Part shown: positions 1-64,000 of the stretch, piece by piece | Numbering within the stretch: position 1 is the stretch's first letter | Layout of the letters: each line of letters begins with the position of its first letter | From: Candidatus Poribacteria bacterium | Lineage (GTDB): Bacteria; Poribacteria; WGA-4E; WGA-3G | Reading direction: 5' to 3' | DNA: 64,000 nt | Assembly (NCBI GenBank): GCA_958295945.1 | Contig: OY282386.1 | Coordinates: 1,553,371 to 1,617,370, forward strand | The notes under the pieces: model-generated | Database searches by the model: none | Seen by the model: only the letters and a program-made list of their open reading frames with translations | Told to the model about the DNA's origin: nothing | Made by a program: the position numbers and the translations under genes

Positions 1-116
1 TAATAACCAACAAAACAAATTATTAACTAGCACAAGTCGTAATTCTAAGTTCAATATTGTTAGAATGACACAATCAACGAGTTATCCTACACTAATTGCA
101 AAAGGAGGCAAATCAC

Positions 117-911
117 GTGAAAATAAGAATCTGTTTGATAAGTATTGCAGCGATTCTCATACTCATCGCCAGTCAGTCCGCGATTGCAAAGATTGACCCT
201 GATACCGTCTCAGGATTGTGGCTATTTGAAGAGGGTGGTGGCGATGTGGCAGTGGATAGTTCTGATGCAGGGAACGATGGCACTATTGTAGGTCCAAAGA
301 AATGGCAAGATGGTAAATTCGGAAAAGCATTAGAATTCAATGGTAATGATGTCTATGTTGAAGTGCAAGCAAATGACAGCATCATTCTTGAAGAACTCAC
401 TATTGTAGCATGGGCAAATCTTAAACCATCAAAAGGGGCACGCTGGCAATCTATCATCATGCGTGGACAGAATCCCCGCAACTACCTATTGGTTGTAGAT
501 AGAGACACACAAACACTGCAGCTAAGCATAACAAAGGCAGCAGATGGTGGCTTTACCGGTCCGAAAGGTGGTCCTGTCATCACAGATGGTGGTTGGCACC
601 ACCTTGCAGGCGTTTTTGGTGAAAAGGAAGGTTTCGTCATCTATACCGATGGTGAAGAAGTCGGTAAACAAGCATACGCTAACCCCAGTCTTAATGCTGA
701 CCCACCACGGATGCGGATTGGAGATGGGTCTAACGGAGGACATCAGTGTGAAGGTTTGCTTGACGAAGTCGCGCTATTTGACGTGCCACTTTCTCAGGAT
801 GACATCAAAGCTATTATGAATGATGGACTTGAAAGAACAACTGGATTCCTCGCCGTTGAACCTGAAAGTAAGTTGACAACAATCTGGGGAAAACTGAAAT
901 CTGGTTTATAG
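117..911 (+). CDS. Secreted LamG/concanavalin A-like domain protein
   Basis: This is a predicted exported lectin-like protein of about 264 residues. I place the start at the GTG at 117 because a strong ribosome binding site (AAAGGAGG, 101-108) lies 8 nt upstream; a TTG at 96 in the same frame would put the binding site inside the gene. From the GTG the protein opens with MKIR and a hydrophobic stretch ending in SAIAKI, a typical signal peptide. The rest fits a LamG/jelly-roll fold: GLWLFEEGGGD near the start, WHHLAGVF in the middle, and a GLLDEVALFD strand before the end. Such domains usually bind carbohydrate or protein outside the cell. The C-terminus KLTTIWGKLKSGL matches tails on two other secreted proteins in this window. 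It converges with the TPR gene, leaving 1 nt between the stops. Confidence 0.85.
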   Translation: MKIRICLISIAAILILIASQSAIAKIDPDTVSGLWLFEEGGGDVAVDSSDAGNDGTIVGPKKWQDGKFGKALEFNGNDVYVEVQANDSIILEELTIVAWANLKPSKGARWQSIIMRGQNPRNYLLVVDRDTQTLQLSITKAADGGFTGPKGGPVITDGGWHHLAGVFGEKEGFVIYTDGEEVGKQAYANPSLNADPPRMRIGDGSNGGHQCEGLLDEVALFDVPLSQDDIKAIMNDGLERTTGFLAVEPESKLTTIWGKLKSGL

Positions 912-912
912 C

Positions 913-2340
913 CTATTTCCGTTGTTGTCGGATCTCCTTCAATCCTTCTTGATAGGTTGGATTATCCGGAGCAAGTTCAATCGCTTTCAAGGCAGCCGCC
1001 TCTGCTTCATCATACTGTCTGTCTTTATAGCACAACCAGGAGAGTGTGTTGTAATACGAGGCTGATTTAGAGGATAATTCAGTCGCTTTACACGCCAACG
1101 CAATCGCTTTTTCCATATTCCGATTGTGTTGGCCGTATAGATACGCAAGTCCATGATGTGCAGATGCCATCTCCGGCTTGAGTTCAATTGCACGAAGATA
1201 ATGTTTTTCGGCATCCTTAAACTTACCGTCTGTTGTATAGAGTGTTCCTAACATCAGATGCGATTCAGCATGATCAGAATTTAGCACGAGGGCATGTTTA
1301 AACTGTTTTATTGCATGCTGTGCAGCTCGTTTTTGCATATAAGCAATGCCAAGATGGTGGTAGGTTTCGGTTGTTTTCAGACCAAGTTGCACAGCACGTT
1401 TATAGTGTGCGATCGCTTGTGGCACATCTCCATGTTCCAATGCGATCCTACCAAAATCAGCAGATATATGTGCCGTATCAATATCTGATGTGCTATATGT
1501 AAGGATACGTTGAAATTCGCGTGCTGCTTCGTCGTATCTTTCGTATTTGAGGTAGGTATTCGCAAGTTGGACTAATGCGGCCACTTTGTTATCGGCATTC
1601 GCTACAAAAACAGCCTCAATATGTTTCTGAATATCGGTGGCTATTTTCTTGAGAGAACGGAAACGTGCCATTGATGCTTCGGCATTAGGTCCATCTCCGA
1701 TTTGACGATAGCATCGGGCAAGTTGATAGTGCAAATTGGACATTGTGGGAGATAATGCAAGACTTTTTTGAAAGGCAGTGATCGCCGTTTGCCAATTCCG
1801 GTTACGACTATGTAGCACACCGAGTTGATAGTGAGCATCAGCAAAATTGGGATCTCTGTTTAGTGCTTGCTGTTGTGAGGTAATCGCTTTCGCTATTTCG
1901 CCGCGTCCTGAATAGATTCTGCCGAGGTTATGCAGTGCTTTGGAAACGCCTACAGTGTCTTGTTCCACAACATTGGAGTAGAACTGAATTGCATCATCAA
2001 ACATTCCCTGTTGATATGTAATGTAGCCTAATCCAATATTTGCTTGTGCTTTTACAACGTGGGTTTGTTTGCCAAATGCGTCGCGTCTTGCTAAACGCAG
2101 TGCCTCCTGATAAACGCGCGTAGCTTCGGTATAACGACCCAGTTGGGAATAAGCGAAACCTAAACGGACAAGTCTCTTGCCAGTTGGAGGTGTTTTGTTG
2201 AGATAGTGAATGGCTTGTTCATAATTACCGTATTGGAGTGCTTCTTCTGCCAACTCAAAAGCATTTTGAGAATGGCCAAACTGAACATTTCCCAAATACA
2301 GACATAATGCCAAAGCCAAACAAAAGCGTTCTCTTTTCAT
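913..2340 (-). CDS. Exported tetratricopeptide repeat protein
   Basis: The protein has 475 residues, an N-terminal signal peptide (MKRERFCLALALCLYLG, with a likely cut after GHSQ) and then TPR units over nearly its full length. Clear units include YEQAIHYLNK, YTEATRVYQEAL, FDDAIQFYSNVV, IAKAITSQQQAL, WQTAITAFQKSL, YDEAAREFQRIL, VPQAIAHYKRAV and FKDAEKHYLRAI, each followed by the usual A-x-x-x-L-G-x-x-Y pattern. TPR arrays are protein-interaction scaffolds, and here the scaffold would act in the periplasm or on the outer face. No catalytic domain is visible, so a specific role cannot be given. It is transcribed convergently to the LamG gene and has no close co-directional partner. Confidence 0.85.
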   Translation of the reverse strand: MKRERFCLALALCLYLGNVQFGHSQNAFELAEEALQYGNYEQAIHYLNKTPPTGKRLVRLGFAYSQLGRYTEATRVYQEALRLARRDAFGKQTHVVKAQANIGLGYITYQQGMFDDAIQFYSNVVEQDTVGVSKALHNLGRIYSGRGEIAKAITSQQQALNRDPNFADAHYQLGVLHSRNRNWQTAITAFQKSLALSPTMSNLHYQLARCYRQIGDGPNAEASMARFRSLKKIATDIQKHIEAVFVANADNKVAALVQLANTYLKYERYDEAAREFQRILTYSTSDIDTAHISADFGRIALEHGDVPQAIAHYKRAVQLGLKTTETYHHLGIAYMQKRAAQHAIKQFKHALVLNSDHAESHLMLGTLYTTDGKFKDAEKHYLRAIELKPEMASAHHGLAYLYGQHNRNMEKAIALACKATELSSKSASYYNTLSWLCYKDRQYDEAEAAALKAIELAPDNPTYQEGLKEIRQQRK

Positions 2341-2367
2341 TACTTGTGTAGGAGATGAGTGTAAGTG

Positions 2368-2690
2368 TTAGTCCGACTTGTCGTTATTTTCAAGGATATG
2401 TCTAAAGTCTTCAAGACTTTCTACCAGGACTGCTGCACGCAACAACTCTTTGAGGCGAGGCAGATCTTTAATACTTTCAATCGCAGAATTCAACGTTCCT
2501 GTTGGTCTAACATGAAAACGAATGTCAACGAGTTCAAGGATAGTTTCAATAGCTTTTTTTCGTTCATCTATGGATTGGTAAACAGGTGATTCTTGCATGA
2601 TGTCCTCCGGAAATACTTCGGATAATGGTAGTCAATTATGAACTAAACCACTCATAATCCACATATCCGCAAATAGATTATCCGGGTTGG
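2368..2690 (-). pseudogene. Duplicated 3' fragment of the adjacent Rpn-type gene
   Basis: The last 76 codons (2368-2598) read MQESPVYQSI, then ERKKAIETILELVDIRF and a tail ending in DKSD, nearly identical to the C-terminus of the gene at 2718-3656. Similarity continues upstream of that ATG through about 2690 (the stretch around 2600-2680 matches 2955-3045), so the copied segment is longer than the open frame. The copy lacks the N-terminal nuclease-like part and has a short deletion after YQSI relative to the parent. It is best read as a tandem partial duplication now decaying. The 76-aa frame could still be translated. Confidence 0.7.
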
Positions 2691-2717
2691 TGTGTTACAT
2701 AGAACATGGGGTTCGGA

Positions 2718-3656
2718 TTAGTCCGATTTGTCGTCATTTTCAAGGAGATGTTCAAATGCTTCCAAACTTTCCACTTGGGCTGCTGCACGATGCAACTCAC
2801 TGAGGCGAGACAGATCGTTAATACTTTCAATCGCAGAATTCAACGTTCCTGTTGGTCTAACTTGGAAACGAATGTCAATGAGTTCAAGGATAGTTTCAAT
2901 AGCTTTTTTTCGTTCACCTTGTGCAATACCCTTTTCAAGTATGGATTGGTAAACAGGTGATTCTTGCATGATGTCCTCCGGAAATACTTCGGATAATGGT
3001 AACCGATTATGAGTCAAACCACTCAAAATCCACATATCCGCTAATAAATTAGCCTGCGTTGTTGTGTTAAGCGATAGTGTCTTTGTTGTTTCTACACACT
3101 GATGCAGCCATTGTAGAGGGTCTATCTCAGTTGGTGGTTGCATTAACGGTAAAAATGGCATCAACCCTGTCTGTCGTAACTCAAGAATAGACTGACCGTC
3201 TACTTCAATAAGATGGATAACTTTGTACTCAACAATAAAATTGTATCCTTCAATGTTCTGCCTAACACCACCTGGATCGTTTTTGCCGGTATTAGGACGA
3301 AGATAAATGACGTGTGAGAAAATCGGCAAACCATACTTTTCATAACACCTGCCGATATAGCCTGCGTTCCGCCGTGCCATGTCAACATCGGTGCTGTCAC
3401 CTGCCTGAAATTCACAATGTACGAGAGCATGTTCGCCGTTAAGTAACACCTTTGTCAAACTATCCATTTCCCGTTTTTCAACGTTGATAAATTCGGTTTC
3501 AAGGTGTTCTAAGAACTGAATATCTGTTCTGTTCATAATGAACCGTAGCACATCATCGGGAAATGTATGGATGACATCTTTGGTTACGATATCAAACTGT
3601 TGGTGTGGTAGTGATATTTCCTCGGTTGCTGATTTACTTGTATCGTTTCGGTTCAT
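2718..3656 (-). CDS. Rpn/PD-(D/E)XK nuclease family transposase-like protein
   Basis: The product has 312 residues if started at the ATG at 3656; a TTG at 3662 is also in frame. The first 200 residues resemble the Rpn/YhgA-like family (recombination-promoting nuclease, formerly putative transposase): an N-terminal D-I-V-T-K-D segment, a DSLTKVLLNGEHALVHCEFQ stretch where a Glu-x-Gln stands in for the PD-(D/E)XK core, and an RRNAGYIGRCYEKY helix. The C-terminal third is charged and helical (ERKKAIETILELIDIRF). These proteins occur as variable, multi-copy genes in large bacterial genomes, and some have DNase activity. A TATAAT box lies 8-13 nt upstream of the ATG, so the message could have a very short leader. 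A partial tandem copy of the 3' end follows it. Confidence 0.7.
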   Translation of the reverse strand: MNRNDTSKSATEEISLPHQQFDIVTKDVIHTFPDDVLRFIMNRTDIQFLEHLETEFINVEKREMDSLTKVLLNGEHALVHCEFQAGDSTDVDMARRNAGYIGRCYEKYGLPIFSHVIYLRPNTGKNDPGGVRQNIEGYNFIVEYKVIHLIEVDGQSILELRQTGLMPFLPLMQPPTEIDPLQWLHQCVETTKTLSLNTTTQANLLADMWILSGLTHNRLPLSEVFPEDIMQESPVYQSILEKGIAQGERKKAIETILELIDIRFQVRPTGTLNSAIESINDLSRLSELHRAAAQVESLEAFEHLLENDDKSD

Positions 3657-3712
3657 ATCCAATATTATACAATGGATTGTTGATTTATATCAACTATTTA
3701 AAATGCTATCAA

Positions 3713-4621
3713 TTACCCAAAACCTAAACGTTTTACTTCAGTTTGAAGGGAAATTCCTGTTTTTTCTTTCACATGTTTTTGGATATACGCGACTAAGTCT
3801 AAGACATCATTTGCTGTGGCGTTGTCAAGATTGAGAATAAAGTTCCCGTGGATGGTTGACACCTCTGCTCCACCGATACGGTGTCCTTTCAAACCACTGA
3901 TGTCTATGAGTCGTCCAGCGGAATCGTCAGGGGGATTTTTGAACATACATCCCGCATTCTCTTCAACAAAGGGTTGCGTTTCTATTTTCTGTTTGAATAG
4001 GGTGTTCATCTTTGATGTGATTTCGTCAACATCACCGGGTTGTAACTTGAGGGTGGCAGTAATAACACAGAAATATGCTTCTAAACCACTGTGTCTATAT
4101 TCAAATTGTGCTTCGTCATGGGTTAGCGTTAGCAGTTCACCCGTATCCTGCATGACTGTAACATCTGTGACGACATCGCCGAAACTGCTGCCCCATGCAC
4201 CTGCGTTCATTATGAGCGCACCACCGACTGAACCCGGTATACCGAGCGCGAATTCAACACCGCTTAATCCGTTCTTTGACATCAATTTGGAGAGACCTGG
4301 TAGTGATTGTCCCGCACCTACGGTGACTATAGTGCCGTCTACATCCAAATTTGCTAATTCACCGATTAACCGAATACATAATCCATTGAAACCTTTATCG
4401 CTTACCAGCAAATTCGATCCTTTTCCGATGACTGCAACTGGCACTTTCCATTCTCTGTGGAATTGCGCTAATATTGCTAAGTCGTCTATTGTGCTTACTT
4501 CTATGTATGCTGTTGCTTCTCCACCGATGCCGAAGTGTGTATGTTTTGCGAGTGGTTCTTGAAAACGGAGTCGTGTGTGTTGTTGGAAATCTATTTGAGA
4601 TAATGCGTCTTTCCAGTTCAT
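3713..4621 (-). CDS. murB: UDP-N-acetylenolpyruvoylglucosamine reductase
   Basis: MurB reduces UDP-GlcNAc-enolpyruvate to UDP-MurNAc with NADPH and FAD, an essential cytosolic step in peptidoglycan synthesis. The 302-residue length is usual. Family signatures are visible in order: HTHFGIGGEA near residue 27, VIGKGSNLLVSD for FAD binding, GIPGSVGGALIMNAGA, YRHSG, and FKNPPDDSAGRLID with the catalytic Ser/Glu region, then GAEVSTIHGNFILN. The ATG at 4621 is preceded by AAAGGAAC. An IS982-type element ends only 22 bp upstream of the start codon, so the native promoter has been displaced or replaced; the transposase gene is co-oriented and ends 43 bp away. The protein shows that the cell makes a peptidoglycan wall. 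Confidence 0.95.
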   Translation of the reverse strand: MNWKDALSQIDFQQHTRLRFQEPLAKHTHFGIGGEATAYIEVSTIDDLAILAQFHREWKVPVAVIGKGSNLLVSDKGFNGLCIRLIGELANLDVDGTIVTVGAGQSLPGLSKLMSKNGLSGVEFALGIPGSVGGALIMNAGAWGSSFGDVVTDVTVMQDTGELLTLTHDEAQFEYRHSGLEAYFCVITATLKLQPGDVDEITSKMNTLFKQKIETQPFVEENAGCMFKNPPDDSAGRLIDISGLKGHRIGGAEVSTIHGNFILNLDNATANDVLDLVAYIQKHVKEKTGISLQTEVKRLGFG

Positions 4622-4664
4622 TTTGTTCCTTTTGTGTTATCGTTAACGTGAGTTTGAAAATAGT

Positions 4665-5534
4665 TTAGAAGTTAAAAAGCATAGGTCCATCGTTGATTTC
4701 CTGAAGTTTTCGCAGGTTCACCGAGGGTTTGTGCTCTAAAAGTTGATAAGCAATCAGGGCAGTAACCACATTCACTTGAAAGTTGACAGGACTTCTATGT
4801 CGGCTGTGTTCCAGCTGTGTCTGTGTTTTCAGTTCCTTGATCACAGATTCAATAATCACACGTTTTCTCAACCACTCCTCATCGGAAGTCCACAGCGGTT
4901 CGGGTTTCATATTCGGACGGACGTTGTCCATCAAGTTGGTCCCTTGCTGACGAAGCGTTTCCCGCATGTCTTTAGAGATATATCCCTTATCTCCGTAGAG
5001 GGAACCCTGCAGTCCCACCACTAAATCGGGTAAGGGTTTTCGGTCATCTGTGTTGCCCGGTGTGAATTGAGGACCTAAAAGTTCGCCTTTCTCATTGATG
5101 ATCAGGTGAAGTTTAAAGCCAAAGAACCAACCCATAATGGTTTTTGAACGCCCCGCATATTCAGCAAAGACACGATGTGCTGAAATCCGCTTGTTATCAC
5201 ACACGCGCAGACGCGTGGAATGGACAAAAGAGGTGCCAGGACATGCTCCGAGGTGCACATCAAGAAAAATCGTCAAGAGGTGCAGCACCTCTTTTTTGAG
5301 CTGCACGAACCGAGAATAACTGACAAGATTTGGAAACTCAGCACACCAATAGACGCAGACATGTTTTTCATAAAAATGTTTGAACGTCCGATACCCACTT
5401 TGATGGAAGGCAATGATTATGGTCAGAACCTCACTGTCGTATAGATTGCGCGGATGCCCGCGTGTTTCAGTCGGTTTATCGTTCTGAAGTGATCGCGATT
5501 CCAGAAATGCCTTATAAGCTAAAAAAGTCGTCAA
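4665..5534 (-). CDS. IS982-family transposase, probably inactive
   Basis: The protein has 289 residues from a TTG start at 5534, the only usable start before an in-frame stop. IS982 landmarks are clear: LRVCDNKRI, GWFFGFKLHLIINEKGE, GNTDDRKPLPDL, GDKGYISK with the second catalytic Asp, RKRVIIESV with the catalytic Glu, and HSRHRSPVNF near the end. The family motif that carries the first catalytic Asp is normally D-S-T; here it reads FVHSTRL (codon CAT where GAT is expected, near 5220). That single change should disable the DDE site, though the frame is otherwise intact. It reads towards murB and could extend transcription into it. Confidence 0.85.
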   Translation of the reverse strand: MTTFLAYKAFLESRSLQNDKPTETRGHPRNLYDSEVLTIIIAFHQSGYRTFKHFYEKHVCVYWCAEFPNLVSYSRFVQLKKEVLHLLTIFLDVHLGACPGTSFVHSTRLRVCDNKRISAHRVFAEYAGRSKTIMGWFFGFKLHLIINEKGELLGPQFTPGNTDDRKPLPDLVVGLQGSLYGDKGYISKDMRETLRQQGTNLMDNVRPNMKPEPLWTSDEEWLRKRVIIESVIKELKTQTQLEHSRHRSPVNFQVNVVTALIAYQLLEHKPSVNLRKLQEINDGPMLFNF

Positions 5535-5585
5535 TTTTGCAAAATAGTGTTAAAATACATATTAGATAACTCCTTTGGAAAGTCC

Positions 5586-5733
5586 GTATAATGACTTTAT
5601 TATACCAAAAAAGTTCTCTTTAGACAAAATATTTGAATTATTTATCAAACTCACGTTAAATTATAATGACTTCATTATACCAAAAGGGTTCTCTTTAAAC
5701 AAATTACTTGAATTATTTATCAAACTCACGTTA
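5586..5733. repeat. Two tandem 74-bp copies at the IS982 right end
   Basis: Positions 5586-5659 and 5660-5733 are about 85-90% alike. Each copy holds a small palindrome (TATAATG, 4-nt gap, CATTATA), then a CCAAAA run, a TTCTCTTTA stretch, and finishes with TTTATCAAACTCACGTTA, the IS terminal repeat. The pair ends about 13 bp before the ribosome binding site of the WD40 gene. A short frame across it repeats the same peptide twice, but this follows from the DNA duplication and I do not call it a gene. Confidence 0.8.
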
Positions 5734-5762
5734 CGTTACTATAATGGAAGGAGATGAACAAT

Positions 5763-7991
5763 ATGAGAACAAGGCATCACTTCATTCTTACCTTATTCTT
5801 GCTAATTATATTCGTCATATATAATGTCTCTGCACAAGAAAACATACAGACGAATTTACCAGAAGGTGCGAAACTCCGCATCGGTCAAGGCACATTGGGT
5901 GAAATCGCTTACTTTCCTGATGGCACTCGGTTTGCAATCGCAACTTCAATCGGGATTTGGATATACGACTCTATTACTGGTGAAAGGTTATATAGACTTA
6001 CTGATCACACAAATGGAGTGGACATAATCCGCTTTTCAGCTGAAGGAAATACTGTCGCCACAGAGAATCCAAATGGTAGCATTTTATTGTGGGATGCGAA
6101 TACAGGCAATCAATTACATACACTCGCTTATGGTGATTTTGGTCTTTATAATCCAGTCTTCTCTCCAAATGGAAAGATTCTTGCAGTACAGTGTGCAGAG
6201 AAATTTACATATTTTAGTAAGACTCTTCGTTTGTATGATGTCAAGACAGGTAAACACATAAACACAATTTCCGAACCTACCAACCGTTTCTCTAACGTCC
6301 ATTTTTCACCAGATAACAAGACACTGCTAACTTGGCAGTTTAGGAAAATAGAGTTGTGGGATGTTGCGACAGGACAGCAACTTAAAACCATCAACAACCC
6401 AGCTGAATCTCAACATGATGGGAAAATTGAAGATATTCAATTTTCTCCAAACGGTAGAATTCTCTCTGTCTTATGTAGTAGGTATCCTGGCGTTGGAACA
6501 GTGTATTTTAGGAATATCAACTCTGAGGAGTGGAATCAACTAAAAAGGTCCAGACAGAATTCAAATGATGAGGGATATTCCAGTATGTTCTTTTCACCCG
6601 ATGGGAATACTCTTGCGACCATACATAAAACTGATGTAAGGGTTGATTTATGGGATGCGAACACGGGAAAATACATCAGTAGTCTTGTCGAAAATCACGG
6701 TAGTAAGATATGCACTTTATGTTTTTCTGATAACGGCAGAATTATCGCTACAGGTGGACAGGATGGAACAATACATCTATGGGCAGCTAAACAAGGGATG
6801 CATTTGATGCCGCTTACTGGACATAAGGAGGAAATAAACAAAATTGTTATTTCTCCAGATGGAATGACTTTACTCAGTAGAGGTGAGGATAACACAGTCC
6901 ATCTATGGAATGCTATTACAGGACAACCCCTGAGGATATATGATGGGTATACCGAAGGCATATCCGATATAACCATTACCCCAGATGGAAATACAATAGC
7001 AAGTTGGAGTTATGACACAACACTACGTTTATATGATACAAGCACTGGAATGTTACATAAACAATATAATCTCAATGAACAACTTAAACTCAATGGAATA
7101 GATGGAGACGTTCACACCATTTACTTTTTTCCAAACGGTAACACCTTCCTAACTAAAGGTTCTTGGAGTAAAGTATATTTGTGGCACGTGGATACAGGAG
7201 AACTCATCAATAGATTGTCAGAACGTGAAAATTATATTGAGTATGTGCACATTTCACCTATTGGAAAAACAATTGCTTGTAGAAGCGATGATAATAAAAT
7301 CTTGATATGGGATGCTAACACAGGCAAACTCCTCAATACTATTTCTGATATAAAGGGTGAACTCTTTCAAGTTAAGTATTCCACCGATGGTTCAATTATA
7401 GTAAGTAACAGTTCGGAAAATACTACGCAACTATGGGATCCTATCACAGGACAACTTATCAGAACTATCACTGGAATTTATGGTAGCATTGACGGGGCGT
7501 ACTTTTCAAAGAATGCAAATACAATTGTCACAAGTATATATGAAGAAAGTGATGATGATGATGGATCATTTTTATGGGATGGCTTGACTGGACAGCCTAT
7601 TAGAGATCTGAGTCTCTCAGGTGCTACAAGTTCTGTGAGTTATTCACCAGATGGAAAGATCATGGCAATTGAGAATGTACACGTTAGTGTTGTGAGTTTA
7701 TTTGATATTTTCAATAGAAAGCACTTAAAGCATTTAGCTGGACATGTGAGTCTTGAATCTTGTGGTGGTGGGACTATCAGTGATGTCCGTTTTTCCCATA
7801 ATGGACAGACTATTGCTACTGCAAGTAGTGTGGATGCAACAGCAATAATATGGAATTCCAACACAGGAGAACGTCTCAAAACACTGTCTGGACATACAGG
7901 TGGGATTAGTTCAATAGCATTTAGTCCTGATGGCAAGACACTTGCAAGTGGTAGCGGCGATGGGACTATTCTGTTGTGGGACATTGAATAA
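5763..7991 (+). CDS. Exported WD40 beta-propeller protein
   Basis: I place the start at the ATG at 5763, giving 742 residues, because GGAAGGAG (5746-5753) then sits 9 nt upstream; the ATG at 5754 directly abuts that site. The N-terminus ([17 protein letters not shown], then NVSAQE) is a signal peptide. The rest is a run of about fourteen WD40-type blades, each with a FSPDG/FSPNG turn and a closing L-W-D-A/V-x-T-G. The final blade, [20 protein letters not shown], is a textbook example. This would form two beta-propellers, most likely a scaffold or binding platform outside the cytoplasm. Its promoter region is interrupted by the IS982 element, so expression may depend on the repeats at the IS end. 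Confidence 0.9.
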
Positions 7992-8010
7992 GTGAGGATT
8001 GAAATAATAG

Positions 8011-8922
8011 ATGGAGATTTTGGAATATACACCTGATTTTCTACCCTCCTTGACGGAATTCTATAATGAACTGACATCTGATGTACCGCACTGTTATCAT
8101 GTCAAGGAGGATGAATTTGCACTTGCTATGAACAGTGTTGTCACTGGTGAATATCGTAGGGGTGGAGAAGAACATAACGCTGAAAGAATATTCATAGCAA
8201 AATCTGACGACACGGTTAAAGCCTTTGCTCACACCGTTCTGAGTCTAAAGTCAGAAAATGAGGAGGAGGATGTCGGTTTTGTTCGGTTCTTGGGTTATGA
8301 ACGTGGTGCGCGAAACGCTGGTCAAGCTGCACTTGAAAAGGCTGAGGAATACTTAAAAGCCTGTGATGTATCCCGGATCTTTGCTTTTTCACAAAATGAT
8401 CGATATCGCTTCTTTCATTTTGAACATGCTTATCTATCGGATGCACTTGACCATGTTCAGGGACTATTAGGATATAACGGATACCGAAGGTCTGATGGCG
8501 AGGTGTTTTTGGATTGGGAAAACTACGAAGTTACGCCGATGAAAGCATCAATTCCCATCACACTGAATGTAGAATGGAAAGATGGACAAGGTCAACGTCC
8601 AAACATTCATATTGACGCTTACCTTGATGATAAAAAGGTTGGGGAGTGTGATACGCTTTCGTGTGGTGAGTTTTCAAGTCACCCCGATGTGCAAGATTGG
8701 CTACACACTGTATGGTTAGGCATTGAAGAGGAATTTCAGGGACAGGGATTAGGACGTTACTTGCTTGAGTATACACTTCAAGAGATGCACAATGTTGGAT
8801 ATCGACATGCAGCGATTAGCACTAACTGGGAAAATTACCGCGCCTTGCTTTTTTATAGCAACTGTGGGTATAGGGTGGTTGATTGGACATACGAGTATGA
8901 GAAGGTCCTTGCTGATGTGTAA
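8011..8922 (+). CDS. Tandem GNAT-family acetyltransferase
   Basis: The product has 303 residues with two GNAT-like halves. The first half (about 1-165) begins EYTPDFLPSLTEFYNEL and contains a weaker acetyl-CoA region. The second half carries the clear motif A, WLGIEEEFQGQGLGRYLLEYTL, followed by HAAISTNWENYRALLFYSNCGYR, a classic motif B and C-terminal strand. Acetyl-CoA binding is expected at the QGQGLG loop; the substrate cannot be told. It starts 19 nt after the WD40 stop, and a GTGAGG stretch about 13 nt upstream is the only ribosome site candidate, so it may be co-transcribed with the WD40 gene. Confidence 0.85.
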   Translation: MEILEYTPDFLPSLTEFYNELTSDVPHCYHVKEDEFALAMNSVVTGEYRRGGEEHNAERIFIAKSDDTVKAFAHTVLSLKSENEEEDVGFVRFLGYERGARNAGQAALEKAEEYLKACDVSRIFAFSQNDRYRFFHFEHAYLSDALDHVQGLLGYNGYRRSDGEVFLDWENYEVTPMKASIPITLNVEWKDGQGQRPNIHIDAYLDDKKVGECDTLSCGEFSSHPDVQDWLHTVWLGIEEEFQGQGLGRYLLEYTLQEMHNVGYRHAAISTNWENYRALLFYSNCGYRVVDWTYEYEKVLADV

Positions 8923-8972
8923 CAATATATTTCGGTAATTCTATGTTAATCAAGATTGATAAGTGCAGTTTT

Positions 8973-9035
8973 ATGCAGATTAAGAAATAAATAGAGTAGT
9001 TTGCAAAGTCCAGCGCGCCTACGGGGGTTGGCAAG
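8973..9035. repeat. Half copy of the ATGAAGATTA MITE-like family
   Basis: The stretch reads GCAGATTAAGAAATAAATAG, then a TTTG, then CAAAGTCCAGCGCGCCTACG, matching the left halves of the elements at 12775-12958 and 61815-61914. The right inverted end is missing. It lies between two convergent genes, and I see nothing else in the 8923-9135 gap. Confidence 0.6.
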
Positions 9036-9135
9036 CGCACTTATGTGGTTTGAGTAGTGTGCCGAATCGATTTGCATCAGAAACGTTGACACCTGTATCA
9101 GCCCAAGTGCTTTGTTAGGTTTAGTATGTTCTATT

Positions 9136-10191
9136 TTAGAAAGAATTAGGGTCAGTTTCAATATTCATTTCATGTAAAACTTCAGTTGCTCTCATCGCCA
9201 TTTCGGTCGTGGGATCTCGTTTGATAATTCGGTTTAATTGGTATACGGCGCGATCATCCCCATCTTTTGCTAACTCCAATGCTTCCTCAAATCCTTTGTT
9301 GTTGTAGCTAAAATCTCTCGGTATGACAGTGAGATCATAGTCTTTCCAGTAATATTGGAGTTCGTCAGATTTCCAATTTTGATATACGTCTTCCCACGTC
9401 AGTGAGTTAAAGATGTTCAGATGTGGTTCAAGCATGTGTTCAGCAATAGGGTCATCTACTGCTTGATAGCGGTTGTCAAGTGATACACGGAGTCGATCTT
9501 CTGTCAAATTCGGTAAAGCTTTGTGGATTGTCAAAGCAGGGAAGATTAATGTATCACCGATTTCATAGTTTGTTGAATGCCATTCACCTTTTAGTTCATC
9601 CGTGTTCACACACAGTCCACCTGCGCCGAGTGAAAAATGGTGTTCCATCACTTTATTTATTTTATGTGAACCGGGTAGAACTGCTAATCCACCCAATTCT
9701 ATCGGACAATCTCCAACGGGTGCCCAACAGGTGTATGTTTGGAAATTGCCTTGGAAATGAACGAAATCTTGGTGTATCGGTGTTGTGTGTTCGGTATACT
9801 TCGGATACCAGAGGCGCGCTATCTTCTGTGGATGGGGTAAGACTTTTCTACCGATAATTTTCTCCACCATATCAACGACTTCATCCCAATGTGCTGAACG
9901 ATGGAATGCCTGCAATTTATATACGTCATGATATACGTCTGTGTATTCTGGGTCGCCCTCGGTGCATTGTGTGGTAATGTCGGCAATGCCGTCCATTGGG
10001 TCGGTTCCAGCGATAAGCCACCCGCCTTCTTGCATTGTCGTTAGCATTTCACGTCGCAATTCCCAGAGTTTATCGGGGTTTTGTAGTTTTTTGAAAAAGA
10101 GATAACCCTTTTCTGCTATTCGTGCGCGTAACTCTTCTGGGTCGTTGATTGCATCGTTTGATATGTGAAGTTCTTTTATTTTGTCCATCAT
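9136..10191 (-). CDS. Phytanoyl-CoA dioxygenase (PhyH) family protein
   Basis: This is a non-haem Fe(II)/2-oxoglutarate dioxygenase of 351 residues. The facial triad is visible: H140-Q-D142 in TTPIHQDFVHFQG, and the distal His at about 223 in LTIHKALPNLT, followed by Arg234/Arg241 for the 2-oxoglutarate carboxylate (DRLRVSLDNRYQ). A GGLAVLPGSHKINK segment between them is typical of PhyH enzymes. These enzymes hydroxylate small organic substrates, and Poribacteria encode many of them; the substrate here is unknown. Two ATGs (10191 and 10188) are both possible, with AAGGT just upstream. The last third (from about residue 270) is helical and charged and lies outside the usual domain. Confidence 0.88.
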   Translation of the reverse strand: MMDKIKELHISNDAINDPEELRARIAEKGYLFFKKLQNPDKLWELRREMLTTMQEGGWLIAGTDPMDGIADITTQCTEGDPEYTDVYHDVYKLQAFHRSAHWDEVVDMVEKIIGRKVLPHPQKIARLWYPKYTEHTTPIHQDFVHFQGNFQTYTCWAPVGDCPIELGGLAVLPGSHKINKVMEHHFSLGAGGLCVNTDELKGEWHSTNYEIGDTLIFPALTIHKALPNLTEDRLRVSLDNRYQAVDDPIAEHMLEPHLNIFNSLTWEDVYQNWKSDELQYYWKDYDLTVIPRDFSYNNKGFEEALELAKDGDDRAVYQLNRIIKRDPTTEMAMRATEVLHEMNIETDPNSF

Positions 10192-10300
10192 ATACCTTCA
10201 TTAGTAATCTAAATCTTCTTTCTACACATTAAATAAAATAATTTTTAAACTATATTCAGTTAGATTATCAATTATTCCGATTAATATATTGAAAATTACA

Positions 10301-10924
10301 TTAACCATTGTAATAAATTTCAGGAAAGATCAATTTCAGAAAGCATTTCCTTGCATAAAATGCTCTTGATGTAGATCCATGCCCTGGACCTTTGGTTCTT
10401 GGTTGGATGTACACACCCATTCTCCCTGTAAGAGCAGAAAATCCTTTTGTGAGTATTGTTTCGCGAACCAGATCATAATCTGCTTTTACTTGATTGTATA
10501 CTTCAGGATCATCTAAATCGAAAGTCGTTACACTATGTAAGATGGATCTATTTTCTTGTTGACTTTCCCATATTCTTGCAGCTACAATCATTCGTCTTAA
10601 TTTGGCAATTAAATGGCTCTCTATGAATTCTGTATTTGCTACATCATCAGGTTTAAACATAGTGATCGCCATTGTTTCTTTAAATGTCAACTTGCCATTT
10701 TTGAGGTATCTTAAAGAACACATTTTCAATTCCCATGATCCAGCGTTAGGTTGTTGTAATGAGTTGAGTGGTAATCCCAAATGTCTTTCAATTACCTGCC
10801 CTACCCATCCTTTATTTTTTCCTCCACCATCTTTAAACACTGTTACTTCATATCTATCAGCAAGTTTACGAAGGTCCTGTCCCACTATTAGTGATAACAT
10901 CTCTATTGCTTCTTGCCTTACCAT
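10301..10924 (-). CDS. MutH/Sau3AI-like type II restriction endonuclease
   Basis: Started at the ATG at 10924, behind AGGGGAG, the product has 207 residues; an upstream extension to 10987 would overlap the methyltransferase stop and lacks a ribosome site. The segment KGWVGQVIERHLGLPLNS and then GSWELKMCSLRYLKNGKLTF, with E65-L-K67, resembles the MutH fold (WVGQ-LE plus E-x-K). The Asp that normally precedes the E-x-K by seven residues in MutH is not present; Gln58 and Asn60 lie in that area. It follows a beta-class DNA methyltransferase by 19 bp on the same strand, which strongly supports a type II restriction-modification pair. The recognition site cannot be read from the sequence. Confidence 0.7.
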   Translation of the reverse strand: MVRQEAIEMLSLIVGQDLRKLADRYEVTVFKDGGGKNKGWVGQVIERHLGLPLNSLQQPNAGSWELKMCSLRYLKNGKLTFKETMAITMFKPDDVANTEFIESHLIAKLRRMIVAARIWESQQENRSILHSVTTFDLDDPEVYNQVKADYDLVRETILTKGFSALTGRMGVYIQPRTKGPGHGSTSRAFYARKCFLKLIFPEIYYNG

Positions 10925-10943
10925 TTTTTCTCCCCTATTGCCA

Positions 10944-11930
10944 TTAGTAATTTGAGTTATCTTCAAATAACTTATAAGTTGATTCATCTATACGCATTTT
11001 TGCGATTTGATTATATTCCTCATTCTTTTCAATCATAATCCATTTACGGTTTTGTTTTTCGGCAACAACTGCTGTTGTTCCGGAACCTGAGAACGGATCA
11101 AGAATGAGATCGTCTTCATTTGTTCCTGCTAATATAATACGGTTGACAACAGATTCAGGTTTTTGAGATGGATGTTTGCCATGTTTTCGCTCAGATCGCG
11201 GAGTTAGCGGTATTTCCCACATATTGCGCATCTGCTTGTCATTATTCATTGCCTTCATTGTTTCATAATTGAATGTCCAATTTTTTGCTTTTTTACTTTC
11301 ATTGTTTACTGCCCAAATGATAAATTCAGTTGATTCAGTGAACATCCGACAGGTTATATTCGGTTGTGCATTAGGTTTAAACCAAACAATCTGTGAGATA
11401 ATCCGTCTGTCAAATATGTTTTGAAGTATAAAACCGATTGTAAATATACAGTGAAAAGAACCAAATATAAATAGGTTTCCGTTAGTTTTTAGGACTCTTA
11501 GTACTTCTCTAATCCAATTTACTGTGAACTGAAAATAGTCGTCCTTAGAAAAAATATCCCACTGTTCTTGCATAGTAATATGTGAACTGAATGCCCAACC
11601 TAATCCTTTCTTTTTTGACATATTGAAAGGTGGATCTGTGACACAACAATCAAAGACACCATCAGGAAGAGTCTTAAGAACATTTAAACAATCGCCTGAT
11701 AATATTTGGTTTATAGGAAGTTCCTCGGTTATGTCAGTAAAAATAGTTGGAGAAGATTCGTGTATTTTTTCCTCAACAGTCGTACGCTGTTTCTGTGTGT
11801 TTTTCAACGGATGTATCCCAGTTGAAAGGTACTGTATCAAATGCTCTTTTTTTAGTGATGAGTAGCCTTTCAAACCACGTTTTTTTAGTTCTTTTCTCAA
11901 ATCTAAGATACGCATTTGTTGAAAATTCAT
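10944..11930 (-). CDS. Beta-class DNA (N4/N6) methyltransferase with SAP-like head
   Basis: The 328-residue protein has the catalytic motif DPPF at about 99-102 (CCVTDPPFNMSKKKG) before the AdoMet motif DPFSGSGTTAVVA at about 278-290. This order defines beta-class adenine-N6 or cytosine-N4 methyltransferases. The first 45 residues (RILDLRKELKKRGLKGYSSL, then KKEHLIQYL) look like a SAP or Rho-N helix-extension-helix DNA-binding head, which is an add-on. KHPSQKPESVVNRII is the usual linker before motif I. It is the first gene of an operon with the restriction endonuclease and presumably protects the host site. The ATG at 11930 has no strong ribosome site. Confidence 0.85.
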   Translation of the reverse strand: MNFQQMRILDLRKELKKRGLKGYSSLKKEHLIQYLSTGIHPLKNTQKQRTTVEEKIHESSPTIFTDITEELPINQILSGDCLNVLKTLPDGVFDCCVTDPPFNMSKKKGLGWAFSSHITMQEQWDIFSKDDYFQFTVNWIREVLRVLKTNGNLFIFGSFHCIFTIGFILQNIFDRRIISQIVWFKPNAQPNITCRMFTESTEFIIWAVNNESKKAKNWTFNYETMKAMNNDKQMRNMWEIPLTPRSERKHGKHPSQKPESVVNRIILAGTNEDDLILDPFSGSGTTAVVAEKQNRKWIMIEKNEEYNQIAKMRIDESTYKLFEDNSNY

Positions 11931-12056
11931 GTATTTGTTAATTCCTTTAGAATCTATGTTTAGACATTTTGTATTCTTATATTTTTATTCAATATTATCC
12001 TGAATTTATTATACTGAAAATCTATTGTAATAGCAAGTTTATAGTAAAGAGGGGGC

Positions 12057-12073
12057 GTGTAAAGTTTTTGTCA
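12057..12073. repeat. Solo copy of GTGTAAAGTTTTTGTCA terminal repeat
   Basis: These 17 bp match the inner part of the inverted ends at 48053-48073 and 49419-49439, and the MITE at 21342-21404. No inverted partner is visible nearby, so it looks like a solo end or a truncated element. It lies in the gene-poor stretch 11931-13139. Confidence 0.55.
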
Positions 12074-12082
12074 CCATAAGCG

Positions 12083-12208
12083 TCAATTTAGCGTCCTTCC
12101 AGTGCCGTTAGGTTCGGTTAGGAAACCGAACCTAACCAGGACTATGAGAGTAGTAATTTTTGTGTAGTATCTGACAGCAAATTCATTGTGTTTATCTTGC
12201 AATTTCAT
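12083..12208 (-). pseudogene. Small truncated gene starting MKLQDKHNEFAVRYY
   Basis: An ATG at 12208 is preceded by a very good ribosome site, AAGGAGAC, 6 nt away, which is unusual for chance sequence. The frame gives 41 codons: MKLQDKHNEFAVRYYTK, then a short tail that runs straight into the palindrome at 12107-12136 and stops. I think a small gene lost its 3' part when the palindromic repeat arrived. I do not recognise the family with confidence; the opening resembles small phage-terminase or helix-turn-helix proteins. The TGTAAGA palindrome lies 30-50 nt upstream. Confidence 0.4.
12107..12136. repeat. Palindrome with TTAGGAAACC core (copy 1)
   Basis: A perfect 13-bp stem (GTTAGGTTCGGTT / AACCGAACCTAAC) encloses a 4-nt loop, AGGA. 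The core GGTTAGGAAACC recurs at 18266-18289 and, in the other orientation (GGTTTCCTAACC), at 47822-47847. The stem sequences differ between copies but stay complementary. It interrupts the small frame at 12083-12208. Confidence 0.75.
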
Positions 12209-12238
12209 GGTCTGTCTCCTTCTTGAAAAGTTACGAAA

Positions 12239-12268
12239 CTGTAAGAAATCTCTTACAAACTGTAAGAC
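12239..12268. promoter_or_regulatory. TGTAAGA palindrome, candidate operator
   Basis: The stretch holds TGTAAGA-AATC-TCTTACA (12240-12257), a perfect 7-bp inverted repeat, directly followed by another CTGTAAGA (12260-12267). A further CTGTAAGA lies at 12349-12356. It sits just upstream of the truncated small gene and about 310 bp upstream of the methyltransferase start, so it could be an operator for either. No regulator is visible. Confidence 0.35.
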
Positions 12269-12609
12269 GGGCAAATTGCCTATAAACGCAGTCTCTGTAT
12301 GGGTTTATAGGGCATAATTTTATGGCACTAAAATTTGAATTTTGTAAACTGTAAGATTTTTCTGAGATGCTGAAATTTGTCCGTTATTTTTGTATAGAAA
12401 TGTGTGATGAATTGCATGAATATCGTCTTTTATCTTCATAATAGTTTCCATTATTTTGCTCTTATAAATTCCTTAAATTTGTTATATTTCATATAACATT
12501 CATGTTAAAACAAACAATAAATATATATTAACATATAAATGGACTTCTGTCAAGTGTTTTTTGGTAATTTATATATTTTTCATTGTTCAACACACATTTT
12601 TTAGACCTG

Positions 12610-12774
12610 TAAGGACGATATGGTTATACCATTTCTATAAATGTTCATCCCATTAACATTTGTTAAGAATATCTTGAAGGACAGCACAAACTGAAAGTTT
12701 GTGCTACAAAAATGCGAAGTTTTCTATTAGAAATGGTATTATAAGGGTTGGTTAGTACAGACATATCGTCCCTA
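12610..12774. repeat. Nested inverted-repeat element (MITE-like)
   Basis: The outer ends TAAGGACGATATG (12610-12622) and CATATCGTCCCTA (12762-12774) are inverted repeats with one mismatch. Inside, ATACCATTTCTA (12626-12637) and TAGAAATGGTAT (12728-12739) form a second, perfect 12-bp pair. The centre (12683-12705) is a 10-bp perfect hairpin, AGCACAAACT-GAA-AGTTTGTGCT. No coding frame is present. It directly abuts the next element at 12775. Confidence 0.7.
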
Positions 12775-12958
12775 ATGAAGATTAGTAAATAAATAGGGTA
12801 ATTTGAGATCAAAGTCCAGCGCGCTTACAAAGTGCCAAATCAAGAAATCAACGGTATGAACGCCTTTTGGCGTTCCCCGGGTATGAATGCCTTTTGGCAT
12901 TCCCCGCCTACAAGTTTTGGGGTGATTAAGATTACCCGTTTAATAATTTACTCTTCAT
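12775..12958. repeat. ATGAAGATTA MITE-like element with internal hairpins
   Basis: The ends are ATGAAGATTA followed by an AAATAAATAGGGTAAT stretch at the left, and ATTACCCGTTTAATAA followed by a CTCTTCAT end at the right, which pair as imperfect inverted repeats of about 27 bp. The inner part after TCCAGCGCGCTTAC carries two successive hairpins at 12858-12875 and 12885-12902 that related copies lack. The element at 61815-61914 is a shorter relative and the one at 8973-9035 is half a copy. From 12959 to 13139 I see nothing certain. Confidence 0.7.
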
Positions 12959-13139
12959 AATTGCGCGACTACTAACACCTGTTTTGATAATGACAAGTTA
13001 TCTTTTAAAAATGGTATTAGGTTAAGGTCAATTGTAAGAATATCAGATTATTTAAAGAAAAACGTGTTGTTATAAAACTAATGATAAAGTAGAATATACA
13101 TCAAATCTGGTCTTAGAATGAAATTGGAGAAATAAATTT

Positions 13140-13748
13140 ATGTGCAACCTCTTTTCGAAGATAGGGTGTTTGCTTCTCTTATCTATACTTTTTAATGCCT
13201 GTGACACAAACCTTTCCCCTGTGGAACCGGACAAGATAGACATAGTGCCGCCAGAAGATGTCTTAGCAATTAACAATGTCCTAAACCGGTGGCGTGAAGG
13301 ATATGAAATTGAGGATATTGAAACATACATGCGCGCGTATTGGTCGGAAGGTTTTCGTTATGTTGGGGATATGGGAACGGAAGGTGACAAGACTGATGAC
13401 ACAGAATTTGATGACATACGTGAAGAACGTGATGCAGCGAATAAGGTTTTTAGTGAATTCCAAGATATAAATATACAACTCTCATCTCGTCCAGAAATAT
13501 CCATTAATATGGACAAAACTCGAACCGAAGTCCGAACTCATTACCGAATACAAGGTTCCGTGGCAGCAGGTGAATTATTTCAAGGCGAATTCACTGGATG
13601 GTTCGCTGAGGGTGATAACCTGTTTATCTTTGAAAAAAGAGATGGTGAATGGCGTATCGTTGAATGGTATGATGAAGCGTATAAAGCGGAAGAAATTCTG
13701 ATTGAGAATGAACCGCTGCAGCCTATTGTTTGGTCAACTCTGAAATAA
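13140..13748 (+). CDS. Lipoprotein with SnoaL/NTF2-like domain
   Basis: The product has 202 residues. The N-terminus MCNLFSKIGCLLLLSILFNAC ends in a lipobox (L-F-N-A-C), so Cys21 is probably lipidated. From about residue 43 a cone-shaped NTF2/SnoaL fold is likely: AINNVLNRWREGYEIEDIET in the first helices, VRTHYRIQGSV in a strand, then FEKRDGEWRIVEWYDEAY, the usual last strand. Such domains bind small ligands or act as stress-related binding modules. The tail PLQPIVWSTLK resembles the TTIWG-LK tails of nearby exported proteins. It is followed by the carboxypeptidase-regulatory gene 16 nt downstream, probably in one operon. Confidence 0.8.
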   Translation: MCNLFSKIGCLLLLSILFNACDTNLSPVEPDKIDIVPPEDVLAINNVLNRWREGYEIEDIETYMRAYWSEGFRYVGDMGTEGDKTDDTEFDDIREERDAANKVFSEFQDINIQLSSRPEISINMDKTRTEVRTHYRIQGSVAAGELFQGEFTGWFAEGDNLFIFEKRDGEWRIVEWYDEAYKAEEILIENEPLQPIVWSTLK

Positions 13749-13764
13749 GTGAGATAAACACCTT

Positions 13765-15867
13765 ATGCAATACATTATCAGAAGGTATATCTTGCTGCTA
13801 TTATTATCCCTCTGCATTTCTATCGGATTCTGCCAATCCCAAGGGATGTCCGGCACAATTCAAGGACAAGTCACAGATAAACAGAACAACCCACTCTCAG
13901 AGTACACCGTCTCTGCAATTTCACAAACGGATAACGTAACTTACGCTGCTAAAACCAATTCTGGTGGGGAGTTTTCGCTCACAAACCTTCCTGCTGGCAT
14001 TTGGAATGTGAAAGTCAGGCACTTCAGCACATTACTTGCACAACGAGAAGTTACCGTTACTGAAAACACCGAAGTTAACGCGGATTTTGTGATTGAAGGC
14101 ACAGGAACCGTTTCAGGTTTCCTGCTTGATGCCGTTAGTAAACTCCCGTTGTCAATTACGGGTAAAGTCCAGATTGCCCTGCTCACACATAACAAGGAAC
14201 GAATAGAAAGGACATATCAAGGTGAGATATCCAACGGATATTTTGAAGTCAAAAATCTGTTATCGGGACACTACCGTCCTATTGATGCTTTTGACGGTTA
14301 TGTATTTGCGAAATCCGACTCGTCTACGGTGACGGTCTATCCTGATAGCAATATCGGCGGCATAGAGGTGTTTTTGAAACCGGGGGCATCTCTCTCTGGT
14401 CACTTCATAGATGCTGAAAATGGAAACCCTATCTCTGGTGTTACTGTCCGTGCAGCTTCCGAGGCGAAGGATACCGTCTACCCTGACAGAACGTTTGCAC
14501 ATCAAACAGAGACAGACGTAAAAGGTGAATTCCATCTCACAGTCCCGAATGATTCCCATACCTATTACGGATTTACGTTGATCGCATCACATCCACGGTA
14601 TCAAACGCATCATTGGCGATGGGAGATGTCTCCTGACAAGAATGAATATGCATTAGGTAAACTTGAACTCCAGCCATTTCTGTCACTACAAGGCAAAGTT
14701 TCTGCTTCAAACGCACGTTACACACTCAACAGACTCAAAGTGAAATTAAAGATGCACAACAAAGTAGCTGATTTCTTTCGTGCCGGTGCCCAACCTGAAC
14801 ACACTGTTCAAACCGATGCTGAAGGCAATTTCCTCTTTTCTGAACTCCATCCGATTGAGTATAGTTTGACAATTTCCCGAAATAATGTTATCATTGCATT
14901 TTTAGAGTCAGTCAATCCGAGAAGCGAAAAACCGCTCAGAATCCGCTTGCCAAAAATGAAAACCTTGCACGGCACGGTCGTTGATACACAGCAGAATCCT
15001 ATTACTGAAGCGAATCTCTACGCAACGCGGCGCAGCGAAACCCGACATGGACACGGTGGACTCTTAGCAACGACCCAAACAGATGCAAACGGTGCTTTTC
15101 AAATGCAGCTAATAGACACAAAGCCGCACCTTCTGTCCGTTGAAACGTCAAAAAAAGGGTACCTTTCAAGGGTATACCCGAATGTAAAAATCGGAAAAGA
15201 GCCGTTAATTGTTCCGCTTCAAAAAGGGTTTGCTATGAAGGGACGCGTCATTCTCCCACAGGATGTTCCATCCGATGGATATTATGAAGTGAAGGTATTC
15301 CCTGGGAATGCCAAAATGGAACCAACGCTAAATCCGCGAACATTGAACAGACCGCTTATGTCTAAACGTTTTCTTGTTACAGAAACGAATTTCGTATTGG
15401 ACGGTCTCTTTGAGGAAGAATATAAACTCTATATTATGGGAGACAACATTGCTGTAACCGAAACTGATGTGAAAGCGTCTGCAGATGGTGATGAGATATT
15501 GATTGTTGCGGACAGACTTACGGTTGCTTTGAATGGACAAGTGCTTTGGTCGGACACCGGTGAACCTGTGGAAAATGCTTTGATTTCTCGCTCTTGGTAT
15601 CCGTGGGAATTAAGCCGATATGATATGTCATTAACATTAGACCGTTTTGAAACGGAGTCCGATGCACAAGGCAGATTTGCGTTTACAAATTTGACACAGG
15701 GACGTTATAATTTACATATCCGTGTGGTCCAATCGGTATTTGATAAAGAGACACAATCATATCAACGTGTTCATATTCAGAAGCAGGTGGCGATTCCATT
15801 TAGCAGTGATGGAACACATCCGATCTATCTTGGAAAAGCGGATGGGACACCATTTGCAAAGGAGTAG
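13765..15867 (+). CDS. Exported multi-repeat carboxypeptidase-regulatory-like protein
   Basis: The product has 700 residues with a signal peptide (YILLLLLSLCISIGFCQSQ). It then carries about six transthyretin-like/carboxypeptidase regulatory units: GTIQGQVTDKQNNPLSEYTV, GTVSGFLLDAVSKLPLS, ASLSGHFIDAENGNPISGV, LHGTVVDTQQNPITEANL, MKGRVILPQDVPSDGYYEV and LNGQVLWSDTGEPVENALI, most followed by T-D-A-x-G-x-F and a closing L-x-x-G-x-Y strand. These beta-sandwich repeats are structural and often occur in outer surface or adhesion proteins. There is no catalytic domain. It starts 16 nt after the lipoprotein gene. Confidence 0.85.
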   Translation: MQYIIRRYILLLLLSLCISIGFCQSQGMSGTIQGQVTDKQNNPLSEYTVSAISQTDNVTYAAKTNSGGEFSLTNLPAGIWNVKVRHFSTLLAQREVTVTENTEVNADFVIEGTGTVSGFLLDAVSKLPLSITGKVQIALLTHNKERIERTYQGEISNGYFEVKNLLSGHYRPIDAFDGYVFAKSDSSTVTVYPDSNIGGIEVFLKPGASLSGHFIDAENGNPISGVTVRAASEAKDTVYPDRTFAHQTETDVKGEFHLTVPNDSHTYYGFTLIASHPRYQTHHWRWEMSPDKNEYALGKLELQPFLSLQGKVSASNARYTLNRLKVKLKMHNKVADFFRAGAQPEHTVQTDAEGNFLFSELHPIEYSLTISRNNVIIAFLESVNPRSEKPLRIRLPKMKTLHGTVVDTQQNPITEANLYATRRSETRHGHGGLLATTQTDANGAFQMQLIDTKPHLLSVETSKKGYLSRVYPNVKIGKEPLIVPLQKGFAMKGRVILPQDVPSDGYYEVKVFPGNAKMEPTLNPRTLNRPLMSKRFLVTETNFVLDGLFEEEYKLYIMGDNIAVTETDVKASADGDEILIVADRLTVALNGQVLWSDTGEPVENALISRSWYPWELSRYDMSLTLDRFETESDAQGRFAFTNLTQGRYNLHIRVVQSVFDKETQSYQRVHIQKQVAIPFSSDGTHPIYLGKADGTPFAKE

Positions 15868-15922
15868 ACACAAGGTGTGTGCTATTTATAAGATAATTTT
15901 CAGCAATATGGAGGTCAGGTAA

Positions 15923-16198
15923 ATGACAATTACAGTTTATATACCACCAGATATTGAGAAACGGTTAAACGAAAATATATTGAATGGAGATAAAGATGGC
16001 GTACGACATTTGTTGGTAGATGCAATCGAACCAAAAGTAGAAGAATTACTGAACAACAAAGCACAGTATTCTGTTGAAGAATTACAGTCAATGTTAGATC
16101 AGTTAATTGAAGAATTTATGACATGTGTTGGACCGGATGTGCCACCATTATCCGATTACGCGTTGAGCCGAGAAGGCATTTATGCCGACCATTTATAA
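15923..16198 (+). CDS. Putative antitoxin paired with PIN toxin
   Basis: This is a 91-residue protein with an excellent ribosome site (GGAGGTCAGGTAA before the ATG). MTITVYIPPDIEKRLNENIL resembles a ribbon-helix-helix start, followed by acidic helices (EPKVEELLNNKAQYSVEEL). Its stop lies 2 nt before the PIN-domain gene, the normal arrangement for a type II antitoxin placed upstream of its toxin. The sequence is not a standard VapB, so assignment rests mostly on position. It probably binds and masks the PIN active site and represses its own promoter. Confidence 0.65.
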   Translation: MTITVYIPPDIEKRLNENILNGDKDGVRHLLVDAIEPKVEELLNNKAQYSVEELQSMLDQLIEEFMTCVGPDVPPLSDYALSREGIYADHL

Positions 16199-16200
16199 CC

Positions 16201-16644
16201 ATGATTTACCTGATTGATACCAATGTTTTATTGCGTGTTTTACACAGCACAAACCCATCATCACCACTTGCTGAAACTGCTGTGCGCAAATTGCTGTCAA
16301 ATGGTCATAATCTTCATGCCACTATGCAAAATTTCGTTGAATTTTGGAACGTTTCAACTCGTCCTATTCATCAAAATGGTATGGGACTTTCACCTTCCGA
16401 TGCAGTAGGTCCATTTCGTAGGGCAGAACAGTTATTTCCTTTGCTTCCTGATTTACCTGCCGTATATGCTGAATGGCGAGAACTTGTCGTTAACTATGGT
16501 GTATCTGGTGTACAGGTTCATGATGCGCGGTTAGTCGCTACGATGTTGGTTCATGGGGTGACACATATCCTGACTTTCAATACATCCGACTTTGCACGCT
16601 ACAACTCCAAGGGAATAGTAGCAGTTGACCCAGCAACAGTCTAA
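16201..16644 (+). CDS. PIN-domain ribonuclease toxin (VapC-like)
   Basis: The product has 147 residues with PIN-domain acids in order: MIYLIDTNVLLRVL (first Asp), QNFVEFWNV (Glu), VHDARLVATMLVHGV (Asp), and ILTFNTSDFARY (terminal Asp/Asn cluster). VapC toxins cut specific tRNA or rRNA sites when freed from antitoxin. I use the ATG at 16201; the same frame runs further upstream into the antitoxin gene, but that would be out of step with the PIN N-terminus. The spacing of 2 nt implies coupled translation. Confidence 0.85.
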   Translation: MIYLIDTNVLLRVLHSTNPSSPLAETAVRKLLSNGHNLHATMQNFVEFWNVSTRPIHQNGMGLSPSDAVGPFRRAEQLFPLLPDLPAVYAEWRELVVNYGVSGVQVHDARLVATMLVHGVTHILTFNTSDFARYNSKGIVAVDPATV

Positions 16645-16702
16645 ATCATAGGACAAGTAAGAAACAAAATCATCAAATTAACTAACAGAAGATAGACATG
16701 AC

Positions 16703-17395
16703 ATGAAAAACAGTGTAAACATTTTGATAATACTTCTCACGATTATTGCCTTACTTGTTTTACATGGAAATGCGAATGCTGTTTCATGGCATGATGACTT
16801 TGAGATTGAATTAGCGGATAGTTGGCAACTTCAGGGAAGCGATTCTATTTGGCAGAATCAACAAGGTTTTTTAAGAGCGAAAATTGATACGCAGAAACAG
16901 TGGCAAACACTATTTGAACTTTATCAATTTATAGCATTCCCCGGACCATATAATAACATTACGATTGATATAGAGAACATTGGTGCATCTGGTGAGAACA
17001 GGATCGGTATAGCACTTGGGAAGCACTTCTTAAATGACGCTGGAGAAGTTGAAGAAACTGGATATTACCTGTTTTTCACAAACGATATGCAAGCGTCAAG
17101 AAATGGTAAAGTGTTCCTCGGACCTGGTAGACGTTGGCCGACTGACGTGCTCAAGGAGATGGTGATTCAATTTGACAGTGGAAGATTTCAGTTGTTCGGT
17201 GATGGCGAATCTCGCTTGGATTTTATTGACGCGAACTTATCAACAATCGATATTATCGGCTTTGTGTTCGTTGCTTATGTTACAGATAGAGAGATTACGG
17301 ATGATGCCTGGGTGGAGAAGATTACCATATCTGGTTTGGCAGTATCTCCAAAAAACAAGATAACAACTATCTGGGGCAATTTGAAGCAGGAATAG
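16703..17395 (+). CDS. Secreted ConA-like protein, paralogue of 18311-19012
   Basis: The product has 230 residues with a signal peptide (MKNSVNILIILLTIIALLVL, then NANA). The mature part begins SWHDDFE and shows the beta-rich pattern of a concanavalin-like sandwich: LRAKIDTQKQWQTLFELYQF, ITIDIENIG, RIGIALGKHF, YYLFFTNDMQASR, FQLFGDGESRLDF and IIGFVFVAYV. It aligns over its length with the protein at 18311-19012 (shared YQ-x-x-AFP-x-PY, G-x-x-F, FF-T-D/N-x-x-A/R, TDVL-x-x-M). The tail KITTIWGNLKQE is shared with other exported proteins here. Ligand and function are unknown. Confidence 0.75.
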   Translation: MKNSVNILIILLTIIALLVLHGNANAVSWHDDFEIELADSWQLQGSDSIWQNQQGFLRAKIDTQKQWQTLFELYQFIAFPGPYNNITIDIENIGASGENRIGIALGKHFLNDAGEVEETGYYLFFTNDMQASRNGKVFLGPGRRWPTDVLKEMVIQFDSGRFQLFGDGESRLDFIDANLSTIDIIGFVFVAYVTDREITDDAWVEKITISGLAVSPKNKITTIWGNLKQE

Positions 17396-17414
17396 TTTAT
17401 AAAATAAGGGAATA

Positions 17415-18176
17415 ATGTTACGAAAGAATTTAGACCTAATCTTTGATGTGTTTTTGCTATTCGTTGTTTTAGGCGTTGGGTTCTGGAGTACTTTAGCGAA
17501 GGCGAAGTTGAATCCGGGGGAACGCGCGGAACCTGCTGCATCAGGGGCATATTATCGAACACCCGGCAAAAACCGTAAGTGGTTCGGACCTGAAATAAAC
17601 TCCTTAACGCTATGTGAGGGTGTTCATAATCAATACAACAATAGAGGTCTATTTGACATCGTTGAAACTATTGAGAATGCGGTAGTATCTAAGTCAAGTA
17701 TTGATGGTGCATTACACTGGTATAGACGACAGAAATGGGGATTTGCGGACGATGAAACACCTTGGGGTACAGATGTATCATATATCACACTTCAGGATGA
17801 CCTCGGTTGGAGTGAGATTAGTTCAGGAGGAGGAACGACAGGCTATCCTTGGAGTGGGATTGAGCGTCACTGGCGTGATGGCAACATTATCCGAGCGCAA
17901 GCCTCTGTGATGGGATGGCGACGATATTCACGTGGAAGAGAACGATGGGTCTGTCCTATGTATTACAAAATAGGTGGATGGCAAGGTGAAAGTCTTGAAG
18001 TACATTGCCGAACTCTACGAACTTGGTTTCCACCCGACTGGCATGTCTTAATACAAAAAGATGGAGATTTCGGCTTTCCTGTTGAGAGAAAACCAGGCGT
18101 AATCAGTCGGAAGGGGAAGCGAACAAACCGTTGGTACGATTGCATAAAGATCAGTTCAGATGAAGCACCGAAGTAA
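17415..18176 (+). CDS. Exported protein of unknown function
   Basis: This is a 253-residue protein that I do not recognise. It has one hydrophobic N-terminal segment (DVFLLFVVLGVGFWSTL) that may be a signal peptide or anchor. The remainder is rich in Trp, Arg and Gly (HWYRRQKWGF, YPWSGIERHWRDGNI, GWRRYSRGRERWVCPMYY) and has three Cys (in TLCEG, VCPMYY and EVHCRTL). It sits between two paralogous secreted ConA-like genes, 19 nt after the first, so the three may form a surface cluster. Confidence 0.6.
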   Translation: MLRKNLDLIFDVFLLFVVLGVGFWSTLAKAKLNPGERAEPAASGAYYRTPGKNRKWFGPEINSLTLCEGVHNQYNNRGLFDIVETIENAVVSKSSIDGALHWYRRQKWGFADDETPWGTDVSYITLQDDLGWSEISSGGGTTGYPWSGIERHWRDGNIIRAQASVMGWRRYSRGRERWVCPMYYKIGGWQGESLEVHCRTLRTWFPPDWHVLIQKDGDFGFPVERKPGVISRKGKRTNRWYDCIKISSDEAPK

Positions 18177-18265
18177 GTTAATACATAAGCTATAAGAGCG
18201 ATCTCCGTATCGCGAATAGTTAGACTTCTCAACTCTGGTAGATTTTAAAATTAAACGCTTTGCAT

Positions 18266-18289
18266 AGACGAGGTTAGGAAACCTTGTCT
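18266..18289. repeat. Palindrome with GGTTAGGAAACC core (copy 2)
   Basis: The stem AGACGAGGTT / AACCTTGTCT has one G-T mismatch, and the loop is AGGA. It shares the GGTTAGGAAACC core with 12107-12136. It lies just before the start of the ConA-like gene and overlaps the TTG at 18284, which is one reason I do not use that codon as the start. Confidence 0.65.
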
Positions 18290-18310
18290 GCCGTGGTCAG
18301 CAACAGAATT

Positions 18311-19012
18311 ATGATGCTAACGATCTTTAGAATAATTACCCTCATTATGATCATAGTCAGCAGTATCGCCTCAATATGTGCGGATATCTGGCACGATGAC
18401 TTTGACACCGATAATCCAGACGCTTGGAACATCGTAGGCAACGATGATGTGTGGAAAGTTGAAGATGGACTTTTGCGGATTACGGTAGATCGGGATTGGG
18501 CAGTTCAATACGAACTATATCAACTTACAGCGTTTCCAACCCCTTATAGAGACTTTTCTATCATTATAAAGGATATCGGTGGAGATAAAATACGTCTCGG
18601 TTTTTGCGTTGGCCGGCGTTTTCCTGACACACCAACAGAAGACCCGTTTTTTTACGTGTTCTTCACAGATGAAATCAGGGCAAGACGTTTTAATGGTAAA
18701 GGGAATAGCCATCCTTTTCATAGCAGATTATCCAGAGAACCTCGCACTCGGTGGGATACAGATGTTCTGTCTACGATGGAGTTGCATTTTAATTCTGGTT
18801 TATTCGTTCTGTTCGCGGACGGTGAATTCCGAGCAAAGTTTCAAGATCGGAACTTCAATCGTATTGATACACTCGGATTTGTTGTAGAAGGGATCAATAT
18901 CGCCAATGAATGGGTTGGAAATGGATGGGTAGATTCATTTACCATTTCTGCGCTAAATGTTACGCCAGAAGAAAAAGTGACTTCAACTTGGGCACAACTC
19001 AAGCGAAGATAA
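18311..19012 (+). CDS. Secreted ConA-like protein, paralogue of 16703-17395
   Basis: I start at the ATG at 18311 (233 residues) because the signal peptide MMLTIFRIITLIMIIVSSIA begins there and the upstream TTG lies in a palindromic repeat. The mature part opens DIWHDDFD and follows the same strand pattern as its paralogue: ELYQLTAFPTPYRDF, IRLGFCVGRRF, FYVFFTDEIRARRF, TDVLSTMELHFNSG and LFADGEF. The tail is KVTSTWAQLKRR. Its stop codon overlaps the start of the next gene by one base (TAATG), so translation is coupled to a membrane rhodanese and a MauE-like protein. Confidence 0.75.
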   Translation: MMLTIFRIITLIMIIVSSIASICADIWHDDFDTDNPDAWNIVGNDDVWKVEDGLLRITVDRDWAVQYELYQLTAFPTPYRDFSIIIKDIGGDKIRLGFCVGRRFPDTPTEDPFFYVFFTDEIRARRFNGKGNSHPFHSRLSREPRTRWDTDVLSTMELHFNSGLFVLFADGEFRAKFQDRNFNRIDTLGFVVEGINIANEWVGNGWVDSFTISALNVTPEEKVTSTWAQLKRR

Positions 19013-19509
19013 TGTATAGCATTCTCAAGCAATTCCAAGAAAACAACTCTGACCACAGAACTTTTCGCCCTATTGTCAAGGAATTACTAATCATCTGTAT
19101 ATGGATCAGCTTTGGAGCCTTAACGATTTGGGGTGCCGATGGATTTGGGCTTCTTTCTACTACTCAACAGGGGCAAAGTTATCCATCCCTTCAAGTTGAT
19201 TTCCCCGCAGTCTACAACATTTGGAAACAGAAACAGGCTGTATTCGTGGATGCGCGTTCTGCAGCACACTTTAGGCGAGGACACATCCCAGGGGCAATAA
19301 ATGTACCTATCAACCGAATTGTACTGTACTTAAAAGATTTGCCAACAGATAAAGACATACCATTGATTACCTATTGCGGCAGTATTACATGTCCAAACGC
19401 ATATCAGTTGATGAATGTGCTGTTAGGACATGGCTATCAAAACGTTCGGTTTTTCCCGCGTGGTTTGAGAGGTTGGTTGGCATTAGGATACCCATTAGAA
19501 ACAGAATGA
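19012..19509 (+). CDS. Membrane-anchored rhodanese-like protein
   Basis: The product has 165 residues. A transmembrane segment (ELLIICIWISFGALTIW) is followed by a rhodanese domain from about residue 62: VFVDARSAAHFRRGHIPGAI, NVPINRI, and the active-site loop ITYCGSITCPNA, with a Cys in the persulfide position, closing with FFPRGLRGWLALGYPLE. The domain probably faces the periplasm. The start shares one base with the upstream stop, and the end overlaps the next start by 4 nt (ATGA), so three genes are translationally coupled. A role in thiol or sulfane-sulfur transfer with the MauE-like partner is an inference. Confidence 0.85.
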   Translation: MYSILKQFQENNSDHRTFRPIVKELLIICIWISFGALTIWGADGFGLLSTTQQGQSYPSLQVDFPAVYNIWKQKQAVFVDARSAAHFRRGHIPGAINVPINRIVLYLKDLPTDKDIPLITYCGSITCPNAYQLMNVLLGHGYQNVRFFPRGLRGWLALGYPLETE

Positions 19510-20009
19510 CAATTCCATCAATACTGATAACGGTACTACGAATACTGCTTGGTGCGATTCTGCTTTTTGCTGGAATTGCGAAACTTTCAAATTTCGGTGC
19601 TTTTGTTATCAATGTAGATAGCTATCAGATGTTATCAACAGGATTTGTCAAACCTATGAGTTATCTGCTTGTTTCTGCTGAGATTACGTTGGGTGTGGTG
19701 TTAATTGTTGGCTATTTTTCGCGAGGTGCGTGCATATTGTCATCCTTCATTTTTCTGATATTTGCAGTGGCATTAGCAAATGTGGTGTGGAAGAAATTAC
19801 CTATATTAGATTGCGGATGCGGTAATTTTCTGTTTAGTCTATTAGATATGATTGGATTTCAAATTACAACAGTTAGTTGGAGAACAGTGTTTATGGACAT
19901 TGTTCTTGCTGCAGTAAGTTTTGGTATCGTCATTTCATCACATCAAGGATATGGTTTGGAATTGTTGATGACGAAGATGAGAAAAAGCAACAGTGTATCA
20001 CATAAATAG
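19506..20009 (+). CDS. MauE/DoxX-family membrane protein
   Basis: The product has 167 residues and four hydrophobic helices: ILITVLRILLGAILLFAGIA, MSYLLVSAEITLGVVLIVG, CILSSFIFLIFAVALANVVW and MDIVLAAVSFGIVIS. The FAGIAKL and DCGCGN motifs match MauE-type proteins, which carry Cys pairs and help form disulfides in secreted partners, much like the membrane half of a DsbB/VKOR-type redox unit. It overlaps the rhodanese gene by 4 nt (ATGA). The redox role is drawn from the family and the neighbour. Confidence 0.8.
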   Translation: MTIPSILITVLRILLGAILLFAGIAKLSNFGAFVINVDSYQMLSTGFVKPMSYLLVSAEITLGVVLIVGYFSRGACILSSFIFLIFAVALANVVWKKLPILDCGCGNFLFSLLDMIGFQITTVSWRTVFMDIVLAAVSFGIVISSHQGYGLELLMTKMRKSNSVSHK

Positions 20010-20051
20010 TTAAATCTTATTCAAATCAGAAATCCAACTTCTTTGTGGGAT

Positions 20052-20121
20052 GAGGTCTCTGGGCCCTATCGTAATTTCTGTCTATTAGATACGACGGGGC
20101 ACAGAGACCCCGTGCTACAAT
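20052..20121. repeat. Inverted repeat with GGTCTCTG(T/G)GCCC arms
   Basis: The left arm GAGGTCTCTGGGCCC and the right arm GGGGCACAGAGACCCCG are imperfect inverted repeats around a short AT-rich centre. Related single arms occur at about 23198-23214 (GAGGTCTCAGTGCCT) and 54670-54692 (GAGGCACAGAGACCTTG). It could act as a terminator for the convergent genes on both sides, but the U-tract is poor, so I treat it as a dispersed repeat. Confidence 0.5.
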
Positions 20122-20172
20122 AAACCTGTAGCATCGGGGTTAGAAACCTCTCCAACAAGAGGTGAGAACGCA

Positions 20173-21258
20173 CTAATAATCGGCAACAGAACCGTCTGCT
20201 AAGCGCGCATTCGGCCAATCAAACTTTCTTCCTTGATTGCTAATTTCAACAACCTTTGCCTCATCTACTTCAACCCCTAAGCCTGGACCTTCTGGCAGTG
20301 ACACATAACCTTCCTCATCCATCTCCCATGTCTTGTGAGCTGGTAGCCGGCTTTCATACCCTTCGTGGATGAGGAAGAACGGCACGGATGCAGATAGGTG
20401 GAAACTTGCCGTGAGACCGAGATAGGACATCGTGCAGTGCGGTGCTATCGGAACGTGGTGTGCTTCTGCGAGTGCAGCGACTTTTTTGACTTGGGTGATG
20501 CCGCCACCGTGTCCAACATCGGGTTGAAGTATGTCAATAACTTGTGCTTCAAGGATTTCTCGGACTTCCCAAATTGTGCGGTCACGTTCTCCGGTTGCTA
20601 ATGGCACAGGGACAAATTCGCGCACTCTACGCATCACTTCAATGTTTCCGGGGACCCATGCTTCTTCAAGAAATAGTAGGTCATCGGATTTGAGATGTCC
20701 AGCAAATTGTTTGACAACAGGTGGTGGCATGCAGCTATGTGCATCATACATCACTGCCCCATCCGAACCGACCTTTTCGCGTGCATCATGTACACGTTGC
20801 ACCATATTTGCGATTTCATCAGGTGTTCCTGCAAATGATTTTGTGCCGCCTCCTCCAGTTTTGATCGCCTTCGGACTCGGATATTTCCATATTTTATCTC
20901 GACAGGGTCCTCCTAATAAACGATAGACCGGCACTCCCCATAGTTTTCCAGCAATATCCCACAACGCCATATCAATAGCGGAAATAGTATGCACCATCAA
21001 TCCACCGCCGCGGATATTGCGATGTGCGCGATACATCCGTTGCCAATGATGTTCAATGCGGGTTGGGTTTTCATTCATGATCAGTTCAGATAGGGAACGT
21101 GCCAATTCACAGGTGACTTGCGTCTCCATGTTGTTGATTTCACCCCACCCTGTAACGTCCATGTTTGTTTCAATCTTCACATAAGCCTTCTCACCCATTG
21201 GGTAAGCTTCAAGGTTTGTCACTCGGATTTGTGATCCTTTATCTTCATAGTCTGCCAT
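20173..21258 (-). CDS. Mandelate racemase/enolase family dehydratase (DgoD-like)
   Basis: This is a 361-residue enolase-superfamily enzyme. The N-terminal capping domain includes MDVTGWGE and HWQRMYRAHRNIRGGG; the barrel domain holds the metal ligands at YDAHSC (Asp), FLEEAW (Glu) and LATGERD (Glu), and a catalytic His in IAPHCTMSYLG. VHTISAIDMALWDIAGKLWG and YRLLGGPCRDKI are standard family signatures. The pattern is closest to D-galactonate or related sugar-acid dehydratases, which take water from the acid to give a 2-keto-3-deoxy product. Substrate specificity is not certain. It stands alone on the minus strand. Confidence 0.88.
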   Translation of the reverse strand: MADYEDKGSQIRVTNLEAYPMGEKAYVKIETNMDVTGWGEINNMETQVTCELARSLSELIMNENPTRIEHHWQRMYRAHRNIRGGGLMVHTISAIDMALWDIAGKLWGVPVYRLLGGPCRDKIWKYPSPKAIKTGGGGTKSFAGTPDEIANMVQRVHDAREKVGSDGAVMYDAHSCMPPPVVKQFAGHLKSDDLLFLEEAWVPGNIEVMRRVREFVPVPLATGERDRTIWEVREILEAQVIDILQPDVGHGGGITQVKKVAALAEAHHVPIAPHCTMSYLGLTASFHLSASVPFFLIHEGYESRLPAHKTWEMDEEGYVSLPEGPGLGVEVDEAKVVEISNQGRKFDWPNARLADGSVADY

Positions 21259-21341
21259 TGTGATAACTTCCTTTCAGTATTTTGTGCTTAAGTTTTCCAT
21301 AATTTTTGTTGTTTGTCAACTATTTCATAAAGGTCTACACG

Positions 21342-21404
21342 AGTGTGTAAAGTTATTGGCAAAATATCCCAGTCACCATTGTAGTGCCAAGAACTTTACA
21401 CACC
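21342..21404. repeat. Minimal MITE with GTGTGTAAAGTT ends
   Basis: GTGTGTAAAGTTATTGGCA (21343-21361) is repeated inverted at 21385-21403 with one mismatch, leaving a 23-bp centre. The ends match those of the 1.39-kb element at 48053-49439. It lies between the divergent DgoD-like and CotH genes and could alter either promoter. Confidence 0.7.
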
Positions 21405-21499
21405 TGATCGATATTATTCATTTGCATTTACTTTTACTATTCTGATATACTTATTGTTATCACTTTGCCCATCCACTACCTTTCAATAAGAGATAATTG

Positions 21500-22996
21500 A
21501 TGTCTATACACCTATTTCAAAAAACCACACTGATACTTCTATGTAGCATTATATTATCTTTTCTCACTGGTTGTTTTAACGATACACCCAAAAAATCTTC
21601 TCAACCAGAAGCACCTACATACCGAAGAGAATTTCAACCCCGCAGAAATGTGCAGAACCGTCAAAATTCCCGATACCGACAGGCATCTGTAAATATTCCT
21701 TGGCCACATAGATCTAACTTACCGATTGTAGTTATTGATACGGATGGCAGATGGATTCCAGATGAACCTAAGATACCTGCAAAAATGAAAATAATTTATG
21801 ATAAATCGGGTGGCAGAAACTCCATAGACAAACCTAAGATACATTTTGAAGGAAAAATTGGAATAGAACTCAGAGGACAAACGTCGAGTGGTTTTCCGAA
21901 AAAACAGTATGGTTTTGAGTTTCAAGACCGTAAAGGTAATGACAAAGATGTATCTATACTTCAATTGCCTGCTGGATCGGACTGGGTGCTGAATGGACCT
22001 TATTCAGATAAGACTCTCATGCGCAACTATTTGGCTTATGAGTTCAGCAATAGGATTGGTAGATACGCCAGCCGAACAAAATTTGTTGAAGTATTCCTGA
22101 ACACTTATGGTGATAAGAAAATACAAGCGAAACATTATGTTGGGGTGTATCTACTTATAGAAAAGATAGCACGTGGAAAAGAACGTGTTCCTATTCAATC
22201 GTTAAAACCAGAGCAAAATGCACTTCCTGAACTTACTGGTGGATATATCCTCAAGATTGATAAAATGGATCCGAAAGAGACTTTTTTCTATACGCGACTT
22301 CGCACATATCTTGCTCATGTCTATCCTAAAGGACATCGAATGTCTTACACTCAAAAAGTGTGGATAAAGAATTATATGAGTGAATTTGAGTCTGTATTAG
22401 CCGGACCGAATTTTAAAGACAAAGAGGAGGGATATGCCAAGTACATTGATATAGAATCATTTATTGACCACTTTATTATCAATGAGATGTTTAAAAACAC
22501 AGATGGATTTCGCCTCAGTACATATATGTATAAAGACAGAGGTGAAAAACTTATGATAGGACCAGTCTGGGATTTCAATTTGTCTATGGGAAATACTGTC
22601 TTTCATAACGGTTGGGAGACAGATAGTTGGTTGATTTATACAAATCCTGTTCCTTTCTGGTGGCATCGGTTGCTACAAGATGAAGACTTCAAACAGAAAC
22701 TTGTTAAGAAGTGGAAAACACTGCGAAAAGATGAACTTGCAACTTCAACAATCTTTGATGAAATTGATCGAACAGTGGAATATTTGTCAGAAGCACAAAA
22801 ACTGAACTTCCAGAGATGGCAAGTGCTTGGACATACGATTTTTGGCAATCGCAGTCCGGGACGCATCACCTATCAAGGTGAAGTAGACGATATGAAAGTT
22901 TGGTTAGAAGAGCACCTTGAATGGATGGATAATAATATTGACTTGTTGCCGTTAGAGTATCAGTACCGTCCCCGGTCCCGCCGCAGGTATCAGTAG
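21500..22996 (+). CDS. CotH-family protein kinase lipoprotein
   Basis: The product has 498 residues. The N-terminus MSIHLFQKTTLILLCSIILS leads to SFLTGC, a lipobox with Cys as the lipid site. After a Gln/Arg-rich linker, the CotH kinase fold is visible: GIELRGQTSSGFPKKQYGFE (nucleotide loop region), DWVLNGPYSDKTLMRNYLAYE, VGVYLLIEKIARGKERV, GGYILKIDK, and IGPVWDFNLSMGN (the metal-binding W-D-F-N/D). CotH kinases phosphorylate spore-coat or surface proteins and also occur widely in non-sporulating bacteria as exported enzymes. I prefer the ATG at 21500 over the TTG at 21497. The short basic tail PRSRRRYQ is unremarkable. Confidence 0.88.
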   Translation: MSIHLFQKTTLILLCSIILSFLTGCFNDTPKKSSQPEAPTYRREFQPRRNVQNRQNSRYRQASVNIPWPHRSNLPIVVIDTDGRWIPDEPKIPAKMKIIYDKSGGRNSIDKPKIHFEGKIGIELRGQTSSGFPKKQYGFEFQDRKGNDKDVSILQLPAGSDWVLNGPYSDKTLMRNYLAYEFSNRIGRYASRTKFVEVFLNTYGDKKIQAKHYVGVYLLIEKIARGKERVPIQSLKPEQNALPELTGGYILKIDKMDPKETFFYTRLRTYLAHVYPKGHRMSYTQKVWIKNYMSEFESVLAGPNFKDKEEGYAKYIDIESFIDHFIINEMFKNTDGFRLSTYMYKDRGEKLMIGPVWDFNLSMGNTVFHNGWETDSWLIYTNPVPFWWHRLLQDEDFKQKLVKKWKTLRKDELATSTIFDEIDRTVEYLSEAQKLNFQRWQVLGHTIFGNRSPGRITYQGEVDDMKVWLEEHLEWMDNNIDLLPLEYQYRPRSRRRYQ

Positions 22997-23170
22997 AATA
23001 GCTGCTCATACAAGTGTGGCAAATAATTTTATTTCAACAATCCACAACAGAATTATGCAACCATTTACCTGTCAAGAGGAGTCTTTATAAGTAGTAAAAA
23101 CGTGAGTTTAGTACAGAACGTATCTCATAAATCATTTGTAGGTTGGTGTCGCTGTACCCCGCCATGTCGC

Positions 23171-23264
23171 TAATACCAAATTAACGTAATCTGTCCCGCG
23201 AGGTCTCAGTGCCTTGCAAAGCTGACTTTATCAAAAAAATAATAATCACGTCAATTTGGTATAA
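23171..23264. repeat. Inverted repeat with ATACCAAATT ends
   Basis: TAATACCAAATTAACGTAAT at the left pairs with ATCACGTCAATTTGGTATAA at the right (about 18 of 20 positions). The centre carries an arm of the GGTCTC repeat. The whole 22997-23564 stretch has no convincing gene. Confidence 0.55.
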
Positions 23265-23564
23265 TACCAATTCTGAGAGTTAAAGTTGCATTAGGATCTT
23301 TATTAGTCATTATGAATGTCCGAGGCGCAATGAATTGCTCTACTATAGTATATTTTAGAATTACTTGGACACGTTTGATATGTCCGAAGGAACTCCGATT
23401 CCCGACCGTTCCTGAGGTCCATCGCGATTCGGAGATCGCTCGGACAGATGGTTTGTCAACTTATTTTGATAATTCACTATACAAACGCGTTTTTTGTTAA
23501 TGAAAGGTGATCAATTAGAAATGGTGTTAGTTCCTGAATTGATGCCTATGGTTCTTACTAACCC

Positions 23565-23594
23565 TTGACATATTAACATAGCATACGTTAAAAT
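23565..23594 (+). promoter_or_regulatory. Sigma-70-type promoter for the gene at 23618
   Basis: TTGACA (23565-23570) is followed after 18 bp by TAAAAT (23589-23594), five of six bases of the -10 consensus. A transcript would start near 23601 and give a leader of under 20 nt that keeps GGAGGG (23605-23610), 7 nt before the ATG. Confidence 0.55.
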
Positions 23595-23617
23595 ACTTGA
23601 AGTTGGAGGGTAAACAG

Positions 23618-24259
23618 ATGGCTTTTAGTGATTTCAAAACGATTTCAGAAGTGCTTGAAAAATTCAGAATCACATACGCAGTGAAGGATTTTGTCCAAAT
23701 TAATGATGCTTCGTGTCCTCCTTCAAAACATTTTTTAGAAGAATTTGAGTTTTGTACGCAACATATTGATATTTATGCCTCTGAGGCAGCACGATGTGAG
23801 GCGATTATATTTCCGATATTAAAAGAGGTATACAAACCATACGCAAAGGACTATGCACTCTGGATTAAGAAAGCCATCTCTTATGATGAAACGCTGAGCG
23901 GCACTCCAGATTATCTCATCGCTACAAGGTCTGAATTAGGACTTCCTGTTGTCGGAATCCCCTTGATTATCCTTGTTGAAGCGAAGAAGAACGACTTTGA
24001 TATGGGTTGGGGACAATGCATTGCGGAGATGCTCGCAGCACAAAAAATAAATGGCGATCCCGATACACATGTCTACGGTATTGTAAGCGACGGAACAAAC
24101 TGGGAATTTGGACTACTTTATGGCGACACCTTCACCCGTAACAGAATAAGTGTGTCCATGCACAACTTACCCCAGTTATTCGGCGCAATTGACACTGTCT
24201 TCCAAGCGAGTTGCAATGGACATCACACGAATACATCACAGGAGGACTCTTCCTCATAA
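23618..24259 (+). CDS. PD-(D/E)XK nuclease-like protein
   Basis: I start at the ATG at 23618 (213 residues) because GGAGGG lies 7 nt upstream; a TTG further upstream would place that site inside the gene. The core SGTPDYLIATRS (Asp98) followed by PLIILVEAKKNDFDMGWGQC (E121-A-K123) fits the D-x(n)-E-x-K nuclease motif, and SEAARCEAIIFPIL offers the upstream Glu. Small proteins of this kind resemble HsdR-N-type or VRR-like nuclease folds. No methyltransferase is adjacent, so an orphan nuclease or a non-catalytic relative is possible. The (TATAATC) array begins 20 bp after its stop. Confidence 0.6.
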   Translation: MAFSDFKTISEVLEKFRITYAVKDFVQINDASCPPSKHFLEEFEFCTQHIDIYASEAARCEAIIFPILKEVYKPYAKDYALWIKKAISYDETLSGTPDYLIATRSELGLPVVGIPLIILVEAKKNDFDMGWGQCIAEMLAAQKINGDPDTHVYGIVSDGTNWEFGLLYGDTFTRNRISVSMHNLPQLFGAIDTVFQASCNGHHTNTSQEDSSS

Positions 24260-24278
24260 ACAAACACACATTTATCAT

Positions 24279-24480
24279 CTATAATCTATAATCTATAATC
24301 TATAATCTATAATCTATAATCTATAATCTATAATCTATAATCTATAATCTATAATCTATAATCTATAATCTATAATCTATAATCTATAATCTATAATCTA
24401 TAATCTATAATCTATAATCTATAATCTATAATCTATAATCTATAATCTATAATCTATAATCTATAATCTATAATCTATAA
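24279..24480. repeat. 28 perfect copies of the heptamer CTATAAT
   Basis: Twenty-eight exact units run from 24279 to 24474, plus a 6-nt partial unit to 24480. Each unit contains the sigma-70 -10 hexamer TATAAT on the plus strand. The array ends 88 bp before the MoxR start codon. It is not a CRISPR array: there are no spacers. A unit of 7 bp is free to change copy number by slippage without frame effects. Confidence 0.98.
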
Positions 24481-24568
24481 ATCTTTGTGCAGACAATTAT
24501 AGTCGTTAGAAGTCAAAACCCACAACTTAATTGAAAAACTCAACAACCATAATTCATAAAGGATTCTC

Positions 24569-25588
24569 ATGCAAACACCACAACACGTTGACCAAATGGA
24601 TGCCGATGACGTTGCTGCGATTGATGAATTACGCGATGTCTACGCCCAGTTAAAAAAAGCACTTGCGAAAATCATAATTGGTCAGGAGCAAGTCATAGAA
24701 AATCTATCAATCTGTCTATTTTCACAAGGTCATGCGCTACTTATGGGTGTCCCCGGCTTAGCAAAGACACTTTTAGTAAGAAAGTATGCAGAAACAATGG
24801 CATTGGGGTTTAGCCGCATTCAGTTCACACCTGACCTTATGCCGATGGACATCACTGGTACTGATATTCTGCAAGAGATTCCTGGTGGCAGACGCGAGTT
24901 TGAATTTGTTAAGGGACCGCTTTTTGCTAACCTAATCCTCGCGGATGAGATTAACCGTGCTCCTTCCAAAACGCAAGCAGCAATGCTTGAGGCGATGCAG
25001 GAACACAAAATCACGGTAATTGGCAGAACCTATCAGTTAGATCCTCCGTTCTTCGTATTAGCTACGCAAAATCCGATTGAACAGGAAGGGACATATCCGC
25101 TACCAGAGGCACAATTAGACCGATTCATGTTTAGAATAGATGTGGATTATCCTGAGCGTTCTGAAGAGATCGAAATTGCTCGGACAACAACTGGCATGTC
25201 TTTGCCAGAGTTAGACCACGTCCTTACAGGTGATCATGTGATAGCGTTTCAAAATCTCGTTCGTCGTGTGCCTGTATCCGAACATATCTATGAATTCGCT
25301 GTTGATTTAGCGCGTAGTACCCGTCCTAAAAGCGATGCTGCGCCTGATTGGCTGAAACCGCTTGTAGCTTGGGGTGCTGGTCCTCGTGCAGTCCAATATC
25401 TTATCCTCGGTGCGAAGGCACGTGCAGCACTCAGTGGTAGTTATATGGCGCGCCTTGAAGATGTAGTCGCAGTAGCAAATCCGGTACTTGCACACCGCGT
25501 TATCACATCCTTTGCTGCCGAATCCGAAAATATCACAAGCCAAGATATCGTTGAACGTCTTGTTGAAGAGTTGTCTGAGCAGGGGTAA
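24569..25588 (+). CDS. MoxR-family AAA+ ATPase
   Basis: The product has 339 residues. Walker A is GVPGLAKT at about 60-67, Walker B is LILADEINRA, and FVLATQNPIEQEGTYPLPEAQLDRF is the sensor-1 and lid signature of MoxR ATPases. They act as chaperones that help insert metals or cofactors or assemble vWA-domain complexes, and are usually encoded next to a DUF58 protein and vWA membrane proteins, as here. It is the first gene of a long plus-strand block; the DUF58 start follows 3 nt after its stop. Its promoter region contains the heptamer array. Confidence 0.95.
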   Translation: MQTPQHVDQMDADDVAAIDELRDVYAQLKKALAKIIIGQEQVIENLSICLFSQGHALLMGVPGLAKTLLVRKYAETMALGFSRIQFTPDLMPMDITGTDILQEIPGGRREFEFVKGPLFANLILADEINRAPSKTQAAMLEAMQEHKITVIGRTYQLDPPFFVLATQNPIEQEGTYPLPEAQLDRFMFRIDVDYPERSEEIEIARTTTGMSLPELDHVLTGDHVIAFQNLVRRVPVSEHIYEFAVDLARSTRPKSDAAPDWLKPLVAWGAGPRAVQYLILGAKARAALSGSYMARLEDVVAVANPVLAHRVITSFAAESENITSQDIVERLVEELSEQG

Positions 25589-25591
25589 ACT

Positions 25592-26497
25592 ATGGCACTG
25601 CAACTCAAACGAGATTATCTCAATCAGAAGGTCCTGGAACGTCTCTCAACTTTACAACTACATGCTCGGTTACCGATGATAGGGAATGTGTCCGGTAAAC
25701 ATCGGAGTCCCATTCGTGGTTCAAGCCTTGAATTCGCAGAGTACCGTAAGTATGTGCCGGGTGATGATACCCGTAGATTGGATTGGCGTGCTTATGCTCG
25801 GAATGATCGCTATTACATCAAAGAATTTGAGGCAGACACAAACCTACGTTTATGTCTAATCGTTGATACCAGCGGATCTATGGGATTCGCATACAATGGT
25901 ATAAGCAAACTTGACTATGCGCGTCGTATCGGTGGTACATTAGCCTATATCGCCGCGCTGCAGGGTGATGCTGTCGGTCTCTACTGTGCAGGTACACAGT
26001 TCCACAAAGAAATCCCACCCAAGCGGAGTGCTACACACCTTAGTTTGGTTCTTGATGAACTCGGTTCTGTAGAACCTTCGGGTGAAACAGGTTTAGTTGA
26101 AGTGCTCCACCAAACCGCTGAACGCATCTCACAACGTGCGTTAATTATCATCATTTCCGATCTCTTCTTTGAGCCTGAAGTGGCAAGAAACTGCTTTGAG
26201 CACCTGCGATTCCGTAAGCACGATGTAGCAGTTTTTCATCTAATGGAGCAGAGCGAACTTGATTTTGAGTTTGATCGTCCCATGCGATTTGTTGATTTAG
26301 AGGGTGGTGAACCCGTATTAGCGGATCCAATTATTATCGGTGATCAGTATCGTCGTGCAATTGAAACGTATATTGAGAGCATGAACGAAGTTATCCGTGA
26401 CACCGAGATTGACTACAATCGTATCTGTATTGACGAAGATTACGGAGACGTATTAGCGAAATTCCTCCTGAGTAGAACTCCGAAAAAACGTGCCTAA
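25592..26497 (+). CDS. DUF58 (vWA-like) domain protein
   Basis: The product has 301 residues and is cytosolic. GSSLEFAEYRKYVPGDDTRR and LDWRAYARNDRYYIKEFEAD are the DUF58 signature. A vWA-type metal site follows in LIVDTSGSMGF (D-x-S-G-S), and IIISDLFFEPE is the later strand. These proteins are partners of MoxR and may deliver the ATPase to its targets. The gene begins 3 nt after moxR; the AGGGG before the moxR stop is its ribosome site. The block then has a 179-bp gap (26498-26676) with imperfect inverted arms (GGCGGTCAGTAGTCGGCTG and CTGACAGCTGAAAGCCGAT) and no gene. Confidence 0.93.
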   Translation: MALQLKRDYLNQKVLERLSTLQLHARLPMIGNVSGKHRSPIRGSSLEFAEYRKYVPGDDTRRLDWRAYARNDRYYIKEFEADTNLRLCLIVDTSGSMGFAYNGISKLDYARRIGGTLAYIAALQGDAVGLYCAGTQFHKEIPPKRSATHLSLVLDELGSVEPSGETGLVEVLHQTAERISQRALIIIISDLFFEPEVARNCFEHLRFRKHDVAVFHLMEQSELDFEFDRPMRFVDLEGGEPVLADPIIIGDQYRRAIETYIESMNEVIRDTEIDYNRICIDEDYGDVLAKFLLSRTPKKRA

Positions 26498-26676
26498 ATG
26501 GCTGTTGGCGGTCAGTAGTCGGCTGTCTTAAAGTAGATAAACCTAGTCAATAAAAAAGATAATACCCAAAAAGATAAATACACTTAATTTACTAATACGG
26601 CACATCAAATAAATACTAACTGTATGCCGAATAAACTGAAAACTGACAGCTGAAAGCCGATTGCTGAGAGCAAATT

Positions 26677-28689
26677 ATGAATTTTTTGCAACCTTTAATG
26701 CTTATAGCACTCCCACTGATGTTATTACCGGTCATCATTCACCTAATCAATCAACAACGGCACCGAACTATGCCGTGGGCAGCGATGATGTTTCTGATGA
26801 CTGCGAAACGCATGAGCAGAGGTATGGCACGCATTCGTCACATTCTTATATTACTCATGCGCACCCTTGCTATCGCTGCTTTAATATTTGCCATTAGCCG
26901 CCCCTTATCTGGCGGATGGTTAGGAAGTATTGGTTTAGCTAAACCCGATGTAACTATGGTTCTGCTTGACCGATCCGCAAGTATGGAAGCACAAGACCTG
27001 CAGGCTGGTGAATCTAAAAGATCTACTGGACTAAAAAGACTGGCACAATTGCTGGAACAAGGAGATTACGGAACACACTTGATTTTGATTGACGGTGCCA
27101 CAGGACAACTGCATGAAGTAGATTCACCGAAGGCACTGTTAAGTTTGCCAATGACTGAAGCGACTGCAACCAGTTCCAATATACCGGGTATGTATGAAAC
27201 TGCTCTGACCTATCTTAAGACAAACAATTCTGGACGCGCAGACGTATGGCTCTGTTCAGATTTGCAAGAAAGTGATTGGACTGTTGAAAGCGGACGTTGG
27301 GATGCATTGCGTGAAGAATTTGCCTTATTAGATGGTGTGCATCATTTCCTGCTTGCCTATGCAACGCCACCTTCAGATAACTTATCTGTTCGAGTAAAAA
27401 ACGTACTGCGGTGGCAACGCGGTAACGAAGCAGAACTGATTCTTGATGTGATGGTTCGTGCTGAAGGCAACACTGCTGCAATACGACAAGTCCCGATTGA
27501 GTTTGAAGTCAACAACATTCGTTCTGTGGTGGAAGTTGAACTTGATGTGCGTGGTGCATCTTTAAAAGGACATCGTATTCCAATTGACGGGGAACTTACC
27601 TCAGGATGGGGGTCTGTTGGGTTACCGGGAGATGCCAACCCGTTGGACAACCGATTTTACTTCGTATTTTCTGAACCCCCGGTACGCAAATCGGTTATTG
27701 TCAGCGATGATGCAAGCATTGGTGAATCATTCCGACGCGCCCTTGATATACCACCAGATTCTCGACTTCAACATCAAGCAGATGTAGTGTCTGTGAACCG
27801 TGTTGGAGAAATCGACTGGGAAAATACAGGGTTATTGATCTGGCAGGCTGCTTTGCCTAACGGGTTAGCGGCAGAACAGATTCAGAATTTTGTCAACAGT
27901 GGACGGGTCGTTATTTTCTTCCCACCGAGTCAGCAGAATGCGGGTGACAACATGTATGATACCCGTTGGAGTGACTGGCAGAATCCGAGTGATGGTCAAC
28001 TTTTCAATGTCTCATGGTGGCGTAGCGATGCAGATTTATTGGCACGTGCAGAAAGTGGTGATTCCCTGCCACTGAACGAACTCCGCACCTATCGTTATCG
28101 TTCCCTTGAGAGTAGCGGAACAACGTTAGCAAGGTATGGTGCTGATATTCCACTATTAACCCGTATAAATACTGATCGTGGTGGTGCATATTTTTGTAGC
28201 ACGCTACCGACGGCACAATACTCTTCCCTTGAACGTGATGGTGTGGTGTTTTATGTCATGCTGCAACGTGCGTTAGCTGAAGGGTGTCGTGCATTGGCTG
28301 AGGCATCTCAACGGGATGCTGCACCTGATGCTCTGACTGATCGGGAACAGTGGAAAGCAGTCGCTCCCGAAGGCGATACAGTTTCTGTATCACAACGTGG
28401 TATGCATGCAGGTGTCTACCGAGATGAGACATATTGGGTAGCGGTGAATCGTAGTGAAACTGAAGATACTGCTAAAGCTGCCGGAGTAGAGGCTGTTGAC
28501 GCGCTGTTTAATGGCATATCATATCGGAGAATAGATGTAGAGGTGGGGGATACCTCCTCCTTAGCGAATGAACTCTGGCGTATCTTCCTCATCGCGATGC
28601 TGGTGGCACTGATTGTGGAAGCGGTTTTGAGTTTGCCGAGTAAGCGGGTTGAGAGTGAGCCGATTGGTGATTTTGCGGCTGCGGATTGA
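26677..28689 (+). CDS. BatA-like membrane protein with vWA domain
   Basis: The product has 670 residues. The N-terminal BatA/aerotolerance-type region is clear: FLQPLMLIALPLMLLPVIIH, INQQRHRTMPWAAMMFL, and a second helix (LILLMRTLAIAALIFAISRP). A vWA domain follows with the metal motif VLLDRSASMEAQ and ADVWLCSDLQESDW. The middle part looks like beta-sandwich domains and a glutamine amidotransferase-like segment (LLIWQAALPNGLAAEQIQNF), and a final helix (LWRIFLIAMLVALIVEAVLS) anchors the C-terminus. It is a likely substrate or partner of the MoxR/DUF58 pair. The next gene, a STAND NTPase, starts 27 nt on. Confidence 0.88.
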   Translation: MNFLQPLMLIALPLMLLPVIIHLINQQRHRTMPWAAMMFLMTAKRMSRGMARIRHILILLMRTLAIAALIFAISRPLSGGWLGSIGLAKPDVTMVLLDRSASMEAQDLQAGESKRSTGLKRLAQLLEQGDYGTHLILIDGATGQLHEVDSPKALLSLPMTEATATSSNIPGMYETALTYLKTNNSGRADVWLCSDLQESDWTVESGRWDALREEFALLDGVHHFLLAYATPPSDNLSVRVKNVLRWQRGNEAELILDVMVRAEGNTAAIRQVPIEFEVNNIRSVVEVELDVRGASLKGHRIPIDGELTSGWGSVGLPGDANPLDNRFYFVFSEPPVRKSVIVSDDASIGESFRRALDIPPDSRLQHQADVVSVNRVGEIDWENTGLLIWQAALPNGLAAEQIQNFVNSGRVVIFFPPSQQNAGDNMYDTRWSDWQNPSDGQLFNVSWWRSDADLLARAESGDSLPLNELRTYRYRSLESSGTTLARYGADIPLLTRINTDRGGAYFCSTLPTAQYSSLERDGVVFYVMLQRALAEGCRALAEASQRDAAPDALTDREQWKAVAPEGDTVSVSQRGMHAGVYRDETYWVAVNRSETEDTAKAAGVEAVDALFNGISYRRIDVEVGDTSSLANELWRIFLIAMLVALIVEAVLSLPSKRVESEPIGDFAAAD

Positions 28690-28716
28690 AGAATAGACAT
28701 ATATTAGGAGGATAAA

Positions 28717-31700
28717 ATGAGTATTGAAACCATTTTTTCCGTAAAAAATGAACATCTTAGTCGACTTGATCAAAAGACATCAGTAGAATTTTTTCAGAAG
28801 CTGCTTTGGGCAGAAGCTCGAAGACTTGGAGTGAAAATTAGCAAGATTAATGTTTCCAATTGGGTTAATGTCCCTGACGGTGGCGTTGATGCTAATGTAA
28901 ATGATGCACAAATAGCAGTGGGACAAGGGGTAATTAAACAAGGCAAAACAAGCTATCAAATTAAATCTGGAGACACGTTTGAACCGTGGCAAGAGGCAGT
29001 TATCAGGAAAGAACTTTTTAGAAATAAAACACCTGAACAGCAGAATCTTGGTGAAAGTGTTAGAGCGTGCCTTGATGAAAACGGTACTTATATTTTAGTT
29101 TGCACTGGCATTGATCCTACAGAACTCCAACGAGAAAAGGCACGTTCTCATATTGAAGATTACTTTAAACTATGTGATTGTCCAAAGCCCAAAGTTGAGG
29201 TGTTCACTCAGAGCAACCTGAAGGGTTTTCTTGAGGTGTTTCCATCATTAGCATTGTTGGTTAATGGAAATGCCAGGGCTACTTTTCAAACGCATCAGAG
29301 TTGGTCTGAAGATGCAACTATGCGGCTGCCATTTGTTTCAGGTGAAGCACAGAAAGATCAGATTTTAGAAATCCAAGATGAATTAAGACAAAACAACGAT
29401 ACAGTGCACCTACGCGTATTAGGTGAACCTGGCATCGGAAAAACTAAACTTGTCTTAGAAGCAACGAAAGTTGATGATTTATCTTCACATGTTGTTTACT
29501 GTATCGCTGCTCAATTTCGGGACAGTATCTTGATGAATGAAATTCTCAGAGATGATAATGGTTTTTCTGCCATTTTAATTATAGATGAATGTAACCAAGA
29601 CAGTAGATCATATATCTGGAATAAACTAAAACATCGCGGTTCAAGGATTAAATTGATCACTATCTATAATGATTATGAGGAAAAATCTGGAGATATTAAC
29701 TACTATGATGCCCCACCGCTGGACAACGAACAAATTAGTAGCATTATTCAGAATTATATAAATATATCCAATGCTGAAGCGAGCAGATGGTCTGAACTCT
29801 GTAGTGGTTCTCCAAGAGTTGCACATGTCATCGGTGAAAATTTAGTAAATCATCCAGAAGATTTGCTTAAACCTCCCGGAACAGTTGATATCTGGGAACG
29901 TTATATTGTTGCGGGTGATGATCCAAATAGCGAACAGACAGAACAACACAGATTGCTACTTCAATATCTTGCACTTTTTAAGCGGTTCGGATATGAGCGA
30001 TCCGTAGCTTCGGAGGCAGAAGAAATTGAGAAAAAAGTTAAGGAAGCCGACAATCGAATTACTTCGGACAAATTTAAATCAATAATCCACCGACTCAGGG
30101 AGCGGAAAATTCTTCAAGGTGAGTTTACGCTCTACATTACTCCAAAAGCACTTCATATTAAACTATGGACACAGTGGTGGGAAATTCATCGTACGACATT
30201 CAACCTTGAAGGATTCATTCAGAATATAAAACCAGAATTAGTTGAGTGTTTCTATGATATGTTTGTCTATGCAGCAGAATCAGAAGTGACATCAGAAGTA
30301 GTCAAGGAACTTCTTGGACCAAATGGTCCTTTCCGGGATAATGAAAATCTGAAAACAAGGTTGGGTAGTCGTTTTTTTCTTGCACTGACTGAAGCAGATC
30401 CAGATTCTGCTTTAAGATGTTTGATACGAACGATAGGCACTTGGGATAAAGACAACCTTTTGGAATTTACAAAGGGTCGGAGGAACGTGGTATGGGCACT
30501 TGAAAAGATTGCTATATGGCAAAAGTTGTTCCCCGATGCAGCAAGATTGCTCCTTGCACTCGGCGAAGCGGAAAATGAAAGAATTGCAAACAATGCAAGC
30601 GGAGTGTTTGCTGAACTTTTCTCATTAGGACCGGGCGCAGTAGCCCCTACAGAAGCATCGCCTATAGAACGTTTACCTGTCTTGAAAGAAGCATTTGAAT
30701 CGGGATCAAAAGAACGACGAAAGCTGGCATTGAACGCCTGCAATAAAGGTTTGCAGGCGGATCATTTTTCACGGATTTCTGGTGCAGAAAATCAAGGACT
30801 ACGTGGAACACCTAAACTCTGGAATCCCAAAACATACGATGAGTGGTGGGATGCCTACCGTCAAATTTGGCAACTCTTATTTCAACAATTAGAGTATTTG
30901 CCTGAAGATGAACGTGAAGAAGCTGTAGAAATAATGCTTGGACGGGCAGGAGCGATTGCTAGGATTCGCAAATTAAGTGATATGGTTGTGGACACAGTCA
31001 GAAGAATTACTGAAAACAGATATGCAAACGAAAAACAGATTATTGAGACAATAAGCCAAATTTTGTTTCATGATGATTCTTATGTGGACAATAAAGGTCT
31101 ACCACCCGAAATTAGACAGAGTTTTGAAAAAATTCGAGACGAATTAATTGGATCTGATTTCCACTCGCTTATGCAACGGTATGTTGGGTTAGATCTTCTT
31201 GAAGACGAACTTATAGAACATAGGGATGGCGTTAATCCTACTCAACCTTATCTTGAAGAACTCGTTGAGCAATCTATAGAAAATCCTAGACTATTGGAAT
31301 CAGAATTATCATGGCTCGTGACTACCGAAGCAAAGAATGGAAATAGGTTTGGGTTTTCACTCGGGCAGAGAGATGAGTCCCTTTCGCTTTTACCAACGCT
31401 TCTTAATGCTCAACGAGACGCGGGAGACAACACAAGCCCTTATTTCCTAGGTGGTTATTTTCATGCTATCTTTGAAAAGGACTTGGCACAATGGGAACAA
31501 CAACTTGACGCACTCTGTGCGGATACTACGCTTAACACAATAGTTCCATCACTCACACATTACTCGGGTCTAACCGATCAAGCAGGATATAGAATTCTCA
31601 AATTGGCAGAGAACGGTATTATTAATATTGATGAATTTGAAATATTCAAATACAAGAACTCGCTTATCAGTCTATCCAAGAGTGCATTTCAATCTTGGAT

Positions 31701-32535
31701 AGAATTTCTTTTGATTAATACCGATAAGTCAGCTATAGACATTGCACTAAACCTATTCTATAATTACTATATACTACGAAAATCAGACTACACGTTACCA
31801 TACGATTTTACGTTCCGTCTCCTTTCACATCCAGAACTGTTTAAAGAATCTGATGATTCTCGGTATGATACAATGACTGATTTCTATTGGACAGAAACAG
31901 CAAAAGTTTTCTTATCACTACATCCACGCAAGGCTTTAGAGATAGTCCAACTCATGTTAGTTTCCTTTGGAAGCGATAAAACGATTTTTGATTCTTTCTC
32001 ACAAAGTTGCTCTTTTCTTACTGAAGCGACCAAAAAACACCCCGCGGAGGTTTGGGAGTACGTTAGTAAATACTTGGGCAGTAAAGATAATTTTTCAAGA
32101 ACTTTATCCATAGGAAACTGGCTTAGAGAAACTGACCTTTCAGAATCAGAAAAAGAAAAAGGGGCATTAACCTTAATCCCTCGCGAAAATATCTGGGAAT
32201 GGGTTGATAGAGACGTGGAAAATCGCGCATGGTATCTTGCCAGCGAATTTGTTCCCAAAACCCTTTTGTTAGAAGAATGGCAAGATTCGTTAGCACGCGA
32301 TCTTCTTGTAAGATATGGAGATCGAGAAGACGTTAGAAGTACATTGATATCAAATTATTCAACAGAAAGTTTCTGGGGACCTGCTAGTTTACACTATGAT
32401 GAGAAACTAGAAAAATTAATTGACATTCAGAATATTGACAGAAACAACAATGTGAATCGTTGGATTAACGAATTTTTAACCTTTCTTGAAGAGCAAATTG
32501 AACATTCAAAGATCCGCGAAGAAAGAATGTCTTAA
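28717..32535 (+). CDS. Avs-like STAND NTPase with N-terminal nuclease-like domain
   Basis: The product has 1272 residues and a strong ribosome site (AGGAGG, 28706-28711). The first 110 residues contain NVPDGGVDANVND (Asp58) and SYQIKSGDTFEPW (Q81-I-K83), the D-x(n)-Q/E-x-K pattern of Mrr/Cap4-type nucleases. Walker A is LGEPGIGKT at about 235-243 and Walker B is ILIIDEC at about 286-292. From 400 onwards the protein is helical and repeat-like with no recognised domain, as in the sensor part of antiviral STAND (Avs) proteins. That architecture suggests a prokaryotic immune sensor in which target binding triggers DNA cleavage. It lies between two vWA-type genes of the MoxR cluster, has no link to them in function that I can see, and by eye is more AT-rich. 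I am confident of the ATPase and less so of the nuclease. Confidence 0.7.
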   Translation: MSIETIFSVKNEHLSRLDQKTSVEFFQKLLWAEARRLGVKISKINVSNWVNVPDGGVDANVNDAQIAVGQGVIKQGKTSYQIKSGDTFEPWQEAVIRKELFRNKTPEQQNLGESVRACLDENGTYILVCTGIDPTELQREKARSHIEDYFKLCDCPKPKVEVFTQSNLKGFLEVFPSLALLVNGNARATFQTHQSWSEDATMRLPFVSGEAQKDQILEIQDELRQNNDTVHLRVLGEPGIGKTKLVLEATKVDDLSSHVVYCIAAQFRDSILMNEILRDDNGFSAILIIDECNQDSRSYIWNKLKHRGSRIKLITIYNDYEEKSGDINYYDAPPLDNEQISSIIQNYINISNAEASRWSELCSGSPRVAHVIGENLVNHPEDLLKPPGTVDIWERYIVAGDDPNSEQTEQHRLLLQYLALFKRFGYERSVASEAEEIEKKVKEADNRITSDKFKSIIHRLRERKILQGEFTLYITPKALHIKLWTQWWEIHRTTFNLEGFIQNIKPELVECFYDMFVYAAESEVTSEVVKELLGPNGPFRDNENLKTRLGSRFFLALTEADPDSALRCLIRTIGTWDKDNLLEFTKGRRNVVWALEKIAIWQKLFPDAARLLLALGEAENERIANNASGVFAELFSLGPGAVAPTEASPIERLPVLKEAFESGSKERRKLALNACNKGLQADHFSRISGAENQGLRGTPKLWNPKTYDEWWDAYRQIWQLLFQQLEYLPEDEREEAVEIMLGRAGAIARIRKLSDMVVDTVRRITENRYANEKQIIETISQILFHDDSYVDNKGLPPEIRQSFEKIRDELIGSDFHSLMQRYVGLDLLEDELIEHRDGVNPTQPYLEELVEQSIENPRLLESELSWLVTTEAKNGNRFGFSLGQRDESLSLLPTLLNAQRDAGDNTSPYFLGGYFHAIFEKDLAQWEQQLDALCADTTLNTIVPSLTHYSGLTDQAGYRILKLAENGIINIDEFEIFKYKNSLISLSKSAFQSWIEFLLINTDKSAIDIALNLFYNYYILRKSDYTLPYDFTFRLLSHPELFKESDDSRYDTMTDFYWTETAKVFLSLHPRKALEIVQLMLVSFGSDKTIFDSFSQSCSFLTEATKKHPAEVWEYVSKYLGSKDNFSRTLSIGNWLRETDLSESEKEKGALTLIPRENIWEWVDRDVENRAWYLASEFVPKTLLLEEWQDSLARDLLVRYGDREDVRSTLISNYSTESFWGPASLHYDEKLEKLIDIQNIDRNNNVNRWINEFLTFLEEQIEHSKIREERMS

Positions 32536-32559
32536 CACATTCGGAGACACAAAGAAAAC

Positions 32560-34767
32560 ATGCAAGACACACAAGGACACCTTGAATTCTTTTCCAACAG
32601 TTCTGTTATAACTTTGGGAGTCATTATTATCATTGTAACCGCTGCATTGTGCTGGTATGCATGGCATCGCAGTGGATATCGCAAACGTATCGGGTGGCTT
32701 GAACTACTCCGGTTCGTCCTCGTCTGCCTTGTGATTCTCACCCTCAATCAACCCGAATGGTTAGAATCACAACCACCAGAACTACGATCTACGCTTGCTG
32801 TACTTTGGGATAAATCTAATAGCATGAAAACCGAGGACATTCTTGTAGACCCGGACACCACCGTTGAACGAAAAAGTCGTGCAGAAACGATACAACCACT
32901 AATGTCTGAAGAGGCATGGAAATCTGCAGATGATACGGAACTAAATGTTGTATTTGAATCGTTCTCATCACGCTTAGCCCCCGCAGAAGAAGGAACAGAT
33001 ATTAACGCAGGACTGACACACATTCTGGAAAATCACAATAATCTGCGTGGTGTAGTGCTGCTCTCGGATGGCGATTGGAATGTTGGGGATTCACCTGAGA
33101 AAGCTGCAACTCGGTTCCACATGAAAGAGGTTCCCGTTTTCACCGTAGGTGTCGGCAGTGAAGTGCCATTACCCGATCTTGAGTTAGTTAGTATGGACGC
33201 GCCAACTTACGGGGTAACAAAGAAACAACTCCGCATTCCGTTTGTCGTTCGCAACACTTTAGGCCAAGACAGAGACGTGAATCTCACATTGAGCATCAAT
33301 GGGGAAGCCACGACTACTAAAACCATTACAGTTCCTGCTATGGGACAAGCACAAGATAATATGGCTTGGACACCACAAGATACAGGTGAATATGACATAT
33401 CCTTGCGAATTGCGAAAGATATTCAGGAGTTGATCCCAGAAAATAATGAACTTTCTGCTCCCATATCTATTCGCAAGGAACAGTTGAAAATCCTTGTCAT
33501 AGATTCTTTTCCGCGTTGGGAGTATCGTTATCTACGGAACGCTCTTGAACGCGATGCGGGTGTTGATGTAACGTGCCTGTTATTTCATCCTAAATTGCCA
33601 CAGGTTGGTGGAGGACGTGCTTATATCAAGCGGTTTCCTGATGCCAGAGAACTCAGCAAATTTGACGTAGTGTTTCTTGGAGATGTAGGTATTGCTCCGG
33701 ATCAGTTGACGACTGAACAAGCACAGGATTTACGACAACTTGTCAGTGCACAAGCATCGGGTATCGTCTTTTTACCCGGACGCACGGGGGCACATGAATC
33801 ATTAACTACCGGTCCGCTTGCCGATCTATATCCTGTCGTTTTAGACCCAGTCACACCGAACGGTGTCGGCTCAAGTGTCCAAGGATATTTCGCTCTCACC
33901 GAACCCGGGCAACGAAGTTTGTTGACGCGTCTCGGAGATACCGATATTGGAAATAGTGATGTGTGGCGCACGTTACCGGGTTTCTTCTGGTATGCTGGCA
34001 TAAGACGTGCGAAAGCAGGAACAGAAGTATTGGCTGTACACGATCAAGCTTCCACAGTGTCTGGACGTGTGCCACTCATCGTTACGAAAACGTATGGCAC
34101 AGGTAAAGTGCTGTTCATGGGAACGGACAGTGCATGGCGTTGGCGGCATGGTGTTGAAGACAAATACCACTACCGTTTCTGGAGTCAAGTGGCACGTTGG
34201 ATGGCATATCGACGACAGATGGCGCAGAGTGAATTGATACGAATGTTTTACTCTCCTGACCGACCTCATGTTGATGATGTTCTTACCTTAAACGCAAATG
34301 TAATTGACAACTTCGGTGGACCACTGGAAAGAGGGACAGTCGTGGTGCAAGCAATTGCTCCTTCTGGTAAAACAGAGACAATCCGACTGCAACCGGGTGT
34401 AGAAGATGCGTTAGGATTGTTCATCGGCACTTTTACTCCGAAAGAAGCAGGGATCTATCGTCTTGTAGCGACCAGTAGTGAAACAGGGGCATCCGTTCAA
34501 ACTGAGCTTTCCGTGCAAGGCTTAAATCGGGAACAACAAGGACGACTGGCACGGTTTGATGTCTTAGAAGAAATCGCAAATATCACTGGAGGAAAATTAG
34601 TTTCAGTTTCTGAGGTAGGGACATTACAAGAACATCTCGCTGCCCTACCAGAACCCGAACCGATTGTTAAACGGACGCGTATCTGGGCAAATCCGTATTG
34701 GGGTGGTTTACTGATCTTGCTGCTTGGATTATTCTGGGTTGCACGTAAAATGGCAGGTACGATATGA
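32560..34767 (+). CDS. Membrane vWA/GATase-like protein of the MoxR cluster
   Basis: The product has 735 residues. Two N-terminal helices (VITLGVIIIIVTAALCWYAW and LELLRFVLVCLVILTL) are followed by a vWA-like domain with LAVLWDKSNSMKTED and GVVLLSDGDWNVGDSP. Then come a beta domain (PDLELVSMDAPTYGVTKKQL), a class I glutamine amidotransferase-like region (LKILVIDSFPRWEYRYLRNA; VVFLGDVG; GIVFLPG), and a C-terminal helix (YWGGLLILLLGLFWVARKM). Such proteins accompany BatA-like genes in MoxR clusters and are probably envelope proteins. It lies just after the STAND gene and before the HsdR-N-like gene. Confidence 0.83.
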   Translation: MQDTQGHLEFFSNSSVITLGVIIIIVTAALCWYAWHRSGYRKRIGWLELLRFVLVCLVILTLNQPEWLESQPPELRSTLAVLWDKSNSMKTEDILVDPDTTVERKSRAETIQPLMSEEAWKSADDTELNVVFESFSSRLAPAEEGTDINAGLTHILENHNNLRGVVLLSDGDWNVGDSPEKAATRFHMKEVPVFTVGVGSEVPLPDLELVSMDAPTYGVTKKQLRIPFVVRNTLGQDRDVNLTLSINGEATTTKTITVPAMGQAQDNMAWTPQDTGEYDISLRIAKDIQELIPENNELSAPISIRKEQLKILVIDSFPRWEYRYLRNALERDAGVDVTCLLFHPKLPQVGGGRAYIKRFPDARELSKFDVVFLGDVGIAPDQLTTEQAQDLRQLVSAQASGIVFLPGRTGAHESLTTGPLADLYPVVLDPVTPNGVGSSVQGYFALTEPGQRSLLTRLGDTDIGNSDVWRTLPGFFWYAGIRRAKAGTEVLAVHDQASTVSGRVPLIVTKTYGTGKVLFMGTDSAWRWRHGVEDKYHYRFWSQVARWMAYRRQMAQSELIRMFYSPDRPHVDDVLTLNANVIDNFGGPLERGTVVVQAIAPSGKTETIRLQPGVEDALGLFIGTFTPKEAGIYRLVATSSETGASVQTELSVQGLNREQQGRLARFDVLEEIANITGGKLVSVSEVGTLQEHLAALPEPEPIVKRTRIWANPYWGGLLILLLGLFWVARKMAGTI

Positions 34768-34941
34768 TACTCCGCTTCTACTGAATTGTTCCTCTTTGTT
34801 TGATCTTCTCATGGAAATTTCTCATAATAACTGTTATCATACTGACAATTGAACAAAACACACCACGGGAAGAGGCTACCGTTTAACTTTGAATCATTTT
34901 AATCAAAAACAATTTAGATTTATTGGAGATATAAAACGTTA

Positions 34942-35931
34942 ATGACACTTGTAGAAGATATTGATGATATACGTAATAATTTAGAAAAAAACGCATATAA
35001 AGATGAGGCTGCTGTTACCAATAGTATTGTAAATAGGTTGCTTCATGCGTTGAAATGGCCTACGTTCAATCCTAAAATTATCATCCATGAATATTCAGTA
35101 GAGAATCGGAGAGTTGACTTGGCACTTTGTCATCCACCAGAAAATCCCATCATTTTTATTGAAGTTAAGCAGGTTGGAAACATTCAAGGAGCAGAGAAGC
35201 AGCTGTTTGAATATGCTTTTATTGAAGGGGTTCCTATTGTTGTTCTTACTGATGGACAGAAATGGCGTTTTTTTCACCCCGCAGGTACCGGGAATTATAA
35301 AGACCGTCTGGTTCACGAATTGGATCTTATCAGTGGAAAAAGTGATGAAATTTCCGAACGTCTAAACAGATACCTAAATTATGAAAATGTAAAGACAGAA
35401 GAGGTGGTGCAAGTTATTGCTGAAGACTATCAGAATATCGTCTATGAAAGACTGATCCAAAAAGGATTACCAAAGGCATGGAACCTTTTAATAAGAGAAC
35501 ATGATGAATTTCTACTAGAAATAATTGTAGAAAAGACAATAGAAATTTGTGGTAAGCGTCCTACTCCAGAGCACGTGATAACATTTCTGCAAAACCTATC
35601 GCAGCTACCAGTAGAGCAAAAACCTACCCCAAATGTGGATGTTGTTGATAAGCAACCAAGGCACACCTATGAATATGCTGGAGAGCATTTAACAGGAAAG
35701 TTGGCAAGACCTCTTATTATAGAATTATTTGGAGATAAAGGTAAAATAAAAAAGCAGGATATTATAAAGGTAGTAACTCAAACTCATAGAGATCGCGGAG
35801 GATTGGACGCAAATGCTGCAATTGATCAACTTTTCAATAGTGCATTGCAAGGTCTTGAAAAACAAAGTTCTGCGAAAAATATTGAGAAAGGATCAGGTAT
35901 TTGGGAAGTGTACAAAGATCCGAAGAAATAA
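34942..35931 (+). CDS. HsdR-N-like PD-(D/E)XK protein
   Basis: The product has 329 residues. The N-terminal 150 residues match the type I restriction HsdR-N fold: EAAVTNSIVNRLLHALKWP, then NRRVDLALCHPPENPIIFIE (Asp59, Glu74) and VKQVG (Lys76), then GVPIVVLTDGQKWRFF. The second half, PRHTYEYAGEHLTGKLARPL and onwards, looks like a small winged-helix region. No helicase, methyltransferase or specificity gene is adjacent. It lies 29 bp before the DarT-macro fusion gene on the same strand, so the two are probably co-transcribed. Whether it acts as a nuclease or as a structural partner is not known. Confidence 0.65.
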   Translation: MTLVEDIDDIRNNLEKNAYKDEAAVTNSIVNRLLHALKWPTFNPKIIIHEYSVENRRVDLALCHPPENPIIFIEVKQVGNIQGAEKQLFEYAFIEGVPIVVLTDGQKWRFFHPAGTGNYKDRLVHELDLISGKSDEISERLNRYLNYENVKTEEVVQVIAEDYQNIVYERLIQKGLPKAWNLLIREHDEFLLEIIVEKTIEICGKRPTPEHVITFLQNLSQLPVEQKPTPNVDVVDKQPRHTYEYAGEHLTGKLARPLIIELFGDKGKIKKQDIIKVVTQTHRDRGGLDANAAIDQLFNSALQGLEKQSSAKNIEKGSGIWEVYKDPKK

Positions 35932-35960
35932 AATAAATATTTCTGACAATAGGTAAAACC

Positions 35961-37130
35961 ATGCCAAAATTAGACATAAGAGAACTCTACTACATTACGC
36001 ACATAGACAATCTACCATCCATCCTTGCACACGGTGTCTTGTCTCACGCAAAGATGGAATCAGAAGGCGTACATGCTACACCTATTTATGATGCAGATAT
36101 CGTTAGCAAACGCAATCATATAATGACTCCTGATAAAAGTAATCTCTGGTCTTACGCTAATCTCTACTTTCAACCACGCAATGCAATGATGTATCGTGTT
36201 GTCCATGAAAAAGAATCCAAAAACCTTGCTGTTGTCGGTGTAAGTCCAAAGGTGTTGACTGAACAAGATGCTTTTATCACGGATGGGAATGCCGCACACG
36301 AAACAACACAATTTTACTATCCTTCCAAAGGTCTGGAAATGCTTCGACAACAGTGGTCAATAATCAAAAACGATTGGTGGAATAGAGATGACGGTTCCAA
36401 ACGTAAAATTATGGCAGAATGTCTAATTCCCAAACATGTCAAACCTGAATATATTCAAAATATCTATGTTGCAAACAATTCAGTACGAGATGCAATTCAG
36501 AAAAATATTGGAGATGTTAATATTGCTGTTAGTTCCGAACCCGATATGTTTTTCCAACCGGACAGCCGGACAAAAATAGGAGACAACATTTCTTTAATTG
36601 ATGGGGATATGTTCTTCTCTAACTTACAGACATTGACAATCAGCGTAAATCTACAAGGGGTCATGGGAAAGGGTTTAGCTTCGCGTGCGAAATACCAATT
36701 TCCCGATGTTTATGTAGCATATCAAGATGTGTGTAGAGCAAAACGCATCACAGCGACAAGACCGCATCTCTATAAGCGTGAAAGTTCATTAGATGAGGAA
36801 TTGGCTGATGTTGGAGCACCACTTATTGCCCCGAATGCTGTAAAGTGGTTTCTGCTTTTCGCAACAAAACGTCATTGGAAAAACAACTCACGCTTGGACG
36901 ATATTGAAGGTGGTCTTGCCTGGGTTCGCGACAATTATCAAACACAAGGAATTCAATCTCTTGCAATGCCTGCACTCGGTTGTGGATTAGGAGGACTTGA
37001 TTGGAAAAAGGTCGGTCCCTTGATGTGCAAATATTTACACGGAATCAACATATCGGTCGCAATATATCTTCCACGAGAACACCAAATTGAGACACAATAT
37101 AAAACAGCATCACATTTACTATCACTTTAA
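35961..37130 (+). CDS. DarT-DarG fusion: DUF4433 ADP-ribosyltransferase plus macrodomain
   Basis: The product has 389 residues and joins a toxin domain to an antitoxin domain. Residues 1-205 match DarT (DUF4433), which ADP-ribosylates thymidine in single-stranded DNA: YYITHIDNLPSILAHGVLSH, SKRNHI with Arg51, LYFQPRNAMMYRV, ITDGNAA, and KIMAECLIP with the catalytic-type Glu153. Residues 208-375 match the DarG macrodomain, which removes that mark: ISLIDGDMF, VNLQGVMGKGLASRAKYQFP, FATKRHWKNNSRLDDIEGGL, and AMPALGCGLGGLDW. Key residues appear present in both halves, so the fusion could both write and erase. In known DarTG systems these are usually two genes, the toxin first. It follows the HsdR-N-like gene by 29 bp. 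Confidence 0.85.
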   Translation: MPKLDIRELYYITHIDNLPSILAHGVLSHAKMESEGVHATPIYDADIVSKRNHIMTPDKSNLWSYANLYFQPRNAMMYRVVHEKESKNLAVVGVSPKVLTEQDAFITDGNAAHETTQFYYPSKGLEMLRQQWSIIKNDWWNRDDGSKRKIMAECLIPKHVKPEYIQNIYVANNSVRDAIQKNIGDVNIAVSSEPDMFFQPDSRTKIGDNISLIDGDMFFSNLQTLTISVNLQGVMGKGLASRAKYQFPDVYVAYQDVCRAKRITATRPHLYKRESSLDEELADVGAPLIAPNAVKWFLLFATKRHWKNNSRLDDIEGGLAWVRDNYQTQGIQSLAMPALGCGLGGLDWKKVGPLMCKYLHGINISVAIYLPREHQIETQYKTASHLLSL

Positions 37131-37176
37131 TGGGAACTGACTTTTTTATTAAAAGTCGCACTAAAGGAGAACTTCA

Positions 37177-40100
37177 ATGAACCAAACACCATCACAAAAT
37201 AACGGGGTAAATCTACCCCCAAGAATGAAAAAAGCATTAGAACAATACAAAAAACGGGTATGGATCATCAAACTTGCCGAAGGCACATTAGCAGCGATCT
37301 TTGGACTCATCGTTTCATATCTCATTGTGTTTGGCTTAGACCGGTTGATTGATACCTCTGCCCTTCTGCGCGCACTCATCCTGATAGTCGGCATGGGCGG
37401 TATGGTAATTTTCCTGCCACTGAAATACTACAAATGGGTGTGGCGAAATCGGCAATTAGAAGGCATTGCCAAACTATTGCAACATAAGTTCCCCCGTTTT
37501 GGTGATCATGTGCTTGGTATCGTAGAACTTGCATCGGAAAAGTCAGATCAATCATCAAGTCCGGCGTTGGTTGCAGCCGCAATGCGTCAAGTTGATGAAG
37601 AGGTTGCCAAACACAATCTCAAAGATGCTGTGCCGAATCCTCGCCACCGACGTTGGGCATTGGCAGTAGGTTTACCAATGCTCCTTGTCATCATTGGGAT
37701 AGTCATTATCCCGGCAACGACTAACAACACCTTAGCACGGTGGCTAACCCCGTGGCGAAACGTTGAACGATGGACATTTGCACAATTAAAGGGCAAACCA
37801 GATCCACGCGTCGTCGCCTACGCTGAACCCTTTGATGTTGAAACACAACTGAAAGATGAATCCCCATGGAAACCTGAAACCGCTGAAGCACGATACGCGA
37901 AGCAAGAACCTGTAGTCGCCGAACGAGATGGATCTACTTACAAATTTCAACTGCCACCGCAAACAGAGAAAGGAAAAGTCAAGATGCGGGTGGGAGATGC
38001 AAGACGTTCCATCCCCGTTGAACCGAAATTACGCCCGGCACTCAAGGAACTTATTGCAAACGTCCAACTCCCCGACTATCTACTACGTGAAGAACCGAGA
38101 GTAGATGATGTACGCGGTGGCATAGTTAGCTTAGTCCAAGGCAGTTCCGCCACCTTGCAAGCGACAATCACACGAGAAATCTCAGAAGCAACGTTAAATA
38201 ACCGTCCACAGAAAGTGGATGGAGCAAAAATAACAACAGAACCAATTGCCGTGGAAAAAACAACAGAGATGGAATTAACATGGCGTGATCAATACGGACT
38301 CACTGCAAGTGAACCACAGGTAGTGCAATTTGAACTACAAGAAGATGCTGAACCAACGATTGCTATCACGAAGCTAAAAAACAATCAAGTTGTGCTTTCT
38401 ACAGAAGTGCTCACATTTGAAATCCAATCAGCGGATGACTTTGGTGTGAAACAGGTCGGTATAGAATGGGAAGGTATTGAGAATCCAATCCAAAACCCAG
38501 AACCGGCAATCGGAGAGAAAGCCGTGTCCTCAGGGTCGCCAATATCGGAATCACTAATCGTTCCCGCGACATTCTCCGTTGAACGTGAAAATATACCACC
38601 ACAAAGTCTGCGTCTGCGTGCTTTTGCGGAGGATTATTTTCCTAACCGTGAACGTATCCGTTCACCACAAATTGTGCTCCACGTGCTTTCCCCATCAGAA
38701 CACTTCAAGTGGTTAATCGGACAGATGCAGCTCTGGGCAGGTGCAGCAAAGGATGTACACGATAAAGAATTGCAATTACACGAAACCAATCGTGAAATCC
38801 AAGACCTACCACCTGAAGCACTTGACGATCCAGCCCAACGTAAAAAATTACAGGAACAAGCTGCATCAGAACGTGCTAATGCCGCAAAACTTGATAGTCT
38901 CATTGAAAGCGGTAAAGAGTTGGTCCAGGAAGCTGCAAAAAACAGTGAGTTTGACGCAGAACAGCTCCAATCTTGGGGAGACATGCTCAAACAATTAGAG
39001 GAGATAGCAGGGAAGCAGATGCCTTCTGTTGCAAATTTACTTGCACAAGCATCCGAAGCACAAGGACAGAGCAGCCAAAAACCATCAGATAGCAGTCAGC
39101 AAAGTCCATCTTCCTCAAGTAGTAGCAGTCAACAATCGCCAAGCGAAAACCAAGATGAACAGCAGCAAAACCAAGCATCAAACGGACAATCTCAGCAGTC
39201 TGACCAACAACAGAAAGATTCAGAACAACAACAAAACCAAGCATCGGGTAATAAATCACAATCTTCTGGCAAACCACAGGAAGGTTCAGGAGACGATACG
39301 AAAAAGTATGGACCTGATAGTTTTGTGCCACCTGAAGGGACAGACGCGGAATCTGAGGATCCTGAAGATCCGAACAAACGTCCCGATTCTGTCAGTGTGA
39401 ATCGGAGTAAACCACCACAAGGAGGCGAACAAGGTAAACCTTCACCCACGAATCCAACACCTGGACTTTCCGATGTGGAATCGGGTTTCAACAAACCTGA
39501 GAAACCAACTGAAGCACCACCATCACAGGTCGTTGGTGGATTAGCCATCCCTAATACGACGTTGATGGGTAGCGGCAGAGAAGATGAAGGTGAAGATGAA
39601 AACGCAGAATCACCTCCTGCTGAAGAACTCGTGGTACAAGCTGTTGAAGAACAGAAGGAATTGTTGGACGCTTTTGATAAACTATCAGACGAGATGAAAA
39701 AACTTTTGGTCAGTTTTGAAAATAGCACATTCGTGAAACGATTGAAGGCAGCCTCACGAAGGCAAATTGACATCGCTACAGATCTCAACAAAATTGACAC
39801 CTTCGGATTGTCTGACAGAGGCACAAAAAATCGAGATGTCCGGAAACGTTTAGCCGAAATGGAATCCAATGAATCCAAAAAGGTAACCACCATCATTCAA
39901 GATATGGCAGCCTATACTGATCGTCGTCCTAATGATAACTACCTACGTGTCCTGGCAGAGATGGAAGACGCTTCTGTATCAAACCAGATGAGCGAACTTG
40001 TCAGATCAATCAACAGAAATTATGTCGGGCAATCTACAATTGAAGCAGAATACTGGGCGGATACGTTGGATAGATGGGCTGAACAGTTAGTAGACCCATT

Positions 40101-40743
40101 ACCCGATGCCCCGCCTCCAGAAGGCGGAATGATGGAACTGCCAAGTTTGCCACCTGAAATTGTTTTAGAGGTGTTGCGTATCATCAATCGTGAAATTCAA
40201 TTACGCGAGGAAACGCGCGAAACTGAAAACGCAAAAGACACGCTCAATTCCGATAAATATTATGCGCGAAGCGAAGGTCTGAGCGATACACAATACGAAA
40301 TCGCCGAGGATACACTTGAGGTGGCAAGACAGATAAGTCTGTTACCAGAGTTTAATACACGACGTATCAGACAGCAATACGCCAAAGTCAGTGCTGCAGC
40401 TGAGGTGATGGAGGAAGCAGAGACAATCCTTGCCAAACCTGAAACAGGTCCCGAAGCAATCGCAGCTATATCGGAAGTGATTGAAATCCTACTTCAAACG
40501 CAACGCATGCCAAATACACCTAGTGGCGGAGGAGGCGGTGGTGACACGCCAGGTGGAAGTGGAAATGTCTTTGCACAATTAGTTTCTGCAATGACACTCG
40601 GAAGTGGCAGAGGAGACGACTCAGGTCAGGCATTTATTGAAAAACGCGCACCGAAACAAGCAATAGGCAAAACTGGGCGCGTACTACCAGAAGAATTCAG
40701 GCAAGGATTAGACGCATATTTCAATGTCTTAGAAGGCAACTAA
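37177..40743 (+). CDS. DUF4175-type membrane protein
   Basis: The product has 1188 residues with a good ribosome site (AAAGGAGAA). Two N-terminal hydrophobic segments (LAAIFGLIVSYLIVFGL; ALILIVGMGGMVIFLPL) and a third (VGLPMLLVIIGIVIIP) precede a large soluble part. A low-complexity Ser/Gln-rich stretch (39060-39260; SSQQSPSSSSSSSQQ) splits two helical regions, and the end is Gly-rich (PSGGGGGGDTPGG). DUF4175 proteins commonly follow MoxR-DUF58-BatA genes in Planctomycetes-like genomes, so this is the natural next gene of the cluster and was separated from it by the inserted defence-like genes. Several long frames on the opposite strand here are shadows. Confidence 0.8.
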   Translation: MNQTPSQNNGVNLPPRMKKALEQYKKRVWIIKLAEGTLAAIFGLIVSYLIVFGLDRLIDTSALLRALILIVGMGGMVIFLPLKYYKWVWRNRQLEGIAKLLQHKFPRFGDHVLGIVELASEKSDQSSSPALVAAAMRQVDEEVAKHNLKDAVPNPRHRRWALAVGLPMLLVIIGIVIIPATTNNTLARWLTPWRNVERWTFAQLKGKPDPRVVAYAEPFDVETQLKDESPWKPETAEARYAKQEPVVAERDGSTYKFQLPPQTEKGKVKMRVGDARRSIPVEPKLRPALKELIANVQLPDYLLREEPRVDDVRGGIVSLVQGSSATLQATITREISEATLNNRPQKVDGAKITTEPIAVEKTTEMELTWRDQYGLTASEPQVVQFELQEDAEPTIAITKLKNNQVVLSTEVLTFEIQSADDFGVKQVGIEWEGIENPIQNPEPAIGEKAVSSGSPISESLIVPATFSVERENIPPQSLRLRAFAEDYFPNRERIRSPQIVLHVLSPSEHFKWLIGQMQLWAGAAKDVHDKELQLHETNREIQDLPPEALDDPAQRKKLQEQAASERANAAKLDSLIESGKELVQEAAKNSEFDAEQLQSWGDMLKQLEEIAGKQMPSVANLLAQASEAQGQSSQKPSDSSQQSPSSSSSSSQQSPSENQDEQQQNQASNGQSQQSDQQQKDSEQQQNQASGNKSQSSGKPQEGSGDDTKKYGPDSFVPPEGTDAESEDPEDPNKRPDSVSVNRSKPPQGGEQGKPSPTNPTPGLSDVESGFNKPEKPTEAPPSQVVGGLAIPNTTLMGSGREDEGEDENAESPPAEELVVQAVEEQKELLDAFDKLSDEMKKLLVSFENSTFVKRLKAASRRQIDIATDLNKIDTFGLSDRGTKNRDVRKRLAEMESNESKKVTTIIQDMAAYTDRRPNDNYLRVLAEMEDASVSNQMSELVRSINRNYVGQSTIEAEYWADTLDRWAEQLVDPLPDAPPPEGGMMELPSLPPEIVLEVLRIINREIQLREETRETENAKDTLNSDKYYARSEGLSDTQYEIAEDTLEVARQISLLPEFNTRRIRQQYAKVSAAAEVMEEAETILAKPETGPEAIAAISEVIEILLQTQRMPNTPSGGGGGGDTPGGSGNVFAQLVSAMTLGSGRGDDSGQAFIEKRAPKQAIGKTGRVLPEEFRQGLDAYFNVLEGN

Positions 40744-40778
40744 TAGGAACACAAGACACTACACCACAGAGGAAACAC

Positions 40779-41717
40779 ATGACTGATGGAGAAAAGAATA
40801 CTATATCGTTTGAGGTATTTGCAAGTTTCAAACGTATAGAACAAGGAAATCCAATCATCTCTCTACAGCCACCGCTTTGGGCAGCAGCAACACATGCGAT
40901 TGTTGTTGATGATTCGGTTCACTATATCTGGTGTAAACGCTATGTTAATCGTCGGTGGGTGATGATGCACGCTACAGCCCCTATTAGCGACATTACAAAC
41001 ATTACACAGGATAAACGAAACCCTATTATAATACCTTCAACAGACGGTTTTGACAATGCAGCGGTTGAGTACCCTTTTCCATTTCTGAATCCCGCTGATG
41101 GTAAATACTACATGTATTATCGCGGGAAAGGAGAAACAACACCTGAACAGACAGGTCTGCTTGTAAGCGACGGTGATTTGGGTGAATGGAAACGCGTCCA
41201 ACACACGCCTGTCATTCCTGCGGATACTGAACACGAATTACACGGTTCCACCCATCCATCAGTAGCAATAGATGGTGATATGATACACATTGTTTATACA
41301 GGTAAGGCAACGAAGTCGTTCGGAGAAGGATTAACGATGTGCCATGCAACCGCGCCAACGAATAATCCAGCGATGGTAACTAAAAATCCTGCCAATCCTG
41401 TTTTCACTGGTAGTGGCGAAGCATGGGATAGTAAATCCGTTCGTGAGACTGAATTGTTCAAAGGACCGGAGTATTTCCATATTCTCTATGGTGGCTTTGA
41501 TGGAGAAGTCTGGCGTATCGGACATGTGCGTACTCGTGATTTTCTTAACTATGAACCGAACCCGTACAACCCTGTATTTACACCCTCGGACGATCCTGAT
41601 GATTTTGACTGCGACGGTGTCTTAACTGGACAAATCCTTGAAATTGGTAACACTTATATCATGCTCTATGCTGGTAAGAAAGGAAATGAATGGCAAACTG
41701 GTTTGGCAACAATATGA
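40779..41717 (+). CDS. Five-bladed beta-propeller glycosidase-like protein
   Basis: The product has 312 residues and is preceded by GAGGAAAC. The repeating strand pattern fits GH43/GH62/GH130-like five-blade propellers: PPLWAAATHAIVVDDSVHYI, EYPFPFLNPADGKYYMYYRG, GSTHPSVAIDGDMIHIVYTG, ELFKGPEYFHILYGGFDG, and GVLTGQILEIGNTYIMLYAG. Acidic residues at the ends of these blades could be catalytic, but the subfamily is not certain. There is no signal peptide, so it may act on an oligosaccharide in the cytosol. It lies 35 bp after the DUF4175 gene. Confidence 0.72.
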   Translation: MTDGEKNTISFEVFASFKRIEQGNPIISLQPPLWAAATHAIVVDDSVHYIWCKRYVNRRWVMMHATAPISDITNITQDKRNPIIIPSTDGFDNAAVEYPFPFLNPADGKYYMYYRGKGETTPEQTGLLVSDGDLGEWKRVQHTPVIPADTEHELHGSTHPSVAIDGDMIHIVYTGKATKSFGEGLTMCHATAPTNNPAMVTKNPANPVFTGSGEAWDSKSVRETELFKGPEYFHILYGGFDGEVWRIGHVRTRDFLNYEPNPYNPVFTPSDDPDDFDCDGVLTGQILEIGNTYIMLYAGKKGNEWQTGLATI

Positions 41718-41747
41718 GAAGGTTAGAACCAGAATGAGGATTGACAA

Positions 41748-43484
41748 ATGCAAATCAGAAAAATTGTCTCTCTATATTTTCTTTTATTATTAGTTGCAAG
41801 CAATGCTTATGCTGAAGAAAACTCTGCAAAGGGAGGAACTATCCATGGCAAGGCAATTGAATACGGCAAAGATCAAACCCCAATCAAAGGCTTAATCGTC
41901 ACAATTGTTAGTTCCGATGATAAAGAACTTACAGCAAAAACTGATGCAAATGGCAATTTTAAATTCAGTAATCTTCCTGATGGGAAATATACCCTCAAAT
42001 ATGTTCAGGAAGGATTTGAACGCATGAGGAGCGGCAGTGAATATATTACGGTGACACATGGTGGAAGTCATGTTCTTGAACTCAAAATGGTTGACTGGTA
42101 CAATCGTGCTAAAAGGATGGTCAATTATAGATTTCTACCTATATTGTACCAAGTTACTGATAATATATCTAAACGTCATAATTTGAAGCAAGAAAAAGTT
42201 GATGCCATTCAGCACGCACTTCAAATATCTATTGAGACAGCGTTAAAACACAGAAAAGATCTCTCGATATTTGCAATTAACTGGAGTCCAAGCAACATAG
42301 AACTGCTTGAGGCGTTATTGTCGCGCAAAGACATTAGAGCAGCATTTACCAAAAATTTAACCGAAAGACCATTGAAGGATATCACCGATTTCATAAAGGA
42401 ACGTAGACACCGAGAAAATCGGGCAACTATCTACTATACAACAGTAGGGTATGATCAAGTACTCAGTTTGACTGCAGATCAACGCCAAAAAGTTAAGCAA
42501 TTGCGGCTTAATATAGCAGATGATGATTTATGGCAAAATATTTTAACCAAGACCCAGAAAAAAATATTAATGTGGACAAACCAAGAAACTACAGAAATTT
42601 CAATTAAGCGTCAGATCCGTAATGTCCCCCAAGCAATCACTGATTCTAATATCGCTACTACCAAACTTGAGGAACTAAACAAAAAAGCAGGAATGTTGAA
42701 ATCCGATGAACGAACAAAATACCTCGTTGAAGCTATTTTCGCTGCACATACAGCACAATTAGGCAACCTTAATGAGCATGCATCAATGCTACTCTCCTTT
42801 GCTGCCAAGAGTGTAGCTCAAAAATACCTTGAAGCGATAAAAATCATGTCTTTATATCATGATACCGAGACTAGACTCATCAACGCTATTGAGGCAAAAG
42901 AAATGTCCCCGCAACGTGCCTCTGAAGAACTCAAAAAGTTGAGTGTAATGCTATGGAACGAAAAAGATGAAAATAGTCAATCGGTTAAGAAAAATGGTAG
43001 CATAGAACTTTTTAAATTCCGCTTTTTTACTCGTTTTACGCAGATAGCTAATAGCAGAAGATCGCGTGTATACGGATGGATAGGTGGCAAAAAAGATTTC
43101 AATCGGGAAATTTATATAGTGGCACAACTAAATGCCCCCACATTAGACATTTTAGATCACCCACTATACCAACAAACCCTCAAGGATGTTCTTTCTGAAA
43201 ATGAGTATGCACAATATATGCAAATTCAAGCCGAAAGAGATATTTTCCGTCAACAAGCTCTGCGTGATTTGGTTGTGGCGGATCTGGATATGTTGATATT
43301 TTTAGACGATGACCAACGTAAGCAGTTAGAAAAGATAGCGATTCAGTTTACTGTACCTCCCCTAATTGAGGACCCTCAAAGAAATATGTTTGATCAAGTA
43401 ATAGAACAAATAGAAAACATTGGACTGAGTCGTTGGCAGTCGGATTATCTTCACTCATACCTTTCTGATATTGATGAAATTTGA
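41748..43484 (+). CDS. Exported protein with carboxypeptidase-regulatory domain and helical tail
   Basis: The product has 578 residues with a signal peptide (MQIRKIVSLYFLLLLVASNA). Residues about 28-105 are a carboxypeptidase-regulatory/transthyretin-like unit (GTIHGKAIEYGKDQTPIKGL, TDANGNFKFSNLPDGKYTLK). The rest (110-578) is helical and charged, with no known domain; QRQKVKQLRLNIAD and DDDQRKQLEKIAIQF resemble motifs that count residues between helices in Planctomycetes proteins, but I do not recognise a family. It continues the plus-strand block. Confidence 0.65.
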   Translation: MQIRKIVSLYFLLLLVASNAYAEENSAKGGTIHGKAIEYGKDQTPIKGLIVTIVSSDDKELTAKTDANGNFKFSNLPDGKYTLKYVQEGFERMRSGSEYITVTHGGSHVLELKMVDWYNRAKRMVNYRFLPILYQVTDNISKRHNLKQEKVDAIQHALQISIETALKHRKDLSIFAINWSPSNIELLEALLSRKDIRAAFTKNLTERPLKDITDFIKERRHRENRATIYYTTVGYDQVLSLTADQRQKVKQLRLNIADDDLWQNILTKTQKKILMWTNQETTEISIKRQIRNVPQAITDSNIATTKLEELNKKAGMLKSDERTKYLVEAIFAAHTAQLGNLNEHASMLLSFAAKSVAQKYLEAIKIMSLYHDTETRLINAIEAKEMSPQRASEELKKLSVMLWNEKDENSQSVKKNGSIELFKFRFFTRFTQIANSRRSRVYGWIGGKKDFNREIYIVAQLNAPTLDILDHPLYQQTLKDVLSENEYAQYMQIQAERDIFRQQALRDLVVADLDMLIFLDDDQRKQLEKIAIQFTVPPLIEDPQRNMFDQVIEQIENIGLSRWQSDYLHSYLSDIDEI

Positions 43485-43561
43485 AATTCAGTTTGAGGGT
43501 GATGAATGTGAACTTAGTTTGCCAAAGATTGTTTGAGTAAAACGGAAATAAGGAGACACAA

Positions 43562-44632
43562 ATGAATCGTTTTAATTTTATATTTATAGCAGTTGTTTGT
43601 ATCGGAATTTATACTATAAGCACTGATACAACTGAGGCTCAAGACCCCACACTCCGTTACGGCACAGGTGTCCCACCCGCAGTAAGAAGCATCAATGACC
43701 GATGTTTACGTTATCTTGCAAACACCCAATTAGCAGATGGCGGTTGGCAAGGAGCACAAGGTGGAGCAGGAATTACGGGTATTTGTGTCATGGCGTTAAT
43801 GGCAAGTGGAGAAGACCCAGATTATGGACCTTATGCACCAAACATCCGTAAGGCATTACGGCATATGCTCTCAAAACAAGATGCACGATCAGGATATATG
43901 GGAACAAGAAGTGGACACTCATCCATGTATCATCACGGTTTTGCTACGTTAGCACTGTCTGAAGCTTACGGTGCTGTAGACGAAGATCTCCTCTGGAAAG
44001 ATAGCAATGTCCCCGCAAGTCGTAGAAGAACCATTAGTGAAGCATTGGAACTTGCAGTAAGATGTGCATTGACAGCCCAAGAAAAGAACCCGTGGGGGGC
44101 ATGGCGATACTCACCACAAGCACGAGATGCTGACACCACCGTGGCTGGCACCGTCCTGATGGGAATTCTCGGCGCACGTAACGCTGGCATTGAAATCCCA
44201 AATGAAGCCGTTAACAAAGCATTAAACTTTTTCCAAACCTGCACAATAAAAGGTGGAGGGGTCTCTTATACCCCATCAGGAAGTCATGGAGATGGACTCA
44301 CCCGTTCTGCTATTGCTACGCTCGTTTATGCAATTGGAAAACGAAAGGATACACCTGAATATAAAGCCACTTCCGAATACATCAAACGAAGAGCAAATTA
44401 TAATGTCGGTAATCATTATATGTTTTATACCTTATACTATATGGCACAGGCACTATTCCAGAGTGATTTGGAAGCATGGCAAGCTTGGAATCTACGAGCT
44501 ATTGAACGACTTCAAAAAATGCAACAACCTGATGGAAGCTTCAACAGTTCCTACGGTAAAGCCTATGGAACTGGCATGGCTGTGCTTACATTAGCTTTGA
44601 ACTACCGCTTACTGCCTATTTATGAAAGGTAA
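43562..44632 (+). CDS. Exported squalene-cyclase/prenyltransferase-like toroid protein
   Basis: The product has 356 residues with a signal peptide (FIFIAVVCIGIYTIS, then TTEAQ). Repeated motifs of an alpha/alpha toroid follow: CLRYLANTQLADGGWQGAQG, YGPYAPNIRKALRHMLSKQD, HHGFATLALSEAYGA, VAGTVLMGILGARNAGIEIP, and MQQPDGSFNSSYGKAYGTGM, with the Q-x-x-D/N-G-x-W/F repeat of squalene and prenyltransferase domains. The acidic catalytic motif of cyclases is not evident, and such exported proteins in Planctomycetes-like genomes are thought to be binding or structural. It fits the same MoxR-type cluster, where homologues are often found. Confidence 0.8.
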   Translation: MNRFNFIFIAVVCIGIYTISTDTTEAQDPTLRYGTGVPPAVRSINDRCLRYLANTQLADGGWQGAQGGAGITGICVMALMASGEDPDYGPYAPNIRKALRHMLSKQDARSGYMGTRSGHSSMYHHGFATLALSEAYGAVDEDLLWKDSNVPASRRRTISEALELAVRCALTAQEKNPWGAWRYSPQARDADTTVAGTVLMGILGARNAGIEIPNEAVNKALNFFQTCTIKGGGVSYTPSGSHGDGLTRSAIATLVYAIGKRKDTPEYKATSEYIKRRANYNVGNHYMFYTLYYMAQALFQSDLEAWQAWNLRAIERLQKMQQPDGSFNSSYGKAYGTGMAVLTLALNYRLLPIYER

Positions 44633-44729
44633 TATTATAGAGGCTTAACATTCGTAATCATAACAGAGAACTATTTTGATATATCTTCAATACACAACTA
44701 AAAAGTCAAGCATATCAAGGAGAAACACA

Positions 44730-47126
44730 ATGCGAAAATGTCTTAGAATGTTAATGGTGATTGTCCTTACACTCATCGGATTGTGGTTTCACACCACGAC
44801 ACAGGCTCAAGAAACACTCTTACGTTGGAAAAATGGTGATTCCCTCGCCGGTAAACTGATGGATGGAGAATCAGGGACAATCCGGTGGAAGTCTCCATAC
44901 TTCGCAGACGAACTGAATGTAGATATCACTGTATTAGATTCCATTGTTTTCTCTCAGCAACCCACACCAGTAACAGGAACTTTCCGTGTCGGAACTATAT
45001 CAGGAGACTTCTGGACAGCTGACATTATTGATTCAGATGAAGACACTTTCCTATTTTCCAATAATCGTCATGGGCAGTTCCGTGTCAATAGAGATATGAT
45101 CTACTCTCTTGAAAACCAAGAACATTCCAACCTTATTTTTGATGGTTCACAACTGGTATCATGGTTGCCAGCAGCCCAAAACGAAACCAAGAAACAAACC
45201 AGCACAAATTCCACCGGCTGGTATGCGGAACAGGGTGGAAAACCACGCACTGATAGAAGTAAAACGAATTTATATTATCCGATTAAATGGCCAAAACGTT
45301 ATGAAATTGACTTTGAAATTGCATCCACATCAAGCCCTCCAGGTTTTGTTTTCTCTCTCGGAAAAGACCTTTACCAAGCATTGCGAATTGAAACATGGGC
45401 AAAGGAACTTGTTGTCGTGCAAGGAACGTTATATGAACCTATATTACAAATAAAACCAGATCATCGCAGCTACCGTTTACGAATTGCTTATGACCAAGAC
45501 ACGCAAGTGCTAAAGGTATTTGATGAAAACGGAAATTTACTCTTGGAGTTAGATGAAGTGCATCAGACAACTGAGGTACCCGGTGCTTATGTTTACAACC
45601 GAGGACAAGACTTATCAGTGCAACGGTTAAGAATTTACCATCAACCTGAGAAATTTAATAACCAAAAAGTCTATTTCACTAAACCGAGAGTCCACATGAT
45701 GAATGGTGAAGTTTTTCACGGAAAGTTGTTTGTCAAAAATGATAACGCTTATATACTTGACACCAATGGAACACGATCTGACGCAGACATAAAACAGGTT
45801 GATCGAGTTGTTCTGCCAGGACGAAAGCTAAGAAAAACTGATCAAAACATGGCATTGACGTACATTGACGGATCAGTCATAAATGGGAAAGTTGAACAAT
45901 TGAATATGGACAGTGTTTTAATGCGAACAAATTTCGCAGAAGAATCAATAAATTGCTCACTTGAAGGTGTGTCCGAACTTCGTCTTGAGTCTACAAGTAA
46001 AATAAAACAACCCATTGATGCTTACGATAAGATGTTCTTTCCAACCGGAAGTCTCCGTGGACAAGTGATATTTAACACCAACGAAAAATCCAGTATCCAG
46101 TGGTTACCTATCGGTGCTTCGGAAGCTGTCAGAATAGCAAATAACCTATCGCCTCGGGTTGAACGAAATAATAAACATGTATCAAGACTCCACCAATTTG
46201 ATGTAAAGACATTCCCGCACTTAATGCATCTGAAGAACGGAGAAGTCATTCCTTGTCAAGTCATTTCCTACGATAATGTTCGTATAAATCTCGTTTCACC
46301 ATTTGTCAAAGCGACACACATCGATACAAAGCACATAAAAGGTATTGAATTCTCACGAGGAAAAACACATTCCAGAAAAGAAAACCGAAATCCTATCACC
46401 ATCACAGGTGGAAATAAACACCGTATCATTTTAGAAGATGGACGAATTTTGGAAGGTAAAATGCGTAGAACTAAAGTCGGAAATCTGGAAATTGAAGTAG
46501 ACACCGGAAAACCTAATGAACAAATGAAAATCGTGTTTTCTGGAGGAAACGTGATTGATAATGATGCGCTCGCGTTTAAACAAGCGGTTGAACTCATCTT
46601 TGACCCACTTGACATCAAGGATATGGAGTTAGATGTAAAATTAGAACGAGCACTCACCGTGCCACGCTTTAATCGTGAGAACCCGCCAAAACATATTCTT
46701 GTGGCGAAAAATGGTGATATGAGACGAGGGAATTTCATCAATTTTGATGGGAAAACAATTCAGTTTACTTCTAATTTAATGACACATGATATACCTATTG
46801 ACCGAGTCGCACGGATAGTTAATATCAGTGTTGACGACACTGAACAGTCAATAAACGATGAAGAACCGCAGGAACATCAACAACCAGAAACCACTCCGTC
46901 ATTAGTTCGCTTCGCTTTGATACACAACCCAATCATGATCTTTGAACCGATTGAAGTTAAAGATGAAAGATTGCTTGGACATTCACAAATATACGGTGAT
47001 GTGTCAATTCCAATCAAAAGTATCCAGTATCTACACTTTGGCGATAAGGCAAAGTCGTTCAAGTCTGTATTTGAAAAATGGGTTGCCCAATCAGCAGAAG
47101 AACCAGACTTTGGTGCTGATCGGTAA
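44730..47126 (+). CDS. Large exported repeat protein with ConA-like insert
   Basis: I use the ATG at 44730 (798 residues), 7 nt after AAGGAG (44717-44722); the upstream ATG at 44676 lacks a ribosome site. The signal peptide is MRKCLRMLMVIVLTLIGLWF, ending near TTQAQ. The body has about seven repeats of a short beta unit, with a [N/D]-G-[D/E]-x-x-x-G-[K/N] turn: WKNGDSLAGKLMDG, MNGEVFHGKLFVKND, YIDGSVINGKVEQLN, LKNGEVIPCQVISYD, LEDGRILEGKMRRTK and AKNGDMRRGNFINFD, each followed by a strand pair. A ConA-like segment lies at about 170-310 (YEIDFEIASTSSPPGFVFSL). I do not know the family name. It closes the block. Confidence 0.7.
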   Translation: MRKCLRMLMVIVLTLIGLWFHTTTQAQETLLRWKNGDSLAGKLMDGESGTIRWKSPYFADELNVDITVLDSIVFSQQPTPVTGTFRVGTISGDFWTADIIDSDEDTFLFSNNRHGQFRVNRDMIYSLENQEHSNLIFDGSQLVSWLPAAQNETKKQTSTNSTGWYAEQGGKPRTDRSKTNLYYPIKWPKRYEIDFEIASTSSPPGFVFSLGKDLYQALRIETWAKELVVVQGTLYEPILQIKPDHRSYRLRIAYDQDTQVLKVFDENGNLLLELDEVHQTTEVPGAYVYNRGQDLSVQRLRIYHQPEKFNNQKVYFTKPRVHMMNGEVFHGKLFVKNDNAYILDTNGTRSDADIKQVDRVVLPGRKLRKTDQNMALTYIDGSVINGKVEQLNMDSVLMRTNFAEESINCSLEGVSELRLESTSKIKQPIDAYDKMFFPTGSLRGQVIFNTNEKSSIQWLPIGASEAVRIANNLSPRVERNNKHVSRLHQFDVKTFPHLMHLKNGEVIPCQVISYDNVRINLVSPFVKATHIDTKHIKGIEFSRGKTHSRKENRNPITITGGNKHRIILEDGRILEGKMRRTKVGNLEIEVDTGKPNEQMKIVFSGGNVIDNDALAFKQAVELIFDPLDIKDMELDVKLERALTVPRFNRENPPKHILVAKNGDMRRGNFINFDGKTIQFTSNLMTHDIPIDRVARIVNISVDDTEQSINDEEPQEHQQPETTPSLVRFALIHNPIMIFEPIEVKDERLLGHSQIYGDVSIPIKSIQYLHFGDKAKSFKSVFEKWVAQSAEEPDFGADR

Positions 47127-47220
47127 ATATAATCAACATTACATTGGTAACTACCACAATTCATCAGACCTTCTAATCCATCGGGATATTCAGCATAATA
47201 AATTATCCATTTCATTCGGT

Positions 47221-47755
47221 GTCAAAACCCCGTTGCTTTAGCACGGGGATGTCCACACCGCCTTTGTTGTGTCAAGAAATAAACTTGACTTTTTGTCTAA
47301 AATGTGGTATACTCTTAGTATCATTCGGATAGGAAAGCAATCACCTACGCTCTGTAGGTGTCCTATCCACTCAATTGCTTGAGTTGGAATGATGAATGAT
47401 AAAATCATTCAATACCACATTCGGTTGTATACGCTGCAAGTTACGATCCTTGCCAGTCGTTTGTGATGAGTTCTGCATTCGCTATATAGGATTGTGTAGG
47501 TGTTCCCTCCACAACTGCGAAATAAACAGAACGCAAAACTAAAGTATCTGGGTCGCTCAGTGGGGATACCTCATAAGGACCCTGTTAGTCGTGTCTTGGC
47601 GGGCACCCACACAGTTGCTGTGCAGGTCAACTTGACTTAAAATCAAGTGAGTATGCTATAAGCATATAAAAGATGCCCACACTTTCAAAAAACGGAGGGT
47701 GTCCGTGAGAAAGTGACCTAAAGGAAACCCCATCCTTTAGGTTGGGGAGCCGTCA
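47221..47755. mobile_element. tnpB-deleted IS200/IS605-type remnant
   Basis: The left end has a hairpin with a bulged T, CCCCGTTGCTTTAGCACGGGG-like (47228-47248), typical of IS200/IS605 subterminal structures. A promoter follows at 47285. Near the right end, one frame (about 47510-47640) reads NKQNAKLKYLGRSVGIP and a tail ending VAVQVNLT, which resembles the C-terminal tail of a TnpB protein; the rest of tnpB is gone. The right end (47717-47747) has two overlapping hairpins (CCTAAAGG/CCTTTAGG and CCCCA/TGGGG, loop TTTA) before GAGCCGTCA. In intact elements this 3' part encodes the omega guide RNA. Internal deletion has made the copy non-autonomous. Confidence 0.6.
47285..47313 (+). promoter_or_regulatory. 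Strong sigma-70-type promoter in the IS remnant
   Basis: TTGACT (47285-47290), a 17-bp spacer, and TATACT (47308-47313) give five of six matches in each hexamer. It points into the IS200/IS605-type remnant. Any transcript would cover the tnpB tail and right-end hairpins. Confidence 0.6.
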
Positions 47756-47821
47756 TCCCACTACAAACGATTTGCTTACTATGGTGAAGTATAAAAATAT
47801 ATCTACACTTTCTATCTACAG

Positions 47822-47847
47822 TAGGCGAGGTTTCCTAACCTCGCCTA
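47822..47847. repeat. Palindrome with GGTTTCCTAACC core (copy 3)
   Basis: A perfect 11-bp stem TAGGCGAGGTT / AACCTCGCCTA surrounds the loop TCCT. Compared with copy 1 (12107-12136) the stem differs on both sides in step, while the core GGTTTCCTAACC is kept in the opposite orientation. A broken copy lies at 51501-51520. Confidence 0.75.
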
Positions 47848-48227
47848 AGGAATGTGTAGAAGGACTTCAATAATTTACCATAAATTGACACCTACCATAC
47901 GGTCCTAATCACACATAAAACAAAAAAAGATAAATCCAGCTAATTGTTGTATAAGTAGAAAGTTGATAACCACTTAAGTTATAGCAATGCCCGACAATTC
48001 ACATTCAGACATATTATTAATATAACATTATTATTAATCCTACACTCCGCACGGGTGTGTAAAGTTTTTGTCACTTTATGCTTCAATTGTAGATCATGCT
48101 TCTTTGAACCAGGAAAATTTGTCGGAGTTGAAAATCCTAATTCAGACAAGAAAATTACAATTTAATCGAGAAATCAAGGAATTTTCTATGAATTCACAAA
48201 AAACTATGAATATTATTACATTTTTAC

Positions 48228-48256
48228 TTGACAATTACTTGTGTATGGTATATACT
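48228..48256 (+). promoter_or_regulatory. Strong sigma-70-type promoter, no gene downstream
   Basis: TTGACA (48228-48233), 17 bp, then TATACT (48251-48256). The hexamers score six and five of six. No convincing gene follows within 500 bp; the RNA would cover about 48263 onwards, including the short FPEEATTREHN frame. The layout is nearly the same as the promoter at 47285. Confidence 0.6.
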
Positions 48257-49124
48257 TAACACGTGTTTAGAATGCAAGCCCAAATCGGCTACGCAAGTTT
48301 AGAAACTCTTAGAGGTGGTGTAGTTCCCTGAAGAAGCGACAACACGGGAACACAATTTTACAACCACAACCGTCGCTCAAAAACTTGACGAAAAGTCGTG
48401 GGTAGTCTCTTCGGAGCGCGAAACCAACGGAGACAGAAAGATAATACTATTTCTAATAGAGTACATCTCTTTTTAGTAGCACAAACTGCAGTAATGAGGC
48501 AGAAATAAATAGAATGGTATCACACGAAAAACATCGCGTAAATTCTCACGAAGTCGCGGGAGGTACACCGTTGACTGATGACAGCAACGGAACCTAATCC
48601 AATGTCAATAATACGCTCTCAAAATAATAATCAGTCCATCATAACCTGATTAACATTTTGATCCTGTATTGTAATTTCTTTTGAATTGGGGTTTAAAATA
48701 CAATTACAATAGGTTCACTGAGAACATTTTGACATACCTGTAGGAATATGTCATCTAAAATCTCATAGAGTCATGGATGTTTCTGAGAAGCCGCAGCATC
48801 TCAGCGATTGGGAAGAACCATGCCTTTGTTGCGAAACCACCAGTGTGTAAAGCTGGAACTTGTAAAGCCGATTTTGGGTTTTGCATTCCACGTTTTCTAT
48901 ATTTTTTGCTGCCCATCTACTTGTTGGAGTGGTTTCTAACCACGATTAACTTGTTGAATAAGGAAGAGAATTATGAAAATAAAACAACGGACACAAGGAA
49001 TAATGATCATCCTACAAGCAATCTTTTCAGGACATAGAGAAAGTACAGAAGACGTACAATTTAAAAAATTTCTGTTTTTTAATAGACACCGGACGAACCC
49101 TTATGTCCACTGCTCTTACAGCGA

Positions 49125-49172
49125 CGTACAAAGACGTACAGGTTGTACGTGAATTTGTACGTCAATTGTACG
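49125..49172. promoter_or_regulatory. Array of five helically spaced GTAC half-sites
   Basis: CGTACA occurs at 49125 and 49135, and TGTACG at 49144, 49156 and 49167, so the GTAC cores are 10, 9, 12 and 11 bp apart. Sites spaced about one helical turn lie on the same DNA face, as expected for cooperative protein binding. The order (two in one orientation, three in the other) forms a loose palindrome. The protein is unknown. Confidence 0.45.
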
Positions 49173-49517
49173 GTTTTGACAAAGGAAAAATCTCGGATTT
49201 CATTGACAAGACACGCGTTCAATGTGAATGTCTTATGTACATTCATCAAGCGCAATTCATTGCACCTCGGACATTCAGCTCACATTGTTGGAGTGGTTTT
49301 CAACCACGATTACATAGTTGGAGGGGTTTCAACCCGAAGAATACCCTAAGCGCATTCGGCTTTGAATTGGATTGATTGGATTTCAAGCTTCCATTCAACA
49401 TGAAAATGAAATGGTTCATGCCAAAAACTTTACACACCCAACCACAAAGACTCATTTGCATACCACCAAAATATAAGATATACTTAAATAAAATATTCAT
49501 ATTAATAGGATAATAAA

Positions 49518-50696
49518 GTGCGACTCATATTTTATACAGGCAAAGGTGGAGTCGGAAAAACGACTATCTCCGCAGCAACAGGAATGAAACTCGCTTCACT
49601 CGGATATAAAACCATCGTCATATCACTTGACGTGGCACATTCACTACGCGATTCCTTTGATAGAGAAGACATACTCATCGCACAAGCAGACGAAAAACAG
49701 ATACAGGTCAATGAAAACCTATGGATTCAGGAGATAAACGTTCAAGAAGCGATTGTTGAATACTGGGATGAAGTCTACAACTACATACGTTCTTTGCTGA
49801 ACCGTTCTGGACTCGAAAGTCTGGTGGCGGAGGAAATCGCCGTATTTCCGGGAATGGAAGAAATCTGTGCACTGCTCTACATCAATCAGTACGTACGTGA
49901 AAACACTTATGATGTAATTATCCTTGATTGTGCACCGACAGGTGAATCTCTTAGATTTGTTAGCATTCCAACTACACTTGAATGGTATATGAATCGCATC
50001 TTCAAATTAGAACGCAACATGGCAAAAATCGCCGGTCCCATAATAGAAACCATCAGTTCTGTTCCAATACCAAAGGATGCATACTTCCAAAATATCAAAC
50101 AACTCTTTGATAAACTTGAAGGAATTGATACAGTCCTGACTGATCCTAATATAACCACTGTACGTCTCGTCACAAACCCAGAAAAAATAGTAATCAAAGA
50201 GACACAACGCGCCTTCATGTACTTTTGCCTGTATGGATTATGTATTGACGCTGTCATTATCAATCGTATCTTCCCTGAAGGTGTTGAGGAAAAGTTTTTT
50301 GAAATCTGGAAACAGACACAACAAAAGTATATAGAGGAAGCAGAAAACTATTTTTCGGGTGTGCCAATTTGGAAAGTGAATCTCTTTGACGATCAGATTA
50401 TTGGTGAAACAGGACTTGATAAGTTAGGCAATCTCCTCTACTCCGATATAGATCCCGCCGATAGATTTTCAGATCAGAAACCTTATCAGTTTATGAAAAT
50501 TAATGATAATTACCAACTGAGCATGCAGCTTCCATTTCTAACAAAACAAGAGGTAGACCTAACTAAACATGGAGATGAGTTGATCATTACAATTGGCGGT
50601 TTTAAACGACATGTCGCACTACCACGAAGTTTATCAAGTGCAAAAGCAACCGGAGCAAAACTTACTGGTAACCAACTTGTCATCACTTTCCAATAA
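49518..50696 (+). CDS. ArsA/Get3-family ATPase with HSP20-like tail
   Basis: The product has 392 residues. FYTGKGGVGKTTISAATGMK gives the deviant Walker A of the SIMIBI class (GKGGVGKT at about 8-15), VISLDVAHSLRDSF is the switch I region, and VIILDCAPTGESLRF is switch II. From about residue 320 (QLPFLTKQEVDLTKHGDELI) a small HSP20-like beta domain follows, common in bacterial ArsA-like proteins. Despite the name, such genes away from ars operons more likely act in membrane-protein targeting or assembly. No arsenic genes are nearby. A membrane protein gene starts 45 bp downstream. Confidence 0.9.
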   Translation: MRLIFYTGKGGVGKTTISAATGMKLASLGYKTIVISLDVAHSLRDSFDREDILIAQADEKQIQVNENLWIQEINVQEAIVEYWDEVYNYIRSLLNRSGLESLVAEEIAVFPGMEEICALLYINQYVRENTYDVIILDCAPTGESLRFVSIPTTLEWYMNRIFKLERNMAKIAGPIIETISSVPIPKDAYFQNIKQLFDKLEGIDTVLTDPNITTVRLVTNPEKIVIKETQRAFMYFCLYGLCIDAVIINRIFPEGVEEKFFEIWKQTQQKYIEEAENYFSGVPIWKVNLFDDQIIGETGLDKLGNLLYSDIDPADRFSDQKPYQFMKINDNYQLSMQLPFLTKQEVDLTKHGDELIITIGGFKRHVALPRSLSSAKATGAKLTGNQLVITFQ

Positions 50697-50741
50697 ACTT
50701 TTCTTAAAGTAACACGTCTCAATTTCCGCAATAACAAACTA

Positions 50742-51431
50742 ATGAGTCTCAAAACAGATAAAGCCGTATTCACTGTAGCCTTAACCACAATATTAACGTT
50801 CTTATTAGTGTTGTTATTACCAATTAGGTCAGTAGGAATTCGCACTATCTGGTTGCTATATCCGAATCTGCTGCTTGCAATCGGTTGGTTCGGTTATCTT
50901 ATCTACAGACATCCAGAACTTGATGAAGGAATTCTATGGAATAGCGTCCTATTCGGACTTTCAGCAACTGCAACATACTTGCCGATGGACTGGTTATTTT
51001 CAAAAAAAGTCCGATTTATCATTTATCGCAGCTCAGATTTTTTGGGAAACGTTACGACACCGATTGGTTTAATACTGACATGGGTCATTCTGGCAACGTT
51101 AACCGTTTACTGCTACCAAAGACTTCAAATGTCTGGGTTGCATCATTTTATTGCTGCAGGGATAACAGGGATTATAACATCAATCGGGAGCGTTGGGATG
51201 TATGGATTTGGAAAAGAATTATGGATATGGAACGAACTACGAGTTGAAAATATACCACAAATCGCATCAGTCCCTATCTTTATGCCAATTACATTTTTAC
51301 TTACCTTCACCTTATTCCCTTACTACTTTTATCGGAAACAACATCATCTAATCGCAGGGATAAGGTGTGGTCTTTTCATGGGAATAGTGATGTTTTTGAG
51401 TTTTCTTGTCTTGTGGAAATTCCAAATATAA
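50742..51431 (+). CDS. Polytopic membrane protein of unknown function
   Basis: The product has 229 residues and about seven hydrophobic helices, including TVALTTILTFLLVLLLPIRS, IWLLYPNLLLAIGWFGYLIY, TTPIGLILTWVILATLTVYC, FIAAGITGIITSIGSVGMYG, IFMPITFLLTFTLFPYYFY and CGLFMGIVMFLSFLVLW. No family is recognised. It follows the ArsA/Get3-like gene and could be a client or partner, but this is only positional. The gap 51432-51647 holds a broken GGTTTCCTAA repeat and little else. Confidence 0.6.
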   Translation: MSLKTDKAVFTVALTTILTFLLVLLLPIRSVGIRTIWLLYPNLLLAIGWFGYLIYRHPELDEGILWNSVLFGLSATATYLPMDWLFSKKVRFIIYRSSDFLGNVTTPIGLILTWVILATLTVYCYQRLQMSGLHHFIAAGITGIITSIGSVGMYGFGKELWIWNELRVENIPQIASVPIFMPITFLLTFTLFPYYFYRKQHHLIAGIRCGLFMGIVMFLSFLVLWKFQI

Positions 51432-51647
51432 TTTGGACACTGCTGTACCACAAACTATATGAGGATTATTAATTCAGTAAATATATTTTACCCAGCACAG
51501 GTAGGTGCGGTTTCCTAATAACCAATTCAGAATACCAAAAGCATTTTCTGACATAGGATCAATTTAGCGAAATATCAAAATTACTTTTTACACCACATTT
51601 AGTTTGTGGAATTACTTAGGAGAACCTCGTAGTTAGGAAAAAAATAT

Positions 51648-52205
51648 ATGCCAGACTTACTTGAAAAGAAAAGAATGCGTTCAACCACAATATTAGCTGT
51701 CCGTAGAAATGGACAAACTGCTATCGGAGGAGATGGACAAGTCACTTTAGGGGATACAGCCATCAAACACAGCGCACGGAAAATACGGAAGATATATCAG
51801 GATAGTGTACTTATTGGATTCGCAGGTTCTACTTCGGACGCGCTTACCCTCTATGAAAACTTGGAGAAAAAACTGGAACAATACCGTGGCAACCTTCAAA
51901 AAGCTGCCGTAGAACTCGCAAGAGATTGGCGGAGTGACCGCATCCTTAGACGCGCAGACGCTTTGATGATTGCCGTCGATGCCAAAGACGGTTATCTAAT
52001 CTCAGGCAATGGCGATCTCATCATACCTGACGATAATGTACTCGCTATCGGTTCCGGCGGTTCTGTCGCACTTGCAGCTTCCAGAGCTTTGCTAAAATAC
52101 ACAAAGTTAGATGCCTCCGAGGTCGTCGCTGAGGCATTACGGATTACCAGTGAAATCTGTATTTATACAAACGCACAGGTTGAAATAGAATCAATTGAAA
52201 CTTGA
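51648..52205 (+). CDS. hslV: ATP-dependent protease subunit HslV
   Basis: HslV is the proteolytic dodecamer of the HslUV protease, cytosolic and related to proteasome beta subunits. The product has 185 residues. RSTTILAVRRNGQTAIGGDG carries the catalytic Thr; the mature protein should begin at the first Thr of TTILAV, so the first 12 residues (MPDLLEKKRMRS) are a propeptide that must be removed. VTLGDTAIKHSARKIRKIYQ, VLIGFAGSTSDALTLYENLE and DALMIAVDAKDGYLISGNGD are standard. It is followed by hslU 81 bp downstream in the usual order. Confidence 0.96.
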   Translation: MPDLLEKKRMRSTTILAVRRNGQTAIGGDGQVTLGDTAIKHSARKIRKIYQDSVLIGFAGSTSDALTLYENLEKKLEQYRGNLQKAAVELARDWRSDRILRRADALMIAVDAKDGYLISGNGDLIIPDDNVLAIGSGGSVALAASRALLKYTKLDASEVVAEALRITSEICIYTNAQVEIESIET

Positions 52206-52286
52206 AAATAGAAGAGAATGTATAAAATACATGGACTTTTGACTATGACACAAATGCGTGTGTCTAATGTCTTTTAGGAGGTCACT

Positions 52287-53774
52287 TTGGAGAAAAAAAC
52301 TGTTGAAAACAAATCTTTAGCAGATTCGCTAACCCCACGCCAGATCGTTGAAGAACTTGATAAATATATCATCGGTCAATTTGAGGCAAAAAGAAGTGTC
52401 GCCATTGCCCTACGCAACCGAGCACGTAGACAGATGCTTGCTGATGATATGCAAGATGAAGTTGCTCCCAAAAATATCATCATGATCGGTTCTACGGGTG
52501 TCGGCAAAACAGAAATCGCACGGAGACTTGCACGCCTCGTAGATGCACCATTCATCAAGGTTGAAGCATCAAAATATACAGAAATCGGCTATGTCGGTCG
52601 TGATGTTGAATCAATGATCCGTGACCTAACAGAGATTTCAGTCAGCCGTGTGAAAGCGGAACAAACCGTCGTCGTTGAAGAAAAAGCTCTAGAATCAACC
52701 GAAGAACGGCTGTTAGACTGCTTATTCCCGATGCCACGTGCCCTAAAGAATCAACCAACTGATAATACAGATGATTTTGATATAGACGAAGACATTGATT
52801 TAGATATAGATGAAGATGAAGACATTGAATTGCCGTTTGATATAGAAGTGAATGTAAAGCAAAATGAGGCTTTAGAAGAACAACGAGAACGACACAAAAA
52901 AACACGCGAAAAGTTACGTAAACGACTAAAGGATGGGGAATTTGAAGATAATGAAGTTGAAATCAATATGAAATCCCGAAGCATGCCATTCGTTGAGATT
53001 TTTTCACCGGGTGGGATTGAAGAAATGGACATCAACTTCAAAGATATGTTCAGCAATATCCTGCCGAATCAAACGAAGAAACGGCGTGTGAAGGTTTCCG
53101 AAGCAAGGCAAATCCTGATGCAAGAGGAAGCGGAAAAACTAATTGACATGGATGCTGTCATCAGTGATGCGATTGAACGCGTTGAAAATACCGGTATCGT
53201 CTTCTTGGATGAAATAGACAAAATCGCTGGACGAGAATCTCGGCAGGGACCCGATGTATCGCGTGAAGGGGTACAACGAGATATCCTTCCCATTATTGAG
53301 GGGAGTACCATAGCAACAAAGTACGGTTCGGTGCGCACACATCACGTCCTATTCATCGCTGCGGGTGCTTTTCACGTCTCTAATCCATCAGACCTAATCC
53401 CTGAACTTCAAGGGAGATTTCCTATTCGTGTTGAACTGAAAAGCCTGAATAAAAGCGACTTCAAGTCTATCTTAACTGAACCGAAAAACGCTTTAGTCAA
53501 GCAGTATACCGCACTACTAAAAACAGAAGGGATTAAGGCAAAAATTACAGATGATGCAATTGACGAAATCGCATCTCTCGCCTTTCAGGTAAACGAATCT
53601 GTGGAAGACATCGGTGCCAGACGACTACACACTATCATGGAAAAGTTGTTTGAAAATCTGTTCTTTGATGCCCCAGATCTTGAGAAGAAGAGCGTTACTG
53701 TTGACGCAGATTATGTCCTTGGTGAATTGGCGGAAATCGTCAAAGATCAAGACCTAAGCAGGTATATCCTTTAG
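52287..53774 (+). CDS. hslU: HslU ATPase subunit of the HslUV protease
   Basis: HslU is the AAA+ unfoldase that feeds HslV. The product has 495 residues. The start is a TTG at 52287, 5 nt after AGGAGG (52276-52281). [20 protein letters not shown] is the N-terminal signature, GSTGVGKT (68-75) is Walker [13 protein letters not shown] is Walker B, and [20 protein letters not shown] is the sensor-2 region. The I-domain contains an unusually acidic run (about 154-174, [20 protein letters not shown]). The C-terminus LSRYIL matches the HslV-activating tail. The TTG may keep its level below that of hslV. Confidence 0.96.
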
Positions 53775-53808
53775 GTTAAACTGGCAGGAGGCAAACACAC
53801 TTTTTAAC

Positions 53809-54732
53809 TTATCTGTCTTCAAAAGTTTGAAGCATCTGTTTAGCAGCAAGATACTGTTTTTCAAAACGTGGTATACCTTTAGCTTTTTTGAGAAACATAT
53901 CCAAATAACGACGCATCATGACGGTATCACCTTTTTTCTGATAAGCAAGCACAAGACGATAATACGCTTCTATTTCATCGGGATCCAGAGAGACACCCTT
54001 TTCATAAGACTGGATAGCACTGAGCACTTCACCGGTCTCTTCATAGGCAAGACCAAGATTGAAATGCACCGTAGCATCACCACCATCAAGTTCTATGCCT
54101 GACATATAATACTGAATAGCCTCTTGATATGATTCTTTGTTGAGATAGGCATCCGCAAGGTTGTAATAGGTATCTACAAAAGTTGAGTCCGCATCCAGAG
54201 CATTTTGATATGCCTGCAGTGCCTCATCAAATCTTTCTGACATGTCGTAAGCGTAACCAAGGTTGTTATAGAAGGCGGGGTTTTCAGGCGCAATTTCAAG
54301 CGCACCACGAAACATTTCTATCGCAAGGATAAACAGACGCATATCTACATAAACTAAACCTAAATTGTTATAAGCATGCTCATGGTTATCATCAAGAGCA
54401 ATTGCTGTTTGAAACGTTGTAATTGCTTTCTCATGTTCACCTAATTGATGATAGATTTTTCCTAAAGCAACATGTCCTTCTGGGTCAAGAGGATTGAGCT
54501 CCTGTCCTATTTCAAGTTTCAACGCTTCACGTTTGAGTTCTCTCTGTTGATGTTGTGCTTCATCAGGTGTTGAACAACTGCATATTAGGCAGGTGAGGAA
54601 TAGGATAAACAGTAGCGTTGAAACACGAAAATATCGTTTTCTGACAATGCAAATACCTAACCGGACTGAGGCACAGAGACCTTGTCCTACAATATTTGGA
54701 GATGAGACTTGATAATTGACACACATACGCAT
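53809..54732 (-). CDS. TPR lipoprotein
   Basis: The product has 307 residues if started at 54732. LLFILFLTCLICSCST contains a lipobox (L-I-C-S-C region), but about 37 residues precede the hydrophobic stretch, which is too long for a normal lipoprotein signal. No ATG, GTG or TTG lies closer, so a rarer start (ATT near 54648) is possible. TPR units follow: PEGHVALGKIYHQLGEHEKA, EHAYNNLGLVYVDM, PAFYNNLGYAYDMSERFDEA, VDTYYNLADAYLNKESYQEA, and ATVHFNLGLAYEETGEVLSA. The 5' part overlaps the divergent amidohydrolase gene and contains a GGCACAGAGACC repeat arm. Confidence 0.8.
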   Translation of the reverse strand: MRMCVNYQVSSPNIVGQGLCASVRLGICIVRKRYFRVSTLLFILFLTCLICSCSTPDEAQHQQRELKREALKLEIGQELNPLDPEGHVALGKIYHQLGEHEKAITTFQTAIALDDNHEHAYNNLGLVYVDMRLFILAIEMFRGALEIAPENPAFYNNLGYAYDMSERFDEALQAYQNALDADSTFVDTYYNLADAYLNKESYQEAIQYYMSGIELDGGDATVHFNLGLAYEETGEVLSAIQSYEKGVSLDPDEIEAYYRLVLAYQKKGDTVMMRRYLDMFLKKAKGIPRFEKQYLAAKQMLQTFEDR

Positions 54733-55545
54733 TTTTACGACCCTACGCGTCCAGAAGGGGTGCCGTGGCCAAACCCCAATGATGAACTACTTTACCGCAC
54801 GGTGATGCCAGATGATTACAAAAAACTTGCTGTTCCAGAAGGCGTAACAGGAACTGTAGTCGTTGAAGCGAGCAGATGGGTTGAAGACAACCAATGGATC
54901 CTGGATCTTGCCGAGAATGAACCTTTTATCGTTGGATTCGTTGGAAACCTAAACCCGAACGATACTGATTTTGAGGACAATCTGAATCGGTTTTCCACCA
55001 ATCCGCTTTTCAGAGGAATACGTCTCGGTGGTGGTCATCTTCAATCACTTAGTGATGCTAACCTCGTAAAGAACATTGAGAAATTAGCCGAGAAGGAACT
55101 AACCTTAGACCTGCTAATAAATCCTGAAGCATTAAAACATCTACCTGCTCTGGTTGAACACATACCGACAATGCGGGTTGTGATTAACCATATCGCTGGT
55201 GTTCGAGTTGATGGTAATCCACCGGATACCGCGTGGGTTTCTGCGATACAGGAAGCTGCCCGTTATCCGAAAGTCTACTGCAAAGTATCAGGATTAGCAG
55301 AGCATACAGGACAAACACCTGCCCCTGAAGACGCTGCTTACTACACACCAACAATTGATGTTTTGTGGAATGCATTTGGTGAAGACCGACTCATCTATGG
55401 AAGTAACTGGCCTGTTTCGGAACGATTTGCTCAGTATAAGGTCGTGCAAAAGATTGTTGATAACTACTTCAGCGCGAAAGGCGATGAAGTCAGCGAGAAA
55501 TACTTTTGGCAAAATGCCAAGGATGCTTATCAACTCTCTATTTAG
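54709..55545 (+). CDS. Amidohydrolase 2 family protein (lactonase-like)
   Basis: The product has 278 residues. The start is a TTG at 54709, with GGAG at 54698-54701. The N-terminal metal motif IIDTHTHFYDPTRPEGVPWP (H-x-H) is typical of the amidohydrolase-2 TIM-barrel family that contains 2-pyrone-4,6-dicarboxylate and sugar lactonases. RGIRLGGGH, RVVINHIAG, and YCKVSGLAEHT with DRLIYGSNWPVSE give the remaining His/Asp ligands. The substrate is probably a lactone or small acid; the sequence does not settle which. Its stop overlaps the convergent nitroreductase by 4 bp. Confidence 0.87.
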   Translation: MIIDTHTHFYDPTRPEGVPWPNPNDELLYRTVMPDDYKKLAVPEGVTGTVVVEASRWVEDNQWILDLAENEPFIVGFVGNLNPNDTDFEDNLNRFSTNPLFRGIRLGGGHLQSLSDANLVKNIEKLAEKELTLDLLINPEALKHLPALVEHIPTMRVVINHIAGVRVDGNPPDTAWVSAIQEAARYPKVYCKVSGLAEHTGQTPAPEDAAYYTPTIDVLWNAFGEDRLIYGSNWPVSERFAQYKVVQKIVDNYFSAKGDEVSEKYFWQNAKDAYQLSI

Positions 55546-56111
55546 GCAACCCATCGAATAAACTCAGCTGCAGGTTTCCGTTTCGGTTCTTTAATCTCCG
55601 CGGGATAACCGGTATAGAAAAAGCCAATGATGTATTCCTGCGATGAATCAATCCCGAGCAACTTATAGGTCTGCTGTTCCATCGTGATTCTGCCAGTGCT
55701 CCACTGCATACCGACTCCTGCATCCCATGCAGCGAGTTGGACGTTCTGCATCGCACAACAGGCAGCGGCATAGTCTTCACGTTGACGTTGTTCGTCTCCA
55801 TCTTGGACGCAGGACACAGCGATAATCGTTGGCTTAGACATAAATTTCTCGTAAGCCAATTGACCGATCTTTGCGAGATTCTCGGCATCAACGTGGTCAG
55901 GTGTGTCCTCCATCTTGATTTCTCGGTACCTTTGTGCAAGGATCAGTTTCGTTTTCTCACCGATGACAGTAAACCGCCACGGTTCTGTGACGTGATGGTT
56001 TGGTGCCCATATCCCGTAACTGAAGATTTTCTCAATAACATCATTAGGCACAGGTTCCTGTTTGAATTTGAAAACGGACCTTCTTGAGATAATTGCATCT
56101 TTTACGTCCAT
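55542..56111 (-). CDS. Nitroreductase family FMN-dependent oxidoreductase
   Basis: The product has 189 residues. MDVKDAIISRRSVFKFKQEP is the FMN phosphate-binding start (S-R-R-S-V), WAPNHHVTEPWRFTVIG is the active-site strand, AAWDAGVGMQWSTG binds the isoalloxazine, and EYIIGFFYTGYP ends the fold. It resembles the small YdjA-type nitroreductases, which reduce nitro compounds or quinones with NAD(P)H. The ATG at 56111 has an upstream GAGGA. The 5' 75 codons' worth of upstream sequence and N-terminus are partly duplicated at 57310-57405. Confidence 0.9.
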   Translation of the reverse strand: MDVKDAIISRRSVFKFKQEPVPNDVIEKIFSYGIWAPNHHVTEPWRFTVIGEKTKLILAQRYREIKMEDTPDHVDAENLAKIGQLAYEKFMSKPTIIAVSCVQDGDEQRQREDYAAACCAMQNVQLAAWDAGVGMQWSTGRITMEQQTYKLLGIDSSQEYIIGFFYTGYPAEIKEPKRKPAAEFIRWVA

Positions 56112-56196
56112 AATATCCTCCTCGTTGGATTATAGTTTATTAGGTAGTTGGTTGCAAGATATTCGCGTCTTTACATATAGCATCAAAGATATTTAG

Positions 56197-56924
56197 TCGC
56201 TCCAGCGGAGCGATATGTTTATAGAAAAATGTTATGTACTCTCCTCCGCTCCAGCGGAGCGGTATGTTGATTGCTACTTGCTGCCTTCATAATAGCCGAA
56301 CATTATGCTTCTGGAACATTCTCATCAATACTTTCAAATACGTATTTCTCATCGTGAGCAATATCAAAACGTTTTAATAACTCAAGATATTCCTCTCTGA
56401 ATGTTCTATGAGAATGATGGTTCTCTTGGTTTCGGATGTACCTTGCGACATCTCCTAACTGCGAATGTGAATAGGAAAATGCACTAAATCCTTCCTGCCA
56501 TTTGAACTGACCTACTACCCAACGTTTTTTGTTGATAAATTTTGTTGAACTCACCTTAATGTCTCTTACTAAATCAGAAAGAGAAAAATCTGGGGTCATA
56601 CCTATAAGGATGTGAATGTGGTCAGGCATTGAATTGATTTGTATAACCTTTTGTTTTCTATTAGTAACAATGCCAGTGATGTATCGGTGAAGTTCCTCTT
56701 TGTGATGTTTTGGAATGAGAGACTGCCTACCCTTAACAGCGAATACGATGTGGATGTAGAGTTGGGTATATGTATTTGCCATAGGGCTATCTTCCTCTAA
56801 AGCACTAAATTATTACATTTGAAGATTCCGATACCAATTTAACGGGTCCATTCACATTCCGCTCCGCTGGAGCGGATGTCGGCATTATACCGTGTACTAT
56901 AAACATATCGCTCCGCTGGAGCGG
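56197..56924. mobile_element. RAYT element: Y1 transposase flanked by paired REP palindromes
   Basis: Two palindromes lie at the left (56197-56213 TCGCTCCAGCGGAGCGA; 56246-56262 CCGCTCCAGCGGAGCGG), and two in the opposite orientation at the right (56859-56875; 56908-56924, loop GCT). Each pair has palindromes 49 bp apart around a shared spacer that contains ATATGTTTATAG. Between the pairs sits the transposase gene. This is the layout of REP-associated tyrosine transposases, in which the paired REPs are the substrate. Confidence 0.85.
56303..56782 (-). CDS. REP-associated Y1 (HUH) transposase
   Basis: The product has 159 residues. TQLYIHIVFAVKGRQSLIP starts the Y1 fold, INSMPDHIHILIGMTP carries the HUH pair (His55 and His57), and DVARYIRNQENHHS holds the catalytic Tyr115 with Q119. 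All active-site residues are present, so the enzyme may be functional. Unlike IS200 transposases, it lies among GCTCCAGCGGAGC palindromes, which marks it as RAYT-like. The Phe/Trp-rich block KWQEGFSAFSYSHSQLG is typical. It sits just upstream of the nitroreductase gene on the same strand. Confidence 0.9.
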   Translation of the reverse strand: MANTYTQLYIHIVFAVKGRQSLIPKHHKEELHRYITGIVTNRKQKVIQINSMPDHIHILIGMTPDFSLSDLVRDIKVSSTKFINKKRWVVGQFKWQEGFSAFSYSHSQLGDVARYIRNQENHHSHRTFREEYLELLKRFDIAHDEKYVFESIDENVPEA

Positions 56925-57040
56925 AGAAACAGATGAATGCTTACATATTCTTCACTAAGTGTTCGATCTGAAACTGAAAATGTTCAAGGACATTGTTCGG
57001 ATTGAGAATCAATCACCTTATAGTATTAAGTGCTAATCTT

Positions 57041-57291
57041 TCGCTCCAGCGGAGCGATATGTTTATAGAAAAATGTTAGTCCTCTCTATCGCTCCAGCGG
57101 AGCGGTATGTGCGGGATTCACTTGCAGTCTCAAATGAATGTTTTTCCAAATTATGTTATTCTTGTTCAGGCAGCAACTTGCGTTACATTAGAGATTCTGG
57201 GACCAACTTACGTGTAATTCACATACCGCTCCGCTGGAGCGGATGTCGGCATCATACCGTGTACTATAAACATATCGCTCCGCTGGAGCGG
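57041..57291. repeat. Non-autonomous REP-pair element
   Basis: Palindromes at 57041-57057 and 57089-57105 match the left pair of the RAYT element, and those at 57226-57242 and 57275-57291 match its right pair, including the spacers ATATGTTTATAGAAAAATGT and ATGTCGGCATxATACCGTGT. The 120-bp interior has no transposase. The copy probably moved using the enzyme encoded 260 bp away. Confidence 0.8.
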
Positions 57292-57384
57292 GAAAATAGA
57301 TACATCATTCGGGACGGGTTCCTGTTTGAATTTGAAAACAGATCGTCTTGAAAGTATTGCATCTTTTACGTCCATGAAAATCCT
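57292..57384 (-). pseudogene. Nitroreductase 5' fragment cut by a REP element
   Basis: From the ATG at about 57375 the frame reads MDVKDAILSRRSVFKFKQEP and VPNDV, almost the same as the start of the intact nitroreductase, then runs directly into the REP palindrome (SIFPLQRSD). The ribosome site region upstream is also alike (57384-57405 against 56115-56130). The rest of the gene is missing, so this is the leftover of a second copy that the REP/RAYT unit replaced. Confidence 0.8.
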
Positions 57385-57434
57385 CCTTTTGGAATTATAG
57401 TCTTTTGAGAGATTGATTATTAGATGTTTCGGAA

Positions 57435-58688
57435 TCATTCAGGTTGACTCGGAATCTCTTGGAAATATTTTATCACTATTTCGTCAGGGTTGGGTAATAA
57501 CTTTATAGAATTGTCAGAAGCCAATATGAATTCTTGTATCCCCTGTTTCGTACGATGAATGTAAGGAGTCATTAAGTCGTAGGATTGGTTATCAATCTCA
57601 ACCGATTCGGCAACGTATTCAACCCAAACTTCCTTTACGTACCCTTTTTTACTGATTCCACCAGGTGGAATCAGCGCGTGAAGTTGACAATCTCTGCCAT
57701 CGGTAAGTCTAAGTCTACATTTAAGATAGTCTTTAGATTTTCTGAATTTGCATCCGTTTTCCAATAACGGTTTTAAGTACTCCCTGTCAAGATTCAATAT
57801 AACCCTTGGGTGTGGATCTTCTACAATTTTTAGTATGGATCGCTGACATAAATTTTGAGCCAACTTGATAAATTCTGATGACGTATAGAATTTCTCTCCG
57901 ATCTTTACATCTTCTGTGGGAAGTCTGCCATCATGAACAGCCTTTGAACGCCAGTTATATATTTCTTTGAACATTGCCTTTAAATCTTCCTGACTATTCT
58001 GGCTATCTGCTAAATATCCAGAAGCACGATTACGCAAATCAAGAGATAAATTATTACTACCCAACAAATACAAGGATTCAAAAGCAATTCCCAAGTCAAT
58101 CATTTTATCAATGTCACTGGTAGTCGGAGATCCCGGAATATCCTCAGGTGGAATTTCCAAATCAATCATTTTATTAAACATGGCACTCTGTTTGACATGT
58201 GATTTAATCCATCTATTTATCGGTATGTGTAACTTTCTTTGAACATCAGGTTCTAAATTGTCCAAAAGTTCATATAAACGTTTTGCTTCCTCTATATCGG
58301 GATCTTTTACAGGATCATGCGGCATATAAGTTACGGAAGGTCCAGTATATGGAACCATGCTAAAAGGTTCTTCGTCCATTTTCACTTGAATAGAAGTAGC
58401 AATTTGAATACCAGAATTACAAGCTAAAGACAATGCTTGACACAATTGATCAATGTTGAAATCGGAGACCACAGAAGAATCAATTATGAACTGTGTCTTG
58501 TTAAAGAAATAGTTTATTCCTACAGAAGAAAATTCGGATACATACTGAGGAATTTCTTTATCTTTCTTCCCTAACGTCAATGGAAACGGGACAAGGCGTA
58601 CCCCTTGAAAAACTTCTACTTCATTCGCTAATACAATCCCATTAAGTAAAAAGAAGGTTTGAAAAGAACTATGGTTAATCTCAGACAT
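57435..58688 (-). CDS. HEPN-domain protein of unknown role
   Basis: The product has 417 residues. The middle part resembles an Apea-like HEPN domain: MIDLGIAFESLYLLGSNNLS, LRNRASGYLADSQNSQEDLK, then YNWRSKAVHDG, in which R247-x4-H252 is the HEPN RNase motif. The N-terminal 120 residues (GIVLANEVEVFQGVRLVPFP) are beta-rich and do not match a family I know. The C-terminal 120 residues also look separate. HEPN proteins of this kind are often abortive-infection or toxin-like RNases. A short internal repeat, KMIDL, occurs at residues 173 and 195. It follows the orphan antitoxin at 58760 on the same strand. Confidence 0.7.
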   Translation of the reverse strand: MSEINHSSFQTFFLLNGIVLANEVEVFQGVRLVPFPLTLGKKDKEIPQYVSEFSSVGINYFFNKTQFIIDSSVVSDFNIDQLCQALSLACNSGIQIATSIQVKMDEEPFSMVPYTGPSVTYMPHDPVKDPDIEEAKRLYELLDNLEPDVQRKLHIPINRWIKSHVKQSAMFNKMIDLEIPPEDIPGSPTTSDIDKMIDLGIAFESLYLLGSNNLSLDLRNRASGYLADSQNSQEDLKAMFKEIYNWRSKAVHDGRLPTEDVKIGEKFYTSSEFIKLAQNLCQRSILKIVEDPHPRVILNLDREYLKPLLENGCKFRKSKDYLKCRLRLTDGRDCQLHALIPPGGISKKGYVKEVWVEYVAESVEIDNQSYDLMTPYIHRTKQGIQEFILASDNSIKLLPNPDEIVIKYFQEIPSQPE

Positions 58689-58759
58689 CTACTTTCCTCT
58701 GCAATTTAGTTACGGCACGCGGAGTGTGCCTGCTATCATGTTTAATTCCAATAACAGAT

Positions 58760-59002
58760 TCATTCGTTTTTCCTACGAAAAGCAGCCATAAACGATTCAG
58801 GCAGTTCATCAAAATCTTCGGCAATCTTCACTTTTCCCTTCCACTGTCCACCACGGCGAGGTTTCTTGTTGTCTTGCCTTAAAGGTATCAGTTTGGCAAC
58901 GGATGTACCGTTGCTATCAAATATAATCTCTTCTCCCGCGACAACTCGCTTGACTAACTGTGCTAAATAATCTTCTGCCTGTTCATGTATATCAATATGC
59001 AT
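58760..59002 (-). CDS. Phd/YefM-family antitoxin, orphan
   Basis: The product has 80 residues. QAEDYLAQLVKRVVAGEEII and FDSNGTSVAKLIPLR are the Phd-type N-terminal DNA-binding fold, and RRGGQWKGKVKIAEDFDELP is the usual toxin-binding tail of antitoxins paired with VapC. No PIN gene follows. The downstream gene on the strand is the HEPN protein, 71 bp away, so either the toxin was lost or HEPN plays that role. I think loss is more likely, but the pairing is testable. Confidence 0.82.
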   Translation of the reverse strand: MHIDIHEQAEDYLAQLVKRVVAGEEIIFDSNGTSVAKLIPLRQDNKKPRRGGQWKGKVKIAEDFDELPESFMAAFRRKNE

Positions 59003-59068
59003 TTGTCTTTCCTCTTAGATATTTACATAATATTCTACTACAACACACTATATAAATACAACAGATTG

Positions 59069-59872
59069 TCAATTCCACCCCGCAAGCTGCAGATATTTCT
59101 CCCAAAGTGGGTCACTCCATAACAGCACAACCACTGCAGCAACTGCAATAAAAGGGCCATAAGGTATCGGGCTCTTCCTGTCTTTCTTACCCGTTGCTAT
59201 CAGCAGCGTCCCGATGATTGCTCCACTGAAGGCAGACAATGCTATCACCAATGGTAGTTCTGGCCATGCACCGAGATACAATCCTATAATTGCCATCAAC
59301 TTGACATCACCCATGCCCATCGCTTTTTTTCGCATTATTGCACTGCCGATAAACCCAATTAACCATATCACCAGTCCACCTGCAACAAATCCGATAAACC
59401 GCAGCTTCAGATAGTCTAAATCTTTATTCTGATATGCAATGACACACACTATCCCCAAACCAAGAATGAGTCCAGTGAGGCTTAGAACATTCGGAATAAT
59501 AAGGTGCTGAGCATCAATAAAGGCAATCGGTATCAGCACAGACACAAAAAAGATCGCATGCAATAAATAAAGTGACATGCCGAATTCGTAATATATCACG
59601 AGATACAGTCCAGCTGTAACGAACTCAACAATCGGATATAGGACAGATATTTTTGCTTTGCAGTGCCGACATTTTCCGCGTAACAACAGATAACTCAATA
59701 GCGGGATGTTGTCGTAAAACTTTATGGATTGACTGCATTCTGGACAGAAAGATCGACGCGGGGAATAGATTGACATGTCTGAGCGAGGAATGCGGTAAAT
59801 ACAGACATTGAGGAAACTGCCAATTGCTAAACCAATGATGAAAATGAAGATAGGTATCCAGATGTCACCCAC
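59069..59872 (-). CDS. Type IV prepilin peptidase (A24 family)
   Basis: The product has 267 residues. It cleaves prepilins at the Gly before the hydrophobic segment and methylates the new N-terminus. SFLNVCIYRIPRSDMSIYSP, two zinc-binding pairs (CPEC and CRHC), and KAMGMGDVKLMAIIGLYLG with the active-site Asp of G-M-G-D are all clear, and the second Asp lies in FIDAQHLIIPN. Eight helices are expected in the inner membrane. It lies 3 nt after the pseudopilin gene, which is likely its substrate. Confidence 0.93.
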   Translation of the reverse strand: MGDIWIPIFIFIIGLAIGSFLNVCIYRIPRSDMSIYSPRRSFCPECSQSIKFYDNIPLLSYLLLRGKCRHCKAKISVLYPIVEFVTAGLYLVIYYEFGMSLYLLHAIFFVSVLIPIAFIDAQHLIIPNVLSLTGLILGLGIVCVIAYQNKDLDYLKLRFIGFVAGGLVIWLIGFIGSAIMRKKAMGMGDVKLMAIIGLYLGAWPELPLVIALSAFSGAIIGTLLIATGKKDRKSPIPYGPFIAVAAVVVLLWSDPLWEKYLQLAGWN

Positions 59873-59875
59873 AGA

Positions 59876-60295
59876 TTACCACCAATATTTTTCACCTTGC
59901 ACAGCATCATAATGATAGACTTTACTGATTTCAGCAATCCCACCTATCCGATACTTTGTTGGCACACGGGGATGATCTTTCGCAATTCCGACTTTATAGT
60001 TCTCTTGGATTAGCACATAGTTCCCACCCCAAGGTGTTTTCGGCACGGATTCCAGATAGGTGCCACGCCATCCATCCACATTAGGATCGGTAACAAGTTG
60101 TTCTAACTGCGTTGGATAGGTATTTGTGTGTCTGTAGTATTTTTTGATCGCTGTAGCAAGGATTTCAACGTCTATGTCTGCTTGGCTAACTTTACGATAT
60201 TCTGCCCAAGGTGGATACGAAAGCACCCCAATGACTATTACAAGTGCGATTAAGATTATCAGTTGAATGCGGGTCATTCCGCTGTTTCTATCCAT
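59876..60295 (-). CDS. GspG-like pseudopilin
   Basis: The product has 139 residues. MDRNSG then MTRIQLIILIALVIVIGVLS forms a prepilin leader and hydrophobic helix; the peptidase should cut after Gly6. Position +5 of the mature protein is Gln, not the usual Glu. LATAIKKYYRHTNTYPTQLE and DGWRGTYLESVPKTPWG are typical of GspG/type II secretion pseudopilins, with calcium-loop residues. It is encoded immediately before the prepilin peptidase on the same strand. The remaining secretion genes are not in this window. Confidence 0.85.
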   Translation of the reverse strand: MDRNSGMTRIQLIILIALVIVIGVLSYPPWAEYRKVSQADIDVEILATAIKKYYRHTNTYPTQLEQLVTDPNVDGWRGTYLESVPKTPWGGNYVLIQENYKVGIAKDHPRVPTKYRIGGIAEISKVYHYDAVQGEKYWW

Positions 60296-60321
60296 AATTT
60301 GTCGCTTTCGGTCATCATCAG

Positions 60322-61704
60322 TTAGTTATCAGCATCTGGACGGGCAATATTATACTTGCTCATTTTCTTATACAGATTACTTCTTTCAACTTCCAAGACC
60401 TCAGCAGTTCTCCGAATGTTCCATTCATTTTCTTTTAAAGCGGCAAGTATGCACTCCGCCTCAGCAGAATCAACCAAGGTGCTTAAAGGTGTGTTGGATT
60501 GATAAGCAGTCGCAGCATCTAACATCTGTATTTGGTCACTCTCTATAGGTAAGACCGCCGCGACATCGTTCGGTTGTATGATTTCCTTATTCACCATAAT
60601 TAGCAGTCGTTCAACCAGATTTTTAAGCTCACGAATGTTGCCTGGCCAGTGATAAGATTGAAAAACGACATCAGTATCTGAAGCAAAGATTTTCGGGGCA
60701 GAAGCCATGTTCTTCTGCAACCGTTCCGCAAAGTATTTTACCAAAATCGGAATATCTTCTTTTCGGTCACGTAGCGGTGGCACATCAATAGGGACAATCT
60801 TGAGACGATAATAGAGGTCCGTTCGGAATTGCCCGCGCTCAATTTCCTCAGAAAGCGTTTTGTTAGTTGCCGCAATAATTCGGACATCAACATTACGAAT
60901 TTGCTGACTTCCAAGCCGTTCCACCTCCCCATATTCAAGTACCCGTAGCACTTTTGCCTGTGCTTTTAAACTCATATCTCCGATTTCATCAAGGAAAAGG
61001 GTGCCGCCGTCAGCGAGTTCAAAACGTCCTTGTCGCATAGAATCAGCACCTGTAAAAGCACCGCGTTCGTGACCGAAAAGTTCGCTTTCAACAAGTTCTT
61101 CAGGCAGTGCCGCGCAGTTTAATGGGATAAAAGGCTTATCAGAACGGTTGCTATATTGATGGATTGCATTTGCTACGAGTTGTTTGCCAGTGCCGTTTTC
61201 CCCGGAGATGAGAACACCAAGATTGCTCGATGCAACCTGTTTAATCTCCACGTGGAGTTTTCTAATAGCAGCACTTTCACCGACCATTTCATCTTCAGCG
61301 GGAATCTGCGATTTGAGTATTTCATTTTCTTTTGCCAATCGCGAGAGTTCCAGTAATGGTTCAATATTGAATAGGATTTTCTCCATACTCACCGGTTTTG
61401 TAACGTAACGTCTCGCGCCGAGTTCCATCGTTTTTACGGCTATCTCAATATCCTGCTGTGCCGACATCATAACAACATTGAGATTGGGGTCTTGTTCAAG
61501 CAATTTCACTAACGTCTGAACGCCATCCATCCCGTTTTCCATCATGATATCCAACAAAACGAGATCAACGTCTTTAGTCGCACAAAGCTGTAATGCTTTT
61601 TCACCACTGGCTGCAGTTAGGGTTTTGTAACTTTTCAGGCTTAACCCTTGTGAAAGCATTTTCAATATATTCTTTTCGTCATCTACAATGAGGATAGTAT
61701 TCAT
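60322..61704 (-). CDS. NtrC-family sigma-54-dependent response regulator
   Basis: The product has 460 residues. The receiver domain (1-120) has ILIVDDEKN and LVLLDIMMEN with phospho-acceptor Asp52 and Lys103 in VTKPVSM. The AAA+ domain has GENGTGK (168-174), the sigma-54 contact loop GAFTGA (215-220), and TLFLDEIGDMS. The Fis-type HTH ends the protein (ENEWNIRRTAEVLEVERSNL). It activates sigma-54 promoters after phosphorylation, most likely by the histidine kinase encoded upstream at 62010-63914. In between is a MITE. A target regulon is not evident. Confidence 0.95.
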   Translation of the reverse strand: MNTILIVDDEKNILKMLSQGLSLKSYKTLTAASGEKALQLCATKDVDLVLLDIMMENGMDGVQTLVKLLEQDPNLNVVMMSAQQDIEIAVKTMELGARRYVTKPVSMEKILFNIEPLLELSRLAKENEILKSQIPAEDEMVGESAAIRKLHVEIKQVASSNLGVLISGENGTGKQLVANAIHQYSNRSDKPFIPLNCAALPEELVESELFGHERGAFTGADSMRQGRFELADGGTLFLDEIGDMSLKAQAKVLRVLEYGEVERLGSQQIRNVDVRIIAATNKTLSEEIERGQFRTDLYYRLKIVPIDVPPLRDRKEDIPILVKYFAERLQKNMASAPKIFASDTDVVFQSYHWPGNIRELKNLVERLLIMVNKEIIQPNDVAAVLPIESDQIQMLDAATAYQSNTPLSTLVDSAEAECILAALKENEWNIRRTAEVLEVERSNLYKKMSKYNIARPDADN

Positions 61705-61814
61705 GTTTCTTAGTCTCTAAATTGATGAGAGGTTACAACTTATCTATCAACAAACAATAAAAAAATGGATTCGTGCTATATCAGGACTTACGCAATTACG
61801 ATAGGCGCGCTTTG

Positions 61815-61914
61815 ATGAAGATTAAGAAATAAATATGGTAATTTGGCTCCAAAGCCCAGCACGCTTACAAGTTATGGGGTGATTAAGATTACCCGTTTAA
61901 TAACTAATCTTCAT
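61815..61914. repeat. ATGAAGATTA MITE-like element (short copy)
   Basis: The ends ATGAAGATTAAGAAATAAAT and its inverse at the right (ending TAATCTTCAT) pair over about 27 bp with few mismatches; the inner sequence matches the left and right parts of 12775-12958 without its two hairpins. Flanks GGCGCGCTTTG and GCAAACGCGCT extend the inverted repeat. It splits the NtrC-type regulator from its kinase. Confidence 0.75.
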
Positions 61915-62009
61915 GCAAACGCGCTGAAAACTCAGATATATGTTGAATATTACCCATTACTGCATTGATTATCCCAAAAAATGTGTTAATTGCGTAAGGT
62001 CTATCTATT

Positions 62010-63914
62010 CTAAGGGTTCAAATGGTAAGTGACAGGTTCCGTATCGGTAAGATATGTGTCCTCGTTAAAGCTAATCCGAATTGTGGTACCAACGTTCTCA
62101 TCCGATTCTACCGCTATGTTTCCACCATGAACAGTAATAATCCTACGGACAATTGCCATACCGAGACCGGTTCCATAAGATTTTGTTGTATAGTCTGGTA
62201 TAAAAAGTTTCTTTTGCGTCTCTTCTGACATTCCATGTCCAGTATCTTGAATTTCAAGCGAAATATTCCTGCTATTTTCAGAAACTGCAGTAATAGTTCT
62301 AAGTGTAAGTGTTCCTCCTTCTGGCATTGCTTCAATCGCATTCTTAACGATATTTCCAGTTGCGCGCTCCATCTGGGCACGATCTAAAGAAAGTTCGGGA
62401 AGCGGACTCAACTGTTTTTCAATTACAACACTTTGGGTTTGAGACAAATCCATATACAATTTTGAAACAGATTCAACAATATCGTTCAAATTAACAGGGT
62501 GCCGGTCTGGATTAGGTAGCCTGGCGTATTGGTGGAACTCGTCTATTAGTTCACGGATACGGTCAACTTCTTCAATAATTGTTTCTGTACATTCATTAAA
62601 TATCTTATCAAAAATTGCAGGTTGATCTTTGGCAGTCTGTAAGTTTTCAACAGAAAGCCGAATGGGAAATAAAGGATTCTTCACTTCATGTGCGAGCTGC
62701 CTTGCGACATCACGCCAGACAGCAATTCTTTCAGCCTCCTTATGTTCCTCCAAACTCCGCTTCAAAATAAGTGCCATCTGATTAAATCCATTTGCCAGTT
62801 CTCCGACCTCCCCCTTGGATTGTACAGCAATTTGATACGTTAGATTCCCTACACCAATCTCGTTTACCCCTTGCTGCAGTTGCGCAATGGGTCGTGTGAT
62901 ACGTCGACTCACAAGGTAACTGATGCAGTAGACTAACACTGCCCCACCACCGATACTCCACAACAAAATAACTTGCATTTGATTCTGCCACTGAATACGA
63001 TACTGATGCGAATAGGCAATGATTAATTCTACAAAAGGCAATTTTTGTGGATCCGCAAAAGGTGAACTCAGGATGTCAGCTCGAACAACTGTATAGGTAG
63101 GCGTACGTAGTCCTTCGTCTGATGCATCTGCACCATCTGCACTTTGATGATCCCTTAAGCCAACGACCAACTTCTCAACAGATTTCCCTTCATCTACATA
63201 CTTCTGCTTCTGTTGTTCCCATCCAACTTTCAGATCTGACGTGCGGTATGCGATACGATTTAAAGGGATCCACTCCTCCTGTTCATTCTTTCTTTTTACA
63301 AGAAAAATCGGATGTTCAGAAGGTTGGTTCAGTAATTCACCTCTTAACCATTTTTGAAGTGACCTTCCGCCAGTGACAAAACCCCATTCAAACCATTGTG
63401 TAACCTCAACCGCAAGCTGTGGATCATCGCCTGCAGATATGATTCGTTCCTGTATCGTGCCTTTCCCTTTCTTGAGTGTAGGGTCTGTTTCCACATTGGC
63501 TACCTCAATAACTTTTTGCCCGATACGGTGTTCATCAAAAGCATTACTCAAGACTAATATACCTTCAGTATTTCCGCATTCAAAAACATCAAAATTAGTT
63601 GGTGGAATGTCTCGGCTACCTCCCCTTTCCGCCTTTCGGACTGCATCGCGCACATTCCGATCTTCACCTATTGCTTGGACTTCGTTTCTAATCTCTTCAA
63701 CAAACAACGTATAGCGGCCAGAAATATTAGATTCTAATTCAAACACATCTTTGTCCAGTTGTTCACTAAAAGTGTTGTCAATCAACAGACTCGCAATACC
63801 AAAAATAACAGCGAACATAAGAAGAAAAACAAGACTATAGGTGAAAAAAATCTTGTTTTGCAGTCGTATTGAAGACAATTTGTCAATTATTTTTTGAGCA
63901 TATTGCATAGGCAT
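62010..63914 (-). CDS. NtrY-like membrane sensor histidine kinase
   Basis: The product has 634 residues. Two transmembrane helices (FFTYSLVFLLMFAVIFGIA and VILLWSIGGGAVLVYCISYL) enclose a periplasmic sensor of about 270 residues. A HAMP domain follows (VSRRITRPIAQLQQGVNEIG), then HisKA with RQLAHEVKNPLFPIRLS, phospho-accepting His409, and the ATPase domain with NIVKNAIEAMPEGG, DTGHGMSEETQKKLF and GTGLGMAIVRRIITVHGG. The sensor ligand is unknown. It is upstream of the NtrC-like regulator gene; the 305-bp gap between them contains a MITE. An ATG at 63908 is also possible. Confidence 0.93.
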   Translation of the reverse strand: MPMQYAQKIIDKLSSIRLQNKIFFTYSLVFLLMFAVIFGIASLLIDNTFSEQLDKDVFELESNISGRYTLFVEEIRNEVQAIGEDRNVRDAVRKAERGGSRDIPPTNFDVFECGNTEGILVLSNAFDEHRIGQKVIEVANVETDPTLKKGKGTIQERIISAGDDPQLAVEVTQWFEWGFVTGGRSLQKWLRGELLNQPSEHPIFLVKRKNEQEEWIPLNRIAYRTSDLKVGWEQQKQKYVDEGKSVEKLVVGLRDHQSADGADASDEGLRTPTYTVVRADILSSPFADPQKLPFVELIIAYSHQYRIQWQNQMQVILLWSIGGGAVLVYCISYLVSRRITRPIAQLQQGVNEIGVGNLTYQIAVQSKGEVGELANGFNQMALILKRSLEEHKEAERIAVWRDVARQLAHEVKNPLFPIRLSVENLQTAKDQPAIFDKIFNECTETIIEEVDRIRELIDEFHQYARLPNPDRHPVNLNDIVESVSKLYMDLSQTQSVVIEKQLSPLPELSLDRAQMERATGNIVKNAIEAMPEGGTLTLRTITAVSENSRNISLEIQDTGHGMSEETQKKLFIPDYTTKSYGTGLGMAIVRRIITVHGGNIAVESDENVGTTIRISFNEDTYLTDTEPVTYHLNP

Positions 63915-64000
63915 AGGTCCCGTGGCACTGCAATTAATTTACTTTGGCAAACACGAAATAACATAGGAATGTTATTCCCTTTTCATTTCACCCGCAATTT

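Follow-up and report, generated by a model that had tools for sequence, protein, structure and literature searches.

How do predicted defence genes come to lie inside a conserved MoxR-vWA gene block, and does that block represent a place at which such genes are repeatedly gained and lost? The question is raised by a 64-kb piece of DNA (positions 1553371-1617370; hereafter referred to as the window) from the genome of a Candidatus Poribacteria bacterium, which consists of a single contig of 5.34 Mb and whose relatives are symbionts of sponges. Our analysis favours, with a probability of roughly two in three, a reading in which the two junctions flanking the vWA-like gene of the block are turnover slots that work without mobile elements and are enriched for predicted anti-phage genes.

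The block encodes, in this order, a MoxR-type AAA ATPase of 339 aa (24569-25588; Pfam AAA_3, 7.9e-61, and AAA_lid_2), a DUF58 protein of 301 aa (25592-26497; Pfam DUF58, 5.1e-42), a BatA-like membrane protein of 670 aa (26677-28689; Pfam BatA, 2e-15, and TIGR02226, 1e-20), a second vWA-like protein of 735 aa (32560-34767), a large protein of 1188 aa (37177-40743) and a GH32-like protein of 312 aa (40779-41717; Glyco_hydro_32N, 3.3e-7). In the window genome, it is interrupted twice. Slot 1, the variable junction between the BatA-like gene, its left boundary, and the vWA-like gene (28690-32559), contains the gene for a STAND-like NTPase of 1272 aa (28717-32535). Slot 2, the variable junction between the vWA-like gene, which separates the two slots, and the gene of the 1188-aa protein, its right boundary (34768-37176), contains genes for an HsdR_N-like predicted PD-(D/E)xK nuclease of 329 aa (34942-35931) and a DarT-macro fusion protein of 389 aa (35961-37130). 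All of these genes lie on the plus strand, as described in a sequence-only reading of the window, whose open reading frames we recovered in full. The short gaps that it reported are likewise real, measuring 27, 24, 174, 29 and 46 bp from the BatA-like gene through that of the 1188-aa protein. Its family labels were borne out for the MoxR, DUF58, BatA-like, HsdR-N-like and DarT-macro genes, whereas two labels proved weaker than proposed: the 1188-aa protein, labelled DUF4175, has no Pfam match at 0.01, and the second vWA gene has a VWA score (0.00056) that falls below the cut-off while CARDB (1.2e-6) passes. We likewise saw no mobile element inside the block: the proteins scanned from MoxR to the GH32-like protein include no transposase or integrase. 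No tRNA genes were found within the 64-kb window. The GC content of the cargo is 36.6-40.0%, compared to 45.4-47.3% for the block genes from MoxR to that of the 1188-aa protein.

The NTPase in slot 1 combines an N-terminal Mrr-like region, marked by the motifs DGGVDA (residues 54-59) and YQIK (80-83), with a Walker A motif (GEPGIGKT, from residue 236) and a Walker B motif (ILIIDE, from residue 286), all of which are retained with few substitutions in 17 homologues. It thus has the make-up of an Avs/STAND protein, a Walker A and B NTPase with an N-terminal effector region, as judged from motifs and, for the fold, from a low-confidence model: the prediction for the N-terminal 480 residues has a mean pLDDT of 60 and gave no Foldseek match at a threshold of 0.001, leaving Avs4 (8dgf) as a weak lead to a possible fold relative. 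Searches with the sequence returned no match in Pfam and nothing meaningful in the PDB. In PADLOC, the protein matched PD-Lambda-4_A over residues 5-767 (3.8e-31), and it is similar to PD-Lambda-4 and Avs-type STAND proteins in its nuclease-like N-terminal and NTPase regions. However, we rejected membership in PD-Lambda-4, because the match stops at residue 767 of 1272, leaving the C-terminal part unmatched, and because the second gene of that system is absent, the NTPase gene being flanked by block genes without PADLOC matches. Some copies of the NTPase are paired with an Eco57I-like methylase encoded approximately 70-170 bp upstream or overlapping with them. In genomes G006 and G020, the methylase gene lies about 70 bp upstream of the NTPase gene, which suggests a methylase-partnered system whose partner is missing in the window genome. 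The Eco57I-like methylase family itself is unusually large, with 14 matches in G019 and 17 in G021 that are spread over many contigs.

In slot 2, the HsdR_N-like protein exceeds the curated cut-off of its family (HSDR_N, 8.9e-8) and contains the sequence VDLAL...FIEVK. It does not represent a complete type I HsdR subunit, given that its 329 aa comprise only the HsdR_N-like nuclease region and that neither HsdM nor HsdS is encoded among the block neighbours. Its gene occupies slot 2 only in the window genome and is most likely a new arrival; in 71 of 117 genomes, homologues occur at various other places. The DarT-macro protein unites a predicted thymidine ADP-ribosyltransferase with a DarG-type macrodomain. 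It aligns over nearly its full length with a solved fusion protein of the same architecture from a different organism (7omu; 5.3e-130), in which the DarT and DarG-type domains also share one chain. Its DarT domain (9.4e-51) contains two residues that are invariant in seven aligned copies, R51 and E153, which we take to be the NAD-binding arginine and the catalytic glutamate, respectively; a GVMGKG region is conserved as well. The fused macrodomain (Macro, 8.5e-6) was recognized by the PADLOC model of DarG over residues 210-381 (6.2e-44), with the NCBIfam DarG model remaining below its cut-off. DarTG is an established anti-phage toxin-antitoxin system. Judged by their families, the cargo genes most likely encode stand-alone proteins that would act in phage defence.

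We mapped the surroundings of vWA-like orthologues with 66-96% identity in about 53 genomes, nearly all of them metagenome assemblies of Candidatus Poribacteria, which cover two genera and some more distant relatives. The order MoxR, DUF58, BatA, vWA, 1188-aa protein and GH32-like protein is kept in nearly all of them, including the position of the MoxR gene, the orthologues of the 1188-aa protein and the placement of the GH32-like gene behind them, and it is mainly the two gaps that vary, each being empty, scarred or filled with different cargo at fixed boundaries. Within the genus, slot 1 is interrupted in 5 of 14 and slot 2 in 9 of 15 observations. In most relatives, the block carries no cargo and the slot 1 gap measures 20-300 bp. 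An NTPase gene is found in slot 1 of the window, L002, L007, L035 and L038, and also in L024, whose contig ends before BatA; the other occupants of this slot are an Eco57I-like methylase (L005), an IVP-type protein (L013) and TnpB (L044). Slot 2 contains the DarT-macro gene in eight loci, counting one fragment, and these copies form a single clade; in L006, it is preceded by a 208-aa gene and a GIY-YIG (T5orf172, PDC-S57) gene. Other loci have a DpnI-type HTH fragment (L004) or lectin-like pairs (L007 and L009) in slot 2, and 16 genomes of the second genus carry a GFO/IDH oxidoreductase gene. Part of the slot 2 cargo, namely the oxidoreductase and the lectin-like pairs, is thus unrelated to defence, and slot 2 does not qualify as a defence slot in the 16 genomes that bear the oxidoreductase gene. 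The sequence-only reading had proposed a recurring landing place for immune genes, which should carry different cargo between the same boundaries from one related genome to the next and which would have to be abandoned if the same three genes were consistently present in distant relatives. Different cargo indeed occurs at these boundaries, far more often than at control sites, and distant relatives keep the block without the three genes. The notion of a recurring site thus survives, but that of fresh landings does not extend to the NTPase and the DarT-macro fusion, each of which seems to have arrived once, long ago, and to have since been inherited, altered by domain exchange and lost in places.

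In one clade (G006, G012 and G015), the block itself is broken into three places, with breaks at both slot junctions. Because three separate assemblies agree, an assembly error is unlikely. In its new surroundings, the vWA gene has trmE-like and dioxygenase-like neighbours, as recognized by eye. Behind it, there is no extra gene in G012, whereas G015 has a DarT-macro gene together with type III Res-like and Mod-like genes, and G006 has an Eco57I-like methylase and the NTPase. The BatA gene is followed by HsdS in G012 and by a patatin in G015, and a D12-class methylase precedes the gene of the 1188-aa protein in G006. Two peculiarities of the same clade concern the block genes: the 1188-aa protein is encoded by two open reading frames 15 bp apart, as if by two genes (L161, L162 and L163 in G006, G012 and G015), and an HtrA-like gene (by eye) lies between DUF58 and BatA (L169-L171). 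Elsewhere, in L018 (G011), a CotH copy is inserted between MoxR and DUF58.

Are the two slots special, or do Poribacterial operons accept insertions nearly anywhere, in genomes that are rich in defence genes? Compared with controls from the same genus (other block junctions, a paralogous vWA locus and two nuo operons; 327 observations in total), the slots show interruptions in 14 of 29 versus 37 of 327 observations (p 4e-6, uncorrected for relatedness) and contain defence-type cargo in 12 of 29 versus 3 of 327 (Fisher p 2.9e-12, uncorrected for relatedness, with the defence label assigned by us from family matches and the control inserts scanned in part). Interruptions do occur at the paralogous vWA locus (16/53) and in the nuo operons (18/122 and 2/103), and the block may therefore exemplify a tendency of these genomes at large. 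All three defence-type control cases, moreover, come from the paralogous vWA locus and consist of RM or Abi-like genes; there, L185, L192 and L188 (G008, G001 and G006) yielded an N6/N4 methylase, AAA_15, an AbiJ-type protein and a Type ISP enzyme. However, the other junctions of the block are interrupted in only 1 of 49 observations, without a defence gene, and the scanned inserts of the two nuo sets gave WD40, BNR, one WYL match or nothing, with no restriction, toxin-antitoxin or Abi family among them. General looseness alone is thus an unlikely account; because operon interruption is common in Poribacterial genomes, we rather regard the block as a pronounced example of a widespread tendency. 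Insertions might also persist under selection for a steady or inducible transcript supplied by the block, a proposal that we hold only tentatively. The cargo is co-directional with the block, except for TnpB in L044, the NTPase gene starts 27 bp 3' of the BatA-like stop codon, and four junctions lack a forward terminator-like site, such that the cargo could possibly be read from the block transcript. Yet 32 of 35 control inserts are co-directional as well, which led us to discard co-direction as evidence of a shared transcript, and promoter and terminator scans of the region came out close to shuffled sequences, with 45 promoter-like matches versus 38.4 (sd 5.1) and hence no clear excess. One promoter-like stretch, AATAGTGTATAATTAAA, is found 3' of the vWA gene in L004, L006, L008 and L011, before different slot 2 cargo or scars, and hints at promoters of the cargo's own.

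The route by which the slots change is reflected in scars and in pieces of duplicated host genes next to the cargo. In L010, the start and a short tail of the NTPase gene remain while its middle is gone; DarT fragments are left in L003, L007 and G006, and L008 and L011 retain remnants of the DpnI-type gene of L004. In L013, an 89-bp stretch 3' of the DarT-macro gene repeats the vWA 3' end at 83%, and in L016, the NTPase gene is directly followed by remnants of a second vWA copy that derive from its start, middle and end. Recombination via the flanking gene is consistent with both duplications, although these could also have arisen by tandem duplication in place, without any incoming DNA. Alternatively, a cryptic mobile element or site-specific recombinase might target the end of the vWA gene, as the copy adjoining the cargo in L013 and the TnpB gene in L044 would allow. 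We consider this very improbable, because the remaining annotated cargo lacks integrases and transposases, the L016 scar spans several parts of the vWA gene instead of one fixed site, and a repeat of the L013 type was found at no other locus. Still more improbable is a functional tie to the block, in which the chaperone-like MoxR and the vWA proteins would remodel or switch the immune proteins. MoxR-vWA conflict systems are reportedly described in the literature, and the cargo of G006 and G015 has stayed next to the vWA gene despite the separation of the block into three places. Against such a tie, the block is free of cargo in most relatives, genes for ten NTPase homologues and for many DarT fusions lie elsewhere without it, the cargo families are mutually unrelated, and the linkage is explained by one DNA segment moving as a whole. 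The earlier suggestion that MoxR acts on the cargo is thus not supported, as the cargo families occur without the block and as it is the vWA or BatA gene beside which the cargo stays in the three split genomes.

The history of the NTPase is mosaic. In a tree of the whole protein, all seven vWA-linked copies form one clade relative to ten copies from elsewhere (100/100). Nevertheless, the host sisters G000 and G016 share 96% identity in the vWA protein and only 69% in the NTPase, and a sister relationship of their NTPases is rejected (AU p 7e-6). G016 and G006, in turn, are 85% identical in the NTPase overall and 82% in the vWA protein, but the NTPase identity changes abruptly from 68-75% over residues 1-200 to 90-99% over most of residues 241-680. 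For residues 600-1272, the vWA-linked copies again form one clade (100/100) that splits roughly by genus, whereas for residues 241-540 such a clade is rejected (p 2.8e-49), with a copy from elsewhere (G030) joining G016 and G006; the tree of residues 1-200 gives no resolution. Repeated independent landings of the vWA-linked copies are incompatible with a C-terminal part that forms one clade and follows the split of the genera, and vertical descent alone is incompatible with the G000/G016 conflict and the tree of the central domain. Because the part-wise trees conflict and the identity shifts abruptly, we regard the NTPase as an old resident with swapped domains. It is tempting to speculate, although the odds are against it, that slot 1 is a receptor locus fed by recombination, in which the C-terminal part stays with the site across two genera while exchange with copies located elsewhere repeatedly renews the NTPase and effector parts. 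If so, a housekeeping operon would provide a fixed address for a diversifying innate immune receptor.

Taken together, the slots probably turn over mainly by general recombination that involves the conserved neighbours or alleles of the cargo already in place, independently of an integrase. We infer that incoming chromosomal DNA would pair with the BatA-like gene, the vWA-like gene or a resident cargo allele, thereby installing new cargo or new domains at the same place, and that the cargo would later decay through internal deletion. In the window, slot 1 would then contain an old, site-bound STAND-like receptor, composed of a predicted nuclease, an NTPase and a sensor, with exchanged domains, and slot 2 an old DarT-macro fusion together with a newly arrived HsdR_N-like nuclease. 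The role of this cargo in defence is suggested by its family memberships.

Sites of this kind are already known. Hotspots of horizontal transfer that lack mobile elements, are flanked by core genes and change by recombination at these flanks have been described previously (Oliveira et al. 2017, PMC5635113). The block resembles them in its conserved flanks with differing gene content and in the scarcity of integrases and transposases, TnpB in L044 being the sole exception among the scanned cargo. It differs in that its slots lie in a co-directional gene block, are two and adjacent, span two genera, are enriched for defence genes and bear scars of the flanking gene. Similarly, the cDHS1 and cDHS2 sites of Pseudomonas aeruginosa are fixed chromosomal sites with conserved flanks and changing immune systems (PMC10250203), features shared by the block. 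However, these sites measure 1-224 kb, with a median of 26 kb for cDHS1, are located near tRNA or tmRNA genes and contain mostly mobile genes (PMC10250203), whereas the slots reach at most about 5 kb, with no tRNA gene in the window and almost no mobile genes. The place within an operon, the two adjacent slots, the genus-wide span and the site-bound mosaic receptor make the block a variant of this known kind. It offers a small, clean case, free of mobile elements, of immune-gene turnover by gain, exchange and loss within a conserved operon in an uncultured symbiont of sponges, and its scars point to how this turnover works. Slots within operons are easily missed in searches for defence islands, and the junctions of conserved operons could yield more defence genes.

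Planctomycetota and Verrucomicrobia keep the block as well. A script detected extra open reading frames at 16 of 96 junction observations in this set, mostly small ones, some of which resemble PIN, IVP and GxxExxY proteins by eye; no large defence cargo was seen at the block by eye, and L148 has one 4-kb insert with three open reading frames. In some Planctomycetota (L111-L113), the block is 55-72% identical, with several genes exceeding the values of the other loci from these two groups, which may reflect transfer of the whole block.

Follow-up and report, generated by a model that had tools for sequence, protein, structure and literature searches.

The window analyzed here, a 64,000-nucleotide stretch of DNA from Candidatus Poribacteria, carries at positions 35961 to 37130 (forward strand) a gene in which DarT is followed by a DarG-type macrodomain in one chain. 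The fused architecture is already known, and on sequence grounds the poribacterial gene is best assigned to the single-chain DarTG2-type modules of the Thermosipho africanus kind. The preferred reading, to which a probability of about 0.7 is given, is that the product would act as a writer and eraser of the DarTG2 type, held in check by hydrolysis in cis, and would block replication when removal lags, most plausibly on phage replication. This reading starts from the fusion itself, its conserved sites, the selection acting on it, the missing DarG domain and the gene neighborhood, and from these we infer the activity, the hydrolytic control, the trigger and the anti-phage role.

The fused protein and its known relatives

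The reading frame is open throughout its 389 codons, from ATG to TAA, and this single ORF, together with the Pfam and PADLOC matches, confirms the original prediction that both proteins are joined in one chain. The DarT (thymidine ADP-ribosyltransferase) half comprises residues 1-200 (35961 to 36560), ends in a conserved EPxMFFQP segment and matches the full Pfam profile PF14487 with residues 10-198 (profile positions 1-201 of 201, E 9e-51, 172.8 bits versus a cut-off of 22.5) and the PADLOC DarT profile at E 1e-42; with the stricter NCBIfam equivalog NF048013 the fusion scores 110 bits, below the cut-off of 150. After a short linker of residues 201-208 (36561 to 36584) comes the macrodomain half, residues 209-389 (36585 to 37127), so that the macro motifs, placed from residue 208 in the prediction, begin trivially later. 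This half is recognized by Pfam Macro PF01661 (E 9e-6) and by the PADLOC DarG profile (E 6e-44, residues 210-381, profile positions 2-155 of 329), while the NCBIfam DarG model NF048014 is matched over positions 1-159 of 338, with 138 bits versus a cut-off of 250. The C-terminal domain of DarG, which binds DarT and mimics single-stranded DNA, is absent from the protein. When the whole genome was searched with the DarG model, the domain was found nowhere else, and the only gene returned was the fusion, hence no second DarG-like gene. A NADAR domain had no Pfam match in the fusion protein.

Comparison of the linker with the C-termini of split DarT proteins and the N-termini of split DarG proteins indicated that the DarT half terminates where split DarT proteins do (WYF/WYY-type C-termini) and that the macro half starts at the split-DarG start, with about 8 residues in between. 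In five split operons of other bacteria the DarT and DarG genes overlap or lie within about 15 nt of each other, in the same order as in the fusion, so that a simple read-through fusion with loss of the DarG tail would account for the fused gene. The original prediction named an internal start near residue 205 as the case that would speak against it, and the production of two proteins from one ORF by a start near residue 196 is very improbable. Met196 does fall where the lone macrodomains of related genomes have their start region, but it is replaced by Arg in L024, Leu in L031 and Phe in the T. africanus protein, it is not preceded by a Shine-Dalgarno-like sequence, and synonymous-site conservation is ordinary around it, without a local rise; the internal start was therefore dropped.

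The closest relative of known structure is PDB 7OMU, "Thermosipho africanus DarTG in complex with ADP-ribose", released on 2021-06-23 and consisting of one chain of 406 residues. The paper behind this entry is presumably Schuller et al. 2021 in Nature. The T. africanus chain is a whole-length homologue that ranks first in the sequence search (E 5e-130, residues 6-378, identity about 51-54%) as well as in the fold search (E 1e-44, 51% identity over 387 columns), and the predicted model of the fusion superposes on it with a TM-score of 0.66 and an rmsd of 6.0 over the whole chain, the macro half being of low confidence in parts. Both proteins have DarT followed by the macrodomain, the same junction and no DarG C-terminal domain; the T. 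africanus protein differs in coming from another phylum and in that the crystallized chain carries Ala in place of the catalytic Glu. The search for like fusions that had been proposed thus yielded 7OMU at rank 1 plus further poribacterial copies with intact active sites, and the statement that no characterized fusion was known has been overtaken by this structure. The one-chain form is little discussed, yet a solved structure of it exists; a 2020 review still treated DarG as strictly two-component (PMC7050489).

The canonical DarTG2 systems of T. aquaticus, EPEC and M. tuberculosis share with the fusion the DarT fold with equivalents of R51 and E160, the DarG macrodomain with an equivalent of K80, and the order DarT then DarG, but they consist of two separate genes, and their DarG bears a DarT-binding C-terminal domain of about 180 aa. 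DarT1-NADAR (DarTG1) likewise pairs a DarT-family transferase with a reversing enzyme, but it is guanosine-specific and has a NADAR antitoxin, whereas the fusion protein has a macrodomain. More remote parallels are CapRel, which holds toxin and antitoxin in a single chain but consists of an unrelated enzyme and antitoxin and becomes active when phage proteins bind to it directly (PMC9712102), and human PARP14, which combines an ADP-ribosyltransferase and a hydrolytic macrodomain in one protein (PMC10499325) but acts on protein and nucleic acid targets and has a nonhomologous architecture. An apparent phage fusion (MT837167) proved to be two genes, of 211 and 342 aa, each listed record of an apparent full-length plasmid match has two annotated genes, and a search of viral contigs for the fusion gave no matches.

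The catalytic residues of both halves are in place. Arg51 (codon at 36111 to 36113) and Glu153 (36417 to 36419), which the prediction had picked out as DarT motifs, align with R51 and E160 of Thermus DarT, and N230, K237, K303 (codon at 36867 to 36869), H305, W306 and G342 align with N22, K29, K80, H82, W83 and G119 of T. aquaticus DarG. In T. aquaticus, DarT is no longer toxic as the E160A mutant, and DarG is inactive as K80A and impaired as N22A, K29E or G119E (PMC5179494); the position of E160 is the one occupied by Ala in the chains of both 7OMU and 7OMV. Arg51, Glu153 and Lys303 are retained in 18/18 other fusions of the type without a separate DarT gene (the solo fusions described below) and are hence invariant in all 19, down to about 62% identity. 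Over 28 pairs within the genus the median dN/dS of the DarT half is 0.11 and that of the macro half 0.064, so that both halves are under purifying selection and are maintained by it. A degenerate, noncatalytic toxin half is ruled out by the invariant catalytic residues and the dN/dS of 0.11. Nonsynonymous change is about twice as fast in the DarT half as in the macro half, which leaves room for altered specificity.

Distribution and history in Poribacteria

The best relatives of the gene are found in metagenome-assembled genomes, with whole-length copies 76-87% identical, and a match occurs in 44 of the 98 relatives searched. The fusions form two sets. One comprises the solo fusions, that of the window and 18 others in which both active sites are intact; the other has 13 members, and in 10 of these a stand-alone DarT is encoded directly upstream. 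In the DarT tree all poribacterial fusions and 7OMU, which falls within their clade, make up one group (support 100/98) apart from the split DarT proteins; the fusion is old and common in Poribacteria. Ten of the 13 nonsolo fusions form one clade (100/100), and the stand-alone DarT proteins of the tandems are best read as fusion-derived since they are placed within the fusion group, the long branches of this tree restricting finer claims.

The tandems of a stand-alone DarT and a DarT-macrodomain fusion are found at loci L029-L031, L033-L035, L037-L039 and L048. Their fusions mostly have about 6 extra residues beside Arg51 in the fused DarT and carry Ala or Thr in place of macrodomain Gly342; in one copy (L030) the catalytic Glu is replaced by Gly. 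The loss of Arg51 that the first multiple alignment indicated for this type is probably a shift of about one residue beside the 6-residue insertion, as an Arg is nearby in each.

Five lone macrodomains of one genus nest, in the macrodomain tree, within the solo fusions of that genus (100/95), and as judged from their sequences they represent fusions in which the toxin half was lost and the putative hydrolase kept. These orphans lie at L041 and L043-L046, and an HNH/WYL-like gene adjoins four of the five.

Other arrangements were met in the same survey. Loci L025 and L026 are near-identical upstream and in the DarT half, while their macro halves are only about 80-95% identical, the change falling near residue 220-245; this mosaic reflects either recombination within the gene or an assembly artefact. 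An ORF of 748 aa found once (L093:1739-3985, reverse strand, G020:C1) combines a macrodomain, DarT and a DarT1-type NADAR domain (PF22397, E 9e-82), so that a single DarT is flanked by the two known classes of reversing enzyme; the N-terminus of this protein bears a WD40 remnant. Another, of 965 aa (L092:2325-5222, forward strand, G058:C37), has a sigma-70 factor (regions 1.2, 2, 3 and 4) C-terminal to its two DarT domains. Furthermore, WD40-repeat proteins with a C-terminal DarT-like domain are encoded in several poribacterial genomes (L094, L095, L097 and L093:5324-7144, reverse strand).

The operon and its insertions

The fusion is inserted in a host operon of the order MoxR, DUF58, BatA, an insert, VWA, an HSDR_N-like gene, the fusion and a gene for a protein of 1188 aa (24569 to 40743, forward strand), an order repeated in relatives; in the genus of the window the fusion sits between the VWA gene and the large gene of this MoxR-DUF58-BatA-type operon. 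At this site, an intact fusion is present in 8 of 18 genomes of the genus and decayed remnants in 3; in 6 the fusion is lacking and the gap measures about 80-670 nt, and in 1 the contig ends there. Among the 8 is G015, whose fusion follows a type III R-M pair at a distance of about 7 kb from the VWA gene, with the downstream gene not seen. Its decay in three genomes and absence from the site in six indicate that the fusion is dispensable. The HSDR_N-like protein, which has a nuclease fold and 329 aa (34942 to 35931, forward strand; PF04313, E 9e-8), is encoded 29 nt upstream; none of the relatives checked has it next to the fusion, and it was rejected as a fixed third component.

The insert earlier in the operon encodes a PD-Lambda-4_A-like protein of 1272 aa, a candidate anti-phage protein (28717 to 32535, forward strand; PADLOC PDLC03991, E 4e-31), whose like occurs also in sister genomes (L006 and L139). 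Further inserts in these genomes are a type III R-M pair (L138), Eco57I-like enzymes (L005, L139) and a PDC-S57-like T5orf172 protein (L141). In this genus the MoxR/BatA-type operon serves as an insertion site for defence-like genes of various kinds, which favors, without proving, an anti-phage role of the fusion, in agreement with the split systems (PMC11481870).

Control, function and alternative readings

According to the preferred reading, the DarT half would move ADP-ribose from NAD+ onto thymidines of single-stranded DNA and the tethered macrodomain half would take it off again. In the split systems the C-terminal domain of DarG binds DarT via mimicry of single-stranded DNA (PMC11481870, PMC7003065), but in T. 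aquaticus and EPEC the macrodomain alone, via hydrolysis, suffices as antitoxin (PMC5179494, PMC7003065). As the macrodomain alone protects in these organisms and the blocking domain is absent here, the simplest reading is control by constant removal in cis, and in the fusion the antitoxin is probably the hydrolase alone. With the two activities produced 1:1 and the domain mimicking single-stranded DNA missing, hydrolysis in cis would most likely keep the resting state harmless. The trigger is most plausibly phage replication with abundant single-stranded DNA, or a phage product inhibiting the macrodomain; as removal lags, modified thymidines would build up and DNA replication would be blocked.

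The original prediction held that control must be internal, for example by a conformational switch. This does not seem forced, since hydrolysis by the macrodomain alone is a sufficient antitoxin in canonical DarTG (PMC5179494, PMC7003065) and since the linker could also be cut, which makes the fusion as such compatible with proteolytic separation. A switch in which the macrodomain or linker sterically restrains DarT until a phage product frees it would have a precedent in CapRel, where a phage protein opens the fused toxin-antitoxin (PMC9712102), and would suit the short, strongly conserved junction, where P194, F197, F198, Q199 and P200 are invariant in 31 fusions. It is nevertheless unlikely, because the macrodomain of the split systems binds DarT weakly and its K80A form is noninhibitory (PMC7003065, PMC5179494), the fusion lacks the known inhibitory domain, and FFQP is the usual DarT terminus, so that conservation of the junction need not mark a switch. 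Quite unlikely, too, is a housekeeping regulator outside defence, whose self-balanced writing and erasing would tune replication or transcription of the host, as has been argued for DarTG in M. tuberculosis (PMC12170906); one fixed operon position inherited across the genus would agree with such a regulator, but repeated decay, absence at the site and insertion beside R-M and candidate defence genes argue against it.

Apart from the hydrolytic control favored above, it may be proposed, as a tentative possibility, that the fused lineage is a self-limiting DNA-modification enzyme and not an addictive toxin-antitoxin pair. Because toxin and antitoxin live and die together, the fusion could not kill cells that lose the gene, and addiction is not expected. 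If true, this would explain the repeated free loss and the toxin-less macrodomain orphans, and the stand-alone DarT added in the tandems may restore an unbalanced toxin dose. Frequent loss fits nonaddiction, but it is equally expected for any dispensable gene.

The poribacterial gene adds modestly to a fusion of known kind, through its lack of the inhibitory domain, through the tandem and orphan relatives and through an operon that serves as a hot spot. The one-chain DarTG for which a single crystal structure exists is a form that is old and widespread in Poribacteria and does without the inhibitory domain of DarG. It allows a clean test of whether enzymatic reversal alone restrains a DNA-modifying toxin, and close relatives in the tandem, orphan and fused states can serve as natural comparisons.

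What the first reader, a model, noticed from the sequence alone, without database searches (positions are those of the whole stretch)
47221..47755. tnpB-less IS605-type remnant that keeps its promoter and guide-RNA-like end
Seen: left hairpin with a bulged T, TTGACT-17-TATACT promoter, a frame resembling a TnpB C-terminal tail, and right-end hairpins with a TTTA loop before GAGCCGTCA. Known: in IS200/IS605 elements the 3' part of tnpB and the right end encode the omega RNA, whose guide is the flanking DNA. Inference: the deletion has brought a strong promoter close to the RNA-coding end, which might give a short guide RNA that works with a TnpB from another copy.
Basis: partly seen in the sequence, partly recalled or inferred. 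Interest (0 to 1): 0.65.

Follow-up and report, generated by a model that had tools for sequence, protein, structure and literature searches.

The report
Guide-RNA-only transposon family in Poribacteria
This bacterial chromosome carries many copies of a small jumping element that has lost its protein gene but keeps a promoter and a folded guide RNA matching one TnpB nuclease gene elsewhere in the genome, so it probably borrows that nuclease to protect itself.

Summary
The window element (47207-47756, inserted behind TTAT) is one of 13 copies of about 550 bp in its own genome, with relatives in four other Poribacteria genomes. No protein frame is kept. All 20 copies examined have a TTGAC-type promoter with 17-bp spacing, and the transcribed strand folds with strong covariation (105 pairs, 97.5% of cells paired, 35 pairs changed on both sides). 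A covariance model built only from ORF-less copies finds one further locus in the genome: the 3' end of an intact 394-aa TnpB gene (E=2e-18) that shares the element's left end and promoter. In relatives, 16 of 18 further matches checked sit at one fixed offset on the 3' end of related TnpB genes. So the right half is a TnpB-type guide (omega) RNA. The left half carries a pseudoknotted leader with the architecture of the tnpB mRNA leaders. Best reading: a transposon family carrying only guide RNA, served by a TnpB in trans, the bacterial counterpart of the 'ghost' loci described for Fanzor. RNA production, TnpB binding and cutting are inferred. No IS605-type TnpA was found in this genome.

The parts
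47203..47206 (+). target tetranucleotide TTAT (expected TAM of the partner TnpB), outside the element
   Evidence: TTAT in 13 of 13 own copies; partner TnpB element L057 also sits behind TTTAT; 6 of 6 relatives' copies printed sit behind TTAC, as do TnpB elements of those genomes
47207..47756 (+). ORF-less IS200/IS605-type element, 550 bp
   Evidence: 13 copies in own genome; ends set by flank comparison and by one copy (L006) in a conserved gene with empty sites in 7 relatives
47218..47259 (+). left-end hairpin with bulged T and a covarying outer stem (GGTGTC with GACACC or like in most copies; CCGCCAC/GTGGCGG, CCGAC/GTCGG in others)
   Evidence: alignment of 13 copies; 91% identical to the left end of TnpB element L057 through the promoter
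47285..47313 (+). sigma-70-like promoter TTGACT-17-TATACT
   Evidence: 17-bp spacing in 20 of 20 copies
47321..47392 (+). 5' leader domain: stem P1 TCATTC/GAATGA, hairpin GGATAGGA/TCCTATCC, pseudoknot AAGCAAT (47335-47341) with ATTGCTT (47374-47380)
   Evidence: P1 6 of 6 pairs in 20 of 20 copies, pseudoknot 7 nt in 19 of 20; 31 pairs, 97.6% paired, 19 changed on both sides over 12 sequences
47393..47542 (+). middle domain, structured, role unknown
   Evidence: helices 5, 6 and 8-10 lie in it; no locus of the own genome outside the 13 copies matches it
47543..47673 (+). omega-RNA core homologous to the 3' end of tnpB
   Evidence: model R1: 148 bits here, 77 bits (E=2e-18) on TnpB locus L057; 16 of 18 further matches checked lie on tnpB 3' ends
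47597..47602 (+). TGGCGG, predicted to pair with the right-end terminus CCGTCA (47750-47755), just 5' of the guide
   Evidence: predicted and invariant in 21 element rows; TGGCA/TGTCA in 6 of 6 TnpB elements, i.e. G-C to A-U at the fifth pair; predicts another partner for the terminus
47674..47727 (+). extra hairpin region before the right end, absent from the TnpB elements
   Evidence: 7-pair helix, 2 pairs with changes on both sides; TnpB elements go from the core straight to the right-end hairpin
47728..47756 (+). right-end hairpin with TTTA loop and terminus GAGCCGTCAT
47757..47776 (+). flanking DNA that would serve as the guide of this copy
   Evidence: position directly behind the right end; guide role inferred from IS200/IS605 TnpB biology

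Best explanation
The feature is a non-autonomous IS200/IS605-type transposon whose cargo is a TnpB guide RNA and nothing else. Shown by sequence: a left end and promoter shared with a TnpB element, a pseudoknotted 5' leader, a core homologous to the omega RNA of one TnpB subfamily, a right end whose last bases can pair with the core, and flanking DNA that differs behind each copy. Inferred: the promoter drives an RNA of about 430 nt that runs through the right end into the flank; the TnpB at G000:C1 about 3.426 Mb (the only one of its subfamily in this genome) binds the omega part, trims it, and uses the flank as a guide to cut the empty site TTAT+flank after the element has left, so that repair copies the element back. 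Transposition itself needs a TnpA in trans, which this genome seems to have lost.
For: 13 copies, and relatives in G002, G009, G014, G032 at 72-88%. Covariation: 105 pairs, 97.5% of cells paired, 35 pairs changed on both sides, 0 of 500 shuffles. Model R1, from ORF-less copies only, hits TnpB L057 at E=2e-18; in 18 genus genomes and 72 order genomes it gives more matches, of which 18 were checked and 16 lie on tnpB 3' ends at -37 or -38 nt. L057 is an intact 394-aa TnpB, the only one of 13 TnpB frames tested in this genome that fits the relocated-glutamate (Ealt) pattern of PMC10711439. Same left end, promoter and target TTTAT as L057. Promoter spacing kept in 20 of 20 copies. Ghost omega RNAs of Fanzor were shown to work with the nuclease (PMC10432273, passages).
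Against: No RNA data. BLASTN between the element's right half and TnpB elements finds only about 25 bases of the end. The ORF-less right end (GAGCCGTCAT) differs from that of L057 (GAGTATGTCA). G002 has copies, but both its R1 matches are ORF-less copies (genome 94% complete). Own copies are 83-90% like this one, so very recent spread is not shown here. No IS605-type TnpA found: the one strong Y1 protein lies among REP-like palindromes. Covariation alone cannot tell RNA from folded single-stranded DNA; the excess of G-U over A-C cells (113 to 12) favours RNA of this strand, but the fold was predicted with G-U allowed, which biases that count.
Confidence: 0.68

Rival explanations
1. Ordinary PATE/MITE: a passive element moved by TnpA in trans; its structure serves single-strand transposition, and the RNA homology is only inherited from tnpB.
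For: Hairpin ends, no visible target duplication, target TTAT, ORF-less, multi-copy, as described for PATEs (PMC3119063, passages). A Halanaerobium PATE-like element keeps the last 58 nt of tnpB and the whole right end (PMC7290912, passages).
Against: TnpA needs only the ends (established knowledge), yet about 350 internal bases and a promoter of fixed spacing are kept and covary. After the right-end hairpin (89%), the omega core is the part with most invariant columns: 53%, against 49% in the 3' hairpin and 35-36% in leader and middle.
Confidence: 0.2
2. Decayed remnant of a full-length tnpB element with no present function.
For: Some copies elsewhere are plainly broken (L121, L122); the own copies are not very recent (83-90%).
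Against: 13 own copies share one 550-bp layout that no tnpB element of this genome has; 97.5% of paired cells are kept across 17 sequences.
Confidence: 0.07
3. Sponge or antagonist: the RNA occupies TnpB without productive targeting and damps the autonomous element.
For: 13 RNA sources against one TnpB of the subfamily; the core is kept while the right end differs from that of the TnpB element.
Against: A different flank behind each copy and a terminus that can pair with the core are what a working guide RNA needs.
Confidence: 0.1
4. IStron-like: the interior is a self-splicing intron that removes the element from transcripts.
For: Copy L006 interrupts a conserved gene; IStrons also combine IS605 ends with structured RNA (recalled).
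Against: No group I or II intron match in Rfam 15 at E<=10 over 47200-47800; much of the interior is explained by the leader and omega RNA homologies.
Confidence: 0.02

Closest known systems
Ghost Spu-1 elements of the Fanzor SpuFz1 in Spizellomyces punctatus (PMC10432273; passages of sections 7, 9, 11 and legends)
   Same: Transposon ends around a conserved region of about 550 nt, no nuclease gene, an omega RNA at the right end, many copies, nuclease encoded elsewhere; there the ghost RNAs were shown to work with the nuclease.
   Different: Eukaryote and Fanzor there. Here a bacterium, IS200/IS605 ends, a TnpB with D-M-G and relocated glutamate, an own sigma-70-like promoter, and a pseudoknotted leader of tnpB type.
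PATEs of Haloquadratum (PMC3119063, passages) and the PATE-like element of Halanaerobium (PMC7290912, passages)
   Same: Palindromic IS605-type ends, too short for a gene, no target duplication; the Halanaerobium one keeps the tnpB tail and right end.
   Different: No RNA role is proposed in the passages read; here promoter, leader and omega core are conserved as a unit.
TnpB omega RNA / reRNA of IS200/IS605 and IS607 (PMC10278001, abstract passage; PMC10711439, passages)
   Same: Scaffold at the 3' end of tnpB and right end, flank as guide, a pseudoknot.
   Different: Scaffold freed from coding, with added 5' and 3' domains.
HEARO / IscB omega RNAs standing alone (recalled, not read here)
   Same: Omega RNAs without an adjacent nuclease gene.
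   Different: IscB guides lie at the 5' end (recalled); the only Rfam HEARO match here is 12.1 bits on the other strand, gathering score 83.

Membership tests
non-autonomous IS200/IS605 element (PATE) | subterminal hairpins, insertion 3' of a short target without duplication, no transposase gene | tested here: met
non-autonomous IS200/IS605 element (PATE) | a Y1 TnpA that moves it in trans | tested here: inconclusive
   own genome: only one strong Y1 protein, among REP-like palindromes; a TnpA behind a similar left end in genus-mate G017; activity not testable
TnpB omega RNA | homology to the 3' end of a tnpB gene | tested here: met
   R1: L057 E=2e-18; 16 of 18 further matches checked
TnpB omega RNA | terminus pairing with the scaffold next to the guide | tested here: inconclusive
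   TGGCGG/CCGTCA in elements, TGGCA/TGTCA in 6 of 6 TnpB elements: a single compensatory position; one search pairs the terminus elsewhere
TnpB omega RNA | transcribed, bound by TnpB, guides cutting | not testable with these tools
   no RNA or protein data
ghost element of an RNA-guided nuclease | ORF-less copies sharing ends and guide RNA with a nuclease locus | tested here: met
   the right-end sequence itself differs
ghost element of an RNA-guided nuclease | nuclease is a Fanzor | tested here: not met
   partner is a bacterial TnpB (PF07282, PF01385), RuvC-I D-M-G, not D-P-G
IStron | group I or II intron | tested here: not met
   no Rfam match at E<=10

The most novel reading that the evidence does not exclude
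A dedicated guide-RNA transposon: one relocated-glutamate TnpB is fed by 13 ORF-less copies, so that a single nuclease guards 14 loci; and the guide RNA carries a pseudoknotted leader module, without a match in Rfam 15, whose architecture also heads tnpB mRNAs and some host genes in Poribacteria and which makes the free RNA stable or recruits TnpB.
Probability: 0.4. Interest if true: 0.75.

Novelty: new variant of a known kind. Interest (0 to 1): 0.6.

Why it matters
Guide-RNA-only elements would show how an RNA-guided nuclease and its guides come apart, a step towards systems such as CRISPR in which one effector serves many guides. Here the split can be read in one bacterial chromosome, with a specific partner nuclease, testable guides and built-in negative controls (13 other TnpB loci in which the scaffold model finds nothing).

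Tried and rejected
A TnpB-derived reading frame in the element: frames are not kept among copies. Rfam: nothing at gathering score in the window, no relevant match at E<=10 over the element, none for 14 tnpB and ORF-less loci at E<=5. BLASTN to link the right half to tnpB: only about 25 bases, replaced by a covariance model. The Y1 protein at window 56426-56770 as mobiliser: set aside, it lies among CGCTCCGCTGGAGCGG palindromes like a REP-associated transposase. Model R2 of the element's leader does not find the tnpB leaders (window copy 95 bits, L072 17 bits at E=0.012, the rest near chance), so their likeness is one of architecture, judged by eye plus separate covariation tests. L073 and L179 lack the pseudoknot partner that L072 has. 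L010 keeps 6 of 7 pseudoknot bases by strict complement. Rows left out of counts: A2 used 17 complete copies, without those cut by contig ends and the broken L121; A3 left out 6 of the 21 rows of A1 as identical or nearly so; A5 used 22 of the 29 leader hits (4 cut, 3 near-duplicates) plus L160; A8 left out L072 (misaligned) and L088 (divergent) of the 14 rows of A7. Literature: the searches in the held library listed no paper that by title, abstract or passages read describes ORF-less TnpB guide-RNA elements in bacteria; the Meers 2023 paper, which I recall as relevant, is not held, so absence from print is not claimed.

Full report
What is there. The element spans 47207-47756, directly behind TTAT. 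It has an IS200/IS605-type left-end hairpin with a bulged T, a TTGACT-17-TATACT promoter, about 430 nt of non-coding interior, and a right-end hairpin with a TTTA loop ending in GAGCCGTCAT. The genome (one contig, 5.34 Mb, 95% complete) holds 13 copies of it, this one included, the others at 83-90% identity to it (L013 matches only from query position 53), plus 8 loci that match only the left end. Named relatives of the partner TnpB are all Candidatus Poribacteria (6 of 6 loci).

Borders and insertion. TTAT precedes 13 of 13 own copies. Copy L006 interrupts a gene; its joined flanks match contiguous sequence from about position 4 to 498 of 500 in 7 related genomes at 70-73% identity (G002, G024, G025, G028, G029, G031, G034), which are empty sites. 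The element thus inserts 3' of its target without a visible duplication.

It is an RNA-like element. No reading frame is kept. On 17 complete copies the RNAalifold structure has 105 pairs; 97.5% of cells are paired, 35 pairs have changes on both sides, and none of 500 shuffles reaches the covariation score; sliding the partners drops pairing to 33-45%. G-U cells outnumber A-C cells 113 to 12 on this strand, with the caveat that the fold allows G-U. The promoter has 17-bp spacing in 20 of 20 copies.

The right half is an omega RNA. Model R1 was built from 15 ORF-less sequences. Among 21 sources (the window and 20 own-genome loci, 14 of them TnpB loci) it finds the window copy, another copy in L076, and one TnpB locus, L057, at 77 bits, E=2e-18; the other 13 TnpB loci give nothing at E<=10. 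In the whole own genome it finds 14 places: the 13 copies and L057. Of 18 further matches in relatives that I checked, 16 start 37 or 38 nt behind the same point of a tnpB C-terminal frame; L136 and L283 show no such frame. The terminus CCGTCA can pair with TGGCGG in the core; in 6 of 6 TnpB elements the same places read TGTCA and TGGCA, one compensatory change. The longer fold pairs the terminus elsewhere, so this pairing is likely rather than proven.

The partner. L057 encodes 394 aa with PF07282 and PF01385 over their cut-offs. Where other TnpBs have the second RuvC glutamate it reads G-D, but a glutamate six residues before the zinc finger fits the relocated-glutamate pattern printed in PMC10711439 (passages); 1 of 13 TnpB frames tested in this genome fits, as do 3 of 4 relatives' frames. 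L057 shares left end, promoter and target TTTAT with the ORF-less copies. In relatives, the ORF-less copies printed (6 of 6) and the TnpB elements of the same subfamily sit behind TTAC and share another left end. So ends and target change together in the two kinds of element.

The left half. The 5' domain is a three-way layout with a pseudoknot: P1 pairs 6 of 6 in 20 of 20 copies; loop and hairpin are complementary over 7 nt in 19 of 20. On 12 diverse sequences, 31 pairs are 97.6% paired, with 19 changed on both sides. The leaders of 23 loci taken as tnpB leaders have the same architecture with other sequences: 28 pairs, 95.5% paired, and all 5 pseudoknot pairs changed on both sides. A sequence-structure model of the element's leader does not find them, so common descent of the two leaders is an inference. 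Other ORF-less elements here (L072, L073, L179) join a like promoter and GGATAGG hairpin to the omega RNA of a different TnpB type, which speaks for modular exchange.

Function. Shown: anatomy, homology, covariation. Inferred: transcription, trimming by TnpB (known for TnpB on its own mRNA, PMC10278001, abstract passage), use in trans, protection of the empty site. The closest tested case is the Fanzor ghost RNA, which worked with its nuclease in human cells (PMC10432273, passages). Mobility today is doubtful in this genome, as no IS605-type TnpA was found; Y1 proteins that look like IS605 TnpA are in G009 and G017, the latter behind a similar left end.

Against the reading. No expression data; right ends differ between ORF-less copies and L057; in G002 both R1 matches are ORF-less copies; structure could serve single-strand DNA. 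I put the trans-guide reading at about two in three.

Noticed in passing
L245-L266, L270 (genomes of the same family): Model R2 of the promoter-linked pseudoknot leader matches in 26 of 55 family genomes, those with ORF-less elements included, often as a single copy and partly ahead of other ORFs: a family without Pfam match in one member tested (7 genomes), a TPR-like protein by eye (2 genomes). Pseudoknot found by script in 15 of 23 loci printed, by eye in 5 more.
   Followed up: partly
window 56170-57250, Y1 protein 56426-56770 (- strand): Y1 transposase among repeated CGCTCCGCTGGAGCGG palindromes: looks like a REP-associated transposase with its REPs.
   Followed up: partly
L074 (G000:C1 about 1.211 Mb): Another ORF-less element of about 560 bp with the same left end but an unrelated, structured-looking interior.
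   Followed up: no
L072, L073, L179: Short ORF-less elements with a like promoter and hairpin but the omega RNA of a different (canonical-glutamate) TnpB type.
   Followed up: partly
window 47302-47310 and 47412-47420: ATGTGGTAT at the -10 region is complementary to ATACCACAT in the middle domain, in this and several other copies; meaning unknown.
   Followed up: no
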